Below the pieces are notes generated by a model. That model saw nothing but the letters and a program-made list of their open reading frames with translations, searched no databases and was not told where the DNA came from. A DNA stretch of 49,752 bases from Alicyclobacillus contaminans DSM 17975. Lineage in GTDB: Bacteria > Bacillota > Bacilli > Alicyclobacillales > Alicyclobacillaceae. The stretch covers positions 1 through 49,752 of the forward strand of contig NZ_AUCA01000027.1 of assembly GCF_000429525.1 (NCBI RefSeq), given 5' to 3'. Positions 1 to 49,752 of the stretch are shown in pieces (the first letter of the stretch is position 1; each line of letters starts with the position of its first letter). The translations under genes were made by a program, and so were the position numbers.

Positions 1-353
1 GCCGTTTGTGATAGGTCGCAAGAACTTCCTGTTCGCGAATACACCGCGCGGGGCAAGGGCGAGCGCCATTGCCTACAGCCTGGTGGAGACAGCCAAGGAG
101 AACGGGCTGGACCCGTATCTGTACCTGGAATACCTGTTCGAGCGGTTGCCCAACATCCGAACGGACGACCGGGCGGCGATGGATGAGTTACTCCCGTGGT
201 CGGACCGCCTGCCGGAACGGATCCGCAGGCGCGGGAAAAAAGCATAGCATGAGAAATCGCCCCGCTGGGTTCCCTGGCGGGGCTGATTGTTGCTGTGCAT
301 GACTCTCGCACGAAGTCTGGAGAAGCGCAAGGTGTGAGGGGTTTGACGCTTAC
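1..353 (+). mobile_element. IS66-family insertion sequence, right end (partial)
   Basis: The left window edge lies inside an IS66-type element. It holds the last ~80 codons of the transposase and about 106 bp of 3' non-coding DNA that ends in GACGCTTAC at 345-353. That is the inverted complement of the GTAAGCGTC terminus I recall for IS66 elements, so 353 is taken as the outer end. The next 8 bp, CAAGACAC (354-361), would be the target duplication, since IS66 elements usually duplicate 8 bp; the left copy is outside the window. A hairpin GCCCCGC/GCGGGGC (259-265/277-283) follows the transposase stop and may terminate its transcript. Confidence 0.8.
2..247 (+). CDS. IS66 family transposase, C-terminal fragment
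   Basis: The reading frame enters from outside the window. It begins with PFVIGRKNFLFANTPRGARA, the conserved C-terminal segment of IS66 (TnpC) transposases, followed by a helical region containing YSLVETAKENGL and YLEYLFERLP and a basic tail ending in RRRGKKA. The DDE catalytic core and the small accessory genes (tnpA, tnpB) lie to the left and cannot be seen. The gene is partial only because the window starts here; no frameshift is visible in this part. Confidence 0.9.
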   Translation, partial: PFVIGRKNFLFANTPRGARASAIAYSLVETAKENGLDPYLYLEYLFERLPNIRTDDRAAMDELLPWSDRLPERIRRRGKKA

Positions 354-622
354 CAAGACACGACGTTGATAATTGCGGCATGTATAACGAAGAAATCAGG
401 CAGGCATTACAAGAATTTTTCCCGTCCATACCAAGCCGTTGCGAGGAATTGGGTGTAAAAATCCACTTTGCTGCGATGGGTCACCCAGACCATGTTTTCT
501 ATTTGCTTGTCGAAGCTGACAATTTAACCTCCGTATGTGCATTATTGAGTGCAGTCCCGATGAAGCAGGAATTTGATATTAAACCAGTGCGCTTGATGGA
601 ATTAGGGATGCCGAAATACTGA
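354..622 (+). pseudogene. Small hypothetical protein gene truncated by IS66 (3' remnant)
   Basis: The frame is open from inside the IS end through the junction at 353/354 to the stop at 620-622. The first ATG (380) gives an 80-aa product, but no Shine-Dalgarno lies in front of it, unlike almost every other gene here. The residues before that ATG (RHDVDNCG) continue sensibly into the protein, so it looks like the 3' part of a slightly longer gene whose start was displaced by the insertion. The body alternates strands and helices (HVFYLLVEADNL), suggesting a small ferredoxin-like alpha/beta fold. Base composition is more AT-rich than the neighbours. I do not recognise a function. It could still be expressed from the internal ATG. 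Confidence 0.5.
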
Positions 623-662
623 GGTCAATGCGTTCAGCAACGATACATTCTTCCGTCTGACA

Positions 663-1529
663 TCAAAAGGTGCTGTCTGCGTCTTTCGGCAACTCCCTCA
701 ACCGCAGCAGGTAGTTTGTCACGTTTTCGTCATCCGTCACCGGATAATCGTAGCCAAACCGATGGCCCACAGCCGTCGCGAGCTTCCGAAAGAGGCCGCA
801 CAGGACGAACAAGGACCTCCACATGTTTTCGTATGTCCCATTGGGGAATGTCTGAACATATTCGGTCCAGATGCGCGGATCGAGATATTTTTCAAAGTAT
901 TTGCCGCAGGCGCCAACATTCACCGCAAAGTTGGTCTGCATCCCGATATACCATTTCAGCATCAACGAAAGCATGCTTCGGACGGGATGCTCCAGCATGA
1001 AGTTCGCATAGGGCAGTTGCTCACGCCACACTCCTTTCGCGACATATGTACAGGTCCACCAAAATTCATTACAGCAGCAAGCGAATTGCTCCTTTGTCGG
1101 TGGTGAGATTCTGTAATCGAGGTCACTGGGTTCTGGAAGAGGATGCAGAAGGTTGTCCTTATCCATCAGCACCACGCTGAGACTGTCGGGCACGTACTGG
1201 TCTTTTTTCTCCACCGGGTATAGGGTGAGGTCAATACGATTGCCATCTTCAAAAAGCATGAGAAACGCAAAACCGTCTCTGTTGTTTGGAAACAGTACGT
1301 TCTCATCGGGCGTTTGCATGATGATCAGTTTTCCAAAATGCTGAATCCAAGTCCGATCACGGATGAAGGCATCGAGGCGGGACACGAGGAAGACGACGTC
1401 GTAGTCTTGCAAAATATCGCGGGGGATGCTCGAATTCACCCTCGAACTGTTCATGATGACCGCCCTAACCCGCTCGTCTTGTTCGGCGAATGTGCGTATC
1501 AGACCCATCATTTCTCGTTCATTTCTCAC
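663..1529 (-). CDS. Aminoglycoside 6-adenylyltransferase (AadK/ANT(6)-like)
   Basis: This 288-aa protein should transfer AMP from ATP to streptomycin-type aminoglycosides in the cytoplasm, as AadK does (284 aa, a close match in length). GTG 1529 was chosen because AAGGGGG sits 8 nt upstream and the product then begins VRNEREMMGLIRTFAEQDER, which lines up with the AadK N-terminus; an upstream ATG at 1598 lacks this support. The nucleotidyltransferase motif is NSSRVN followed by the aspartate pair in LQDYDVV. The usual G-S of that motif is S-S here, a deviation next to the catalytic loop. LFEDGNRIDLTLYPV and CCNEFWWTCTYVAKG are further family landmarks. It is read towards the IS66 end. Drug resistance is inferred from homology only. 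Confidence 0.85.
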   Translation of the reverse strand: MRNEREMMGLIRTFAEQDERVRAVIMNSSRVNSSIPRDILQDYDVVFLVSRLDAFIRDRTWIQHFGKLIIMQTPDENVLFPNNRDGFAFLMLFEDGNRIDLTLYPVEKKDQYVPDSLSVVLMDKDNLLHPLPEPSDLDYRISPPTKEQFACCCNEFWWTCTYVAKGVWREQLPYANFMLEHPVRSMLSLMLKWYIGMQTNFAVNVGACGKYFEKYLDPRIWTEYVQTFPNGTYENMWRSLFVLCGLFRKLATAVGHRFGYDYPVTDDENVTNYLLRLRELPKDADSTF

Positions 1530-1683
1530 AGTGCAGTCCCCCTTGACGTCACTACACAGACTTTCCACACCTTCCCGTCTGTTCCTGTCGGTTTGCATGG
1601 GTTGTCGCGCATCGTTTCCGTTCGGGGGGAGTCAGCGCATGCTCGACAGAGACCGCCCGCGCCGACGGCATCTGTGCGACCCG

Positions 1684-3069
1684 TCATATCAGAGGCAGAC
1701 CGGTGATGCGGGCGACGTCGGGATCCCATGCCACGAGGTCGTCCGCTGTCACCTCGTGAAGTGAATGCTTGCCGAGCGCCCGGGCGCCCACCTTCATCTC
1801 TTCCACACAGCTGATGAGGAATTTGTGCAGGCTCTGTGCGCCCTCGTCTTCATCAAACCGGTGTCTGAACCGGCCTTTGGCCCAGGCCAATGCGGTGGGG
1901 GGTTCAAAAGGAATGGATTTCACAATCTGCGTATGCGTCGCGGCAAATAGTGCAGCGGTGCCAATGTACACCGCGTCGGCGCCGAGCGCCAACGCTTTGA
2001 GCATATCGCCGGGCGTCCGCAGACCACCGGAAATGACGAGGTCGACGCGATGTCGCAGCCCTTGGCGGATTAGGTAGCGCTGTGCCCGGCAGAGGGCGGC
2101 CAAGGTGGGAAGGCCGAAGTCATCGACCAGGATGGCCGGGGAAGAATGCGTACCTCCCTGTGCACCGTCAATGACGATAACATCCACCCCAGCGGAGACC
2201 ACCAGTTGCAGGTCGCTTTCCAATGCATGTCCGGCCGGAATTTTTACGGCCACGGGGACCCCGCCGCTCATACGCCGCAGTGAATTGACCAGCTTTCGCA
2301 GGGAACGCGAGTTATGCACGCCGGGGATGCCGGCTGGAATATAGCTTCCGGTGTTCATCGCATCAGGGACTCCCATATCCTGGGCGATTTCCGGGGTCAG
2401 GTCGGAACTGTGCACAACCGTTCCGCAGTTGACGTTGGCACCCTGGCCGAAGCGGATTTCAATCATGTCGGCGGACCGGAAGGCGACTTCCGGCGGACAC
2501 CAGGGGGCGGCGTGAAATTGAACCACCAAACGGTGCGCGAGCTCCCGAAACTCCGGCAACCAGGGGCCCTGTCCGGAATTGGCCGAGGTACCGGCCAAGG
2601 CTGCGCCCTTCATCAATGCTCGGACAAACGGTTTGCTTAAGGCTACGCCATATCCCATGGCGGAGATCATGATGGGCATGGACAACACCATGGGGTGGCG
2701 CGCTCGCTTCCCGATGATGGTCTCCGTCGCAACCGGCTGCCCATGGTCCACGGCCCTTCCCGGGAGGGGGACGGGGGAAAACAGCAATCCGTCGAAGTGC
2801 GGAAAATGCCGTGTGGTTCCGATGGGCTTTGCCAGTGGCACGCCCTCGTGAGACCGCAGTTCGTTTTCAATGACCCACTGGATACCAAATTTCCGTACAC
2901 CGGTGAGACCTTCCGCAATGTTGTCCGTATACGGTTCTTCAAACAATTTTCTGACGGCGTCTCGGAACACACGTAGGAAAATCCACCGGCCCCAGAGGGG
3001 GGCGGTGAGCAACGCGAGCAGTCCCAACGTCGCCCATATCACCAGCTGCATCCCCACGAACCAAATCAT
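1684..3069 (-). CDS. FMN-binding glutamate synthase-domain protein, membrane-anchored
   Basis: This 461-aa protein contains the FMN-binding barrel of the glutamate synthase large subunit (archaeal-type GltB/YerD-like) without the amidotransferase domain. An N-terminal hydrophobic stretch (about residues 5-30) predicts one membrane anchor. Family motifs are SANSGQGPW, IEIRFGQGANVNCG, VAVKIPAGH, VIVIDGAQGGTHSSP and the FMN-phosphate region SGGLRTPGDMLKALALGADAV. ATG 3069 follows GGAGG by 9 nt; an upstream GTG at 3075 is too close to that site. The family's physiological substrate is not firmly established, and glutamate synthesis should not be assumed because no GltD-like partner is adjacent. 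The gene ends 154 bp before the AadK-like start on the same strand. Confidence 0.82.
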   Translation of the reverse strand: MIWFVGMQLVIWATLGLLALLTAPLWGRWIFLRVFRDAVRKLFEEPYTDNIAEGLTGVRKFGIQWVIENELRSHEGVPLAKPIGTTRHFPHFDGLLFSPVPLPGRAVDHGQPVATETIIGKRARHPMVLSMPIMISAMGYGVALSKPFVRALMKGAALAGTSANSGQGPWLPEFRELAHRLVVQFHAAPWCPPEVAFRSADMIEIRFGQGANVNCGTVVHSSDLTPEIAQDMGVPDAMNTGSYIPAGIPGVHNSRSLRKLVNSLRRMSGGVPVAVKIPAGHALESDLQLVVSAGVDVIVIDGAQGGTHSSPAILVDDFGLPTLAALCRAQRYLIRQGLRHRVDLVISGGLRTPGDMLKALALGADAVYIGTAALFAATHTQIVKSIPFEPPTALAWAKGRFRHRFDEDEGAQSLHKFLISCVEEMKVGARALGKHSLHEVTADDLVAWDPDVARITGLPLI

Positions 3070-3268
3070 GTGCACAGGCCTCCGCGTCTGAATACATTCA
3101 ACCTTCGCGCATGGACAGGGTGTTTCCCACATGCGAATCATTCCTGGATAGTTTGACCCACATGCTGCGTTACACACATCGGGACAAGATGGCTCTTTGA
3201 TACAGATTGGGGAGGACGGATGTGCCGGCGATGGAAGTGAAGGGACGACGGGGGTTTGAGGAAAATTG

Positions 3269-3305
3269 CGCCGGAGGTATCCCGCCATGGAGGATGCCTC
3301 CGGCG
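3269..3305 (-). terminator. Hairpin after the 90-aa ORF
   Basis: A 9-bp GC-rich stem, CGCCGGAGG (3269-3277) with CCTCCGGCG (3297-3305) and a 19-nt loop, begins 3 nt past the stop codon of the minus-strand ORF at 3309-3581. On the minus strand it is followed by CAATTTTCC, a short U-rich run. It probably terminates that gene, and its position supports the ORF being real. Confidence 0.55.
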
Positions 3306-3308
3306 GTG

Positions 3309-3581
3309 TCACCGACTGCTGAGCGGCTGCGGACCTTCCGGCTCGGACGGTGTGTCACTGTCCTTGACCAGGCTGGTATACCAGCCGTAGCTTGTGTCTG
3401 TCGCGTGCATGCGTTCAGCATTTCGACGAGGCCCGCACTCTGCAGAGCTCCCTCTGACTTGGGGGTGTTCAGCGGCCATGTCGTCAGGATCTCCGACAGC
3501 ATGAAAGGGCTTGACAATCACGCTGGTCGTCCGCGCATGGATTCCGCGTTGCTCGTTGTCTGTAAACGAATCGGACATCAT
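3309..3581 (-). CDS. Hypothetical 90-aa protein
   Basis: I do not recognise this protein. It is kept because AAAGGAGG lies 6 nt before the ATG (3581; a second ATG follows at once) and a hairpin follows the stop. The product is hydrophilic and rich in proline, serine and charged residues, with no membrane segment or signal peptide and one cysteine. It may be largely disordered. The gene is divergent from glcT and shares the 150-bp region 3582-3733 with it. No paralogue is visible in the window. Confidence 0.55.
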   Translation of the reverse strand: MMSDSFTDNEQRGIHARTTSVIVKPFHAVGDPDDMAAEHPQVRGSSAECGPRRNAERMHATDTSYGWYTSLVKDSDTPSEPEGPQPLSSR

Positions 3582-3733
3582 CCGCTCCCTCCTTTGACTC
3601 GTTTGCTATCTTCGCCAAAGCGAAGCGGGTCCATGCAGGGAATGGTGTGGAGATGGGAGAAAGACATGCATCACGCGAGACGAATCAGGAGCGGTCCGAT
3701 TTCTACCGTCGACGGGAGGGGAAGGATTGTCCG

Positions 3734-4588
3734 ATGCGGCCAGTGGGGCAGTACCACATTGTCAGAGCACTGAACAACAATGTTCTCGTCGTTTTGACCG
3801 AGGGGCGAGAGGAACAGATTCTGATTGGCAAAGGGATTGGCTTCGGGGCGAAACGTGGACAGTACATCGACGGTACGGATCCGCGAATTGAGAAACGTTT
3901 TTCCCTGATGACTCAGGACAACAAAGATCACTTTGAACAACTGTTCTCCGTCGTTGCTCCGGAGGTCGTGGGGGTGGCGGAGGAACTCATCGCGCTGACT
4001 TTGCACGTCCTGCAAAGACCGCTGCATGAACACATCCACGTGGCGCTTCCGGATCACATCGGGTTCGCCCTGACCCGGTTGCGGGGCGGCCTGAACATTG
4101 AGAATCCGTTTCTGGATGAGATTCGTCTTTTGTATCCCCAGGAGTGGAACATCGCAAAAACCGGAGCGGAGTGGATTGCGGAACGGTTTGGCGTTCCCAT
4201 CCCCGATGAAGAAGTGGGATTTCTGACGCTGCATATTCATTCTGCGACGCATGAGCGCGGTTTATCGGAGACGGTGCGGGTGACAGATGCCGTCAATACC
4301 GCGGTGCGGGCGATGAAACACGCCTTGCGGGCGGAACTTCTGAAAGATCGATTGAACTATACGCGATTGGTCATCCACCTGCGCTTTGCCATCCAGAGAA
4401 TCCTGCGGGATCAACCGATTCACCACCCACTGGCCGACGCAGTCGCTGAAAAGCTGCCGGAGCCGTACCGTATGGCAAAGTGGGTGGCCGAGGTGTTAGA
4501 GGCGCGCTTGAAGAAACGCGTACCGGAGGATGAAGTCTCTTACCTCGCGATGCACATAGCGCGGTTCACCGCGGGCCACCTGGACTAA
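3734..4588 (+). CDS. glcT: GlcT-type BglG/SacY-family transcriptional antiterminator
   Basis: This 284-aa RNA-binding antiterminator controls the PTS operon immediately downstream. Residues 1-60 form the CAT RNA-binding domain (ALNNNVLVVL, GKGIGFGAKRGQ) and two PRD domains follow (about 70-175 and 180-284). PRD histidines are visible in LHEHIHVALPDHIGFAL, LHIHSATHE, VIHLRFAIQ and YLAMHIARF. By family knowledge, EIICB and HPr phosphorylate these to couple sugar supply to antitermination. ATG 3734 was chosen because AAGGA lies 7 nt upstream and the product then starts like other GlcT proteins; an in-frame ATG at 3647 would add an atypical 29-residue extension. The RAT/terminator leader lies 60-120 bp downstream, matching the ptsG arrangement. 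Confidence 0.92.
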   Translation: MRPVGQYHIVRALNNNVLVVLTEGREEQILIGKGIGFGAKRGQYIDGTDPRIEKRFSLMTQDNKDHFEQLFSVVAPEVVGVAEELIALTLHVLQRPLHEHIHVALPDHIGFALTRLRGGLNIENPFLDEIRLLYPQEWNIAKTGAEWIAERFGVPIPDEEVGFLTLHIHSATHERGLSETVRVTDAVNTAVRAMKHALRAELLKDRLNYTRLVIHLRFAIQRILRDQPIHHPLADAVAEKLPEPYRMAKWVAEVLEARLKKRVPEDEVSYLAMHIARFTAGHLD

Positions 4589-4608
4589 CGTTCGTCCACC
4601 ACACTGCA

Positions 4609-4637
4609 TTGCATTATGTTCGAATATTTTGTATTAT
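4609..4637 (+). promoter_or_regulatory. Sigma-A promoter of the PTS/nag operon
   Basis: TTGCAT (4609-4614), a 17-bp spacer and TATTAT (4632-4637) form a good vegetative promoter between the glcT stop and the antiterminator leader. The expected start near 4644 places the RAT sequence a few nucleotides into the transcript, as in ptsG leaders. glcT can therefore be expressed independently of the terminator it controls. Confidence 0.65.
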
Positions 4638-4650
4638 TGGTCTTGGAAAG

Positions 4651-4683
4651 GCGTGCGACTGCGAGGAATAGGCAGGCATGAGC
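4651..4683 (+). promoter_or_regulatory. GlcT-binding RAT (ribonucleic antiterminator)
   Basis: The segment GCGTGCGACTG (4651-4661) and then GGCAGGCATGAG (4671-4682) resembles the B. subtilis ptsG RAT as I remember it, where CGTG..ACTG is followed by CAGGCATGAG. The 3' part of the RAT is also the 5' arm of the terminator that follows, so GlcT binding would block terminator formation. Boundaries are approximate; no folding was computed. Confidence 0.7.
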
Positions 4684-4710
4684 TGAAATGGCTCTTGTCT
4701 GCCTATTTTT
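4667..4710 (+). terminator. Conditional intrinsic terminator before the PTS genes
   Basis: The left arm 4667-4683 (AATAGGCAGGCATGAGC) pairs at 15 of 17 positions with 4691-4707 (GCTCTTGTCTGCCTATT). The loop is 7 nt and a run of five T follows at 4706-4710. It overlaps the RAT, so it is the attenuator that GlcT relieves. Confidence 0.82.
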
Positions 4711-4755
4711 CTGTTTTCGCACCGGATTGCCAAGTTGAGCACAGGGGGGACTTGG

Positions 4756-5229
4756 ATGTCAGCAAAAGTAAGTACGTTTTCGCCTATCCTTTTGGTGGTT
4801 GCGGTGGTGCTTGGGATTGGTGCCATTCTCTATTGGCTGGGGTTGCCGACAGTGCTTCACGTTCCGTTTCTGGTCTCCGTCGGGTACGCCATTCTATCGA
4901 ACTATGCGGCCGCTCTGGCGATTGGGATTGCCGTCGGTATGGCGAAGGAGCATCAAGGGGCGGCGGCTCTGGCGGCGTTTCTCGGGTATGAGGTCATCAT
5001 TCAAGGCGCGAGCGCGCTCTCCAAGTCCATTCCTACGGACGATAAGAGCGCATTCATTTTGGTGGCCGGGCTCACGGCAGGCGTTCTCGCGGGTGTCATG
5101 TACAATCGCTTCTACAGGACCAAGCTTCCGGCTTGGCTTGGATTTTTCGGTGGACGGCGATTTGTGCCGCTCGTCACGGCGCTGGCCTCCTTGTTTGTCG
5201 CGCTCATTCTCGGCCATACGTGGCGGTGA
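4756..5229 (+). CDS. Stand-alone N-terminal half of a PTS EIIC domain
   Basis: This 157-aa integral membrane protein matches only the first part of a glucose/N-acetylglucosamine EIIC. Shared landmarks with the next gene are ALAIGIAVGMAKEHQGAAAL (there AIFAIGIAVGLAKDNHGLAGL), ILVAGLTAGVLAGVMYNRF and FFGGRRFVPLVTALASL. About four hydrophobic segments can be drawn. It stops before the substrate-binding loop region of EIIC and has no EIIB. AGGGGGGA lies 5 nt before ATG 4756, and the frame is clean to its TGA. The 74 bp before the next gene hold no further EIIC remnant. Two readings fit: a partial-duplication relic, or a functional small partner that dimerises with EIIC. It is the first gene after the GlcT-controlled terminator. 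Confidence 0.75.
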   Translation: MSAKVSTFSPILLVVAVVLGIGAILYWLGLPTVLHVPFLVSVGYAILSNYAAALAIGIAVGMAKEHQGAAALAAFLGYEVIIQGASALSKSIPTDDKSAFILVAGLTAGVLAGVMYNRFYRTKLPAWLGFFGGRRFVPLVTALASLFVALILGHTWR

Positions 5230-5303
5230 CGAATCGTGCCAATGACCGTAATGGATTTCTCTGCGAACTTTTCTCGAAACGTTCCATCACGAGGAGGATG
5301 GTT

Positions 5304-6731
5304 ATGCTGGGTCAACTGCAGCGAATTGGCAAGGCACTGATGCTCCCCATCGCCGTTCTGCCGGTGGCTGGTCTGCTGCTGCGATTGGGGCAGCCGGACA
5401 CGCTCAACATTCCGTTCATGGCCGCCGCGGGCAATGCGGTGTTCAATTTCCTTCCCGCCATTTTCGCCATTGGGATTGCGGTCGGATTGGCCAAGGACAA
5501 CCATGGTCTTGCGGGCCTTGCCGGATTTGTAGCGTTTCAAGTCCTCTCTTACGGATCACAGGCGATTCACAGCGACAACAATCTCAGCTATTTGGGCGCC
5601 ATCGTGGCCGGCCTGTTGACCGGATGGCTATTCAATCTGTTCAGCCGGGCGCGCGTTCGCGGATTGGACTTCTTAGCTGGGGGACGCGGTCTGGCGGTGA
5701 TTCTCATCACCCTGACGTCCGTCATGTTGTCGCTGGTGTTCGGCGTGGTCTGGCCGTTCGTTCAGGACGCGTTCAACACGTTGGGACATTGGTTGGCGGC
5801 CACGGGGGCCGTCGGCGCCGGGCTGTACGGGTTGTTGAACCGTCTGCTGATACCGTTCGGCCTGCATCACGTCATCAACACGTACATTTGGTTTGTTTAC
5901 GGCTCCTATCACGGAGTCTCCGGAGACCTGAACCGCTTCTTTGCGGGAGATCCAACGGCCGGAGGCTACATGGCGGGATTCTTCCCCATCATGATGTTCG
6001 GTCTGCCAGGGGCCGCGCTGGCCATGATTTTGGCCGCCCGGCCGGAACGACGGCAGGCGGTGGCTGGCGTATTGGGCAGTGCGGCGTTCACCGCGTTTTT
6101 AACCGGGGTGACCGAACCGATTGAATTCGCGTTCATGTTTCTTGCGCCGCTCTTGTTCGTCTTGCACGCCGTTTTGACAGGACTGACCCTGATGGTGGTG
6201 TACGCACTGGGCATTCGCGACGGATTCACGTTTTCTGCCGGGTTGATTGACTACATCCTCAACCGGAATCACGCTACGCACGGTTGGTGGCTCATTCCCA
6301 TTGGGTTGGTTGTCGGTGTACTCTATTTTGTGGTGTTTTATTTCAGCATTCGGATTTTCGACATCAAGACTCCAGGACGTGAACTGGAAGGCGCGGGTAC
6401 CGCAGGTGGGGGATTCATTCTCGACGAATACCAGGTCGGCGCTGCCACATCGCGTGAAGATGAGGAAAACACGACGTCCATCTTTGGACGTTCATCAGAG
6501 CATCGGGCGCTGGAGTACGTGCGCGCACTCGGAGGTGCGGAGAACATCCTGGAAATTGAAGCGTGCACGACACGGCTGCGGTTGAACGTGAAAGATGTCG
6601 AGAAAATTGACGAGCTTTGGCTCAAACAGTTGGGAGCCAGCGGTGTGATGAAGCTCAATCGGCACAATGCGCAAATTGTGGTCGGGACCATCGCGGATCT
6701 GTTGGTGGATGAGATAAAGCCGCTGCTGTGA
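5304..6731 (+). CDS. PTS EIICB, N-acetylglucosamine/glucose type
   Basis: This 475-aa protein imports and phosphorylates an amino sugar or glucose. Residues 1-365 form the EIIC channel (LPIAVLPVAGLLLRLG, FGLHHVINT, FLTGVTEPIEFAFMF are signatures). A linker follows (about 370-400), then EIIB (about 405-475) with its phosphorylated cysteine at residue 421 in EIEACTTRLRL. No EIIA domain is fused or adjacent, so a EIIA must come from elsewhere. GAGGAGG (5291-5297) sets the start: ATG 5304 has proper spacing while ATG 5298 touches it. The EIIC part is nearest NagE/NagP in feel, and nagA and nagB lie downstream, so GlcNAc is the likeliest substrate. GlcT control would normally suggest glucose, so dual specificity is possible. 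Confidence 0.88.
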   Translation: MLGQLQRIGKALMLPIAVLPVAGLLLRLGQPDTLNIPFMAAAGNAVFNFLPAIFAIGIAVGLAKDNHGLAGLAGFVAFQVLSYGSQAIHSDNNLSYLGAIVAGLLTGWLFNLFSRARVRGLDFLAGGRGLAVILITLTSVMLSLVFGVVWPFVQDAFNTLGHWLAATGAVGAGLYGLLNRLLIPFGLHHVINTYIWFVYGSYHGVSGDLNRFFAGDPTAGGYMAGFFPIMMFGLPGAALAMILAARPERRQAVAGVLGSAAFTAFLTGVTEPIEFAFMFLAPLLFVLHAVLTGLTLMVVYALGIRDGFTFSAGLIDYILNRNHATHGWWLIPIGLVVGVLYFVVFYFSIRIFDIKTPGRELEGAGTAGGGFILDEYQVGAATSREDEENTTSIFGRSSEHRALEYVRALGGAENILEIEACTTRLRLNVKDVEKIDELWLKQLGASGVMKLNRHNAQIVVGTIADLLVDEIKPLL

Positions 6732-6839
6732 AAGGGAGGGCTCCGCGGCGCGGGGCTCGAGCGGTCTCAAATGGACAGTAGAGGTACACGACCGCATGGA
6801 ATGGTGCGCCGAAGGGAATGGATCGGGAGGTGAGGACAT

Positions 6840-8030
6840 TTGACCGTTCAGAATGCGTCGCTGTTGCTCAAGAATGCGAGGCTGGTGACCGGCGCCGCGA
6901 CGTGCCAAGCCGGATGGATCCGCTTGGAGCGCGGTATGATCACGGAAGTCGGGGATGGTAAGCCACCTGAGGACATGGAACGGGCGGTGGAGACGGTGGA
7001 CGTGGACGGGGAATGGGTGGTTCCGGGGTTCATCGATCTGCACGTCCATGGCGCGGATGGCGCCGAGGTGATGGATGGCACGCCCGCCGCGCTGCGGAGG
7101 ATTGGACGGTTTCATGCGCGGCACGGCACCACCGGCTGGCTGCCCACCACGCTCACTGCACCGGTGGCCTCCATCCTCCAAAGTTTACAGGCGGCGCGGA
7201 GGGTGCAGCAAAGCCCGTCGCCGGATGATGGCGCGCGGATTTTGGGCGTGCACCTCGAGGGTCCCTTCATTTCACCGCGCAAGGTGGGGGCGCAGAACCC
7301 GGCGCATGTACTCGCCCCGTCCGTCGAGGTGATGCGGGCGTTCGAGCATGTGTCGCCAGGACTGGTGAAAAAGGTCACCCTGGCGCCGGAGCAGCCTGGG
7401 GCGCTGGCGTTGGTCCACTGGTTGCGGGAACGCGGAATCATCCCATCCATTGGTCATACGGAAGGGACGTTTGCAGAGATAGTCCGGGCGATGGAAGCAG
7501 GAGCGACGCAGGCGACCCATCTGTTCAATGCGATGACCGGTTTGCACCACCGCGAGGGCGGCGCCGCAGGGGCGTGTCTGCTCGCGGACGATGTGACCTG
7601 CGAGTTGATTGCCGATACGCTTCACGTGCATCCCGATGTGATGAGACTGGTGGTTCGTGTGAAAGGTCCGGATCGAATTGCCCTGATCACCGACGCCATT
7701 GCAGCAACCGGTAGGCCGGACGGCCGGTACCGACTCGGTGAACTGGAGATTGTCGTGACGGAGGGCAAATCCTTGTTGAAGGACGGGCATACGCTGGCGG
7801 GCAGCACGTTGACCATGGATGCGGCGGTGCGAAACATGGTCTCCCGCGTGGGCGTCTCCCTCGAAGATGCCGTCATCATGGCCAGCACCACACCGGCGCG
7901 GGAATTGGGACTCGGAGACCGGAAGGGCGCCATCGCCGTCGGATACGACGCGGATCTGGTGGTGCTGGATGAAAATCTGACGGTGGCGCGAACCTTTGTG
8001 CAGGGGAGAGAAGTGTATTGTCGGCGGTGA
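6840..8030 (+). CDS. nagA: N-acetylglucosamine-6-phosphate deacetylase
   Basis: This 396-aa cytoplasmic amidohydrolase removes acetate from GlcNAc-6-phosphate, the step after PTS uptake. Visible motifs are the metal-site IDLHVHGADG, LGVHLEGPFISPRKVGA, SIGHTEGTFAE, THLFNAMTGLHHREGG, and the catalytic-aspartate region ALITDAIAATG. The TTG start at 6840 is preceded by GGGAGGTGAGG. The 108-bp gap from the EIICB gene holds no obvious terminator, so co-transcription is likely. Its end overlaps the start of nagB by 13 bp, implying translational coupling. Confidence 0.93.
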   Translation: MTVQNASLLLKNARLVTGAATCQAGWIRLERGMITEVGDGKPPEDMERAVETVDVDGEWVVPGFIDLHVHGADGAEVMDGTPAALRRIGRFHARHGTTGWLPTTLTAPVASILQSLQAARRVQQSPSPDDGARILGVHLEGPFISPRKVGAQNPAHVLAPSVEVMRAFEHVSPGLVKKVTLAPEQPGALALVHWLRERGIIPSIGHTEGTFAEIVRAMEAGATQATHLFNAMTGLHHREGGAAGACLLADDVTCELIADTLHVHPDVMRLVVRVKGPDRIALITDAIAATGRPDGRYRLGELEIVVTEGKSLLKDGHTLAGSTLTMDAAVRNMVSRVGVSLEDAVIMASTTPARELGLGDRKGAIAVGYDADLVVLDENLTVARTFVQGREVYCRR

Positions 8031-8782
8031 CGATTCGACGGCAACGCGTTGAATGGGTGGTGGCTGCAGATAGGTCGCACTTGCATGAACTGGCGGCCAA
8101 CGTGATCCTGGACGTCCTGAGAAACACGGAGCGCCCCGTGTTCGGCTTCGCCACCGGCGGGACGCCGCTCGGGCTCTACGAACAGTTGGTGCGCCGATCG
8201 CTGGAGAATCCTCGACTGCTCACCCGGTGGCAGGACGTAACGGGGTTTAATCTGGACGAATACGTGGGATTGTCGCCGGAACATCCGCAGAGCTACCATC
8301 ACTACATGTGGCGGTATGTGTACCGGTATTTGCCGGTGCGGCCGGATCGCATGTTCATTCCAAAGGGGATAGGAAACCTGGAGGATAACTGCCGAAGTTA
8401 CGATGAAAGCCTGATGAAGTACGGATGGCCGGACGTCCAGATCCTCGGAATTGGAAAGAATGGCCACATCGGATTCAACGAACCGGCCCGCCGACTCGCG
8501 ATGAACACGCATGTGACGCGGCTCAGTGAATCCACGCGGTTGGCGAATGCCCGCTTCTTTCCGAGTGCCAGGGACGTCCCGGAGCAGGCCATCACGATGG
8601 GGATGGCAGGTATTCTGCGTGCCAAACAGATTGTATTGCTCGCGTTTGGCGAAGCGAAACGCGACGCGTTGATCCGCGCGTTCTCAGGGTGGCTGGGAAC
8701 GGACGTGCCGGCGTCGCTGCTCCAACTCCATCCCCATGTCACCGTGTTTACGGACCAGGATATTTTCGGTGATCTGAGCTGA
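8018..8782 (+). CDS. nagB: Glucosamine-6-phosphate deaminase
   Basis: This 254-aa enzyme converts glucosamine-6-phosphate to fructose-6-phosphate and ammonia, feeding glycolysis. Motifs are FATGGTPLGLYEQL (sugar-phosphate loop), FNLDEYVGLSPEHPQSYHHYM, ILGIGKNGHIGFNEPA and AITMGMAGILRAKQIVLLAFG. The length is near the family's usual 240-266 aa. Start TTG 8018 lies within nagA with GGGGAG 9 nt upstream; GTG 8027 is an alternative. It closes the PTS-nag operon and converges on the DUF779 gene 36 bp away. Confidence 0.92.
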   Translation: MSAVTIRRQRVEWVVAADRSHLHELAANVILDVLRNTERPVFGFATGGTPLGLYEQLVRRSLENPRLLTRWQDVTGFNLDEYVGLSPEHPQSYHHYMWRYVYRYLPVRPDRMFIPKGIGNLEDNCRSYDESLMKYGWPDVQILGIGKNGHIGFNEPARRLAMNTHVTRLSESTRLANARFFPSARDVPEQAITMGMAGILRAKQIVLLAFGEAKRDALIRAFSGWLGTDVPASLLQLHPHVTVFTDQDIFGDLS

Positions 8783-8818
8783 CGTGGAGAGGAGGGCCTC
8801 CGCTTTGGGAGACGGCGC

Positions 8819-9196
8819 TCAGACATCACCTGCGGATTCGGATAGAATTTGCTGCCATTCCTCGTCGGTAAAACCGCGTGAACGGGTCAGAAAGCGAATG
8901 CCTTCGGGACTTTCGACGGAAAATCCACTGCCGCGGCCCGGCACCACGTCGATAATCAGCTGTGTGTGCTTCCAGTACTCGTACTGCGCGGCGCCAATGT
9001 AAAACGGACATCCGCCAATGTCGCCGAGATAAACATCCTGCGGTCCGACTTTGAATTCTCCGAGTGGGTAACACATGGGTGCGCTGCCATCGCAACATCC
9101 GCCGGACTGGTGGAACATGAGCGGCCCGTGTTTGGCCCGGAGTTGTTCAATCCATGTCAGCGCGGCATCGGTGGCGACGACTCGCCGTGTGTCCAT
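8819..9196 (-). CDS. DUF779 domain protein (aldehyde dehydrogenase partner)
   Basis: This 125-aa protein shows the DUF779 core: GPLMFHQSGGCCDGSAPMC, then DVYLGDIGGCPFYIGAAQYEYW, then DVVPGRGSGFSVESPEGIRF. The cysteines and the histidine in HQSGGCCDGS look like a metal or redox site. The family has no settled function but is habitually found next to AldA-type aldehyde dehydrogenases, as here: it lies 80 bp downstream of one on the same strand. AGGGGGG sits 8 nt before ATG 9196. A role in aldehyde or alcohol oxidation is inferred from context. Confidence 0.88.
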   Translation of the reverse strand: MDTRRVVATDAALTWIEQLRAKHGPLMFHQSGGCCDGSAPMCYPLGEFKVGPQDVYLGDIGGCPFYIGAAQYEYWKHTQLIIDVVPGRGSGFSVESPEGIRFLTRSRGFTDEEWQQILSESAGDV

Positions 9197-9239
9197 CGGT
9201 CATTCCCCCCTGATCTCGTCGATGCGGATTTGCAGAGAG

Positions 9240-9262
9240 GGCAGGAACCCTTGGTTCCCGCC
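9240..9262 (-). other. Intergenic hairpin between aldehyde dehydrogenase and DUF779 genes
   Basis: GGCAGGAACC (9240-9249) pairs with GGTTCCCGCC (9253-9262) with one mismatch and a 3-nt loop. No T-run follows on either strand, so it is more likely an RNA processing or partial attenuation element that lowers DUF779 expression relative to the dehydrogenase than a full terminator. Confidence 0.4.
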
Positions 9263-9276
9263 CCCTGCTGCAGGCT

Positions 9277-10797
9277 TCAGAACAATCCCGGACCCTGGCT
9301 GCTGTAGTCGACCAGCACGCACTTGGTCTGCTGGTAGTGTTCCAGCATCATCTTGTGCGTTTCTCGACCAATGCCGGATTGTTTGTAACCGCCGAACGCG
9401 GCGTGTGCCGGATAACTGTGGTAGTTGTTCACCCATACGCGTCCCGCCTGAATCGCGCGACTCATGCGGAAGGCGAGGTTCACATCGCGCGTCCAGACCC
9501 CGGCACCGAGCCCGTACAGCGTATCGTTGGCGATGTCCACCGCGTTCTGTTCATCGGTAAACGACGTGACCGAGACCACGGGACCAAAAATTTCTTCCTG
9601 GAAAATGCGCATTTTGTTGTGGCCTTCAAACAGGGTGGGTTGAATATAGTATCCGCCGGCCAGATCGCCCGGCAGCTCGGCGCGTGCACCGCCGCACAGC
9701 AATTTGGCGCCTTCCTGTTTGCCGAGTTCGATATAGGAGAGGATCTTCTCCAACTGGTCTGTCGACGCCTGCGCGCCAATCATGGTTTCCGTGTCCAGCG
9801 GATTTCCCTGAACAATCTTCTGGGTGCGCGCCAGTGCGCGTTCTATAAAGTCGTCGTAGATGCTCTTTTGAATCAGCGCGCGGGACGGACACGTACAGAC
9901 TTCGCCTTGGTTGAGCGCGAACATGGTGAATCCTTCGAGCGCTTTGTCGACGAACGCATCCTCCTGTGCGAGCACGTCCTCGAAGAAGATGTTCGGCGAT
10001 TTTCCGCCCAACTCCAGCGTGACCGGAATGATGTTGTCGGACGCGTACTGCATGATGAGGCGTCCCGTCGTCGTCTCTCCGGTGAACGCCACTTTGTTGA
10101 CCCGCTTGTTGCTGGCGAGCGGTTTTCCGGCCTCAATGCCAAAACCGTTGACCACGTTGACGACACCCGGAGGCAGCAGGTCGGCTATCAACTCCATCAG
10201 CACCATGACGCTGGACGGGGTTTGCTCCGCTGGTTTCAAAACCACGCAGTTCCCCGCCGCCAATGCCGGGGCCAGCTTCCATGTGGCCATCAGGAGCGGG
10301 AAGTTCCAAGGGATGATCTGCCCCACGACGCCGAGGGGTTCGTGGTAGTGGTAGGCGATGGTGTTGTGGCCGATTTCGCTGATGGTCCCTTCCGCAGCGC
10401 GGATGGCTCCGGCGAAATAACGGAAGTGGTCGATGGCCAGCGGAATGTCGGCGGCCAGCGTTTCGCGAATGGGCTTGCCGTTTTCCCAGGTTTCCGCCAC
10501 CGCGAGCATTTCCAGATGGGCTTCCATTCTATCTGCAATCTTGTTCAACAGGTTGGCCCGGTCGGCTGGGGATGTCTTGGACCAACTCACCTTGGCTGCG
10601 TGGGCGGCGTCGAGCGCCAGTTCAATGTCCTCGGCGGTGGAGCGCGCGACCTCGCAGAACGGTTTTCCGTTCACCGGAGATACGTTTTCGAAATATGCGC
10701 CTTTGACCGGGGGAACCCATTCGCCGCCTATGAAGTTGTTGTAGCGGCTGCGAAAGGTCACCTTGCTGCCGGGCAAACCCGGCTTTTCGTACAACAC
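9277..10797 (-). CDS. NAD-dependent aldehyde dehydrogenase (AcoD/ExaC-type)
   Basis: This 506-aa enzyme oxidises acetaldehyde or a similar aldehyde to the acid with NAD. The cofactor region is [20 protein letters not shown], the general-base glutamate is in [12 protein letters not shown], and the nucleophile is Cys301 in [13 protein letters not shown]. The length and the VCTCPSR motif fit the AldA/AcoD/ExaC branch that pairs with DUF779. GTG 10797 was chosen because GGAGGTG lies about 7 nt upstream; longer in-frame starts lack a site and add non-homologous sequence. It lies 88 bp downstream of adhP on the same strand, so alcohol and then aldehyde oxidation are probably co-transcribed from the -24/-12 promoter upstream of adhP. 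Confidence 0.92.
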
Positions 10798-10885
10798 AAA
10801 GATCCACCTCCACGGACGTGTAAGCGATTGCATTAAATCGGTAGATATATACGGTGGACAGGATTCAAATATGCGATGTTCGCCG

Positions 10886-11899
10886 TCATTCCAGTGTGAG
10901 GACGACCCTGCCGTTGATTTGGCCCTTCTCCATTCGCTCGAATACGTCGTTGATCTTCTCCAGGGGTTGGGTTTCAATAATGGTTCTGACCTTGCCTCGA
11001 GCGGCGAAGTCCAGGGCCTCCTGAAGATCTTTGCGAGTTCCGACGATGGAGCCTCTGACCGTGACTCCGTTCAACACGGTGTCAAAAATGGGGATGGGGA
11101 TGTCTCCGGTGGGGAGTCCAACCACCACCAGCGTACCGCCGCGTCGTACGGATTGATAGGCTTGTTCAAACGCTTTCGGTGTGACCGCGACACTCACCGC
11201 AGCGTGCGCGCCGCCGACGAGACGTTCAATCTCTGCCACGGGATCTACCTGGCGGCTGTTGACGGTGAAGTCGGCCCCCAGTTCATTGGCCAACTGGAGC
11301 TTTTCATCGTGAATATCGACCGCAATGACGTTTAGTCCCATGGCTTTGGCGTACTGCAAAGCGACGTGGCCCAAGCCGCCGATTCCGAAAATTGCCACCC
11401 ACTCTCCGGGTTTGGCCTGGGTGACCTTCAACGCCTTGTAGGTGGTAACGCCTGCACAGAAGATGGGGGCCGCTGCTTCAAACGTCAATTCGTCGGGGAT
11501 TTTTGCCACGTAGGCGGCGGGAGCCTTGCAATACTCGGCATAGCCTCCGTCGACCGAGTAGCCGGCATTCAACTGATGCTTGCAGAGTGTCTCCCAACCG
11601 GTGAGACAGTAATCGCATTCACCACAGGCCGAGTAAAGCCACGGGATACCCACTCGATCTCCAACTTTCAGAGATTTTACGCCTTCTCCCAACTTGACCA
11701 CGGTGCCAACGCCTTCGTGACCGGGGATCAAGGGAAGCTTGGGTTTCACAGGCCAATCCCCATGGGCTGCGTGGAGGTCTGTATGGCAAACCCCGCAGGC
11801 TTTGATCTTGACCAGAACTTCCCCGTAGCCAACCTCTGGCACTGGCACCTCCTTGATCTCCAGTTTCTGATGAAACTGATTCACGACTGCAGCTTTCAT
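10886..11899 (-). CDS. adhP: Zinc-dependent alcohol dehydrogenase (AdhP/ADH-HT-like)
   Basis: This 337-aa medium-chain dehydrogenase interconverts primary alcohols and aldehydes with NAD(H). Catalytic-zinc residues are in [17 protein letters not shown] and [10 protein letters not shown]. The structural-zinc cysteines are in [17 protein letters not shown]. The Rossmann loop is [18 protein letters not shown]. It closely resembles thermophilic Bacillus ADH-HT, which begins MKAAVVN. ATG 11899 lies 8 nt after AAAGGGG and gives that N-terminus; ATG 11905 is too close. Expression is probably sigma-54 dependent (element at 11952-11967). Confidence 0.94.
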
Positions 11900-11951
11900 G
11901 GTCATGTCCCCTTTCTTTCAGAAAGTGCTTGGTGTTGCGGAGAGATGTATG

Positions 11952-11967
11952 AGCAAGAATGATGCCA
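11952..11967 (-). promoter_or_regulatory. Sigma-54 (-24/-12) promoter of adhP
   Basis: Read on minus, the sequence is TGGCATCATTCTTGCT. It matches the TGGCACG-N4-TTGCW consensus except at the C and G after TGGCA, with the GG and GC doublets exactly 10 nt apart. Transcription would start near 11941, giving a leader of about 40 nt before adhP. A sigma-54 activator (GAFTGA motif) is encoded 2.6 kb away at 14562-15994, which makes the match far more credible. Confidence 0.7.
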
Positions 11968-11980
11968 ATGTTGTTTCTTG

Positions 11981-12010
11981 TTGAAAGATTGAGTTTTCAA
12001 GTCGTATACT
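11981..12010 (+). promoter_or_regulatory. Sigma-A-like promoter towards the iron-type alcohol dehydrogenase
   Basis: TTGAAA (11981-11986), an 18-bp spacer and TATACT (12005-12010) point to the plus-strand genes. The -35 lies in the dyad TTGAAAGATTGAGTTTTCAA (11981-12000), whose arms TTGAAA/TTTCAA could be a regulator site. The dyad sits next to the divergent sigma-54 promoter, so one protein bound here could affect both. Confidence 0.5.
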
Positions 12011-12117
12011 TCTAATGACTGGTAATCAAGCGTCGATTCTTCGGTGCATTGGACAAAAAATCGGCCGGTTGAACGTTTTTTCGGCGGGGGAAAACCAAAG
12101 GTTCAGGGGGGAAGAGC

Positions 12118-13266
12118 GTGCGGATCACGAAATTCGTAACTCCTGAAATCATCTTTGGGGCTGGAGCTCTTTCACAGGTAGGAGAGTGTCTGCTGCGGTT
12201 GGGCGCTCGGAAAGTGTTCATCGGCAGCGATCCAGGGGTATTGGCGCATGGATGGGTTGAGCGAGTGGTTCATCACTTGAAACAACACAACCTGGAATAT
12301 CATTTGTGGACAAGCGCTTCTCCGAATCCAAAAGACTTCGAAGTACATGCAGGCGTTGAAGCATACCTGAACGCGGAATGCAACGCGGTGCTCGGCATTG
12401 GTGGAGGCAGCGCGATCGATGCGGCGAAAGCGATTGCACTGCTGGGCTCCAACGGGGGAACCATTCATCAATATGAGGGCGTGGACAAAATCAAGTCGCC
12501 GCTGCCCCCCATGGTGATGGTGCCCACCACGGCTGGGTCCGGATCGGAAGTGTCGCAGTTCTCCATCATTGTGGATACAAACCGCAGCGTGAAAATGACC
12601 ATTGTGTCTAAATCGTTGATCCCCGACATTGCCATTGTTGATCCGGAAACCCTCACGACGAAAGATCGGCGGTTGACGGCGAATACAGGAATGGATGTGC
12701 TGACACACGGGATTGAGTCCTATGTATCGCTCGCCGCAACGCCGCTCACCGAGGTCTATTCTCTTCAGGCCATACGGTTGGTGGCGCGTTACCTCCGACC
12801 GTCTACCGCATGTCAATCCAATCACGAGGCGAAGGCGGCGATGGCCATGGCCAGTCTCCAGGCAGGCATGGCTTTTTCCAACGCCATCCTGGGGGCCGTT
12901 CACGCCATTTCCCACCAGTTGGGCGGAATGCTCGATACTCCGCACGGTGAGGTGAACGCCATTCTGCTGCCGTATGTGATGCAGTACAACTGCATCGCAT
13001 GTCCTGAAAAATATGGAAAAATCGCAGAGGCGTTCGGCGAACCCGTCGCGGGATGCAGTTCCACGCAAGCCGCCAAACGGGCTATCGAAGCCGTGCGGGA
13101 GTTGGCGGATGATTTGGACATTCCAACGACGCTGTCCACGTTGGGGTTGAGGGACGAACAGATTGCCATTCTGAGTCACAATGCGGTGAAGGATGTGTGC
13201 ATGGTGACCAATCCGCGAGACATGTCAGAGGATGACGTGGCGGCACTTCTCCGTCAGGCGATGTAG
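12118..13266 (+). CDS. Iron-dependent (group III) alcohol dehydrogenase
   Basis: This 382-aa NAD(P)-dependent enzyme belongs to the DhaT/YiaY/AdhB family. The nucleotide-binding motif is VLGIGGGSAIDAAKAIALL, and PTTAGSGSEVSQ follows. Metal ligands lie in MDVLTHGIESYV, GAVHAISHQLGGMLDTPHG. The family oxidises or forms small alcohols and 1,3-propanediol; the exact substrate cannot be read from sequence. The GTG start follows GGGGGGAAGA. It is divergent from adhP and 18 bp upstream of the histidine kinase gene, so it is likely co-transcribed with the two-component genes. Confidence 0.9.
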   Translation: MRITKFVTPEIIFGAGALSQVGECLLRLGARKVFIGSDPGVLAHGWVERVVHHLKQHNLEYHLWTSASPNPKDFEVHAGVEAYLNAECNAVLGIGGGSAIDAAKAIALLGSNGGTIHQYEGVDKIKSPLPPMVMVPTTAGSGSEVSQFSIIVDTNRSVKMTIVSKSLIPDIAIVDPETLTTKDRRLTANTGMDVLTHGIESYVSLAATPLTEVYSLQAIRLVARYLRPSTACQSNHEAKAAMAMASLQAGMAFSNAILGAVHAISHQLGGMLDTPHGEVNAILLPYVMQYNCIACPEKYGKIAEAFGEPVAGCSSTQAAKRAIEAVRELADDLDIPTTLSTLGLRDEQIAILSHNAVKDVCMVTNPRDMSEDDVAALLRQAM

Positions 13267-13284
13267 GATAAGGGGTTTAGCCAG

Positions 13285-14556
13285 ATGGATCGAAAAGAGG
13301 AGATTCTTGAAAAACTGACGGGCATTCAATCGTCGCGGCTGAGCTACTACGCGGAGTTGACGCGCGCGATGGAGGAAATGAAAAAGAAGAGCAACCAATT
13401 GCGGATTCTCAATCAGCTCACCAAGATTCACGTGAACGAGTCATGGGAGGGGATTAGCAGGTATCTCGCGTCGCAGCTGCGTCAGGCATTCGATTTCGAT
13501 GTCTTCATTCTGTCGCTCTGCGATGCGTCCGTCGTGGCCAACCACATTTGTTGGATGGAAAATGGCCAATGGTTGAGTCGAACCCAAGCGATGGGAGATG
13601 CCAGCCGGGCGGACATGAGTACAGATGTGAGTGATTTGATTCCATGGGGCCGCGAACCGCAGAATCGTCTGTCCGTTCCTTTACAAAATCAACTGGGTCA
13701 AAGAGTTGGCGAATTGATTTTACTCAATCACGCGGCATTGCAATATTCGGAAGAGGAGTTTTCGTTTCTGCAGGTGGCCGCGGATTATGTGGGCGTGGTC
13801 ATTGAAAATATTCTGTTGTTCAAAGACTTGAGCAAGAAGGTAAATCTGGAAGCCCAGCTGATTCAGTCTGCGAAATTGGCTGCGTTGGGCGAGATGGCTG
13901 CCGGGGTTGCCCATGAACTGAACAGCCCGTTAACGGCCATTCTCGGCAATGTTCAACTGTTGATGAGAGGCAGCAGCGGTGAAGCGGCGGCGCAAATGCT
14001 CGAGGATATTTATCGGTGTGGTCTGCGTTGCAGGAAAATCATTCAGAACCTGCTCACCTTCGCGAGACAGGATGAGTATGCCTGGGAGTCGCTGAACCTG
14101 AACGAGGTGGTCGGCGGCGTCCTCGAATTGATTGGATATCAACTGCAGGTCTCTGGAATTACTGTACAGACCCGACTCTCTGATGACCTTCCCCCTTTTC
14201 AGGGCAGCCGCCAGCAAATTGAACAGGTCCTCATTAACCTGTTGCTGAATGCGAGAGATGCGACCCTGCACAGGGAAGGCGCCCGCATCGAGGTGGAAAC
14301 GGGCACCACCGAACTGGATGGAATGGAAGTGGTGTACGTAGCCGTATGGGACAACGGGACAGGTATCAAGGAAGAGCATTTGTCGCAAATTTTTCATCCG
14401 TTTTTTACAACCAAAGAAAGATTCAGAGGCACGGGGCTCGGTCTCTCGGTGAGTCACGGAATTGCCGAGTCCCATGGCGGTAAATTGCTCGTGGAAAGCG
14501 AAGAGGGTGTCTTCAGCAGGTTCACACTGGCGCTTCTCCGGCAGAACGTGAGGTGA
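13285..14556 (+). CDS. Cytoplasmic sensor histidine kinase with GAF-type domain
   Basis: This 423-aa kinase has no membrane segments. It has a short coiled N-terminus (about 10-50), a GAF-like sensor region (about 50-185), HisKA with phosphorylated His210 in AAGVAHELNSPLTAILGN, and a HATPase with N box LLLNARDAT, G1 box VWDNGTGI, F box HPFFTTK and G2 box GTGLGLSVS. It should sense a cytoplasmic signal, perhaps an alcohol, aldehyde or redox state, and phosphorylate the regulator encoded 5 bp downstream. Its place between alcohol dehydrogenase genes and a sigma-54 activator supports that role. Confidence 0.88.
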   Translation: MDRKEEILEKLTGIQSSRLSYYAELTRAMEEMKKKSNQLRILNQLTKIHVNESWEGISRYLASQLRQAFDFDVFILSLCDASVVANHICWMENGQWLSRTQAMGDASRADMSTDVSDLIPWGREPQNRLSVPLQNQLGQRVGELILLNHAALQYSEEEFSFLQVAADYVGVVIENILLFKDLSKKVNLEAQLIQSAKLAALGEMAAGVAHELNSPLTAILGNVQLLMRGSSGEAAAQMLEDIYRCGLRCRKIIQNLLTFARQDEYAWESLNLNEVVGGVLELIGYQLQVSGITVQTRLSDDLPPFQGSRQQIEQVLINLLLNARDATLHREGARIEVETGTTELDGMEVVYVAVWDNGTGIKEEHLSQIFHPFFTTKERFRGTGLGLSVSHGIAESHGGKLLVESEEGVFSRFTLALLRQNVR

Positions 14557-14561
14557 AATTG

Positions 14562-15994
14562 ATGGGGGACACACCGATTCTCATCGTCGATGATGAACAG
14601 GAGGTTACGACTTTTTTCAAGCATCTGTTGGCGGGAAAGCAGTGCCAAGTGCACATCGCCAACGATGCTGCTGCGGTGGACCGATTCCTGTCCGAAGGAA
14701 TTCCGTTTCGCCTTGCTTTGGTGGATCTGAAGCTTCCCGACGCCAACGGACTGGACATTCTGTCGAAAATCAAACAGCGAACCGCTGCCTGTGACGTGGT
14801 GATGATGACCGGCTACAGCACCGTCAAGTCGGCGGTGGCCGCCATTCAGGCAGGTGCTCGGGACTACTTGGAGAAGCCGTTCGAAAACATTGATGAGTTG
14901 GAATCGCTCTTGGATCAATTCCTGCAAAGACAGTCATCGGACGATGAGTCTCTGCAGAAGCTGGCGGCTCAGTACGGCATCATCTGTGCTCCAGGCAGTC
15001 CCATGCACGCCATTCTCGCCATTGTCAGGAAGATTGCAAGAAGCAGATCAACGTTCTCATTGAAGGTGAAACCGGTACGGGCAAGGAACTGATGGCACGC
15101 TTTATTCACGGATTGAGTTTGCGATCCGCTCATCCGTTCGTCGGCATCAACTGCGGCGCCATCTCCGAATCTTTGCTGGAGAGCGAGCTGTTTGGCCACG
15201 AGCGGGGAGCCTTCACGGGCGCGATGAAACCACGCAGGGGATTTTTTGAACTCGCGGACAGCGGGACGCTATTCTTGGACGAAATCGGAGAAGCGCCGAT
15301 GTCCATTCAGGTGAAGCTGCTTCGCGTACTGGAGACCGGTGAATTCATGCGGGTTGGCGGAGAGCAGATGATCAAGGCGAACGTCAGAGTGGTGGCAGCC
15401 ACCAACCGTAGCCTGGAATTCGAAGCCACCACGGGCCGCTTCCGAGAAGACCTCTTGTACCGCATCGAGGGAATCAAGCTGACCATTCCCGCTCTGCGGG
15501 ACAGACCGAACGACATTCCCGCGATTACCCGCCACTACCTGAGTACGAAACTAGAGGTGGACATTGACGAAGCAGCCATGCAGGTGCTGACGGCGTTCGA
15601 TTGGCCAGGCAATGTGCGGCAGTTGATCAACGTTTTGAACCAAATCGTCGCCGTCCATGACTGTCCAGTGATCAGAGAGCAGCATCTTCCCGCTTGGCTC
15701 AGAGATAGATTGGCTGCCGACGCCGCGCTGAGCTCCCTTGCCCCATCCGCGGATTGCCATCTCGAACGGGAGATGGAACGATTCGTGGACAGCGTAATCC
15801 ATCAGGTGGGATCCGTGGATGAGCTGGATTTCAGATCATTCATGAAAAAGGTCAAGAAGTTGGAAGTCATGATGGCCAGGCGGTTGGTGGAGAAAGGACT
15901 GTCCGAGACGGGGGGCAACCGGAAGGTGTTGAGTCAGAAGTGGAATGTCACACCGCGTATGCTTCGGTACATTCTCAATGAAAGGCAATCGTAA
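14562..15994 (+). pseudogene. NtrC-family sigma-54 response regulator, broken by a -1 frameshift
   Basis: The first frame (14562 to the stop at 15090-15092) encodes a receiver domain with Asp55 in ALVDLKLPDANG and the lysine region DYLEKPFEN, then ends in a spurious tail. The other frame from about 15041 carries the AAA+ domain: Walker [10 protein letters not shown], sigma-54-contacting GAFTGA, Walker [11 protein letters not shown], arginine region [10 protein letters not shown], and a C-terminal Fis-type helix-turn-helix. Restoring one A at AAGAAGC (15039-15044) gives a continuous [20 protein letters not shown] and an intact ~477-aa regulator. It is either a sequencing error, a real loss of function, or much less likely recoding. 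ATG 14562 has GAGGTG 6 nt upstream. Its target is probably the sigma-54 promoter at 11952. Confidence 0.85.
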
Positions 15995-16078
15995 TGGGCC
16001 CGTCCATCGTTGAGTGCCATGGGTCGGGACCGCGCGAGTCTCCCCGGGACGGAAATGGCATACTTCTCGTCATGCGTG

Positions 16079-16116
16079 AATTGTGTTACCCTATTCAACA
16101 AATAGTACACACAATT
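16079..16116 (+). promoter_or_regulatory. Promoter with flanking inverted repeat before the SR1P-like gene
   Basis: TTGTGT (16081-16086), a 16-bp spacer and TAGTAC (16103-16108) are promoter-like. The perfect arms AATTGTGT (16079-16086) and ACACAATT (16109-16116) flank it, one over the -35 and one just past the -10. That is a typical repressor layout. B. subtilis SR1 is repressed by CcpN and CcpA under glycolytic conditions; whether this dyad serves a CcpN-like protein is conjecture. Confidence 0.45.
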
Positions 16117-16133
16117 TGCGGGAGGTTAACGGC

Positions 16134-16307
16134 GTGAAAACGATTATTGTGTGTCAGGATTGTGCGGAAGTGATTGACTACATGGATGGCGAGAAGGTGG
16201 AAGTGCTGTACGGAAAATGTCGGGATTGCCATGGATCCGCGGACGTGGAATGGCTTGACGGCGTTGCGGTGAACGAGGAGATCCGGCTTGGCACCATCGG
16301 TGCCTAG
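16134..16307 (+). CDS. SR1P-like small protein (GapA-binding peptide family)
   Basis: This 57-aa protein starts VKTIIVCQDCAEVIDYMDGE and continues KVEVLYGKCRDCHG. The pattern of CxxC, then D/E-K-V-x-x-L-Y-G and a second CxxC matches SR1P, the peptide made from the dual-function RNA SR1 in Bacillus, which binds GapA and promotes RNase J1 activity. It is longer than the 39-aa B. subtilis peptide, with a ~20-residue tail (DVEWLDGVAVNEEIR). GTG 16134 follows GGGAGGT by 7 nt. Two CxxC pairs suggest metal binding. The nested hairpin at 16340-16386 could end a ~280-nt dual-function RNA. Confidence 0.75.
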   Translation: MKTIIVCQDCAEVIDYMDGEKVEVLYGKCRDCHGSADVEWLDGVAVNEEIRLGTIGA

Positions 16308-16339
16308 CACGGCACACATCATCGCTACAGGCATGGAAG

Positions 16340-16386
16340 ATACGGCACCCGCAGGACGGTTGTGCAACCGCCGCGGCGTGCCGTAT
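16340..16386 (+). terminator. Nested stem-loop downstream of the SR1P-like gene
   Basis: An outer stem ATACGGCAC (16340-16348)/GTGCCGTAT (16378-16386) encloses CGC/GCG (16350-16352/16373-16375) and CGGTTG/CAACCG (16357-16362/16365-16370) with a 2-nt tip. Every element nests. The following TGTGTGTTG is only weakly T-rich, so it may be a 3'-stabilising structure or a poor terminator. Confidence 0.5.
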
Positions 16387-16469
16387 TGTGTGTTGATGAA
16401 GCTCAGAACGGGACGAGTGGGTGCTGCATCTCGAACTGTTGGGCAAGAACTAGGTGGAGGCGATGCGCT

Positions 16470-16931
16470 GTGTCGGAACAACCGGAGCGCGGTGACGGAG
16501 GGATGAGGCCCGGTTTGGCGGCGTGGTTCGTGGCCACGGCCGGGATCAACTTCGCGGGTGGGGCAGCCCTCGGCGGATGGATGGCGGCCAATCCGTCCGT
16601 CTGGCCGTACATCGGCGCCGTCCACGGTTCCTGTACGCGATGTTGATTCTACAATCGGTGAGACGCGCGGAACCCATGGGAGCCATGCGCGGTTTTGTCT
16701 GTCCGCTCACGCGTACCTGCTGGTGGCGGTCACGCTGGCGTGGATGCTGGTCCTGGCAACGGAGTGGCCGCGGCGCTCGGTATGGTGTGCGCATGGTCCT
16801 GGTTGACGCGCGTGGGCTGCGGGGCAGTGGCCATGGCGGTGATCATCTTCTGCGTTCAAATGCTGCGCGTGATGCGTTTGCGGGATTTGCGAAAGGAACT
16901 CTGGGAACGGGAGGTGCGACATACGGTGTGA
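16470..16931 (+). pseudogene. Four-helix membrane protein gene with three frameshifts
   Basis: Coding sense jumps through three frames, each time by loss of one base: near 16628 (TT), 16703 (CC) and 16761 (GG). Re-inserting T, C and G gives one ~155-aa protein with four hydrophobic helices: LAAWFVATAGINFAGGAALG, FLYAMLILQSV, AYLLVAVTLAWMLVLAT and GCGAVAMAVIIFCVQML, then a charged tail LRDLRKELWEREVRHTV. Frame restoration returns exactly to the starting frame. GTG 16470 has GGAGG 9 nt upstream. I do not recognise the family. Only the first ~50 residues are translated as the sequence stands. Confidence 0.6.
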
Positions 16932-17382
16932 CACCAGGGTAGCGACCAGCGTGAGTGAGCGTGAGCTTGTTCAACGGGCTGTATGCTTGAATATACGCTG
17001 TCTGGCGCTGTGAAGCGGCCGTTGCAAAATCGGGCCCCGTGAAGATATACTCACCAAGGAATCTTGTCCGACTGCGCTGACAGGGGAGCGAGGAGCCAGT
17101 GGACCGCACCTCCGTGAGAGCGAGTTATGTGGTCGCCCGCACTCAGTTTCGTCTCAGAGCGGTGCGCTGGATTGGATTTCAAGGGTGTGTTTGTTCATAC
17201 TTTGCGGATATGAGTTCATGGAATTCTCTTGTGAATGACGATACATAGATAGATAGAAAGCAGACGCGTTTCACGGGCAATGGGAGCAATCCATCGTTGT
17301 GCGTTTGGCGGATTGAGTGCACGGGTGTGCGGACTTGCCGTTCGTTCCAGAACATGGCGCGAAGGGAAAGGAGCATGACGAC
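16932..17382. other. 450-bp intergenic region with a promoter-like element
   Basis: No credible gene was found. The clearest signal is TTGCAA (17022-17027), an 18-bp spacer and TATACT (17046-17051) on plus, more than 330 bp before the mreB-like start. It could serve a long leader or a small RNA. A short GATA repeat (17248-17259) lies near the mreB-like gene. Nothing resembling a known riboswitch or tRNA was recognised. Confidence 0.35.
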
Positions 17383-18372
17383 GTGCACATTGTTTTTGAT
17401 TTGGGAACCTCCACTTTCCGCGCTGCGGTGCCCGGCCAGGGAGAATGGATCAGTGAACCTTCGGTGGTGGCGTTTGACGAGGCCGGACGCTGCATGGTCG
17501 GTGCGGAAGCGGCGGAGATGATAGGCCGAAATCCGCAAGTGGTCCGGGTGGTGCGCCCCATTCAGGCCGGTGCGGTGGCCGATTTTGATGCTGTGGTGCA
17601 GTTGATGCAACGCCAGATGGCCCGGTTGAGTTCCGCCGGATGGCGTCGGCGATGCACGGTGACGCTGTCCATCCCCGCGGAATTGACGCAGGTGGAGCGC
17701 AAGGCGCTGGCGGAGGCGGCGACGGCGGCCGGAGCCAAACAGGTGGAGTTCATGGAAGCGTGCGTGGCGGCGGCGATTGGGACGGAGTTGCCGATTGGCG
17801 AACCCACGGGCTGTTTCGTGGTCAACCTCGGTGCCGGGATCACCGAGGCCGCCATCCTGTCGATGGGTGGAATTGTAAACTATCAATTCATGCAATTCGG
17901 CGGTGCGGCGATTGACGCGGCATTGATGGAGCGATTGAAGAAGGAGTATGGATTTCTCATCGGTCAGCTATCGGCAGAGCGCCTGAAGCGGGCGTGTTCC
18001 ACCCGCGATGACGGCATGGCCGAACTCGTGGTGAAAGGGCGAAACCTCTCCACGGGGTTGCCGGATCAGCGTCAGGTGCCGGTCTCGCTGGTGCATGAAC
18101 AATTGGATGCGTATGCCGACATGGTGGTGGATCTCATGGTGCAAACGCTCACCTCGTGTCTGCCGGAACTGGTCGGGGACATCATGGATCGCGGGATTGT
18201 CCTCGTGGGAGGCGGAGCGGAATGCCCTCGTCTCGTCGAGCGCTTGAAACATCGGACGGAGGTGCCGATGGTGGTGGCAGACAATCCTTTGGATTGCGTG
18301 ATTCGGGGGTTGCAGCAGCACCGTCCGCGCCGCAGCATCGCGGGCTGGAAGCGAGCCTTGGGATGGAAATAG
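17383..18372 (+). CDS. Divergent MreB-like actin homologue
   Basis: This 329-aa protein has MreB length and order: phosphate-1 VFDLGTSTFRA, MIGRNPQVVRVVRPIQAGAV, LSIPAELTQVERKALAEAAT, EACVAAAIGTELPIGEPTG, and adenosine-loop GIVLVGGGAECPRLVE. In the phosphate-2 loop the usual VDIGGGTTE is VNLGAGITE (residues 147-155): the Asp and one Gly are replaced by Asn148 and Ala151. In actin-fold ATPases that Asp helps position metal and water, so ATP hydrolysis may be impaired. GTG 17383 lies 9 nt after AAGGAG. No mreC or mreD follows; a D,D-carboxypeptidase gene does. Likely a paralogue in cell shape or sporulation wall synthesis (inference). Confidence 0.82.
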   Translation: MHIVFDLGTSTFRAAVPGQGEWISEPSVVAFDEAGRCMVGAEAAEMIGRNPQVVRVVRPIQAGAVADFDAVVQLMQRQMARLSSAGWRRRCTVTLSIPAELTQVERKALAEAATAAGAKQVEFMEACVAAAIGTELPIGEPTGCFVVNLGAGITEAAILSMGGIVNYQFMQFGGAAIDAALMERLKKEYGFLIGQLSAERLKRACSTRDDGMAELVVKGRNLSTGLPDQRQVPVSLVHEQLDAYADMVVDLMVQTLTSCLPELVGDIMDRGIVLVGGGAECPRLVERLKHRTEVPMVVADNPLDCVIRGLQQHRPRRSIAGWKRALGWK

Positions 18373-18438
18373 ATGTTCAAAATGTGTTCAATGAATTTTT
18401 GCTAGAATGAACATAGTGCAAGGTCGAGGAGGGGACAT

Positions 18439-19587
18439 GTGAAAGCGAAAGTTGTAGGTGCAGTGATTGTTCTTTTGGTGGTTGCGCTGGTGTTGGTGCA
18501 GTGGCTGCGGCCGCTGCCAAAGCCGGTTGAACAATTGACCGGATCGGCGCAAACGGTGGTTCCCGGGACGATGAATTTCTCGTTCCCGAGCGAGGGGCAG
18601 GCTGCGGTGGCGGTGACCGGAGTCGGCCTGATGGCGGCTACGCCGGATCAGTCCCCGGTGCCCATTGCCAGTCTGACCAAGATGATGACCGCTTATGTGG
18701 TGCTGAAACACCACCCGCTGACAGCCGGCAACGATGGCCCGACCGTGACCATGACGGCGGCGGATGTCAATCTGTACAACAAGGACAAGGCAGCCGGTGA
18801 TTCCGTGGTGAAAGTGGTGGCCGGAGATAAATGGACCGAGCGCCAGATGCTCGAAGGTCTATTGTTGCCGAGCGGAGACAACATGGCGACGAAGCTCGCG
18901 ATTTGGACGGCTGGCAGTGAGGCTGCGTTTGTCCAGGAAATGAATCAAACTGCGAAAGCACTGGGTATGACAAACACAAAATATGCCGATGCGTCCGGTG
19001 TCAATCCGGATTCGCAAAGCACCGCGATTGACCAGTTGAAGGTTGCCGACGCCGCCATGCAGGATCCGGTGTTTCGGAGCATTGTCGCCGAAGCACAGGC
19101 GGATCTGCCGGGCGCGGGCCGCGTGTACAATGTCAATTCCTTCGTTGGAAAAAACGGTATTGTCGGCGTGAAGACGGGGAGCACGTCGCAGGCCGGTGGC
19201 TGCTTCGTGTCCGCTATGTACCACAACGTCGGCGGCAAACAGGTGTTGACGCTCGGTGCGGTGCTCGGGCAGCGGGCGACGCCCATGCTCCAGGCCGCAT
19301 TGGAGGCAAATTTGACTTTGTTGAAACAAGCGGGTCAGTATCTGTCCATGAAGACCGTTGCGCAGGGACAGGCGGTTGGAACGGTCAGCGTGCCGTGGCA
19401 GTCACAGGTCACCCTCACCACCTCCCAGTCCGCAAGCTACATTGCGTTCCCTGGCATGCAGGTGAAACAGTCGCTGGTGGGCAACACGCTGGTGGTGGCC
19501 GCCGGCGAGCAGCGTATCAAGGTGCCCGTGACACAGTCGGCGCCGCTTGGGAAACCATCGCTCAAATGGCGTCTGCTGCGACTGTGA
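18439..19587 (+). CDS. D-alanyl-D-alanine carboxypeptidase (DacA/DacF-type PBP)
   Basis: This 382-aa secreted or membrane-anchored enzyme trims the terminal D-Ala of peptidoglycan stem peptides. A signal/anchor helix covers residues 5-23 (VVGAVIVLLVVALVLVQWL). The three penicillin-binding motifs are present: SxxK at Ser78 (PIASLTKMM), SxN in LLPSGDNMAT and KTG in VGVKTGSTSQAGGC. A C-terminal beta-rich region (about 285-370) matches the PBP5-type tail, but no clear amphipathic anchor ends it. GTG 18439 follows GAGGAGGGG. It is 66 bp after the mreB-like gene and ends in a strong terminator. Confidence 0.9.
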   Translation: MKAKVVGAVIVLLVVALVLVQWLRPLPKPVEQLTGSAQTVVPGTMNFSFPSEGQAAVAVTGVGLMAATPDQSPVPIASLTKMMTAYVVLKHHPLTAGNDGPTVTMTAADVNLYNKDKAAGDSVVKVVAGDKWTERQMLEGLLLPSGDNMATKLAIWTAGSEAAFVQEMNQTAKALGMTNTKYADASGVNPDSQSTAIDQLKVADAAMQDPVFRSIVAEAQADLPGAGRVYNVNSFVGKNGIVGVKTGSTSQAGGCFVSAMYHNVGGKQVLTLGAVLGQRATPMLQAALEANLTLLKQAGQYLSMKTVAQGQAVGTVSVPWQSQVTLTTSQSASYIAFPGMQVKQSLVGNTLVVAAGEQRIKVPVTQSAPLGKPSLKWRLLRL

Positions 19588-19611
19588 CGAACCATTTGGG
19601 CCAAAGCAACA

Positions 19612-19650
19612 ACACCCCGGAGCCTCACGATGAGGCGTCCGGGGTGTTTT
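19612..19650 (+). terminator. Strong intrinsic terminator after the carboxypeptidase gene
   Basis: ACACCCCGGA (19612-19621) pairs with TCCGGGGTGT (19638-19647), with an inner GCCTC/GAGGC stem around ACGAT. TTTT follows at 19647-19650. It may also work for the converging LtaS-like gene, which ends 28 bp further. Confidence 0.88.
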
Positions 19651-19677
19651 GTCTTGGTCAGCCCAGTTGAAGTGTGG

Positions 19678-21522
19678 TTACTGTCGATCCGGCAGATGTT
19701 CCAGGTACACCGTGGACATCGCCTCCAGTTCCTCCACGCGGGCCGAAATCTGCTTCATCAAAGGCGTGGTGGGCACCACGTTATGCGTGTTCACATCCAC
19801 CGCCACGGTCGTTGTTGGGTTGTACAACACCTGATTGTCTTCATACGTGCCGTCCGGTTCATAGTACCGGAACCCGAGCAGATTCTGGGACTGATTGAGG
19901 ACGTCCTCGCCGAAATGAATCTGGTTGAGGCGAATCCCGAGCAGGTTGGCCACTGTCGGCAGTGTGTCGATTTCTCCGCCCGGCATCTCCACGGTCTGAT
20001 GCTTCATACCGGGGACGTGCAGAATCCCCGCAATGTTGTACATGTCCACAATGTTCTCCGGATGTCCCACGGCCGATGTGAACGCAGCCTGTTCCGCGGC
20101 GTTTTTCTGGTACCATTCGTCGGGGAACGGGAAATGGTCTCCGTAGATGAGCACGACCGACTGATTCCACAGACCGTCTTCCTTCAACTGGTTCACGAAG
20201 CGCCCCAGCGCCGCGTCGGCGTAGTGGGCTGCGACGAGGAATTTGCCGACCTCCGTTCCGGCCATGTCGGCGGGAAGCGGCAAAGTCTGATACTTCGCGG
20301 GCAGCTCAAACGGCTCGTGGCTGGACAATGTCACCATGAACGCGTAGAAGGGCTGGTGCTTGGCCTGCAGTGCGGTGAACAGCGGCAGACTCTTCTGGTA
20401 CAGCACGTCGTCCGAAGCGGCATAGGCAATTTTGTCCTCTGTCCCGAAATACTTCATGTCGTAGAATTGCTGGAACCCCAGGGATGGATATACCACGTTG
20501 CGGTTGTAGAACTTGATGTCGTTCGTATGCAGAGCCATCGTCCGATATCCCGCTTGATTCAGCAGTTTTGGCAGGCTCGGAAAATCCTTGGTTGGGTCGG
20601 CTTGGAACAGGCTCCCCTCCTCCAGCGGATACAACGACGTGTTCGCGATGATCTCGGCGTCGGACGTGTGCCCTTGGCCGATTTCCGTGGTCCAGTTTCG
20701 GAAGTACACGTCAGATTGGGCGAGACTGTCCAAGGTGGGGGTGACTTCCACACCGTTGACCTTGGCGCCAATCACAAAATTGGGAATGGACTCCATTTGA
20801 ATGATGATCAAATTCTTTCCCTTGGCCATCCCGAAGTAGCGAGGGTGCGTCGGCTCGGAAATGCCCTTGAGGCGGTCGATGGCGGACTGGGTGATGGTGG
20901 ACAGCGGAATGTTGGACTGTTTCTGACTTTCATATACCTGAAACGCTTCGGCGTTGAGGATGCCCGCGTCGTCGGCGAAGGCGGTCACGTCGTTGGAATA
21001 CTTCGATCCAATCACCATGTTGATGAGGGACAGCACAACGCCGCAAACCGCGGTCCACGTCACCGGTTTCCACGAGGCGCGTTGCGCCCGGCCAATGGGA
21101 TACCTCCGGCAGAGGGCGAGCACGGCAATCACGGCCAGGTCGGCGAACAATAACAGATACCAGGCGTGAAAGAACATGCCCATGGTGCCGCCGTCCGTGA
21201 CCGATCCCAGCATCTTGATTTCGGTCAGCGCATGGTACGTGTAGATGCGCGAAAAGGCGTTGAAATACATGAGGAGGGAAAAGAGAAACACGGAACACAG
21301 GGCGTTGTACACGAAATAGGCTGCCGCGACCCACCGCTTTTTGCCGAATAAAAGCTCGATGATGGCCGACAGAATGACAATGCCTCCGATTTCCACAAAG
21401 ATGTCGCGCAACACGTTGACGCTGTCGAACAGCGCGTAGCGAACCAGCGCGAATTTGGCCACCAGGAGCACGGAGACAACCACGAAATGACTGTTGAGAC
21501 GCTGCAACCCAAGTTTTTTCAT
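19678..21522 (-). CDS. LtaS-type sulfatase (lipoteichoic acid synthase family)
   Basis: This 614-aa enzyme has about five N-terminal membrane helices (residues 10-180) and a large extracellular sulfatase-fold domain. The nucleophile is Thr286 in EIGQGHTSDAEIIANTSLYP. Metal-site segments are LIIIQMESIPNF and VVLIYGDHFPF. The family polymerises glycerol phosphate from phosphatidylglycerol onto a glycolipid; some members only prime or act on other substrates. ATG 21522 (MKKLGLQ) was preferred although its ribosome site is weak (TTGGTGAT); TTG 21534 or GTG 21531 are alternatives. No alanylation or glycolipid genes lie nearby. Confidence 0.88.
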   Translation of the reverse strand: MKKLGLQRLNSHFVVVSVLLVAKFALVRYALFDSVNVLRDIFVEIGGIVILSAIIELLFGKKRWVAAAYFVYNALCSVFLFSLLMYFNAFSRIYTYHALTEIKMLGSVTDGGTMGMFFHAWYLLLFADLAVIAVLALCRRYPIGRAQRASWKPVTWTAVCGVVLSLINMVIGSKYSNDVTAFADDAGILNAEAFQVYESQKQSNIPLSTITQSAIDRLKGISEPTHPRYFGMAKGKNLIIIQMESIPNFVIGAKVNGVEVTPTLDSLAQSDVYFRNWTTEIGQGHTSDAEIIANTSLYPLEEGSLFQADPTKDFPSLPKLLNQAGYRTMALHTNDIKFYNRNVVYPSLGFQQFYDMKYFGTEDKIAYAASDDVLYQKSLPLFTALQAKHQPFYAFMVTLSSHEPFELPAKYQTLPLPADMAGTEVGKFLVAAHYADAALGRFVNQLKEDGLWNQSVVLIYGDHFPFPDEWYQKNAAEQAAFTSAVGHPENIVDMYNIAGILHVPGMKHQTVEMPGGEIDTLPTVANLLGIRLNQIHFGEDVLNQSQNLLGFRYYEPDGTYEDNQVLYNPTTTVAVDVNTHNVVPTTPLMKQISARVEELEAMSTVYLEHLPDRQ

Positions 21523-21693
21523 ATCTATCACCAACTACTTATGATATCTTCACTGATTCCTGGGCCACAATGCGCTCCACAAAAACAACACATTTCGGGA
21601 CTCTGGCCCATGTCCCGGACGGCTCGGTTCACCGTTGTCCGATAGACCTTGCCGCCCTGCACGAAAAGCGGCGAAAACGGGCTTGTCTGCCGA

Positions 21694-21722
21694 TTGTCAT
21701 TCACAAATTGGCCATATAAAAT
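21694..21722 (+). promoter_or_regulatory. Sigma-A promoter of the small membrane protein gene
   Basis: TTGTCA (21694-21699), a 17-bp spacer and TAAAAT (21717-21722) form a good match 36 bp before the start codon at 21758, leaving a short leader that holds AGGAGG. Confidence 0.7.
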
Positions 21723-21757
21723 TAACAGAAAAGTCACACATTTAGGAGGCGGTACCG

Positions 21758-22129
21758 ATGGGGCTGTTTTTCAGTTTGTTCATCGGTCTCTACATGTTCA
21801 TGTCGTATACGTACTCCTGTGTGTATCAGAAGGCTGGCGTCAGCAACATATTTCTGGCGTACTTCCCGATTTTGCAATTGTTGCCGCTGTACAAGATCAT
21901 TGGCAAGAGCGGTTGGAATGTTCTCTGGCTCTTTGTTCCCGTTGTGAACATATGCTTCGTCGTGTATTGGACAGTCCTGTTCTTCCGGGCGTTTCGAATG
22001 AGTCCCTGGTGGACGTTGTTGGTGTTTTTTACGCCGTTTTGGTTCCTGATTATCATTTACATGGCGTATTCGCCAGACGTGGTGCATCGTACAGCACGTG
22101 TTCCCGTGGCAACGCCCGCTGTAATGTAA
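21758..22129 (+). CDS. Small integral membrane protein (DUF5684-like)
   Basis: This 123-aa protein has three or four hydrophobic helices: residues 2-20, 28-45, 50-75 and 82-105. The phrase YFPILQLLPLYKIIGKSGWN followed by VLWLFVPVVNICFVVYWT resembles DUF5684 proteins, whose role is unknown. It looks like a monocistronic gene: good promoter, AGGAGG 8 nt before the ATG, and convergent neighbours downstream. Confidence 0.7.
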   Translation: MGLFFSLFIGLYMFMSYTYSCVYQKAGVSNIFLAYFPILQLLPLYKIIGKSGWNVLWLFVPVVNICFVVYWTVLFFRAFRMSPWWTLLVFFTPFWFLIIIYMAYSPDVVHRTARVPVATPAVM

Positions 22130-22157
22130 ACGCTTGCGATGGGGCGCGGGTTTTCCC

Positions 22158-22183
22158 CGGCGGGCAGGAAACATCGCCCGCCG
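22158..22183. terminator. Hairpin between convergent genes
   Basis: CGGCGGGC (22158-22165) pairs with GCCCGCCG (22176-22183) over a 10-nt loop, between the small membrane protein gene and the end of the reductase gene. It could separate the two converging transcripts, but neither strand has a T-run. Confidence 0.4.
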
Positions 22184-22232
22184 TATCTGTCGGTTCCATG
22201 ACGGTCCATCGGTGGCTGTCCGTCCGCCGCAT

Positions 22233-23411
22233 TCAATCTGGCGAGCGGCGCAGCAAGATGTGGGAAACCACCCGCAGCCATGGACGTCGACTGCGTTGAC
22301 GATGATAAAATTCGGCAAATGTCGTTTCCCCGGCAATGACGCGAAACGCGTGTTGGACCATGCTGGGGTGTTTGATGAACAGCCGATGCACCCGTCGAGG
22401 CATGGCGTGAAACAGATGGCCGGCTCGACGGAACAGCCGCATCTCCGCCCGCAGTTCCTGTTCCACCCGCTGTTCATAGACAGAGAATGGACAAAGGGGC
22501 TCTCTTTCCGCCGCTCTGGGCAATTCTTCCGCAAGGATGTTGGCGCTCCGCAGCGCGTAGTAGATGCCCTCGCCCATGAGCGGATCGACCAAGCCTGCGG
22601 CATCGCCGACGAGGGCACAGCGACCGCGGGTGAACGGTTGATGGCCGCCACCCACGCTGAGAAAGAAGCCCTTCTCGCTGCGAATATGTCCCTGAATGGC
22701 CTCCCGTTCCATGTACGTCTGGAGACGTTCTTTTAGGAAGTTTCCATCGCGTGTACCGAGTCCAATGCCCACGGACAGGTGGCGGCGCTTTGGGAAAACC
22801 CAGGCGTATCCTCCCCGGATGAATCCATAGTCGATGGCAACCGTTCCCTCATAGCGTCGCAGGACCTGTTCCGGAACGTCCACCTCGTATTCCAGCGCCA
22901 GAATTTTGTTCTTGTCTTGCATCAGTCCGAGCATGCGCGCAGTGGGACTGTTCACACCATCCGCGCCAATCAGGTAGCGCCCCTGAAAAACGCCCTCCCT
23001 CGTGCGCACGCGCACGCCATCATCGTCGCATTCAACAGCAGTTACCGGGTGCCCGAGCCGGGTGTCCACCCCCGCGGCGATGGCAGCATTCAACAGGAGA
23101 TGGTCAAACTCGTCGCGCATCACCATGTAGATGAGCGGATCATCCCTCCGAAACGTGTGGCGCAGTGTGCCGTCGCAACAGAGATTCATAGCGCGGATTT
23201 CACCCTGAATGACGGGGGAGACATCAATGTCCAACTGCTTGGCCGCCCGCAGGGTGAGCCCCCCACCGCACACCTTGTATCGAGGAAATTGAGCCTTGTC
23301 CAGCAGCAGAACCCGCCAGCCCTGGACTGCCAGCTTTCTGGCCGCGGTGCTGCCGCTCGGGCCGCCGCCGACGACAATGGCGTCATACATGTCAGAACCT
23401 GACAATGGCAT
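22233..23411 (-). CDS. Geranylgeranyl reductase family flavoprotein
   Basis: This 392-aa FAD enzyme reduces prenyl double bonds or acts as an aromatic-ring flavoprotein. It has the FAD dinucleotide fold at the N-terminus (YDAIVVGGGPSGSTAARKLA), PRYKVCGGGL typical of the ChlP/GGR branch, YLIGADGVNSPTARMLGL and the second FAD motif ALVGDAAGLVDPLMGEGIYYA. In Bacillales such proteins may reduce menaquinone or other isoprenoid chains; the substrate is not evident. ATG 23411 is used; TTG 23405 has better spacing from AAAGAGG, and ATG 23390 gives the shortest start. The arginase-fold gene lies 103 bp upstream on the same strand. Confidence 0.87.
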   Translation of the reverse strand: MPLSGSDMYDAIVVGGGPSGSTAARKLAVQGWRVLLLDKAQFPRYKVCGGGLTLRAAKQLDIDVSPVIQGEIRAMNLCCDGTLRHTFRRDDPLIYMVMRDEFDHLLLNAAIAAGVDTRLGHPVTAVECDDDGVRVRTREGVFQGRYLIGADGVNSPTARMLGLMQDKNKILALEYEVDVPEQVLRRYEGTVAIDYGFIRGGYAWVFPKRRHLSVGIGLGTRDGNFLKERLQTYMEREAIQGHIRSEKGFFLSVGGGHQPFTRGRCALVGDAAGLVDPLMGEGIYYALRSANILAEELPRAAEREPLCPFSVYEQRVEQELRAEMRLFRRAGHLFHAMPRRVHRLFIKHPSMVQHAFRVIAGETTFAEFYHRQRSRRPWLRVVSHILLRRSPD

Positions 23412-23514
23412 CGCCTCTTTCGGAGCAGTCGGGTTCTTTCAGACCCGGGCCGACATGCGGCCGACATCCATTATAACCGTCTCCGCGACAACATCGCACG
23501 GACGAGGATGTTGC

Positions 23515-24306
23515 TTAGCTGCAGTCAAACGCCTGTAGGATCACCTGGTTGGCCATTTGGTTCTTGTGAATTTCCGTGAGCACCCGGGAAGACAGCGAAT
23601 CCAACGGCGATGTCGGCCATTCCCCGCAGATGTCGGCACCCACCACGCGGTGATGGCGGCGCAGCCAGACCAGCCAGTACAGCAGTTGGCCAAGGTGCAG
23701 ACTGCCCGCATCCCAGTCGGTGACGGCGTCGGTGGTGCGCAGTACGTCCTTGTCCACGCTCACGTACACGGGCCATGGCCCGATGGCCCGCTGAACCGTT
23801 TGCACCAGCCTGCGTTGGGATTCCGCACGCTGTATGGTTTGCTCGTCCACCACGTGCACGCGAGAAGCCTTCAAAGCCTGTTCGGCAAAGGATGCAGCCG
23901 GTGGCGAGGGACGCGCACCGACGATGACGACACGGCGCAGCATAGACAGGTTGGACAATGCGAAAGACACCCACGATCCGCAGGAGAGCAGTGCCTCCCC
24001 ATTGGGGTCGAGGGCCAGATCCGTGTGGTGGTCAAACAGCACCAGGGAGAATGGTTGCTGAATTTCGGATAGCAGGAAGTAGGAGACGTAGTGGTAATTT
24101 CCGCTGCCAATCAGGGTCACCCCGCGATGGCGGCGTCGGCCCAGGCGGCGTCGGATTTCCCTGGCCGAAAACGGATCGCATAATCCTCGCGTTCCGGATA
24201 GGTCGGAGCAGTCAATCCATTCGTGCGGTACAGAGAGGTGGAAATCCTGCATCTGCAAGGTTCCGTCGAAATTGAGAAACGTCACACCCTGATCTCCAAT
24301 GTACAA
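23515..24306 (-). CDS. Atypical arginase/agmatinase-fold protein
   Basis: This 263-aa protein looks like a ureohydrolase: Asp92-His94-Asp96 in LVLFDHHTDLAL matches the metal motif DxHxD, and Asp185/Asp187 in YVSVDKDVLRTTDA matches SxDxD. The first metal histidine probably is His72 in GSGNYHYVSY, where enzymes usually have GGDH. Substrate-loop segments of arginase and agmatinase are not recognisable, and it is shorter than most family members (~300 aa). Metal binding seems kept but the substrate is probably not arginine or agmatine. The TTG start follows GGAGTG. A -10 TATAAT on minus (24374-24369) lies about 60 bp upstream. Confidence 0.7.
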   Translation of the reverse strand: MYIGDQGVTFLNFDGTLQMQDFHLSVPHEWIDCSDLSGTRGLCDPFSAREIRRRLGRRRHRGVTLIGSGNYHYVSYFLLSEIQQPFSLVLFDHHTDLALDPNGEALLSCGSWVSFALSNLSMLRRVVIVGARPSPPAASFAEQALKASRVHVVDEQTIQRAESQRRLVQTVQRAIGPWPVYVSVDKDVLRTTDAVTDWDAGSLHLGQLLYWLVWLRRHHRVVGADICGEWPTSPLDSLSSRVLTEIHKNQMANQVILQAFDCS

Positions 24307-24504
24307 CGTGCATCACTCCATCGGTGTCTGCAGTGCGTTGATCATGTGGTAAATCAAAGTTTCCCATCATTATACCACCATCCAATTTGTGGGGCACGAG
24401 AGGCTGGCAGATTCCCATGGTTGCGACGCGAGCTGTTGGAGCAGGGAAGGTCACGAGGATGCGGAGATAAGGGAAACATCGGAAGACGATATAACATCAT
24501 GCCT

Positions 24505-24544
24505 AATGATGATTAAATAAATCGGATTTATTTGAATTATCATT
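24505..24544 (+). promoter_or_regulatory. Long inverted repeat upstream of the ssu operon
   Basis: The centre AAATAAATCGGATTTATTT (24515-24533) is a perfect 9+1+9 palindrome. Outer arms AATGAT (24505-24510) and ATCATT (24539-24544) extend it with one length mismatch. It is AT-rich in a GC-rich neighbourhood and abuts the -35 of the promoter at 24543, as an operator or activator site would. Confidence 0.65.
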
Positions 24545-24571
24545 GAGACACACGCTGCCCGGGCATATACT
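24543..24571 (+). promoter_or_regulatory. Sigma-A promoter of the ssu operon
   Basis: TTGAGA (24543-24548), a 17-bp spacer and TATACT (24566-24571) form a strong match. The start would be near 24578, leaving a ~97-nt leader. The T of the -35 overlaps the end of the inverted repeat, so binding there should compete with or recruit polymerase. Confidence 0.72.
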
Positions 24572-24674
24572 CTTGCCATCACCGGGCGCGTGAAACTGAC
24601 AGCGGGTACGGAAGGCAGTGCGCCATGCCGTCACCGACAGGGAAGGTGACGACCAACAACGCAGGGGAAGGTGG

Positions 24675-25520
24675 ATGGATGCGATGACTCAACATCACGA
24701 AGACGTAAGCTCTGTGGAGGTTGGGTGGTTCTTGCCCACGTCGGGCGACGGGGCGTTCATCGGTTTGTCGCCCGAGCGTGCACCGACGCTCGATTATCTC
24801 ACCCAAGTCGCGCAGGCAGCGGAAGACGCAGGATTCACGTTCGCCCTCATTCCCACCGGAAACATTTGCACGGACGCTTGGCTGGTGGGGGCGGCCGTTG
24901 CGGCCCGTACCCAACGGTTGAAGCCATTGGTGGCCATGCGGCCGGGGTTGATTGCGCCGGTGCTGGCGGCGCGCATGGCCGATGTCTACCTGATGTGGGC
25001 GGAGCCGCTGGACTGGATTCGCACACAGATCCAGGAGGTGGAGTTCTACCGCGCGGAACAGAAGCGCTACGAGGGCATAGATCGGAAGATTCGCTACGGT
25101 TTGCGCGCGCAGGTGGTGGTGCGTGAACGCGAAGAAGACGCTTGGGAGGCCGCCCATCGAATGATCAGCCGCGTCAGTCCGGATCTGCTGGAACTGGCCA
25201 AAGTGAAGGTGCAGCAAACGGATGCCACCAACCAGAAGCGTCAGAATGAGCTCTGGCGGCAGTCGCAAGAGCGCGATTTCGTCATCGGCCCCAACTTGTG
25301 GGCGGGACTCACCGCCGTCCGTGGCGGAGGGGCGGTGGCCGTGGTGGGGACGCCCGAACAGGTGGCGGATCGGCTGCTGGAATTCGTGGACATTGGCATC
25401 AGCTCGTTCGTCTTGTCCGGGTACCCGCACCTGGAAGAAGCGACGCGTTTTGGCGAGTTGGTGTTGCCACGGTTGCGAGAGAAGCTGGCGCAGCGGCAGA
25501 CTGCCGCGCCGGTGGTTTGA
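24675..25520 (+). CDS. ssuD: Alkanesulfonate monooxygenase SsuD-like, internally deleted
   Basis: This luciferase-like FMNH2 monooxygenase family member should release sulfite from sulfonates. It is 281 aa instead of ~370-385. The N-terminus (VGWFLPTSGDGAF, LIPTGNICTDAWLVGAAVAA, LVAMRPGLIAPVLAARM) passes at residue ~101 directly into ADVYLMWAEPLDWI, which lies near residue 200 in full-length SsuD. About 95 residues, including the LVTGGDP flavin region, are missing in frame. Arg144 is kept but the following histidine of the RxH pair is Gln146; NLWAGLTAVRGG and LSGYPHLEE are intact. Probably inactive as a monooxygenase. ATG 24675 or 24684 both suit the AGGGGAAGGTGG site. First gene of ssuDBAC. 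Confidence 0.8.
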   Translation: MDAMTQHHEDVSSVEVGWFLPTSGDGAFIGLSPERAPTLDYLTQVAQAAEDAGFTFALIPTGNICTDAWLVGAAVAARTQRLKPLVAMRPGLIAPVLAARMADVYLMWAEPLDWIRTQIQEVEFYRAEQKRYEGIDRKIRYGLRAQVVVREREEDAWEAAHRMISRVSPDLLELAKVKVQQTDATNQKRQNELWRQSQERDFVIGPNLWAGLTAVRGGGAVAVVGTPEQVADRLLEFVDIGISSFVLSGYPHLEEATRFGELVLPRLREKLAQRQTAAPVV

Positions 25521-25553
25521 GACGACGCGCCAGGCAGGAGTGGAGGGAAACGA

Positions 25554-26357
25554 GTGAGTGACCGGCAGGAGCTTGTGATTCGCGGATTGCACAAGTCGTT
25601 CGACACCGCGCAGGGGCCGCTGCAGGTGCTGCGAGACATTCATTTGCAGGTGCCGCAAGGGGAATTCGTGGCCATCATCGGGCCGAGTGGGTGTGGCAAA
25701 AGCACGCTGCTGCGGGTCATCGCCGGGCTCGATCCGGACTATGACGGGGATGTGACGCTCGATGGGGAGCGAGTACAGCAACCCGGAGTGGACAAGGGCT
25801 TCGTGTTTCAGGAGCATCGGCTGTTTCCATGGTTGACGGTGGCGGAGAACATTGCCGCCAACCTATCGCTGAAAGATCGCGCCACGCGGGAGAAGGTCAA
25901 GCAGCTCATCCACTTGGTGCACCTCGATGGCTTTGAGCAAGCGTATCCCCGCCAACTGTCCGGCGGCATGGCGCAGCGCGTGGCCATTGCCCGGGCGCTC
26001 TTGCGCGATCCGAAGGTGCTGCTGATGGATGAACCGTTTGGCGCGCTGGACGCGTTCACGCGGGCGCATATGCAGGACGTCATGCTCAACGTCTGGCTGC
26101 AGAACCGGACCACGGTCATTCTCGTCACGCACGACATTGATGAAGCGATTGTGCTGGCCCAGCGGGTGGTGGTGATGCGGGCCAAGCCCGGGTCGGTGCA
26201 GACCATCGTGCCGGTCAACCTGCCGTATCCCCGCAAACGTTCCGACACGCGGTTGCTGGAGTTGCGGCGAGAGGTGCTGCGCCAACTGGAAAGTCATATG
26301 GTGGAATACACCCCGGTGTCTGTTCCCCGGGACACAGAACGAAGGAGGTCGTATTGA
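25554..26357 (+). CDS. ssuB: Sulfonate/nitrate-type ABC transporter ATP-binding protein
   Basis: This 267-aa cytoplasmic ATPase powers import. Walker A is GPSGCGKSTLLRVIAG, Q loop VFQEHRLFPW, signature LSGGMAQRVAIARALL, Walker B VLLMDEPFGALDAFTR and H loop LVTHDIDEA. The FQEHRLFPWLTV phrase is typical of the SsuB/TauB/NrtD group. GTG 25554 is preceded by GGAGGGAAACGA. Its stop shares a base with the start of the binding-protein gene (TGATG at 26355-26359), so the two are translationally coupled. Confidence 0.93.
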   Translation: MSDRQELVIRGLHKSFDTAQGPLQVLRDIHLQVPQGEFVAIIGPSGCGKSTLLRVIAGLDPDYDGDVTLDGERVQQPGVDKGFVFQEHRLFPWLTVAENIAANLSLKDRATREKVKQLIHLVHLDGFEQAYPRQLSGGMAQRVAIARALLRDPKVLLMDEPFGALDAFTRAHMQDVMLNVWLQNRTTVILVTHDIDEAIVLAQRVVVMRAKPGSVQTIVPVNLPYPRKRSDTRLLELRREVLRQLESHMVEYTPVSVPRDTERRRSY

Positions 26358-27373
26358 TGAAGTCGTGGCTGCACAAACAGTTCTTCCGGGTGGCCGCCCC
26401 TATGCTGGCGGTGGCGGTGTTGGCCGGGTGTGGGGAAAATGCGGCGACGAACGCAGCTAATGGAACGGGTGCAGCCCAGGATGCAGGCGTGACCGTGAAC
26501 ATCGGCACTCAGGCGTTGGTTGGCCCCATGTACTTGGCCGAGAAAAAAGGGTGGTTTGAGCAGGCCTTCGCCAAAGTGGGCGCCAGGGTCAAGTGGATTC
26601 GTTTTACCAGCGGCCCGCCCTTTTTCCCCGCGATTGCTTCCAACCACATTGATTTCGGTCAGGTCGGCAACGCGCCTGTGTTGGTGGGGCAGGCGGCCAA
26701 CGTCGACTTCAAGGAAATTGATGTGGACAGCAGCGGCAAGAACGGGGACGCGCTGCTCGTGCCCAAAGGGAGTCCGATTCACAGTCTGCAGGACTTGAAG
26801 GGCAAGAAGGTGGCGGTGGCCAAAGGGAGTTCCGGCTACAACCTGTTGTACCGTGCGCTGGCGAAGGCAGGTCTCAACGCCAACGAGGTGCACATCATCC
26901 AATTGCAGCCCAATGAGGCGCAGCCCGCGTTCGAATCCCATGCGGTGGACGCCTGGGCGACGTGGGATCCGTACGTGACCGAGGAAGTGGTGGGCCACGG
27001 CGCGGTGGCGCTGGCGACAGAACAGTCCCTGCACACGTTGGCGCCGGGATTTACCATTGTGCGGACGCAGTTTGCAAAGCAACATCCGGACTTGGTGGTG
27101 TTGTTCTTGAAGGTGTATCAGCAGGCACTGGATTACCAGAACAGCCATCTGGACGAAGCGGTGCAACTCTATGCCCAGTCCACCCACCTCAGTCCTGACG
27201 TGATTCGGCAGATGCTGAAAAACGCGGAAGAGGAAAACGCGCCGATTACGCCGGACATCATCAAGCAACAGCAGGAGACTGCCGATTTTCTGTACCAGGA
27301 AGGTGCCCTCGACGCGAAGGTCGACGTGTCCAAAGTCGTGGATAATCAGTACATTCAGCAAGCTCTGCAGTGA
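26357..27373 (+). CDS. ssuA: Sulfonate ABC transporter substrate-binding lipoprotein
   Basis: This 338-aa lipoprotein has a basic n-region, a hydrophobic helix and lipobox VLAGCG, with the acylated cysteine near residue 25. The mature domain has the NMT1/SsuA fold: GTQALVGPMYLAEKKGWFEQ, GPPFFPAIASNHIDFGQVGN and LKGKKVAVAKGSSGYNLLYR. It captures an organosulfonate or similar anion outside the membrane; ligand identity cannot be read. ATG 26357 is 8 nt after GAAGGAGG, making it preferable to TTG 26354. It lies between ssuB and ssuC. Confidence 0.92.
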   Translation: MKSWLHKQFFRVAAPMLAVAVLAGCGENAATNAANGTGAAQDAGVTVNIGTQALVGPMYLAEKKGWFEQAFAKVGARVKWIRFTSGPPFFPAIASNHIDFGQVGNAPVLVGQAANVDFKEIDVDSSGKNGDALLVPKGSPIHSLQDLKGKKVAVAKGSSGYNLLYRALAKAGLNANEVHIIQLQPNEAQPAFESHAVDAWATWDPYVTEEVVGHGAVALATEQSLHTLAPGFTIVRTQFAKQHPDLVVLFLKVYQQALDYQNSHLDEAVQLYAQSTHLSPDVIRQMLKNAEEENAPITPDIIKQQQETADFLYQEGALDAKVDVSKVVDNQYIQQALQ

Positions 27374-27436
27374 TCAACCGGCCCATCCGTCCTGATAGAG
27401 CGAATGGGCACGGTGGCAGTTGAGGAGGAAATGGAC

Positions 27437-28306
27437 GTGCAGAATGTGGAGATGCAGAGTTCCAGCCCGGATGTTCCCGTGGTGGGGCAAAGCGTGGGGG
27501 GCCTGGAAGCGCCGGTGCCAAAGGCGCGCTCACGCCGGCGGGGGAACCGGCGGACGTGGCCGTTCGTCGGTGCCTACCTGCCCGTGACGGTGTTGGTGGT
27601 GTGGCAGGGGGTGTGCAGTCTGCAGCTCGTGGTGCCTGCCATTCTTCCCTCGCCAATCCAAATCGCGGACGCGTTCATTCAGTTGACACGCACCGGAGAA
27701 CTGCTTGCCGATCTGAAAATCAGCCTCATCCGAGTGATCCTTGGCTTTCTGCTCGGGGCGGGGCTCGGACTCATCTGCGGTATCCTCGCCGGGATGTACC
27801 GCCGATTTGAAGAAATCGTGGATCCGACCGTGCAGATGCTGCGCACCATACCGCATCTGGCCATCACGCCGCTGTTCATTCTCTGGCTGGGGCTTGGTGA
27901 ATGGTCGAAAGATGTGCTGATTGCCACGGGCGCCTTTTTTCCTATGTATATCAACACCTTCATGGGCATTCGCAGCGTGGATGCGAAGTTGTTCGATGTG
28001 GCCCGCGTTCTTCAGTTCAGCAGGTTGCAACAAGTGTCAAAACTGGTGTTGCCAGCGGCGCTGCCCAATCTTCTCCTCGGGTTGCGTCTGTCCATCGGCG
28101 TATCGTGGCTTGGCCTGGTGGTGGCGGAATTGTTGGGATCTAGTTCTGGTGTCGGGTATCTGATCTTGAACGCCCAGCAATTTTCCCAGACGGATGTCGT
28201 CTTTGTGGGGCTCATTGTGTTTGCGGCCGTTGGCAAATTATCCGATTCATTGGTGCGGGTGCTCGAGCACCGGTTGCTGCGGTGGCGGGACAGTTACACT
28301 GGGTAG
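27437..28306 (+). CDS. ssuC: Sulfonate ABC transporter permease
   Basis: This 289-aa membrane permease has about six helices after a hydrophilic, arginine-rich N-terminus. The coupling EAA-type loop is VARVLQFSRLQQVSKLVLPA then ALPNLLLGLRL. The C-terminal EAA-family phrase AELLGSSSGVGYLILNAQQF is present. GTG 27437 was chosen because GAGGAGG lies 8 nt upstream; ATG 27431 (2 nt spacing) and ATG 27404 (no site) are alternatives. It completes the transporter 63 bp after ssuA and is followed by a hairpin. Confidence 0.9.
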   Translation: MQNVEMQSSSPDVPVVGQSVGGLEAPVPKARSRRRGNRRTWPFVGAYLPVTVLVVWQGVCSLQLVVPAILPSPIQIADAFIQLTRTGELLADLKISLIRVILGFLLGAGLGLICGILAGMYRRFEEIVDPTVQMLRTIPHLAITPLFILWLGLGEWSKDVLIATGAFFPMYINTFMGIRSVDAKLFDVARVLQFSRLQQVSKLVLPAALPNLLLGLRLSIGVSWLGLVVAELLGSSSGVGYLILNAQQFSQTDVVFVGLIVFAAVGKLSDSLVRVLEHRLLRWRDSYTG

Positions 28307-28342
28307 TTGGTGCGCGCGTTTCACAAGCTGAGGGGGAGAAAT

Positions 28343-28377
28343 CGGCCGAGCCATTCCGTGCGGGGATGGTTCGGCCG
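28343..28377. terminator. Hairpin between ssuC and the converging GNAT/synthetase gene
   Basis: CGGCCGAGCCAT (28343-28354) pairs with ATGGTTCGGCCG (28366-28377), 11 of 12 as Watson-Crick pairs and one G-T. CTCCCTTT follows on plus. The position between convergent genes suggests a bidirectional terminator despite the weak T-run. Confidence 0.6.
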
Positions 28378-28479
28378 CTCCCTTTGTGGTACGCGCGGTT
28401 CTGTTGGCGGTTGTGCTTGGCACCTCTCCCATGTCGCACGGTTCTCCGTCATCTTGAAGGCGAATTCATCCCTGACGTT

Positions 28480-30867
28480 TCAGGACTCCGGTGCGCCGGC
28501 CGCCTTCAGGGTCAGGGCGTGGAACAGGTAACCGGTACGGCCGATGGCCACACTCGGCAGCGACAGGCCTGTAATCTCCGGAACCTCCTCCACCAGGCGG
28601 GACAAGCGCAACAACAAATCTGCCAGACAGCCGGCATCCGCTGCCGATACGTTTGGGTACCACCGAACCATTTCTTCCACGGCGGCTATCGCGTCCAGGT
28701 TGGTCAGCGGCGTGATGCGCACGACAGCTTGGAGAGGCATCGCGGCTTCGTCCACCACACCGTCGTACAGGCGCACGGCCCGAATTACGGGACCGAACAG
28801 CGGGTCGGGGGTGACGTCAATCCGGACGCGGAACAAGGTGTCCTCCGGTGTGAGCGCGGTTTGTACAATGCCCATGTGATCGCACACCTGCCGGCAGATC
28901 TCAGGAGGCAGTACGTTCGCTGCCAGGTGCTTTCGCACCAGCGTGCGGGCGAGCTCCGGATTGGCACCTTCCAAATCCGGAACGTAGCCGCTGTCTCTGG
29001 CCAGGTACTCGGCGTACAGCGTCACTTTCGCAAGGGCCCGAACCGCCTGTTCGGGAAACGGGTAAACTGGGATGTCACCATGGTTGGTCGGCAGGCTGTG
29101 CACAAAATAGGTCCCTGTTTCCATCACATTGGCGACGATGGGTTTCCCCTGAATGCCTTCGCTGTACGCCTCGTCCACCGCCTCCGCGATGGCGCTGGCG
29201 ATGGCGTCCCGCTGTGTGTCTCCAACCGGAATGTACAGGACGACCACCGCGTCGACCGATTCGTCCCGCAACACCTGAGGCAGCACCTTGCGGTATCCTT
29301 CCGCCAAAGCGTTGAAACCGAGGTCCACCACCGGCTGGACGAACGTGAAGCCGTCCTTGAGGAGCGCGTCTGCCGTGATGACCGCACCTCCCGCGGAGTT
29401 GGTCACGATGGCCACCCGACGTCCCCGCGGCAGCGGCTGATTGGCCAGCAGAACGGCGACGTCGAACATTTCCTGCAGCGTGTCAATTCGGATGATTCCG
29501 GTCTGCTGAAACAGCGCGTCCACCACGCTTTCCGCCGCGTTCGACGGTGCGGTCGCGGGCAGGCCGGAAATGGCGCGCGTCATCGGAGACTGTGCGCCTT
29601 TTACCACGAGGATGGGTTTCTTCCGCGTGATGCGGCGGGCCAGGCGTGAGAACTTCCGCGGATTGCCGAACGATTCGATGTACAGCGCGATGAGATGGGT
29701 GTTCGGATCATCTTCCCAATACTGGATGAGGTCATTGCTTGAGACGTCCGCCTTGTTGCCCATACTGACAAAATGCGTGACGCCGACGCCCGCGCGACTG
29801 GCGTATTCGAGAATCGCAATGCCGAGCGCACCCGACTGACTGGCGATGGACAGCCCCTGCACGGTCGGGATGTCGCGTGCAAAGCTGGCGTTCAGTTGGA
29901 CGTCTTTGGACGTGTTGACGAGACCCAGAGAATTGGGGCCAATCAACCGCTGTCCGCCGCTCCGCAGGACTGCCGTGATCTGGGCTTGAAGCTCCGCGCC
30001 CGCCGGGCCGCGTTCCGCAAAGCCGGCGCTGAGAATCATGACGGCCCCGACGTTGGCCTCCACGCACTGGCGAACGACGTCGAGCACGTCCGCCGCCGGA
30101 ACCACCACCACCGCCAGATCCACCGGCTCCGGCACGTCCATGAGCGTCTTGTAGGCACGGACGGAGACCACCGTCTGTGCGCTTGGATTCACAGGGTAAA
30201 CGGTGCCTTGGAAACCACCGTTGAGGATGTTGCGGAAGACTAGGTTTCCGAGTCCGTGCGGATCGCGCGAGGCGCCGATGACGGCAATCGCCTTCGGCGC
30301 GAAGAACGGCATGAGGGATGCCTGCGTGGCCAACTTGTCGCGCGTGGCCCGGAGTGCGCGCACCCGCTCCGTGTGCGTCAGCGGCAGAACCAGGTGCATG
30401 GCTCCGGATTCGCTGGTCTGCTGCAGTTGGTATCCGCTGGACCGAAACACCTGCAGCATCTTGTAGTTCCCGTCCATCACATACGCTTCGAATCGTTTGA
30501 ATCCTCGCCGCCAGGCCTCCTGCGCGAGGTGCTCCAGCAGCAGGGTGCCGAATCCTTTGCCGTGCAATTCGTCGTCGACGAGAAAGGCCACCTCCGCCGT
30601 TTCGTCGTCGGTTCGCACGTAGGTGCCGATGCCGAGTGCTCTATCGCCGGCCAGACACAGCAGGGAGAGGCGGTCATAGCCGTCGCCGTCGAGCATTTCG
30701 TGAATTTGCTCGTCGCTCACTTCGCGAACTGTGTGGAAAAACCGATAGAACAAGCTGTCCGATGACGCGCGGTCAAACAGCGCTTTCACCCGCGCATGGT
30801 CCGCCGCGTCGGGGTGGGCGCGGCGGAGTTCAGCCACGCGGCCGTCTCGCAGAATCACTTGCGTCAT
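28480..30867 (-). CDS. GNAT acetyltransferase fused to ADP-forming acyl-CoA synthetase domains
   Basis: This 795-aa protein resembles Pat-type protein lysine acetyltransferases but with the GNAT domain first. Residues 1-165 are GNAT (VAFLVDDELHGKGFGTLLLE is the acetyl-CoA loop). Residues ~185-310 form a CoA-binding Rossmann domain (IAVIGASRDPHGLGNLVFRN). Residues ~320-620 are the succinyl-CoA-ligase-like part (IASQSGALGIAILEYA, SMGNKADVSSNDLIQYW). The C-terminus keeps only the latter half of an ATP-grasp domain (DPLFGPVI, PLTNLDA) and I cannot find its N-terminal lysine/HKSDVGGV region. A regulatory acyl-CoA sensor that acetylates lysines, perhaps acetyl-CoA synthetase, is likelier than a catalytic synthetase. 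ATG 30867 follows GGAGAGGG by 7 nt. Confidence 0.8.
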   Translation of the reverse strand: MTQVILRDGRVAELRRAHPDAADHARVKALFDRASSDSLFYRFFHTVREVSDEQIHEMLDGDGYDRLSLLCLAGDRALGIGTYVRTDDETAEVAFLVDDELHGKGFGTLLLEHLAQEAWRRGFKRFEAYVMDGNYKMLQVFRSSGYQLQQTSESGAMHLVLPLTHTERVRALRATRDKLATQASLMPFFAPKAIAVIGASRDPHGLGNLVFRNILNGGFQGTVYPVNPSAQTVVSVRAYKTLMDVPEPVDLAVVVVPAADVLDVVRQCVEANVGAVMILSAGFAERGPAGAELQAQITAVLRSGGQRLIGPNSLGLVNTSKDVQLNASFARDIPTVQGLSIASQSGALGIAILEYASRAGVGVTHFVSMGNKADVSSNDLIQYWEDDPNTHLIALYIESFGNPRKFSRLARRITRKKPILVVKGAQSPMTRAISGLPATAPSNAAESVVDALFQQTGIIRIDTLQEMFDVAVLLANQPLPRGRRVAIVTNSAGGAVITADALLKDGFTFVQPVVDLGFNALAEGYRKVLPQVLRDESVDAVVVLYIPVGDTQRDAIASAIAEAVDEAYSEGIQGKPIVANVMETGTYFVHSLPTNHGDIPVYPFPEQAVRALAKVTLYAEYLARDSGYVPDLEGANPELARTLVRKHLAANVLPPEICRQVCDHMGIVQTALTPEDTLFRVRIDVTPDPLFGPVIRAVRLYDGVVDEAAMPLQAVVRITPLTNLDAIAAVEEMVRWYPNVSAADAGCLADLLLRLSRLVEEVPEITGLSLPSVAIGRTGYLFHALTLKAAGAPES

Positions 30868-31060
30868 GGGGCATCCCTCTCCGAACATGGTCAACTGCTT
30901 TCATTGTACTGCGAACGACGCGCTTTTTCGTAAGCGGATTCGTCCGTCTGTGCCAATTTTGTGATAGGTTTCAGTGACTGCTTGCGGTACAATGGATGGC
31001 GAACAGACGGAGGATCTGCGAATGTCAGGGTAACGCTGAGACCCAGGGGGGGGGAGCACC

Positions 31061-31816
31061 GTGCAGACTCAAGCGGTGGGAACATTACGTCAACTGATTG
31101 AAACCGCTTCCGATATTGTGGTGCTCACCGGTGCCGGCATGAGCACCGAGTCCGGCATTCCCGATTTTCGATCTGACAATGGCGCCTGGCAGGACGAGAC
31201 GTTGGCGGAGGCCATGTCCGATACGTACCTGCACGAGCAGCCGCACGCGTTTTGGCAAAAATTCAAGCAGGTGTTCCTGCGCGAGGAATTTCTCTCGGCA
31301 CGTCCAAACCCGGGGCACCTGGCGCTGGCGGCGCTGGAAGCCATGGGAAAGCGCGTCCGCGTGTTCACACAGAATGTGGATGGTCTGCATCAACAGGCGG
31401 GCAGCAGTTACGTGGTGGAACTGCACGGCAGTATTCGCAGGGCGGTGTGCCCGATGTGCCAGCAACGGTACGGCTTGGCGGACATGCTGGCGGAACCGGT
31501 GCCCACCTGCCACTGGACGAATGTCAAAGGGGCCGAGTGCGGATTCGTCCTGCACCCGGATACGGTTCTGTTTGGTCAGCCGGTTCGCCAATTGTCGGAG
31601 GCCGTGCTGGCTGCGGCGCACTGCGACCTGTTCTTGGTGCTGGGTACGTCTCTGTTGGTCGATCCGGTCGCGGAACTGCCGAACTACGCCCTGGCGGCGG
31701 GACATCCGGTGGCGGTGGTGAACCTGGAGGATACGTACATCGACGGCCGGGCGGCAGCGGTGGTTCGCGGCAAAATCGGCGAGGTGCTGCCGCTGGTCGT
31801 CGCGGGCGAAGGTTGA
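31061..31816 (+). CDS. Sir2-family NAD-dependent protein deacetylase
   Basis: This 251-aa sirtuin removes acyl groups from lysines. The NAD site is VVLTGAGMSTESGIPDFRS, followed by TQNVDGLHQQAG and the catalytic histidine in VVELHGSI. The zinc cysteines are CPMC and two in TCHWTNVKGAECG. GTSLLVDPVAELPNYAL and VAVVNLE are C-terminal NAD contacts. GTG 31061 follows a GGGGGGGGGAG tract. It is divergent from the GNAT/synthetase gene, separated by 193 bp with TACAAT -10-like boxes on both strands. The pair suggests reversible lysine acetylation, like Pat/CobB or AcuA/SrtN. Confidence 0.92.
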   Translation: MQTQAVGTLRQLIETASDIVVLTGAGMSTESGIPDFRSDNGAWQDETLAEAMSDTYLHEQPHAFWQKFKQVFLREEFLSARPNPGHLALAALEAMGKRVRVFTQNVDGLHQQAGSSYVVELHGSIRRAVCPMCQQRYGLADMLAEPVPTCHWTNVKGAECGFVLHPDTVLFGQPVRQLSEAVLAAAHCDLFLVLGTSLLVDPVAELPNYALAAGHPVAVVNLEDTYIDGRAAAVVRGKIGEVLPLVVAGEG

Positions 31817-31897
31817 ATGGCTGCGTGCTCCGCGGCGCGGGAGGGACACGCCTTCGCGCCCGGAGTGCCGCCTTCCCTCTATCGGAGGAGGTTTGAC

Positions 31898-32821
31898 GTG
31901 TATTACATCGGTGTGGATCTCGGGGGTACAAAAATCTGCACAGGACTGATGAACGAAGCGGGAGAACTGCTCCATGTGGTGGAGTGTCCCACGCGTGCGA
32001 CGGAAGGTCCAAAAGCGGTTCTGCAGCGCATTGTGGACAGTGTACGGTCGATTCGGTGCGCCGAGCCCGAATTGCCGGTGAGCGGCATCGGCATCGGCGC
32101 TCCGGGACCGCTGAACCCCCATACGGGGACGTTGCACAACCCGCCCAACCTGCCGGGGTGGGACGGCTTGCCGCTCCGCGAGTGGGTGCATGAGGCCACC
32201 GGCCTCCCCACGGTGTTGGACAACGACGCGAATGCCGCAGCGGCGGCGGAACACTGGTTCGGGGCCGGTAAAGGCACTCGCAACATGGTGTACGTCACCG
32301 TCAGCACGGGCATCGGTGCGGGCGTGGTGGTGGATGGACAAGTTCGGCAGGGGACGGCCGGCAATTTCGGAGAAGTGGGGCATATCATTGTCCATCCGGG
32401 CGGGCGGCGCTGCAAATGCGGAAACGCGGGATGTCTCGAAGTCCTCGCGTCCGGAACCGCCATCGCAGAGCGGGCGGCCGCCGTTTACGGGCAGCCGCTC
32501 TCGGCGAAAGACGTGGCGGAGCGAGCCGCGTCCGGAGATGCGGTGGCAGAGGCCATCCTCCGCGACGCGTTTCGCTACCTCGGCATTGGCATGGTGAATT
32601 TGGTCAACCTGTTCGATCCGGAAGTGATGGTCATTGGCGGCGGCGTCGCGCAAATGGGGCGTCCCCTGTTCGACAGTGTGCGTCAGGCGCTCTGCGACAA
32701 CCACTTCAATCCGCGGTCTGCGGAGATTCCTGTGCTGCCGGCGCTGCTCGGGACGAAGGCGGGCGTCATGGGCGCCGCTGTTCTCGCGCTGCACGCGTTC
32801 GGTTCGCCGAGGGTTGGCTGA
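31898..32821 (+). CDS. ROK-family glucokinase
   Basis: This 307-aa kinase phosphorylates glucose or a related hexose. It has the ATP-binding VYYIGVDLGGTKICTGL, the substrate region VLDNDANAAAAAEHW with the catalytic Asp, and the ROK zinc motif GHIIVHPGGRRCKCGNAGC. The length fits Bacillales GlcK. GTG 31898 follows GGAGGAGG by 6 nt, so an upstream in-frame ATG at 31817 is discarded. It is 81 bp after the sirtuin gene and may share its transcript. The ROK family also includes repressors, but no helix-turn-helix is present. Confidence 0.92.
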   Translation: MYYIGVDLGGTKICTGLMNEAGELLHVVECPTRATEGPKAVLQRIVDSVRSIRCAEPELPVSGIGIGAPGPLNPHTGTLHNPPNLPGWDGLPLREWVHEATGLPTVLDNDANAAAAAEHWFGAGKGTRNMVYVTVSTGIGAGVVVDGQVRQGTAGNFGEVGHIIVHPGGRRCKCGNAGCLEVLASGTAIAERAAAVYGQPLSAKDVAERAASGDAVAEAILRDAFRYLGIGMVNLVNLFDPEVMVIGGGVAQMGRPLFDSVRQALCDNHFNPRSAEIPVLPALLGTKAGVMGAAVLALHAFGSPRVG

Positions 32822-32883
32822 ACAAACCCAGCGGCGGCGGGGCGTGTCCGCGCGCCGCGCTGCCGATTATGGTTGACTCTGGG

Positions 32884-33171
32884 TCAGGCGATGTCGTATA
32901 TGAGTTCGTCCTGATCTCTGTCGTAATCCACGCGAAGATTGCCATCGTTGAAAAACCACGCGTCCGATTCACGGACGAAGAACAGAATTCCCTCCGCTTC
33001 ACAGGCTGCGGCCACCTGCGATGGGCGCTCCACGGTCATCCCGATGGAAAAACCGGGATGAATGCGCGATTGCCCGCCGTACTTGGCAAAAAAGCGCAGC
33101 GCATCTCCTTCGTTCAGTCCAACCTCTTGCCGAAACCACTCCAAAGCATCCTGCGTGATCAGGATTTGCAT
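32884..33171 (-). CDS. HesB/YneR-like small protein
   Basis: This 95-aa cytoplasmic protein has the HesB/IscA beta-sandwich pattern (MQILITQDALEWFRQEVGL, LRFFAKYGGQSRIHPGFSIG, VDYDRDQDELIYDIA) and exactly the YneR length. It contains only one cysteine (in AACEAEG) and lacks the three conserved cysteines of A-type Fe-S carriers, as in the YneR branch, so classical cluster transfer is unlikely. ATG 33171 follows GGGAGGTG by 8 nt; a longer start at 33198 would precede that site. It is divergent from the formate operon. Confidence 0.85.
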   Translation of the reverse strand: MQILITQDALEWFRQEVGLNEGDALRFFAKYGGQSRIHPGFSIGMTVERPSQVAAACEAEGILFFVRESDAWFFNDGNLRVDYDRDQDELIYDIA

Positions 33172-33227
33172 TGCCTCGGCACCTCCCGTTGAAGTCATCT
33201 GTTGTCATTACTGTATCACTCTACGCG

Positions 33228-33324
33228 CACATCGATGTGAGATGTTTACGCGAGAATGTTACACATCTATGAACAGTTCCCGTCTGTTACATAACAGTAT
33301 ACGCGGTGCATCTTGAAAGATGCA
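33228..33324 (+). repeat. Three perfect palindromes upstream of fdhC
   Basis: CACATCGATGTG (33228-33239), CTGTTACATAACAG (33284-33297) and TGCATCTTGAAAGATGCA (33307-33324) all lie between the HesB-like gene and the fdhC promoter. The third is an 8+2+8 dyad centred ~55 bp before the -10. They do not share a core sequence, so up to three different proteins might bind. The third can also form a 7-bp hairpin with loop TGAA, with ATTTTT a few bases later, and could be a weak terminator. Confidence 0.55.
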
Positions 33325-33345
33325 ACAGAAATTTTTACGGGCCAC

Positions 33346-33374
33346 TGGTGACTGGACAAACGTGGAAGTATAAT
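33346..33374 (+). promoter_or_regulatory. Candidate promoter of the formate operon
   Basis: A perfect TATAAT (33369-33374) has TGGTGA (33346-33351) at a 17-bp spacing. The poor -35 suggests an activator. TTGACA at 33379-33384 is a second possible -35 but has no good -10 (TGTGTT). A small dyad GAATTATGACAATTC (33387-33401) follows the start region. Confidence 0.5.
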
Positions 33375-33486
33375 GGTGTTGACATGGAATTATGACAATT
33401 CTGTGTTGCCTCGCGGATGGCATCCAGAAAATTAGATGATACGGCGAGGCAGGACGCGTGCAATCTGGTAAGGAGGAGGATGGAAC

Positions 33487-34305
33487 TTGTCAACCAATTT
33501 CTCGACACCGGCGGAGATTGCGAAAGCAGCGTCGGATGCAGGCGCGGTGAAGGTCAAGTACAGCATCGGAAAACTGCTTGTTCTCGGATTTCTTGCAGGC
33601 GCTTTCATTGCGCTTGGCGCGCTGTTCGACATCCGCGTCACCGCCGGTCTGCCGGATACCTGGGGCACGTTGAAAAACCTGATTGGCGGCGCTGTGTTTC
33701 CGATTGGCCTGATGTTTGTGGTCATTGCTGGCGCGGAACTGTTGACCGGAAACATGATGACCATTCCGATTGCGCTCCACGACAAACGGGTCACCATCGG
33801 TCAGCTGTTGTACAACTGGCTGTGGGTCACCATCGGAAATCTCATCGGGTCTCTGTTCGTCGCCTTGGTGTTCGGTGTTTGGGCGCACATGCTGACCGCA
33901 GCTCCTTATGACAAGGCGACCATCGCGATTGCGGTCAGCAAGGCGGATCTCGGTTTCTGGCCAACCATCGCGTCGGCGATTGGCTGCAACTGGTTGGTCT
34001 GTCTGGCTGTGTGGCTGGCCTACGGCGCCAAGGACATCATCGGCAAGATTTTCGGAATTTGGTTCCCCATCATGGGATTTGTGGCCATTGGTTTTCAGCA
34101 CGTGGTCGCCAACATGTTCTTTCTGCCCGCAGGTATTTTCGTGGGTGCCCCCGTATCCTGGGGCACGACCATCATCGAATGGATTGGCGCATTCATCGGC
34201 AACGCCATTGGCGGCTGGCTGTTTGTCGCCACCGCCTACTGGTTCGTGTATCTGCGCAGCGAATCGGACGCGGTGCGATTCAACAATGAAGCGGCGAAGG
34301 GTTGA
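33487..34305 (+). CDS. fdhC: Formate/nitrite transporter family protein (formate channel)
   Basis: This 272-aa pentameric-channel family protein (FNT) has six helices. Signature segments are LVLGFLAGAFIALGALF, IAGAELLTGNMMTIPIA, NWLVCLAVWLAYGAKDIIGK and the C-terminal GFQHVVANMFFLPAGIF. The central-channel histidine lies in the last. TTG 33487 follows AAGGAGGAGG by 7 nt. It precedes formate dehydrogenase genes, so it moves formate rather than nitrite (context-based). The spacing to fdhA is 77 bp without a terminator. Confidence 0.92.
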   Translation: MSTNFSTPAEIAKAASDAGAVKVKYSIGKLLVLGFLAGAFIALGALFDIRVTAGLPDTWGTLKNLIGGAVFPIGLMFVVIAGAELLTGNMMTIPIALHDKRVTIGQLLYNWLWVTIGNLIGSLFVALVFGVWAHMLTAAPYDKATIAIAVSKADLGFWPTIASAIGCNWLVCLAVWLAYGAKDIIGKIFGIWFPIMGFVAIGFQHVVANMFFLPAGIFVGAPVSWGTTIIEWIGAFIGNAIGGWLFVATAYWFVYLRSESDAVRFNNEAAKG

Positions 34306-34382
34306 GCGGTGGTCGGCGCCAGCTGCATGCGGGCGCTGACCCAATGTCTTTCAATGCTCACAATGCGGGGAGGAGATATGAG

Positions 34383-37340
34383 ATGGGTGCCGAGATTCAT
34401 CTCCAACTGGATGGGCAGCCTGTGGTTGTCACCGAAGGCGGTACCGTGCTCGACGTGATCCTCGGCGCGGGGATGGAACATCCTCATGTGTGCTTCCATC
34501 CGGCGCTGGGACCGATTGAGACGTGCGACACCTGCATGGTGGAAGTCAATGGGGCATTGGTTCGGGCATGCAGTACGAAAGTGGCCCCAGACATGGACAT
34601 TCGCACGAAGTCCGTGCGGGCGAGATACGCCCGCAAGGAAGCCATGGACCGCATCCTGCGCAATCACGAGCTCTACTGCACCGTCTGCGACAACAACAAC
34701 GGGGACTGCACCATTCACAACACGGCCATGATGATGAAAGTGGAGTCGCAAAAGTACCCCTTCACGCCCAAGCCCTATCCGGTGGACAACAGCCATCCGT
34801 TTTATCGATACGATCCCAACCAGTGCATTCTCTGCGGCCGCTGCGTGGAGGCCTGCCAGAACCTGCAGGTCAGCGAAGTGCTGTCGATTGATTGGACCCG
34901 GGAACAACCGCGGGTGATTTGGGACAACGACGTCGCCATCAACGAATCCTCCTGCGTCTCCTGTGGCCACTGCGTGACCGTCTGCCCCTGCAACGCCCTG
35001 ATGGAAAAATCCATGCTCGGAGAAGCAGGGTTCTTGACCGGGATTGATCCGGACACGCTCGGCCGCATGATTGAGGTCACGAAAGCCGTCGAACCAGGCT
35101 ACTCACAGATTTTCGTCATGTCCGAGATGGAATCGGCGTTGCGGGAAGCGCGCATTGAAAAGACCAAGACGGTGTGCACGTATTGTGGGGTGGGGTGCAG
35201 CTTCGACATCTGGACCAAAGGCCGGAAGATTCTCAAGGTCAATCCCCAGATGGAGGCGCCGGCCAACCAGATCTCCACGTGTGTGAAGGGCAAATTCGGA
35301 TGGGACTTCGTAAACAGCCCCGACCGGCTGCTGCAACCGCTGATTCGGCGCGGAGATGCGTTTTACCCGGCCACGTGGGACGAGGCGCTGGACCTCATTG
35401 CCGAACGGTTCCAGGCCATTCGCCGCGAACACGGCGATGACGCGCTGGCATTCATCTCTTCCTCGAAGACGACGAACGAGGAGAACTATCTGATGCAGAA
35501 ACTGGCCCGGGCTGTGATGCACACCAACAATATTGACAACTGTTCTCGCTACTGCCAGTCGCCGGCGACGGAAGCGCTGCGCCGGACCATGGGTTACGGC
35601 GGGGACACGGGGAGCATCACGGACATTGCGGCAGCGGAGTTGGTGGTCATTGTCGGCGCCAATCCGGCCGAGGCGCACCCGGTGCTGTCCACCCGCATCC
35701 GCCGCGCGCAAAAGAAACACGGCCAGCGGTTAATCGTGGCCGATGTGCGAAAAAACATCATGGCCGCGCGCGCGGATTTATTCCTGCGTCCTCGACCGGG
35801 CACCGATTTGGTGTGGTTGTCGGGCGTCGCCAAATACATTGTGGACCAGGGATGGCAGAACCACGAGTTTTTGGAGAAGTCCGTCGACAATGTGGACGCG
35901 TTCATCGAGAGTCTGGCGCCGTTCACCCTCGATTACACAGCCGAGGTGACCGGGCTTCCGAAGGAACAAATCGTCCAAGCCGCAGAAATGATTGCTCGGG
36001 CCTCTTCGGTCAGCATCTGCTGGGCGATGGGCGTCACCCAGCACGTGGGCGGCTCGGACACCAGCACGGCCATCTGCAACCTGCTGCTCCTGACCGGGAA
36101 TGTCGGACGGCCCGGGACGGGGGCGTACCCATTGCGCGGCCACAACAACGTGCAGGGCGCAGGCGACTTCGGTTGCGCCCCAGCGTTCTATCCAGGCTAT
36201 GAACCATCCTCAGACCCGGCCGTCCGCGCCAAGTACGAAGCGGCGTGGGGCGTGTCGCTGCCGACCAACCCGGGACTCAACAACCATCAGATGGTCGACG
36301 CCATTCACGATGGTCGCCTGCGTGGCATGTATCTGGTGGGCGAAGACATGGCCGTGGTGGATTCCAACGTCAATTATGTGGAAGCCGCGTTCGAAAAGCT
36401 GGATTTTCTCGTGGTGCAGGATGTCTTCTTCAGCAAGACCGCGCAGTTCGCCGACGTGATTCTGCCCGCCAGCCCAAGCCTGGAGAAAGAGGGGACCTTC
36501 ACCAACACGGAGCGGCGGATTCAACGACTGTATCAGGTGCTGCCGCCGCTTGGCGATTCGAAGCCCGACTGGCAAATCATCCAGGCGGTCGCCAATCGGC
36601 TGGGGGCAAATTGGAACTATACGTCGCCAAGGGAAATTTTCGAAGAAGCCTGCGGCCTAACGGAGTTGATGAAAGGTGCGACCTATGAGAGGCTGGAAGG
36701 CTATCGGAGTCTGCAGTGGCCGGTGAAGCCAGACGGAAGTGACACACCGCTGTTGTACACCGACGGGTTCCCACTTCCTGGGGGACGGGCACGGTTCCAT
36801 CCGGTGGCGTGGACGCCGCCCATCACGGTTTCGGAAGAATACGACCTGGAACTGAACAACGGACGACTGCTCGAACATTTCCACGAGGGCAACATGACCG
36901 CTCGGGTGCCCGGCATTGCCGAGAAGGTTCCGGAGACGTTCATCGAGGTATCTCCGGATCTCGCGGCGGAACGCGGGATTACCGACGGTGCGCTGGTGCG
37001 CGTGTCGTCGCCGTTTGGGCGCGTGAAAATGCGGGCCGTTGTGACTGACCGCGTGTCCGGACATCAGGTCTACATCCCGCTGTTATCCAGACGCGACGAG
37101 GAGGCGGTCAATCGCCTGACCAGCAGCGAGCATGACACCTTCACCTACACGCCGGCGTACAAAGAGATGAAGGTGAAGCTGGAGGTGCTGGAACGGGTGG
37201 GGCCATCGCCGCTGGTCAAAGGAAATTTCCGGCTTGGACGGCCCAATCCGCAGCCCGGCGTCAATGTGGAGCAGAAGTGGGCCCGCCCGGACTACCATCC
37301 GCTGGTGGCGGCCACGAGCGACGGAAACGGGGAGGCGTGA
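34383..37340 (+). CDS. fdhA: Molybdenum/tungsten formate dehydrogenase, YrhE/YjgC-like
   Basis: This 985-aa cytoplasmic enzyme oxidises formate to CO2. Residues 1-80 form a plant-type [2Fe-2S] domain (CFHPALG, CDTCMVEV). A NuoG-like His/Cys region follows (HELYCTVCDNNNGDC), then two [4Fe-4S] ferredoxin motifs (CILCGRCVEAC, CVSCGHCVTVCPC), then the cluster site CTYCGVGCSFD and the bis-MGD domains. Cys391 in DNCSRYCQSPATEAL replaces the selenocysteine of FdhF. ATG 34383 is 7 nt after GGAGGAG. It is next to DUF1641 and FdhD genes, as in the Bacillus yrhE-yrhD pair. The electron acceptor subunit is not encoded here. Confidence 0.93.
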   Translation: MGAEIHLQLDGQPVVVTEGGTVLDVILGAGMEHPHVCFHPALGPIETCDTCMVEVNGALVRACSTKVAPDMDIRTKSVRARYARKEAMDRILRNHELYCTVCDNNNGDCTIHNTAMMMKVESQKYPFTPKPYPVDNSHPFYRYDPNQCILCGRCVEACQNLQVSEVLSIDWTREQPRVIWDNDVAINESSCVSCGHCVTVCPCNALMEKSMLGEAGFLTGIDPDTLGRMIEVTKAVEPGYSQIFVMSEMESALREARIEKTKTVCTYCGVGCSFDIWTKGRKILKVNPQMEAPANQISTCVKGKFGWDFVNSPDRLLQPLIRRGDAFYPATWDEALDLIAERFQAIRREHGDDALAFISSSKTTNEENYLMQKLARAVMHTNNIDNCSRYCQSPATEALRRTMGYGGDTGSITDIAAAELVVIVGANPAEAHPVLSTRIRRAQKKHGQRLIVADVRKNIMAARADLFLRPRPGTDLVWLSGVAKYIVDQGWQNHEFLEKSVDNVDAFIESLAPFTLDYTAEVTGLPKEQIVQAAEMIARASSVSICWAMGVTQHVGGSDTSTAICNLLLLTGNVGRPGTGAYPLRGHNNVQGAGDFGCAPAFYPGYEPSSDPAVRAKYEAAWGVSLPTNPGLNNHQMVDAIHDGRLRGMYLVGEDMAVVDSNVNYVEAAFEKLDFLVVQDVFFSKTAQFADVILPASPSLEKEGTFTNTERRIQRLYQVLPPLGDSKPDWQIIQAVANRLGANWNYTSPREIFEEACGLTELMKGATYERLEGYRSLQWPVKPDGSDTPLLYTDGFPLPGGRARFHPVAWTPPITVSEEYDLELNNGRLLEHFHEGNMTARVPGIAEKVPETFIEVSPDLAAERGITDGALVRVSSPFGRVKMRAVVTDRVSGHQVYIPLLSRRDEEAVNRLTSSEHDTFTYTPAYKEMKVKLEVLERVGPSPLVKGNFRLGRPNPQPGVNVEQKWARPDYHPLVAATSDGNGEA

Positions 37341-37346
37341 TGCGAG

Positions 37347-37871
37347 ATGGCGCAGGCGATTCAAGCGATTCACCAAGCCGAACGCCCGGAAGCGGAACGA
37401 GTCGAGCGGGTGTTGGACGAGGTGCGGCGTCAGGTGGTGGAGGACGCCGACGGCCTCCGCCAGACGCTGCAATTGCTGCAGGCCATGCATGACCGCGGCG
37501 TGTTGGAACTGTTCACCGCGCTGTTTGAACGGGGAGACAAGGTGCTCGGACTGGCTGTCCAGGTTCTGAGCGAACCCGAGAACGTTCGGGCTTTGAAAAA
37601 CGTCATCACCGGCTTGCAATGGCTGACCAGTGTGGATGTGGATGCGCTGCGGAACTATCAGCAGGGGGCGCTGGAAGGCATCAAGCAGGCCAGGGCGGCG
37701 GCCTCCGCGGTGTCCGGCGGGGCGCCGCAGAAGCCGCTGGGTGTGTTCGAGCTGATGAAACAGTTGAAAGATCCGGACGTCAGTGCGGCGCTGCGCGTGG
37801 GCCTCGCCTTTTTGAAAGGTTTTGGACAGTCCATGCGGCAACCTGACGCCCCTGGCTCAAAGGATGTGTGA
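37347..37871 (+). CDS. DUF1641 protein (YrhD-like formate dehydrogenase partner)
   Basis: This 174-aa helical protein has no membrane segment. LQLLQAMHDRGVLELFTALF, LSEPENVRALKNVITGLQWL and LGVFELMKQLKDPDVSAALR followed by VGLAFLKGFG are DUF1641 hallmarks. The family accompanies YrhE/YjgC-type formate dehydrogenases and has been proposed as an accessory subunit; the biochemical role is unsettled. The gene starts 7 bp after fdhA and ends 5 bp before fdhD, so co-translation is likely. Confidence 0.88.
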   Translation: MAQAIQAIHQAERPEAERVERVLDEVRRQVVEDADGLRQTLQLLQAMHDRGVLELFTALFERGDKVLGLAVQVLSEPENVRALKNVITGLQWLTSVDVDALRNYQQGALEGIKQARAAASAVSGGAPQKPLGVFELMKQLKDPDVSAALRVGLAFLKGFGQSMRQPDAPGSKDV

Positions 37872-37875
37872 GCAA

Positions 37876-38703
37876 ATGACGGATTCGATGGCGGAAGGGT
37901 ATGATCACCTGCCGCTGCAACAGGAGAGGCAGATCTGGCGGTATCGCGGCGGGGATTGGCAACAGGTGGCCGACCATGTCGCGACCGAATACGCCCTCAC
38001 GGTGTTCGTCAACGACCAGGAAATGGCGACGGTGGTCTGCACCCCCGAGTACCTGGAGGATCTGGTGGTGGGCTTTCTCGCTTCCGAGGGCGTGATCCGG
38101 AAGCTGGATCAAATCCTGGATCTGCAGGTAAGCCGGTTTCGCGGCATTGCCCGCGTCCGGGTCGCATCGTCGGTGAACTTCAATCAGGCGTTTTATAACA
38201 AGCGGTACATCGCTTCCTGCTGCGGAAAAAGCCGGCAGTCGTTCTACTTCTACAATGACGCTCACACCGCGCGGCCGGTGACCGATCCCGTCCGCGCAAC
38301 ACCAGACCAAATTGTGGCGCGGATTGACGAGATGGAAGCCTCCGCCTCCCTGTGGGCGCACACGGGCGGCGTGCACATGGCAAGCCTGTGCACGCCGGAC
38401 GCCATGCTCTGGTCCCGCGTGGACATCGGGCGCCACAACGCGTTGGACAAATTGTACGGCTACGCGCTGCGGACCCATCAGCCGATGGCCGGCAAACTCG
38501 TCACGTTCAGTGGCCGATTGTCTTCCGAAGTACTTCTCAAATGTGCAAAAATCGGTGTGGGGATGGTGTTGGCCAAATCAGCGCCTACCGCGCTTGCGCT
38601 CGACATGGCGGACGAATTGGGGATTACGGCGGTGGGATTCGTGCGAGCTGGCGGGTTCAACGTCTACACGCACCCGTGGCGGCTGCGCGAAGGCCCCGTG
38701 TAA
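37876..38703 (+). CDS. fdhD: Formate dehydrogenase accessory sulfurtransferase FdhD
   Basis: This 275-aa protein passes sulfur to the molybdenum or tungsten cofactor, without which FdhA is inactive. Visible motifs are [17 protein letters not shown], the sulfur-carrying cysteines in [39 protein letters not shown] and [17 protein letters not shown]. The start is uncertain: ATG 37876 is used, with AAAGGA 11-12 nt upstream; ATG 37864 overlaps the DUF1641 stop. It completes the formate cassette fdhC-fdhA-DUF1641-fdhD. Confidence 0.92.
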
Positions 38704-38738
38704 CGCCGGGCGCATCCATCAGGAGAGGAGGGAGAGCA

Positions 38739-39278
38739 TTGTCAGAGGAGATCCAAGTCGCGAATGAATTGGCCACCTTTGCAGGCGGCTGTTTTTGGTG
38801 CATGGTGAAGCCGTTCGATCAATGGCCGGGCGTGCTGTCGGTGACCTCCGGATACACCGGGGGGCATGTGGAAAATCCGACGTACGAGGAGGTCTGCTCT
38901 GGGACCACCGGCCACCGGGAGGCGGTGCAGATTGTCTTTCAGCCGGAGGTGCTGCCCTACGAACGATTGCTGGAGATTTTCTGGCAGCAGATTGATCCCA
39001 CGGATGCCGGGGGGCAATTTGTGGACCGGGGGCCGTCCTACCAGGCTGCGATTTATTATCACAATGAGCGACAACGGAGGCTGGCAGAAGCGTCCAAGCG
39101 CGAACTGGCGGACAGCGGACGGTTTGACAAGCCGATTGTGACCCCGATTTTACCGGCCGGACCATTCTATCCGGCGGAAGACTATCACCAGAATTTCTAC
39201 CGGACGCAACCGGTGCACTATGAGCGCTACCGGCGCGGATCCGGGCGCGATGCGTTTTTGGAGCGCTATTGGGGATAG
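38739..39278 (+). CDS. msrA: Peptide methionine sulfoxide reductase MsrA
   Basis: This 179-aa enzyme reduces methionine-S-sulfoxide in proteins. The catalytic Cys18 is in [10 protein letters not shown], with [20 protein letters not shown] and HREAVQIVF typical of the family, and the C-terminal [15 protein letters not shown] 38739 follows GGAGAGGAGGGAG. No MsrB domain is fused. It lies 35 bp after fdhD, possibly sharing its transcript; no functional link to formate is evident. Confidence 0.92.
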
Positions 39279-39424
39279 CGGGCGATGCGGTTGCAGCTGG
39301 TCCCCTGCAAGCGGCAATTCCGGACGGTGTGTCCAGGGATTGCCGTTTTCTTTCGACAACATGGTTACAATGGATGGTGCCAAGTTGAACTGGCTCACAG
39401 TGGACGTGAGGACGAGGTGAGCGG

Positions 39425-40918
39425 ATGCAGGAAGCGATTTTGGCCATCGACTTGGGGACGAGTGCGTGCAAGGCGGTGTTGTTCGGCGCGGATGGCAGCG
39501 TCTTGGCGCATGCCACGATCCCGTATCCGACGTGGCGACCGGATGCCGTTCGCGCGGAACAGCATCCGAACGATTGGTGGAATGCGGCCACCCTGGCGGT
39601 TCGCCGGGTTGCGGCGACGGACGAGCGCGTCTGTGTGCGAGCCATTGTGTTGTCTTCACAACGGGAGACAGTGCTTCCGGTGGATGAGCACGGCAATCCG
39701 GTGCGTTCCGCGATGCTGTGGATGGACGGACGCGGTCTTGACGAGATTGCGTCGCTGCGTGAGCGATTCGGAAGGTCCATTCATCGCTGGACCGGCCTGG
39801 TTCCCAGTGCGACGTATTCCGCGGGGAAGATTCTGTGGATGCGCTGCCATCAGCCGGAACTGTTCTCCGCAACACGGCACTATCTACAGCCGAAAGACTT
39901 CCTTCTGTACCGTATGAGCGGGGTTCTGGCGACCGATGTCACGCTGGCCTCCCGAACCATGCTGTTCAATATGGAAACGCACACATGGCAGCAAGAACTG
40001 TTGGACGCCTGCGGCGTGACGGAGAAAGCGTTTCCTCCGGTGTACGCGTCGGATCTGGTGGTGGCCGAACTGCGCCCCGACGTGGCGCTGGATTGGGGAT
40101 TGCCTTCCGGCATTCCCATTGTTCTCGGGGGTGGCGACAGAGCCTGTGAAGTGCTCGGATCGGGCATTCAAGACGGAGAGGTGATGGAATCGACCGGAAC
40201 CACGAGTAACATCGCGTGTTCGGTGCTGGCTCCGCGTTTTTCGGAACGCGTCACCTGCTCGTGCCATGTCATACAGGGACAGTGGATTTTGGAACAGGGG
40301 CTGTCCACAACCGGGGCCATTGTGGACTGGGTTCGCTATCTGTTGGGGCATGACAATCTGCAAGAGCTGGATGCGGCTATCGACAAATCGTCTCCGGGAG
40401 CCGGAGGACTGCTGGTGCTGCCGTTCTTCATGGGCGCGCGGGCACCGCGTTGGAATCCGCTGGCGGAGGGCGCCATCATCGGCTTAACGCTCGCGCACAC
40501 GCGGGAGGATATCGTTCGCGCGGTGGTAGAAGGCATTGCGTACGAACTGCGTTTCGCGCTGGAAACCTACGGGGAGATGGGAATTCCCGTGGAGCGCATC
40601 CGGCTTGTGGGCGGCGGCGCGTACATGGACAAGTGGAACCAGATTAAGGCGACGGTCTACCAAAAACACCTGGCGGCTCCGCGCTGGGTGCACGCGGCGT
40701 CGTTCGGCGCCTACCTGTTGGCTGCGCGGCGGCTCGGCTGGATCACTTCGTACGGCGAGGGACAGGCCAACAACCCGTTGACCGCCATCTACCATCCGGA
40801 TCTGAAATACGTCGACCTGTATGATGAGGGATATCAACTGTACACGCAGTTGAACCACCAGTTGGAGCAGCAGTGGCCCTTGTTGGACGCTCACCGCCGC
40901 CGGGTGATGACTTTTTGA
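39425..40918 (+). CDS. FGGY-family carbohydrate kinase
   Basis: This 497-aa kinase has an N-terminal ATPase-fold domain starting ILAIDLGTSACKAVLF, the phrase MLWMDGRGLDEI typical of xylulokinase/gluconokinase types, and C-terminal motifs STTGAIVDWVRYLLG, FFMGARAPRWNPLAEGAIIG and RLVGGGAYMDKWNQIKA. The sugar cannot be assigned. The neighbours act on uronates and aldonates, so an aldonate or ketose substrate is possible. A TACAAT box (39374-39379) lies 46 bp upstream. The deoR gene follows after 82 bp and has its own promoter. Confidence 0.85.
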   Translation: MQEAILAIDLGTSACKAVLFGADGSVLAHATIPYPTWRPDAVRAEQHPNDWWNAATLAVRRVAATDERVCVRAIVLSSQRETVLPVDEHGNPVRSAMLWMDGRGLDEIASLRERFGRSIHRWTGLVPSATYSAGKILWMRCHQPELFSATRHYLQPKDFLLYRMSGVLATDVTLASRTMLFNMETHTWQQELLDACGVTEKAFPPVYASDLVVAELRPDVALDWGLPSGIPIVLGGGDRACEVLGSGIQDGEVMESTGTTSNIACSVLAPRFSERVTCSCHVIQGQWILEQGLSTTGAIVDWVRYLLGHDNLQELDAAIDKSSPGAGGLLVLPFFMGARAPRWNPLAEGAIIGLTLAHTREDIVRAVVEGIAYELRFALETYGEMGIPVERIRLVGGGAYMDKWNQIKATVYQKHLAAPRWVHAASFGAYLLAARRLGWITSYGEGQANNPLTAIYHPDLKYVDLYDEGYQLYTQLNHQLEQQWPLLDAHRRRVMTF

Positions 40919-40926
40919 CAAACGAA

Positions 40927-40967
40927 TGTTGGAATGTGTTGTTTTGTGTTGGATTTTCGTCTATGAT
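40927..40967 (+). promoter_or_regulatory. Promoter with three 10-bp-phased TGTTG repeats before deoR
   Basis: TTGTTT (40939-40944), a 17-bp spacer and TATGAT (40962-40967) form the promoter. TGTTG recurs at 40927, 40937 and 40947, exactly one helical turn apart, as TGTTGGAATG, TGTTGTTTTG and TGTTGGATTT. The repeats cover the -35 and spacer. DeoR-family repressors often bind direct repeats with 10-11-bp spacing, so this is probably the autoregulatory operator. Confidence 0.6.
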
Positions 40968-41000
40968 CTCTCGTAAACGACGTGGAAGGGAGGGGATGCG

Positions 41001-41765
41001 GTGCTGGGAGAACTGCGGCAGCAAAAGCTGGTGGACTTGTTGATGACGAAAAAATCGGTCCGGATCAGCGAACTCCGGGAGATGTTCGACGTGTCTGAAG
41101 AGACCATTCGGCGTGACCTGAAGAAGCTGGAATCGGACGGTGTACTCAAGCGCACGCACGGTGGTGCCATTTTGGCCGAAGAAGTGCACGTGGTGCCGCC
41201 GTTCAGCCAGCGCAGTCAACAGCAGCTGCGCGAAAAGATGGCGTTGGCCGACAAAGCGGCGGCGCTGGTGGGCGAGCGCGCCACGGTGATGTTGGACAGC
41301 GGTTCCACCACCCTGGAGATTGCCCGCAGGTTGGCGGGGCGGCATGTCACCGTCATCACCAATGATCTGACCATTGCCATGGAACTGAGCGGCAGTCTGC
41401 ACGTGCAGTTGATTGTGCTGGGGGGGAGTCAGCAGAAGGGAACCTGCACGCTGGTCGGCCCCGAGTGCGAGGAGACCATTCAGCGGTACCACGTCGACTT
41501 CGTGTTTCTCGGGACGGGAGGTATCAGCGTGAAGCAGGGCCTCACCACATCGTCCAGCGCGGAGGCCATCGTCAAACGGGCGATGATGGCCGCGGGGCGA
41601 GAGGTGTACTGCGTGGCTGACCGAAGCAAGTTTGGCCGTGCCGCGCTGGTGTCCTACGCCAAACCGGAGGAAATCACCGGCATTCTGACCAATCCGAGCG
41701 TGGACGCCGAGTGGGTGCAGCCTCTGCTTGAACGGGGAACGAACATCGTGTACGCGGACGCCTGA
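41001..41765 (+). CDS. DeoR-family transcriptional regulator
   Basis: This 254-aa repressor has an N-terminal winged helix-turn-helix (residues 5-57: RQQKLVDLLMTKKSVRISEL, VSEETIRRDLKKLESDG) and the DeoR sensor domain with sugar-phosphate motifs MLDSGSTTLEIARRL, VITNDLTIA, VFLGTGGISVKQGLTTSS and VADRSKFGRAAL. GTG 41001 follows GGGAGGGG. It likely represses the genes downstream and itself and is released by a phosphorylated pathway intermediate. It lies between the kinase and the uxaA-iolB-uxaB genes. Confidence 0.9.
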   Translation: MLGELRQQKLVDLLMTKKSVRISELREMFDVSEETIRRDLKKLESDGVLKRTHGGAILAEEVHVVPPFSQRSQQQLREKMALADKAAALVGERATVMLDSGSTTLEIARRLAGRHVTVITNDLTIAMELSGSLHVQLIVLGGSQQKGTCTLVGPECEETIQRYHVDFVFLGTGGISVKQGLTTSSSAEAIVKRAMMAAGREVYCVADRSKFGRAALVSYAKPEEITGILTNPSVDAEWVQPLLERGTNIVYADA

Positions 41766-41835
41766 GGTCCGGCGATGGGGTCTTGAAATCAACATCCGGG
41801 AGAACGGCGGTGCGCAACAACAGGGGGCGAGGAAC

Positions 41836-43332
41836 GTGTACGCAGTTCGGCAATTGCACGAACAGGACGAAGTGGCAGTGGCGCTGCGGCCATTGGCCAA
41901 AGGTGAGCAGATTCAGGTTGCGGGGCGGTCGGTTCGCGTGGAGGAAGATATTCCGCGCGGGCATAAGGTGGCGCTGCAGGCGCTCGCGGCCGGTGCGGTG
42001 GTCCACAAATACGGTTACGCCATTGGCCGGACCGCGGCCCAGGTTCAGCCGGGGCAGTGGGTTCATACGCACAATTTGAAAAGCGGGCTGGCGGGCAAGG
42101 CGGATTATGTGTATCAGCCCGCCGGAAGCTCGGTCGCTCCCGGCAGTTCGCCGTCCACGCGGACGTTTCTCGGCTATGTGCGCGAAAACGGAGACGTGGG
42201 CATTCGCAATGAGCTGTGGGTGCTCAATACGGTCGGATGTGTGAACAAGACGGCGGAACGCCTGGCGAAGATGGCGCATGCTGAATGGGCGGGCGACGGC
42301 ATCGACGGTTTTTACCATTTTCCCCATCCCTACGGCTGCTCTCAATTGGGAGACGATTTGGTGTATACGCAGAAGGCTTTGGCGGGCCTGGTTCGGCATC
42401 CCAACGCGGCGGGGGTGCTGGTGATTGGTCTTGGCTGCGAAAACAACCGGCTGGATGCATTTCGGCCATTGCTGGCGGATGTGCCTCCGGAAAAAGTGCG
42501 CTACTTGGCGGTTCAGGAAGTGACCGACGAGTTCGAAGCGGGCATGTCGCTCCTCGCCGAACTGGCGGCGTACGCCCGAACCTTCCAACGCACGCCGGTA
42601 CCGGTGTCGAGGCTGCGGATTGGCATGAAATGCGGCGGATCGGACGGGTTTTCCGGCTTGACCGCCAATCCGCTGGTGGGCCGTGTGGCCGATTTGCTGG
42701 TGGCCGAGGGCGGCACGGCCATGTTGACCGAGGTGCCGGAGATGTTTGGCGCCGAGACCATTTTGATGGAACGGGCGGTGAACGAGTCGGTGTTCCGAGA
42801 CGTGGTTCACCTGATTGACGACTTCAAGGACTACTACACCCGGCACGGCCAGGTGATTTATGAAAACCCGTCGCCAGGAAACAAGGACGGCGGTATCACC
42901 ACCCTCGAGGAGAAGTCGCTCGGGTGCATTCAGAAAGGCGGACGAGCCGCGGTGTCCGGCGTGGCGTTGTACGGAGAGCCGGTTCGCAGTCCGGGATTGC
43001 AGTTGGTGCAGGCACCCGGGAATGACATGGTATCCGTGACCGCGCTGGTGGCGGCCGGCGCACACATGGTGCTGTTCACCACGGGGCGGGGGACGCCCAT
43101 GGGGGGAGCCGTACCCACCGTCAAAATCTCGACCAACACGGAGTTGTACGAAAAGAAACCGAGCTGGATTGATTTCAATGCCGGATCCCTCGTGGCCGGA
43201 GCGGATATGGACGACCTGGCCCAACAGCTGTTTGAACACTTGCTGCAGGTGGCGAATGGCGCCATCCGAACCAAGAATGAGCAGAACGACTTTCGAGAAA
43301 TCGCAATTTTCAAGGACGGCGTCACGCTGTGA
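41836..43332 (+). CDS. uxaA: Altronate dehydratase (UxaA family)
   Basis: This 498-aa enzyme dehydrates D-altronate to 2-keto-3-deoxygluconate. Residues 1-95 form the SAF domain (VALRPLAKGEQIQV, EDIPRGHKVALQAL). The catalytic part shows FLGYVRENGDVGIRN, HPYGCSQLGDD, VIGLGCENN, MKCGGSDGFSGLTANP and GNKDGGITTLEEKSLGC, with cysteines suited to an iron centre. GTG 41836 follows a GGGGGCGAGGA site. The UxaA family also includes galactarate and sulfolactate-type dehydratases, but the UxaB homologue two genes on favours altronate. Confidence 0.9.
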   Translation: MYAVRQLHEQDEVAVALRPLAKGEQIQVAGRSVRVEEDIPRGHKVALQALAAGAVVHKYGYAIGRTAAQVQPGQWVHTHNLKSGLAGKADYVYQPAGSSVAPGSSPSTRTFLGYVRENGDVGIRNELWVLNTVGCVNKTAERLAKMAHAEWAGDGIDGFYHFPHPYGCSQLGDDLVYTQKALAGLVRHPNAAGVLVIGLGCENNRLDAFRPLLADVPPEKVRYLAVQEVTDEFEAGMSLLAELAAYARTFQRTPVPVSRLRIGMKCGGSDGFSGLTANPLVGRVADLLVAEGGTAMLTEVPEMFGAETILMERAVNESVFRDVVHLIDDFKDYYTRHGQVIYENPSPGNKDGGITTLEEKSLGCIQKGGRAAVSGVALYGEPVRSPGLQLVQAPGNDMVSVTALVAAGAHMVLFTTGRGTPMGGAVPTVKISTNTELYEKKPSWIDFNAGSLVAGADMDDLAQQLFEHLLQVANGAIRTKNEQNDFREIAIFKDGVTL

Positions 43333-43397
43333 CACTCCCACTGAAATTCACAAAATTCCACATCGTGGCGCGCGCCAATACAGGGAGGTAGACATCC

Positions 43398-44198
43398 GTG
43401 TTTCTACTAAAAGCAAACCTGCAATCCGGTTACCAGGCGATTGTCACGAAGGAGAATGCCGCAGGGCTGAAGTGGCTCGAATTCGCCATGCTCCGTTTGG
43501 CTCCCGGACAGTCCCACAAGGCGAACACCGGCAAACTCGAGACCGTGTTGGTGCTGCAGCAGGGGAAATGCCAGATTTCCGCCGGTGACGAGCACTACGG
43601 CGGCCTGTCCCGCGAGAGCGTATTTGCCGAAAAGGCGTCCGCGGTGTACGTGCCCATTGAGACCGACTACGTTGTCGAAAATGTTGGAGACACGACGCTG
43701 GAGGTCGCGGTCTGCATGGCGCCGGCGGACACCAAGCACGCGCCGTTCTTAGTGCGGCCCGACGATGTCTGGGATAGGACTGTGGGCCGGGACAATTTCG
43801 CGCGCCAGGTGCACGATATCGTGGTCAAGAACGCGGAGGGCCGGGTTCAGCGGATCATCGTGGGCGAGACGTTCAACCCGCCGGGGAACTGGTCCAGCTA
43901 TCCGCCGCACAAGCATGACGACTACAAGCCCGGTGTGGAGGCGTGCATGGAGGAAGTATACTTCTACCGCCTGCACCCCGAACAGGGATTTGGCCTCCAG
44001 TCCATCTACACTGCGGATCGGAAGTTGGACGAAACGTATCGCGTGGAGCATGGAGACACCTTCCTCATCCCCTACGGATACCATCCCGTCTGCGCCGGTG
44101 CGGGTTATCAGTTGTACTATCTGTGGGTGATGGCGGGAGACATCGACCGGGTGATGATTCCCAATGACGATCCGGCCCACACCTGGGTCCGCCAGTAA
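43398..44198 (+). CDS. iolB: IolB-family isomerase (5-deoxyglucuronate isomerase-like)
   Basis: This 266-aa bicupin matches IolB, which isomerises 5-deoxy-glucuronate in inositol breakdown. The C-terminal cupin carries the conserved FNPPGNWSSYPPHKHDDY with metal histidines, EEVYFYRLHPEQGFGLQSIY, and GDTFLIPYGYHPVCAGAGYQ. No other iol gene is near. It sits between uxaA and uxaB, where a uronate isomerase (UxaC) would be expected, so it may convert galacturonate or a related uronate to its keto form. KduI, a related isomerase, has been linked to such a reaction. GTG 43398 follows GGGAGGT by 8 nt. Confidence 0.88.
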   Translation: MFLLKANLQSGYQAIVTKENAAGLKWLEFAMLRLAPGQSHKANTGKLETVLVLQQGKCQISAGDEHYGGLSRESVFAEKASAVYVPIETDYVVENVGDTTLEVAVCMAPADTKHAPFLVRPDDVWDRTVGRDNFARQVHDIVVKNAEGRVQRIIVGETFNPPGNWSSYPPHKHDDYKPGVEACMEEVYFYRLHPEQGFGLQSIYTADRKLDETYRVEHGDTFLIPYGYHPVCAGAGYQLYYLWVMAGDIDRVMIPNDDPAHTWVRQ

Positions 44199-44261
44199 CG
44201 CTGCGGACAGCGCGGGGCGCGGGCGGAAGTCGGTGAACAACAAGAAAAGTGGGGATTTCCA

Positions 44262-45794
44262 ATGAGGCTGTCCCGAGCAGTGCTTGACGCAACATCGAGA
44301 GCGGTCGCCGACCGCATTGCCGCGTACCCCGAACGGGTGATTCAAATTGGCGAAGGCAACTTTCTGCGGGGGTTTGCCGACTGGCTGATTGAACAGTTGA
44401 ATCGACACCGATTGTTCCAGGGACGCATTGTGGTTGTGGCCCCCCGGCCGACAGGTGCCGCCAATATTGAACGGCTCAACGCGCAGGACGGGTTGTACAC
44501 GGTCTGGCTGCGCGGGCTGGTCAACGGACAGCCGGTGGATGAACGGCAGATTGTCACTTCCATCAGCCGCGGGATCAATCCGCACACGGACTGGGACGCG
44601 GTCTTGGCCTGTGCCGAGAATCCGGACATCCGCATCGTGCTGTCGAACACGACGGAATCCGGCGTCCGTTACCAGCCGGAGCCGCGTCCGTTGGACCAAG
44701 CGCCGCTGTCGTTTCCCGGGAAACTGACCGCGTACCTATATCATCGATTCGCGCACTTTCAGGGCCATCCGGACGCGGGGATGGTGGTGGTGCCCTGTGA
44801 ACTCGTGGACGACAACGGCGCGAAGGTCCGGGAACTGGTGCTCCGGTATGCGGCGGACTGGCAGCTTCCCGAATCGTTCGCAGAGTGGGTGACGGCGCAC
44901 AACCGTTTCTGTAACACGCTGGTGGACCGCATCGTCACCGGATTTCCGCAGGGCACCTGCGCAGAGGACTGGGAGGACGTACTGGGCTACGCGGATGAAC
45001 TGTTGACAGTGGGAGAACCGTTTCACCTGTGGGTGATTGAAAACGCCGGACCGCTGGCGCAATGGTGGCCGTTTGACCGAATTGGGCTGAACGTGCACTA
45101 CGTGGCGGATGCAGCCCCCTACCGCGAACAGAAGGTGCGGATTCTCAACGGCAGTCACACAGCCATGGCAGGGCTGGGACTGCTGGCGGGCCTGCGAACG
45201 GTGCGCGAAGTCGTGGAACACCCGGTGCTCGGTACGTTTGTTCGGCGACTTCTGGACGACGAGGTGTTGCCGGTCCTCGCATCGCCGCCCGGGGGCGCGG
45301 CGAACGCTCATCGCGCATTCGCGGACGCCGTGCTGGAGCGCTTCCGAAATCCTTTCGTTGATCATCAACTGGCATCGCTCACACTGAACGGCACGGCGAA
45401 AATTCAGGTGCGCCTCCTGCCCATCCTGCAGTCGTACACGGCGCGGTTCGACCAGTTGCCCGCGCTCTTGGTGTGTGCATTGGCGGGCCAACTCTGGCTG
45501 TACAGAGGTACCTCCGCAGAGGTGCTGGGAGACCATCCGGCCACGGTCGCCGCCGTGCAGAACGTGTGGGCGGAGGAGCGGCAGGTGGGGTTGGCCCGGA
45601 CCGTGGAACGCCTGCTCGCCCTGACGTCGCTCTGGAAATGGGATCTGAACGAAGTTCCCGGCTTGGCAGCAGAGCTCACCCACCTGCTGCAGATGCTGCG
45701 GAACCACGGCGCGGTGCATACCGTGACCCGCGTGCTGGACCGCTGCGGTGTGCGCGTCGCCATCCGGACGGAGGGGACGAACCATGCTGAATGA
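44262..45794 (+). CDS. uxaB: Tagaturonate reductase / altronate oxidoreductase (UxaB-like)
   Basis: This 510-aa enzyme of the long-chain mannitol dehydrogenase family reduces tagaturonate to altronate with NADH. The N-terminal nucleotide region is VIQIGEGNFLRGFADWLIEQ; LSNTTESGVRY and VVVPCELVDDNG precede the C-terminal catalytic domain with KVRILNGSHTAMAGLGLLAG. The NGSHT signature and length separate it from mannitol dehydrogenase. It lies 63 bp after the iolB-like gene and ends the module. Together: isomerase, UxaB, UxaA, leaving KDG for a kinase and aldolase encoded elsewhere. Confidence 0.9.
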   Translation: MRLSRAVLDATSRAVADRIAAYPERVIQIGEGNFLRGFADWLIEQLNRHRLFQGRIVVVAPRPTGAANIERLNAQDGLYTVWLRGLVNGQPVDERQIVTSISRGINPHTDWDAVLACAENPDIRIVLSNTTESGVRYQPEPRPLDQAPLSFPGKLTAYLYHRFAHFQGHPDAGMVVVPCELVDDNGAKVRELVLRYAADWQLPESFAEWVTAHNRFCNTLVDRIVTGFPQGTCAEDWEDVLGYADELLTVGEPFHLWVIENAGPLAQWWPFDRIGLNVHYVADAAPYREQKVRILNGSHTAMAGLGLLAGLRTVREVVEHPVLGTFVRRLLDDEVLPVLASPPGGAANAHRAFADAVLERFRNPFVDHQLASLTLNGTAKIQVRLLPILQSYTARFDQLPALLVCALAGQLWLYRGTSAEVLGDHPATVAAVQNVWAEERQVGLARTVERLLALTSLWKWDLNEVPGLAAELTHLLQMLRNHGAVHTVTRVLDRCGVRVAIRTEGTNHAE

Positions 45795-45819
45795 CGGTGT
45801 ACCGGGCGCGCTGGCGGTA

Positions 45820-45858
45820 TCTCCACGCCCTCTCCATATTTTCTCCACCCCTTCTCCA
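45820..45858 (+). repeat. Four TCTCCA direct repeats at 11-bp spacing, upstream of a TATACT box
   Basis: TCTCCA occurs at 45820, 45831, 45842 and 45853, each copy exact and each step 11 bp. TATACT (45870-45875) follows, with no recognisable -35 at the right distance. If transcription starts near 45882, the repeats span about -62 to -24. Four hexamers at ~11 bp over that interval is the layout of PhoP-activated promoters in Bacillus, although TCTCCA differs from the TT(A/C/T)ACA hexamer. The element lies between uxaB and the phosphatidyltransferase gene. Confidence 0.6.
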
Positions 45859-46022
45859 CCTGTGGGCCATATACTTACAGACAATACCAGGGTTCTGCGA
45901 TGTACGGTACCGGGATATATCGTGTATCATGTGTTTCGAAAGTAGAACGATTTCTATGGTGTCCAACGTCCGGTATGTTGGTCGTGAACCATGGCATTCG
46001 GCGATAGAGAGGGGGAAGCCGT

Positions 46023-46763
46023 TTGCGATTCACGCAAACCTATTTATTTCGGTGTGCCAACAATCCATACATACGGTATCCCAAGCCCTGGGACACGTAC
46101 TTCACGCTGCCGATTTCGGTGCCGGTATCCGAGTGGCTGTGTCGAACTCGCCTGACGCCGAACGGGATTTCCGTCATTTCTCTGTTGATCGCCTGCGTCG
46201 CCGCAGTGTTTTTTTATCGGGGCGATTGGCTCTCGTTGGTGATTGGGGCACTGATCTTTCACGTCTCGTATATTTTAGACTGTGCCGACGGGTACAAGGC
46301 CCGCAAGATGAACATGGCGTCGCAGCTCGGTCATTGGTTGGACCACACGTTCGATGAAGTGAAGAAACCCATTCTGTTGATTGCGCTGCTGTTGGGTCAG
46401 GATGCGCTGGACGCCGGCGACTGGTGGGGATGGGCGGCTGCGCTGCTGTACATATTCTCACGGGTGTTGGTGAAAACGGACAGCACGGTCAAGCGCAATT
46501 TGGGACAAACGCGCACCGACCTCCAGCAGGCGGGGCAGTCTCAAATGCCGGTGAGTCCGCGGCAAAAGTGGTTGTTTGAGCATTTCGGCGTGGTGGTGCT
46601 GTTCACGTCCATTGAAGCGCAGGCCCTGGCGTTTGTGGTCGGGCCGCTGTTGAACGCGCCGCTGATGGGGATTGCGTTGGCGGCGACGCTGTCGATTCTG
46701 TGGTTTATTTATGTGGACGGGATCCGATTTTGGAAACGGACACTGCGCGACGCTGCGCGGTGA
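46023..46763 (+). CDS. CDP-alcohol phosphatidyltransferase family protein
   Basis: This 246-aa membrane enzyme joins an alcohol to a CDP-activated lipid or polyol. The full family motif DxxDGxxARx8Gx3Dx3D is present: DCADGYKARKMNMASQLGHW, then LDHTFD. About six helices can be drawn; a soluble loop (TDSTVKRNLGQTRTDLQQAG) is unusual. The N-terminus PYIRYPKPWDTYFTLPISVP precedes helix 1. It lacks clear PgsA or PssA features, so the head group is unknown. TTG 46023 follows GAGAGGGGGAAG. A terminator follows at 46782. The phased repeats 160-200 bp upstream suggest inducible expression. Confidence 0.85.
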   Translation: MRFTQTYLFRCANNPYIRYPKPWDTYFTLPISVPVSEWLCRTRLTPNGISVISLLIACVAAVFFYRGDWLSLVIGALIFHVSYILDCADGYKARKMNMASQLGHWLDHTFDEVKKPILLIALLLGQDALDAGDWWGWAAALLYIFSRVLVKTDSTVKRNLGQTRTDLQQAGQSQMPVSPRQKWLFEHFGVVVLFTSIEAQALAFVVGPLLNAPLMGIALAATLSILWFIYVDGIRFWKRTLRDAAR

Positions 46764-46781
46764 CACCGCAGATATTCCAGG

Positions 46782-46823
46782 AGCACTCGGTGGCCCCGAC
46801 TGGAGAAGCCGAGTGCTATTTTT
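46782..46823 (+). terminator. Intrinsic terminator after the phosphatidyltransferase gene
   Basis: AGCACTCGG (46782-46790) pairs with CCGAGTGCT (46809-46817), followed by ATTTTTG (T-run 46819-46823). It starts 19 bp after the stop codon. Confidence 0.88.
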
Positions 46824-46877
46824 GTAGATTCGGACATAGATTCGTGGAGAGGAGTGAGTCCATTCGGAGGTGGGAAA

Positions 46878-47252
46878 ATGCGTTATGTGGTGCCTGTATT
46901 GTCGGCGCTGGTTGCGCTTGTCTGTGCCTGGCAGTCGTTCGAGCTGGCTTCGGTTGGCGTGACCAACCAAATCCCGCAGTTGGAAGGCGATGGCGGCGCG
47001 GGCATGGTGTTTTCAATCCTCTGCCTGCTGGCGGGTGCGGTGGCGTTGTGGAACGGTCGCGTCGCCGGAGGCGGATATCTGCTGGCGGGGATGGAAGGAT
47101 TTTGGACCGGGTGGATGTACAGCGATATTGAAATGTTCTGTTTCGCATGGGTGGTGTTTGGCCTGGGTACCGCCGCGTGGTGGCTGAACCGGCGCCGGTC
47201 GCCGTTGCGCCGACGGTGGCGAACACCGCAACACTCCGGCGGTCGAGCCTAG
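46878..47252 (+). CDS. Hypothetical small membrane protein
   Basis: This 124-aa protein has four short hydrophobic segments: about residues 4-25, 42-60, 66-80 and 85-103, and an arginine-rich C-terminus (RRRSPLRRRW). ATG 46878 follows GGAGGTG by 5 nt, supporting expression. I do not recognise a family; it resembles small tryptophan-rich membrane proteins of unknown role. It lies between two terminator-like hairpins, so it is probably monocistronic. Confidence 0.65.
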   Translation: MRYVVPVLSALVALVCAWQSFELASVGVTNQIPQLEGDGGAGMVFSILCLLAGAVALWNGRVAGGGYLLAGMEGFWTGWMYSDIEMFCFAWVVFGLGTAAWWLNRRRSPLRRRWRTPQHSGGRA

Positions 47253-47256
47253 CCCG

Positions 47257-47292
47257 GTCGGCGCGATGGAGGGAAGTCTCCGCTGCGCCGAC
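47257..47292. terminator. Hairpin between convergent genes
   Basis: GTCGGCGC (47257-47264) pairs with GCGCCGAC (47285-47292), with an inner GGAG/CTCC. It separates the small membrane protein gene from the converging thioredoxin gene. No T-run is present. Confidence 0.5.
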
Positions 47293-47322
47293 GCCCGGAC
47301 GATGGCACTGTGGCGAGAGCGT

Positions 47323-47637
47323 TCACAGTTCCTGCAGGAACGCCTCAATCTGCTCAGGCGTTTTGGTGTACTTGCTGTGCAGGTGCGCAACCTTTTCGCC
47401 GGCGCGGAACACCAGCAGACTGGGAACCCCTCGCACCTCATACTGCTCGGTCAGGTTCGGCACGTCCTCGCCGTTGATTTCATACCATCGCAGGTCGCTG
47501 TGCTTGGCGATGATGTCGTCAATGAACGTGTTCAGACGTTTGCAGTCCGGGCACCACGTGGTGAAGAATTTGACAACGGACAGTGAATCCGGACGAATGG
47601 CTTCCTGAAATTGCGCTTCGGACTGTAGGTGAATCAC
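47323..47637 (-). CDS. Thioredoxin-like protein (YusE/YtpP type)
   Basis: This 104-aa cytoplasmic thioredoxin-fold protein has the redox motif WCPDC in VVKFFTTWCPDCKRLNTF and the cis-proline in YEVRGVPSLLVF. CPDC instead of CGPC suggests a different redox potential or partner. GTG 47637 was chosen because AGGAGG lies 9 nt upstream; ATG 47646 touches that site. No partner gene adjoins it. Confidence 0.88.
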   Translation of the reverse strand: MIHLQSEAQFQEAIRPDSLSVVKFFTTWCPDCKRLNTFIDDIIAKHSDLRWYEINGEDVPNLTEQYEVRGVPSLLVFRAGEKVAHLHSKYTKTPEQIEAFLQEL

Positions 47638-47821
47638 GGGTCTCATCCTCCTGTCTAGGCGCAGTATAGCACAATCGGCCGCGCCCCGTCTTGTCTGCGG
47701 CTGCACGGGTCAGCGCCGCAGTCGGGGGGCTCGTTCTGTTTTCCGATCGGATCGTATCACAATCGACGGTGGGATGGCGCGTCATCCTGTCCTGCTTCGT
47801 GCCCGGAGACCGGGCAGCATC

Positions 47822-48019
47822 ATGCGTAAAATGTCAGTAAATATATGTGAACTCATTGCAGAAACCTATCCAGATCTCGTGTTTAACACGATCATCCGCC
47901 GTAAGGCAGCTACCGGTCGTCTTCCCATCTATGGTCTCGGAGAAGCGAATCCGGAAATAAACGAAGCGTTGAATCAGTATGAAGAACTGTTCGAGGAGAT
48001 CATGCAGCGTGTCCGCTAA
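47822..48019 (+). CDS. Hypothetical 65-aa protein upstream of the IS1182-type element
   Basis: The product MRKMSVNICELIAETYPDLV and following RRKAATGRLPIYGLGEANPE is acidic and probably helical, with no membrane segment. I do not recognise it. No convincing ribosome site precedes ATG 47822 or 47831; an upstream start at 47774 is also in frame. A GCCCGG/CCGGGC hairpin lies just upstream (47801-47815). Its end overlaps the next gene by 11 bp, so the two form a coupled pair. Confidence 0.5.
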   Translation: MRKMSVNICELIAETYPDLVFNTIIRRKAATGRLPIYGLGEANPEINEALNQYEELFEEIMQRVR

Positions 48020-48323
48020 AACCAACCACAAGGATGCGATCCGACAACGGAATCTCGCGGCACGAGCGATGCCGGTCTTCATGGAACCACAGAATACTGA
48101 ACAACCGATTCAAGAAACGACTGCTCTGAATTCTGTGCCGGAGACTATTCACCATACTGAACAGAATAATAAACATGATGTTGTTCATGCTCAGAATCCT
48201 GAACATGTTATAGAACAGACATCAGAACAGAGCGAAGGTCTTATGACTTTCGTTCGGGAATTGGCCGAGGACATCGGGAAGACACGTGTCGAAGACACGC
48301 ACACTAGGAGCGTGTCCGAGTAA
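48009..48323 (+). pseudogene. Hypothetical protein gene, 3' end probably replaced by the IS1182-type element
   Basis: The frame from GTG 48009 (GAGGAGATC about 9-16 nt upstream) encodes a 104-residue polar protein rich in Gln, Glu, Asn and His, ending DIGKTRVEDTHTRSVSE. The last three codons and stop, GTGTCCGAGTAA, fall in what looks like the left end of the IS, so the native C-terminus is probably lost. Base composition is clearly AT-richer than the surroundings, suggesting foreign origin. The product is likely disordered; I do not recognise it. Confidence 0.45.
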
Positions 48324-49752
48324 TCTTTGAGTCAGTTTCCAGAAGGAAATTTCCGGATCAATGGCGAAACCTAACGGCAACAGCGTTGAGGAGGCTTCGC
48401 CATGCCACGAAAGAAGTACCGTGGTCACAACCACGACCAACTGCTCCTGCTGCCGCCGGACTTGAACGAGTGGTTGCCGGAAAACCATTTGGCACGGTTT
48501 ATCAGCGATGTTGTAGACCGGCTGGATACCTATGCCATTACGGAACCGTACGAACGGGAATTGCGGGGGTACCCGCCGTATCATCCTGTGATGTTGCTGA
48601 AGGTCCTCATTTATGCCTACTGCAAGGGTGTGTTCTCATCCCGGAAAATCGCAGCTGCGTGTGAGGACCAGGTGGCTTTTCGGTGGTTGTCCGCCAATCA
48701 GTGCCCGGACTTTCGCACCATCAGCGACTTTCGGAAGCGGCATCTGCACGTGTTCAAGGAGTTGTTCCTTCAGGTACTCCAGATTGCCCAGAGCGCTGGC
48801 ATGGTCAAGATGGGGCATGTGGCGTTGGATGGGACGAAGATTCGGGCGAATGCTTCCAAGCACAAGGCGATGAGCTATGGGCGGATGAAGCAGGAAGAGC
48901 AGCGCCTGCGTCAGGAGATTGCGGAGATGGTGCGGGAGGCAGAACGGACGGACCGACGGGAAGACAAGCTGTACGGCGACGCACGTGGCGATGAGTTACC
49001 GGAGGAGTTGGCCCGTCGACAGAGCCGGTTGGCGAAGATTCAGGAAGCCATGGCTGCGTTGGAAGCTGAAGAGAGAGCCAAGGCAGAAGCCGAGCAGGCG
49101 CAACCGGACGATGATGATGACGAGGGTCAGTCCGGCGGCGGGCAATGCCATGGACGGAAAGGGGTCGGTCAGCTGTGAAGGCGGTCCCCAAGGACAAAGC
49201 CCAGCGAAACTTTACGGACCCGGAATCTCGTATCATGCCGTCCAAGGATGGTTTTGTACAGGCGTACAACGTGCAATCCGTGGTGGACGAAAAGTGTCAA
49301 ATCATCGTGGCAACTGAAGTGACCAATTCACCCAATGATGCTGGGGTACTCAGGACACTGGTGGAAATGGCGGAGCAGAACACGGGAAGGGTGCCAAAGA
49401 AACTGTCAGCTGACGCAGGCTACTATGCGCAGGACGATGTGGTGTGGCTGGAGGAGCGAGGGGTGATGCGTATATTGCGACCGGACGTCAAAAACACGGC
49501 GAGATCCCGGTATGTCCCAGGGGTCGGATTTCGAAGTCGTATACACCGAAGCAACGGATGGCACGGAAGCTGATGACCAAACGAGGCCGGGCGATATACG
49601 CCAAGCGGAAGGTCATCGTGGAGCCTGTGTACGGCCACATCAAGGCGTGCATGGGGTTTGTTCGCTTCTCCTTGCGTGGGCTGGCTAAGGTGCGAGGGGA
49701 ATGGTCCTTGGTAGCGATGTGCCACAACCTCCTGAAGATATTCCGGTATGGA
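48312..49752 (+). mobile_element. IS1182-family insertion sequence (left part)
   Basis: The element holds an IS1182-type transposase frame and runs off the right edge. Its left end is placed tentatively at 48312 (GTGTCCGAGTAAT), based on the change in composition and on GTGTCCGAG-like termini I recall for such elements; the right end is not visible, so the inverted repeat is untested. The ~90-bp leader before the transposase contains GAGGAGG 7 nt before the ATG. Confidence 0.7.
48402..49752 (+). pseudogene. IS1182 family transposase with two frameshifts, partial
   Basis: The N-terminal frame (from ATG 48402) carries PPYHPVMLLKVLIYAYCKGV, SSRKIAAACEDQVAFRWLSA, DFRTISDFRKRH and ALDGTKIRANASKHKAMSY, the standard IS1182/DUF772 start with a catalytic Asp. 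A one-base loss near 49161-49164 (GGGG) moves the frame to one with KAQRNFTDPESRIM and SADAGYYAQDD. A second loss near 49465 (GTGATG, expected GTGGATG) moves it to one with AYIATGRQKHGEIP, TPKQRMARKLMTKRGRAIYA and IVEPVYGHIKACMGF, then GLAKVRGEWSL. With both bases restored the protein is continuous to the window edge. As given, it is non-functional. Confidence 0.85.

What the first reader, a model, noticed from the sequence alone, without database searches (positions are those of the whole stretch)
39425..45794. Uronate operon with an IolB-type isomerase in place of UxaC
UxaA and UxaB homologues imply galacturonate breakdown through tagaturonate and altronate, but the isomerase gene between them is IolB-like and no other inositol gene is present. 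An FGGY kinase is included although the standard route needs only a PfkB-type KDG kinase. The set may define a variant hexuronate pathway or one for an unusual sugar acid.
Basis: partly seen in the sequence, partly recalled or inferred. Interest (0 to 1): 0.58.

Follow-up and report, generated by a model that had tools for sequence, protein, structure and literature searches.

The report
Inositol-type isomerase serving galacturonate breakdown
In Alicyclobacillus and its relatives, the enzyme that starts breakdown of the pectin sugar galacturonate appears often to have been replaced by an unrelated enzyme from the inositol-breakdown family, which points to an overlooked and probably mislabelled group of sugar-acid isomerases.

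Summary
In detail: one strand carries FGGY kinase, DeoR regulator, UxaA, an IolB-family cupin and UxaB. The cupin is the genome's only PF04962 hit; no PF02614 UxaC and no true IolD or IolE was found. Of 59 genomes of the order, 37 have a true UxaB: its cluster holds IolB in 26, UxaC in 7, neither in 4, both in none. These cupins form a clade apart from inositol-operon IolB, with four diagnostic positions, and the UxaB tree suggests repeated exchange. Best reading: a D-galacturonate-to-tagaturonate isomerase that displaced UxaC.

It does not explain the pattern: 10 of the 26 IolB genomes lack both UxaC and the BH0493 type. The FGGY kinase stays unresolved. No activity has been measured. Ten searches of an open-access library showed no report of this function in what I saw.

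The parts
39425..40918 (+). FGGY-family carbohydrate kinase, substrate unknown (candidate KDG or aldonate kinase)
   Evidence: Pfam PF00370/PF02782; XylB model below cut-off; nine orthologues at 45% identity or more among 59 order genomes, this one included
41001..41765 (+). DeoR/GlpR-family transcriptional regulator, GTG start
   Evidence: PF00455 and PF08220
41836..43332 (+). UxaA, D-altronate dehydratase, GTG start
   Evidence: SAF, GD_AH_second and GD_AH_C domains; beside UxaB in many relatives
43398..44198 (+). IolB-family cupin (clade II), proposed D-galacturonate/D-tagaturonate isomerase, GTG start
   Evidence: PF04962 and TIGR04378 over cut-off; clade apart from iol-operon IolB; AlphaFold2 model pLDDT 85, nearest solved fold 2qjv
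44262..45794 (+). UxaB, tagaturonate reductase (D-altronate dehydrogenase)
   Evidence: NF002969 582 bits against a 359 cut-off

Best explanation
The IolB-family protein is a metal-dependent cupin aldose-ketose isomerase that converts D-galacturonate to D-tagaturonate. UxaB reduces this to D-altronate and UxaA dehydrates that to 2-keto-3-deoxygluconate (KDG). KDG is then phosphorylated and cleaved by KdgK and Eda, encoded elsewhere in this genome; the FGGY kinase may share the phosphorylation step. DeoR probably controls the operon. The cupin belongs to a clade of IolB relatives separate from the inositol enzyme and stands in for UxaC in this operon. The chemistry is plausible because IolB already isomerises 5-deoxy-D-glucuronate in the same way (recalled). 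Shown: gene content, co-location, mutual exclusion in the order, clade, diagnostic residues. Inferred: substrate, reaction, role of the kinase, regulation, direction of the replacement.
For: Of 37 order genomes with UxaB over cut-off, IolB is in the UxaB cluster in 26, UxaC in 7 (within 5 kb), both in 0, neither in 4; Fisher p 3e-5, not corrected for relatedness. On the UxaB tree starred branches force at least 3 changes of the IolB label: the window's UxaB groups with six UxaC-linked UxaBs (98/97), and G006 (IolB) pairs with G040 (UxaC) (97/92). Ten of the 26 IolB genomes have neither UxaC nor a BH0493-type enzyme, and seven of those ten also lack a KduI-like hit. In 97 IolB-family rows (96 different), one clade holds the 36 rows labelled iol (35 with IolD on the locus) plus 4 others; the other holds all 34 rows labelled uxa (UxaA or UxaB on every locus), plus 23 others, and no row with IolD on its locus. 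T158 and W243 are in 57 of 57 clade II rows, against V and N in 40 of 40 clade I rows; G156 57 of 57 against V 39, T 1; N160 50 of 57 against T 40 of 40. Outside the order, 7 of 12 clade II IolBs in sampled Bacilli lie beside UxaA or UxaB, while 8 of 8 sampled lower-scoring IolBs lie with IolD and IolE. Eda, UxuA, a KdgK candidate and a UxuB-like reductase exist on C23.
Against: No activity is measured. This genome has a second, BH0493-type uronate isomerase that could in principle feed UxaB. One cluster outside the order (L250) carries both the cupin and UxaC. Two of the 26 IolB genomes (G046, G048) also have UxaC, in separate glucuronate-type operons. Five of 12 clade II IolBs outside the order have no UxaA or UxaB within about 5 kb, although L258 has a UxaA about 6 kb away. 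Some clade II members, four copies within the order included, lie in other contexts, so the clade is not uniformly a galacturonate isomerase. G040's UxaB is flagged as a long branch, so the G006/G040 pairing is less sure. TIGR04378 still names the protein 5-deoxy-glucuronate isomerase.
Confidence: 0.77

Rival explanations
1. The BH0493-type enzyme on C23 supplies tagaturonate, and the IolB-like protein does something else in the operon, such as isomerising a different uronate or a deoxy- or keto-uronate from pectin.
For: The BH0493-type protein is present and aligns over almost its whole length to solved BH0493, named uronate isomerase in some PDB entries. It is full-length in 13 of the 26 IolB genomes and in fragments in one more.
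Against: Ten of the 26 IolB genomes lack both it and UxaC. It also occurs in three of the seven UxaC-type genomes (G001, G008, and a fragment in G007), so it is not the special partner of IolB; in G000 it sits with UxuB-like and UxuA genes.
Confidence: 0.12
2. The cupin is a true 5-deoxy-glucuronate isomerase and the operon belongs to an inositol route, for example one that passes through tagaturonate as in Thermotoga.
For: It exceeds the TIGR04378 cut-off. An inositol route through 5-keto-L-gluconate and tagaturonate is known in Thermotoga (recalled; the IolO epimerase of Thermotoga is mentioned in a passage of PMC12632266).
Against: No true IolD or IolE in the genome. No protein with IolD on its locus falls in its clade. 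The place is exchanged with UxaC.
Confidence: 0.05
3. The operon serves an unusual sugar acid, or an aldonate phosphorylated by the FGGY kinase, rather than galacturonate.
For: The FGGY kinase has no assigned substrate. A kinase-dependent branch exists in Lactobacillus suebicus, where mannonate is phosphorylated (PMC6978723, abstract and passages).
Against: FGGY orthologues are in only 9 of 59 genomes, most IolB operons lack one, and G040 has FGGY together with ordinary UxaC.
Confidence: 0.06

Closest known systems
UxaC/UxaA/UxaB galacturonate isomerase pathway
   Same: UxaB and UxaA in the operon, Eda and a KdgK candidate elsewhere in the genome; same proposed intermediates
   Different: The isomerase is a cupin of the IolB family instead of the PF02614 UxaC
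IolB, 5-deoxy-glucuronate isomerase
   Same: Same family model over cut-off; nearest solved fold is IolB-like 2qjv at 35% identity; putative metal ligands conserved
   Different: Different clade, four diagnostic positions, no true IolD or IolE in the genome
KduI, proposed alternative hexuronate isomerase of E. coli (PMC3578941; abstract and passages seen)
   Same: Same Pfam family and fold. The paper reports that KduI facilitates breakdown of galacturonate and glucuronate and hypothesises isomerisation to tagaturonate and fructuronate
   Different: 10-17% identity to the KduI chains listed; here the cupin sits in the uxa operon in place of UxaC
BH0493 uronate isomerase
   Same: Another UxaC alternative; a close relative is in this genome
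   Different: Amidohydrolase-superfamily enzyme (recalled), in a Uxu cluster here; a different protein family from the cupin

Membership tests
IolB (5-deoxy-glucuronate isomerase) | Scores over the TIGR04378 cut-off | tested here: met
   251.5 bits against 205
IolB (5-deoxy-glucuronate isomerase) | Genome holds the IolD and IolE steps that make its substrate | tested here: not met
   IolE best 47 of 290 bits; IolD best 229 of 715
IolB (5-deoxy-glucuronate isomerase) | Groups with iol-operon IolB in a tree | tested here: not met
   Separate clades, 100/100 and SH-aLRT 99
IolB (5-deoxy-glucuronate isomerase) | Activity on 5-deoxy-glucuronate | not testable with these tools
   needs enzyme assay
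UxaC uronate isomerase | PF02614 protein | tested here: not met
   The protein is PF04962; no PF02614 match in G000
UxaC uronate isomerase | Occupies the isomerase place in the UxaA/UxaB cluster | tested here: met
   26 IolB against 7 UxaC, none with both, of 37 genomes of the order; one exception with both outside the order (L250)
UxaC uronate isomerase | Converts galacturonate to tagaturonate | not testable with these tools
   needs enzyme assay
KduI | Closest to KduI rather than IolB | tested here: not met
   2qjv 35% identity and best E-value; listed KduI chains 10-17%
Hexuronate isomerase pathway | UxaB, UxaA, KDG kinase and KDPG aldolase in the genome | tested here: met
   the KdgK assignment rests on best but sub-cut-off models and context, Eda is over its cut-off (TIGR01182)
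Xylulokinase XylB (FGGY) | Over the TIGR01312 cut-off | tested here: not met
   344 against 380 bits
Gluconokinase GntK (FGGY) | Over the TIGR01314 cut-off | tested here: not met
   224 against 649 bits

The most novel reading that the evidence does not exclude
IolB-family clade II is an unrecognised, widespread group of cupin sugar-acid isomerases in bacteria and archaea, mislabelled as inositol enzymes. Its Bacilli branch is a new family of galacturonate isomerase that has been exchanged with UxaC several times, and in the FGGY-bearing operons an FGGY enzyme acts as an alternative KDG or aldonate kinase.
Probability: 0.4. Interest if true: 0.65.

Novelty: new variant of a known kind. Interest (0 to 1): 0.54.

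Why it matters
If true, the cupin fold supplies another, independently evolved enzyme for the first committed step of bacterial pectin-sugar breakdown. The protein passes NCBI's IolB model, so automatic annotation would call it an inositol enzyme; pathway reconstructions would then miss galacturonate use in Alicyclobacillus and some other Bacilli and invent a stray inositol gene. It is directly testable with one purified protein or one complementation.

Tried and rejected
I first took the genome as lacking any uronate isomerase, because Pfam's UxaC model found none. An unassigned ORF beside UxuB-like and UxuA genes that no Pfam model matched convincingly then matched BH0493 at 444 bits, so I dropped that claim and repeated the presence/absence count with the BH0493 type.

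I considered that the UxaB-linked IolB might be an ordinary iol gene moved by chance. The trees and the recurrence in 26 genomes speak against that.

I asked whether FGGY replaces PfkB KDG kinase. Of 37 UxaB genomes, 9 lack a KdgK like that of G022 at 45% identity or more, and 5 of these 9 have the FGGY orthologue, against 4 of the other 28; Fisher p 0.02, not corrected for relatedness. This genome has another KdgK candidate, so the result is only suggestive.

I looked for print reports with ten completed paper searches: IolB with uronate isomerase; KduI with galacturonate and tagaturonate; BH0493 or uronate isomerase (25 of 61 listed); Alicyclobacillus with galacturonate; 5-deoxy-glucuronate isomerase with galacturonate; uxaC with iolB; non-orthologous uxa genes; IolB-like, IolB family or IolB homolog; tagaturonate with cupin; and a four-term search (25 of 42 listed). 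I opened passages or the abstract of seven papers (PMC3578941, PMC4428132, PMC5507952, PMC6353982, PMC6978723, PMC12632266, PMC5808187). In these listings and passages I saw no IolB-family galacturonate isomerase. Most subscription papers are not held, so this is not proof of novelty.

Rows left out: of the 80 loci of the genome scan (itself capped at 80 of at least 591 matches) I put 35 into the 97-row tree; the rest were only mapped, and L129-L132 appear to be genomes already in it. One row pair (L152, L260) is identical. One of the 36 rows labelled iol (L108, at a contig edge) has no iol gene besides IolB on its locus and was labelled by its likeness to L107.

Not done: genome-wide searches for UxaE, IolA, IolC, IolG; operator analysis; mapping the diagnostic residues onto coordinates. 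The viral, phage, plasmid and E. coli collections were not searched.
Full report
What is there. The window lies on contig C26 of a 3.27 Mb genome rated 99.99% complete. On the + strand lie an FGGY kinase (39425-40918), a DeoR regulator (41001-41765), UxaA (41836-43332), an IolB-family protein (43398-44198) and UxaB (44262-45794), with gaps of 63 to 82 bases. UxaB is secure (582 bits, cut-off 359). The IolB-family protein passes the NCBI IolB model (251.5 bits, cut-off 205) and is the only PF04962 protein in the genome. UxaA has the three domains of altronate/galactarate dehydratases. The kinase passes no specific FGGY model.

Is the inositol pathway present? No true IolE (best 47 of 290 bits) and no true IolD (best 229 of 715 bits). 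In this order ten of 59 genomes have IolE over cut-off; each has an IolB of 288-342 bits, within about 5 kb of IolE in nine and on another contig in G021. On a representative locus the genes run IolA-B-C-D-E-G-J, named by size and order; these proteins served as my iol queries.

Is a uronate isomerase present elsewhere? Pfam's UxaC finds none in this genome. But on contig C23, between a sugar transporter and UxuB-like/UxuA/KdgK-like/Eda genes, lies a 413-residue protein without a Pfam family that aligns to BH0493 of Bacillus halodurans at 444 bits; some of those PDB entries are named uronate isomerase. So the genome has an isomerase for what looks like a glucuronate operon, with its own GntR/FCD regulator gene.

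Presence and absence. I searched the 59 genomes of the order for PF04962, UxaC, UxaB, IolE, the UxaA C-terminal domain and the BH0493 type, and fetched the surroundings of the 36 UxaB hits over cut-off outside the window. Of the 37 genomes with UxaB over cut-off, 26 have IolB in the cluster, 7 have UxaC within 5 kb, none has both, and 4 have neither. Of these four, G050 has UxaC and G028 a clade II IolB on another contig, G051's contig is only 5.2 kb long, and G029 has neither anywhere. Of the 26, two (G046, G048) carry a divergent UxaC in another operon with UxuA, Eda and KdgK-like genes, 13 carry a full-length BH0493-type gene, one (G037) carries fragments of it, and 10 carry neither (G002, G006, G009, G016, G023, G024, G025, G035, G038, G043). 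Three of those ten (G023, G024, G025) have a weak, KduI-like PF04962 hit; seven do not. In those seven a clade II cupin is the only candidate isomerase among those I searched for. Three UxaC-type genomes (G001, G008, and G007 as a fragment) also hold the BH0493 type, so that enzyme does not track the choice between UxaC and IolB.

Exchange on a common backbone. A tree of the 37 UxaB proteins needs 4 changes of the IolB label, at least 3 of them forced by well-supported branches; three changes may be one gain and two losses. The window's UxaB is sister to six UxaC-linked UxaBs (98/97), and G006 (IolB) is sister to G040 (UxaC) (97/92), though G040's row is flagged as long. G006 and G040 carry the FGGY kinases most like the window's (59% and 55% identity) with DeoR genes, so nearly the same set of genes exists with either isomerase. 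I take this as the strongest evidence that the two do the same job. UxaC could also have replaced IolB in some lineages; the direction was not tested.

A separate clade. In a 42-row tree the 12 iol-labelled IolBs and the 30 others separate at 100/100. With 55 further proteins from Bacilli genomes and a genome-wide scan, 97 rows (96 different) split into 40 (36 labelled iol, 4 unassigned) and 57 (34 labelled uxa, 23 other), SH-aLRT 99. A recheck of the labels found IolD on 35 of the 36 iol loci (L108 is the exception), UxaA or UxaB on every uxa locus, and neither IolD nor IolE on any uxa locus. Among the 23 others no locus has IolD; L144 has a weak IolE hit and L137 an IolG hit, while L135 and L258 have a UxaB or UxaA hit. 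Short contigs may hide neighbours. Four positions separate the clades: G156, T158, N160 and W243 in clade II against V, V, T and N in clade I (T158 and W243 without exception). Three of them lie close to the invariant E157. The residues I take for metal ligands by analogy with KduI (recalled), H171, H173, E186 and H229, are conserved in both (97, 96, 97 and 97 of 97). The AlphaFold2 model (pLDDT 85) is nearest IolB-like 2qjv, then KduI structures; residues 168-177, which hold two of those histidines, are of low confidence.

Beyond the order. A profile of 20 clade II proteins run on 398 genomes of the class finds 12 genomes outside the order with 314 to 345 bits, clear of the next group outside the order at 220 bits or less. 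Seven of the 12 lie beside UxaA or UxaB, one beside Eda and KdgK, two beside an M24-like gene, two beside none of the tested genes; L258 also has a UxaA about 6 kb away. Of the 220-bit group I fetched 8 loci, and all 8 have IolD and IolE. L250 holds both the cupin and UxaC, which tells against strict exclusion.

Mechanism. IolB (recalled), KduI and UxaC catalyse the same kind of aldose-ketose isomerisation on uronates. A cupin that accepts the 5-hydroxyl missing from 5-deoxyglucuronate would give tagaturonate, the substrate of UxaB. E. coli KduI has been reported to facilitate galacturonate and glucuronate breakdown, with isomerisation proposed as a hypothesis (PMC3578941, abstract and passages). 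The standard pathway is described in PMC6353982 (passages), which lists UxaC and mentions KduI but not IolB. In G016, and in G020 to G022, UxuA lies in the IolB cluster, so the enzyme may serve glucuronate too.

The kinase. FGGY orthologues occur in 9 of 59 genomes; eight lie in these uxa clusters, and G025's lies on another contig while its cluster starts at a contig edge. Their weak complementarity with one KdgK type (5 of 9 against 4 of 28) is not corrected for relatedness. A mannonate kinase activity takes part in galacturonate use by Lactobacillus suebicus (PMC6978723, abstract and passages) and a pyrophosphate-using KDG kinase acts in Luteolibacter (PMC12632266, abstract and passages), so unusual kinases in this route have precedent. 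I leave its substrate open.

Verdict. The remaining uncertainty is enzymatic. Novelty lies in assigning a new role to an IolB-family clade inside a known pathway.

Noticed in passing
L061, L063-L066, L068-L075, L084 (order loci); L255, L258 (other Bacilli): An M24/creatinase-like protein sits in 15 of 25 IolB-type loci outside the window and in none of the 7 UxaC-type loci. Of 17 copies aligned, 16 lack both aspartate metal ligands of prolidase but share conserved HHQGG and AWNP motifs; the 17th (L133) keeps them and looks like an ordinary M24. A metal-less M24 relative of unknown function; no match at E 1e-25 in the window's genome.
   Followed up: partly
L099:5756-6994 (own genome, contig C23): BH0493-type uronate isomerase with no convincing Pfam match, in a cluster with GntR regulator, sugar transporter, UxuB-like reductase, UxuA, KdgK candidate and Eda. 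Found in 21 of 59 order genomes, fragments included.
   Followed up: yes
L101:414-3991 and L102:6639-7454: Other clade II IolB copies in G046 and G035; in G046 two copies stand next to split transketolase genes and what look like transporter genes, suggesting further substrates for the clade.
   Followed up: partly
L134, L137, L135, L140: Clade II IolB relatives in metagenome bacteria beside xylose-isomerase-like TIM-barrel genes (L134, L137), and in Helarchaeota and Bathyarchaeota archaea (L135, L140); functions unknown.
   Followed up: partly
L250:7474-14153: A Bacilli cluster (G229) that carries both the clade II IolB and UxaC with UxaA, UxaB and transporter-like genes.
   Followed up: no
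L086, L088, L097: UxaB over cut-off with neither UxaA nor an isomerase nearby (G028, G029, G050), possibly reductases of another sugar acid.
   Followed up: no
window 46023-46763: CDP-alcohol phosphatidyltransferase-family protein just downstream of UxaB, probably unrelated to the operon.
   Followed up: no
window 48402-49573: Two overlapping ORFs in different frames that look like a transposase broken by a frameshift near the window's end (family by eye only).
   Followed up: no
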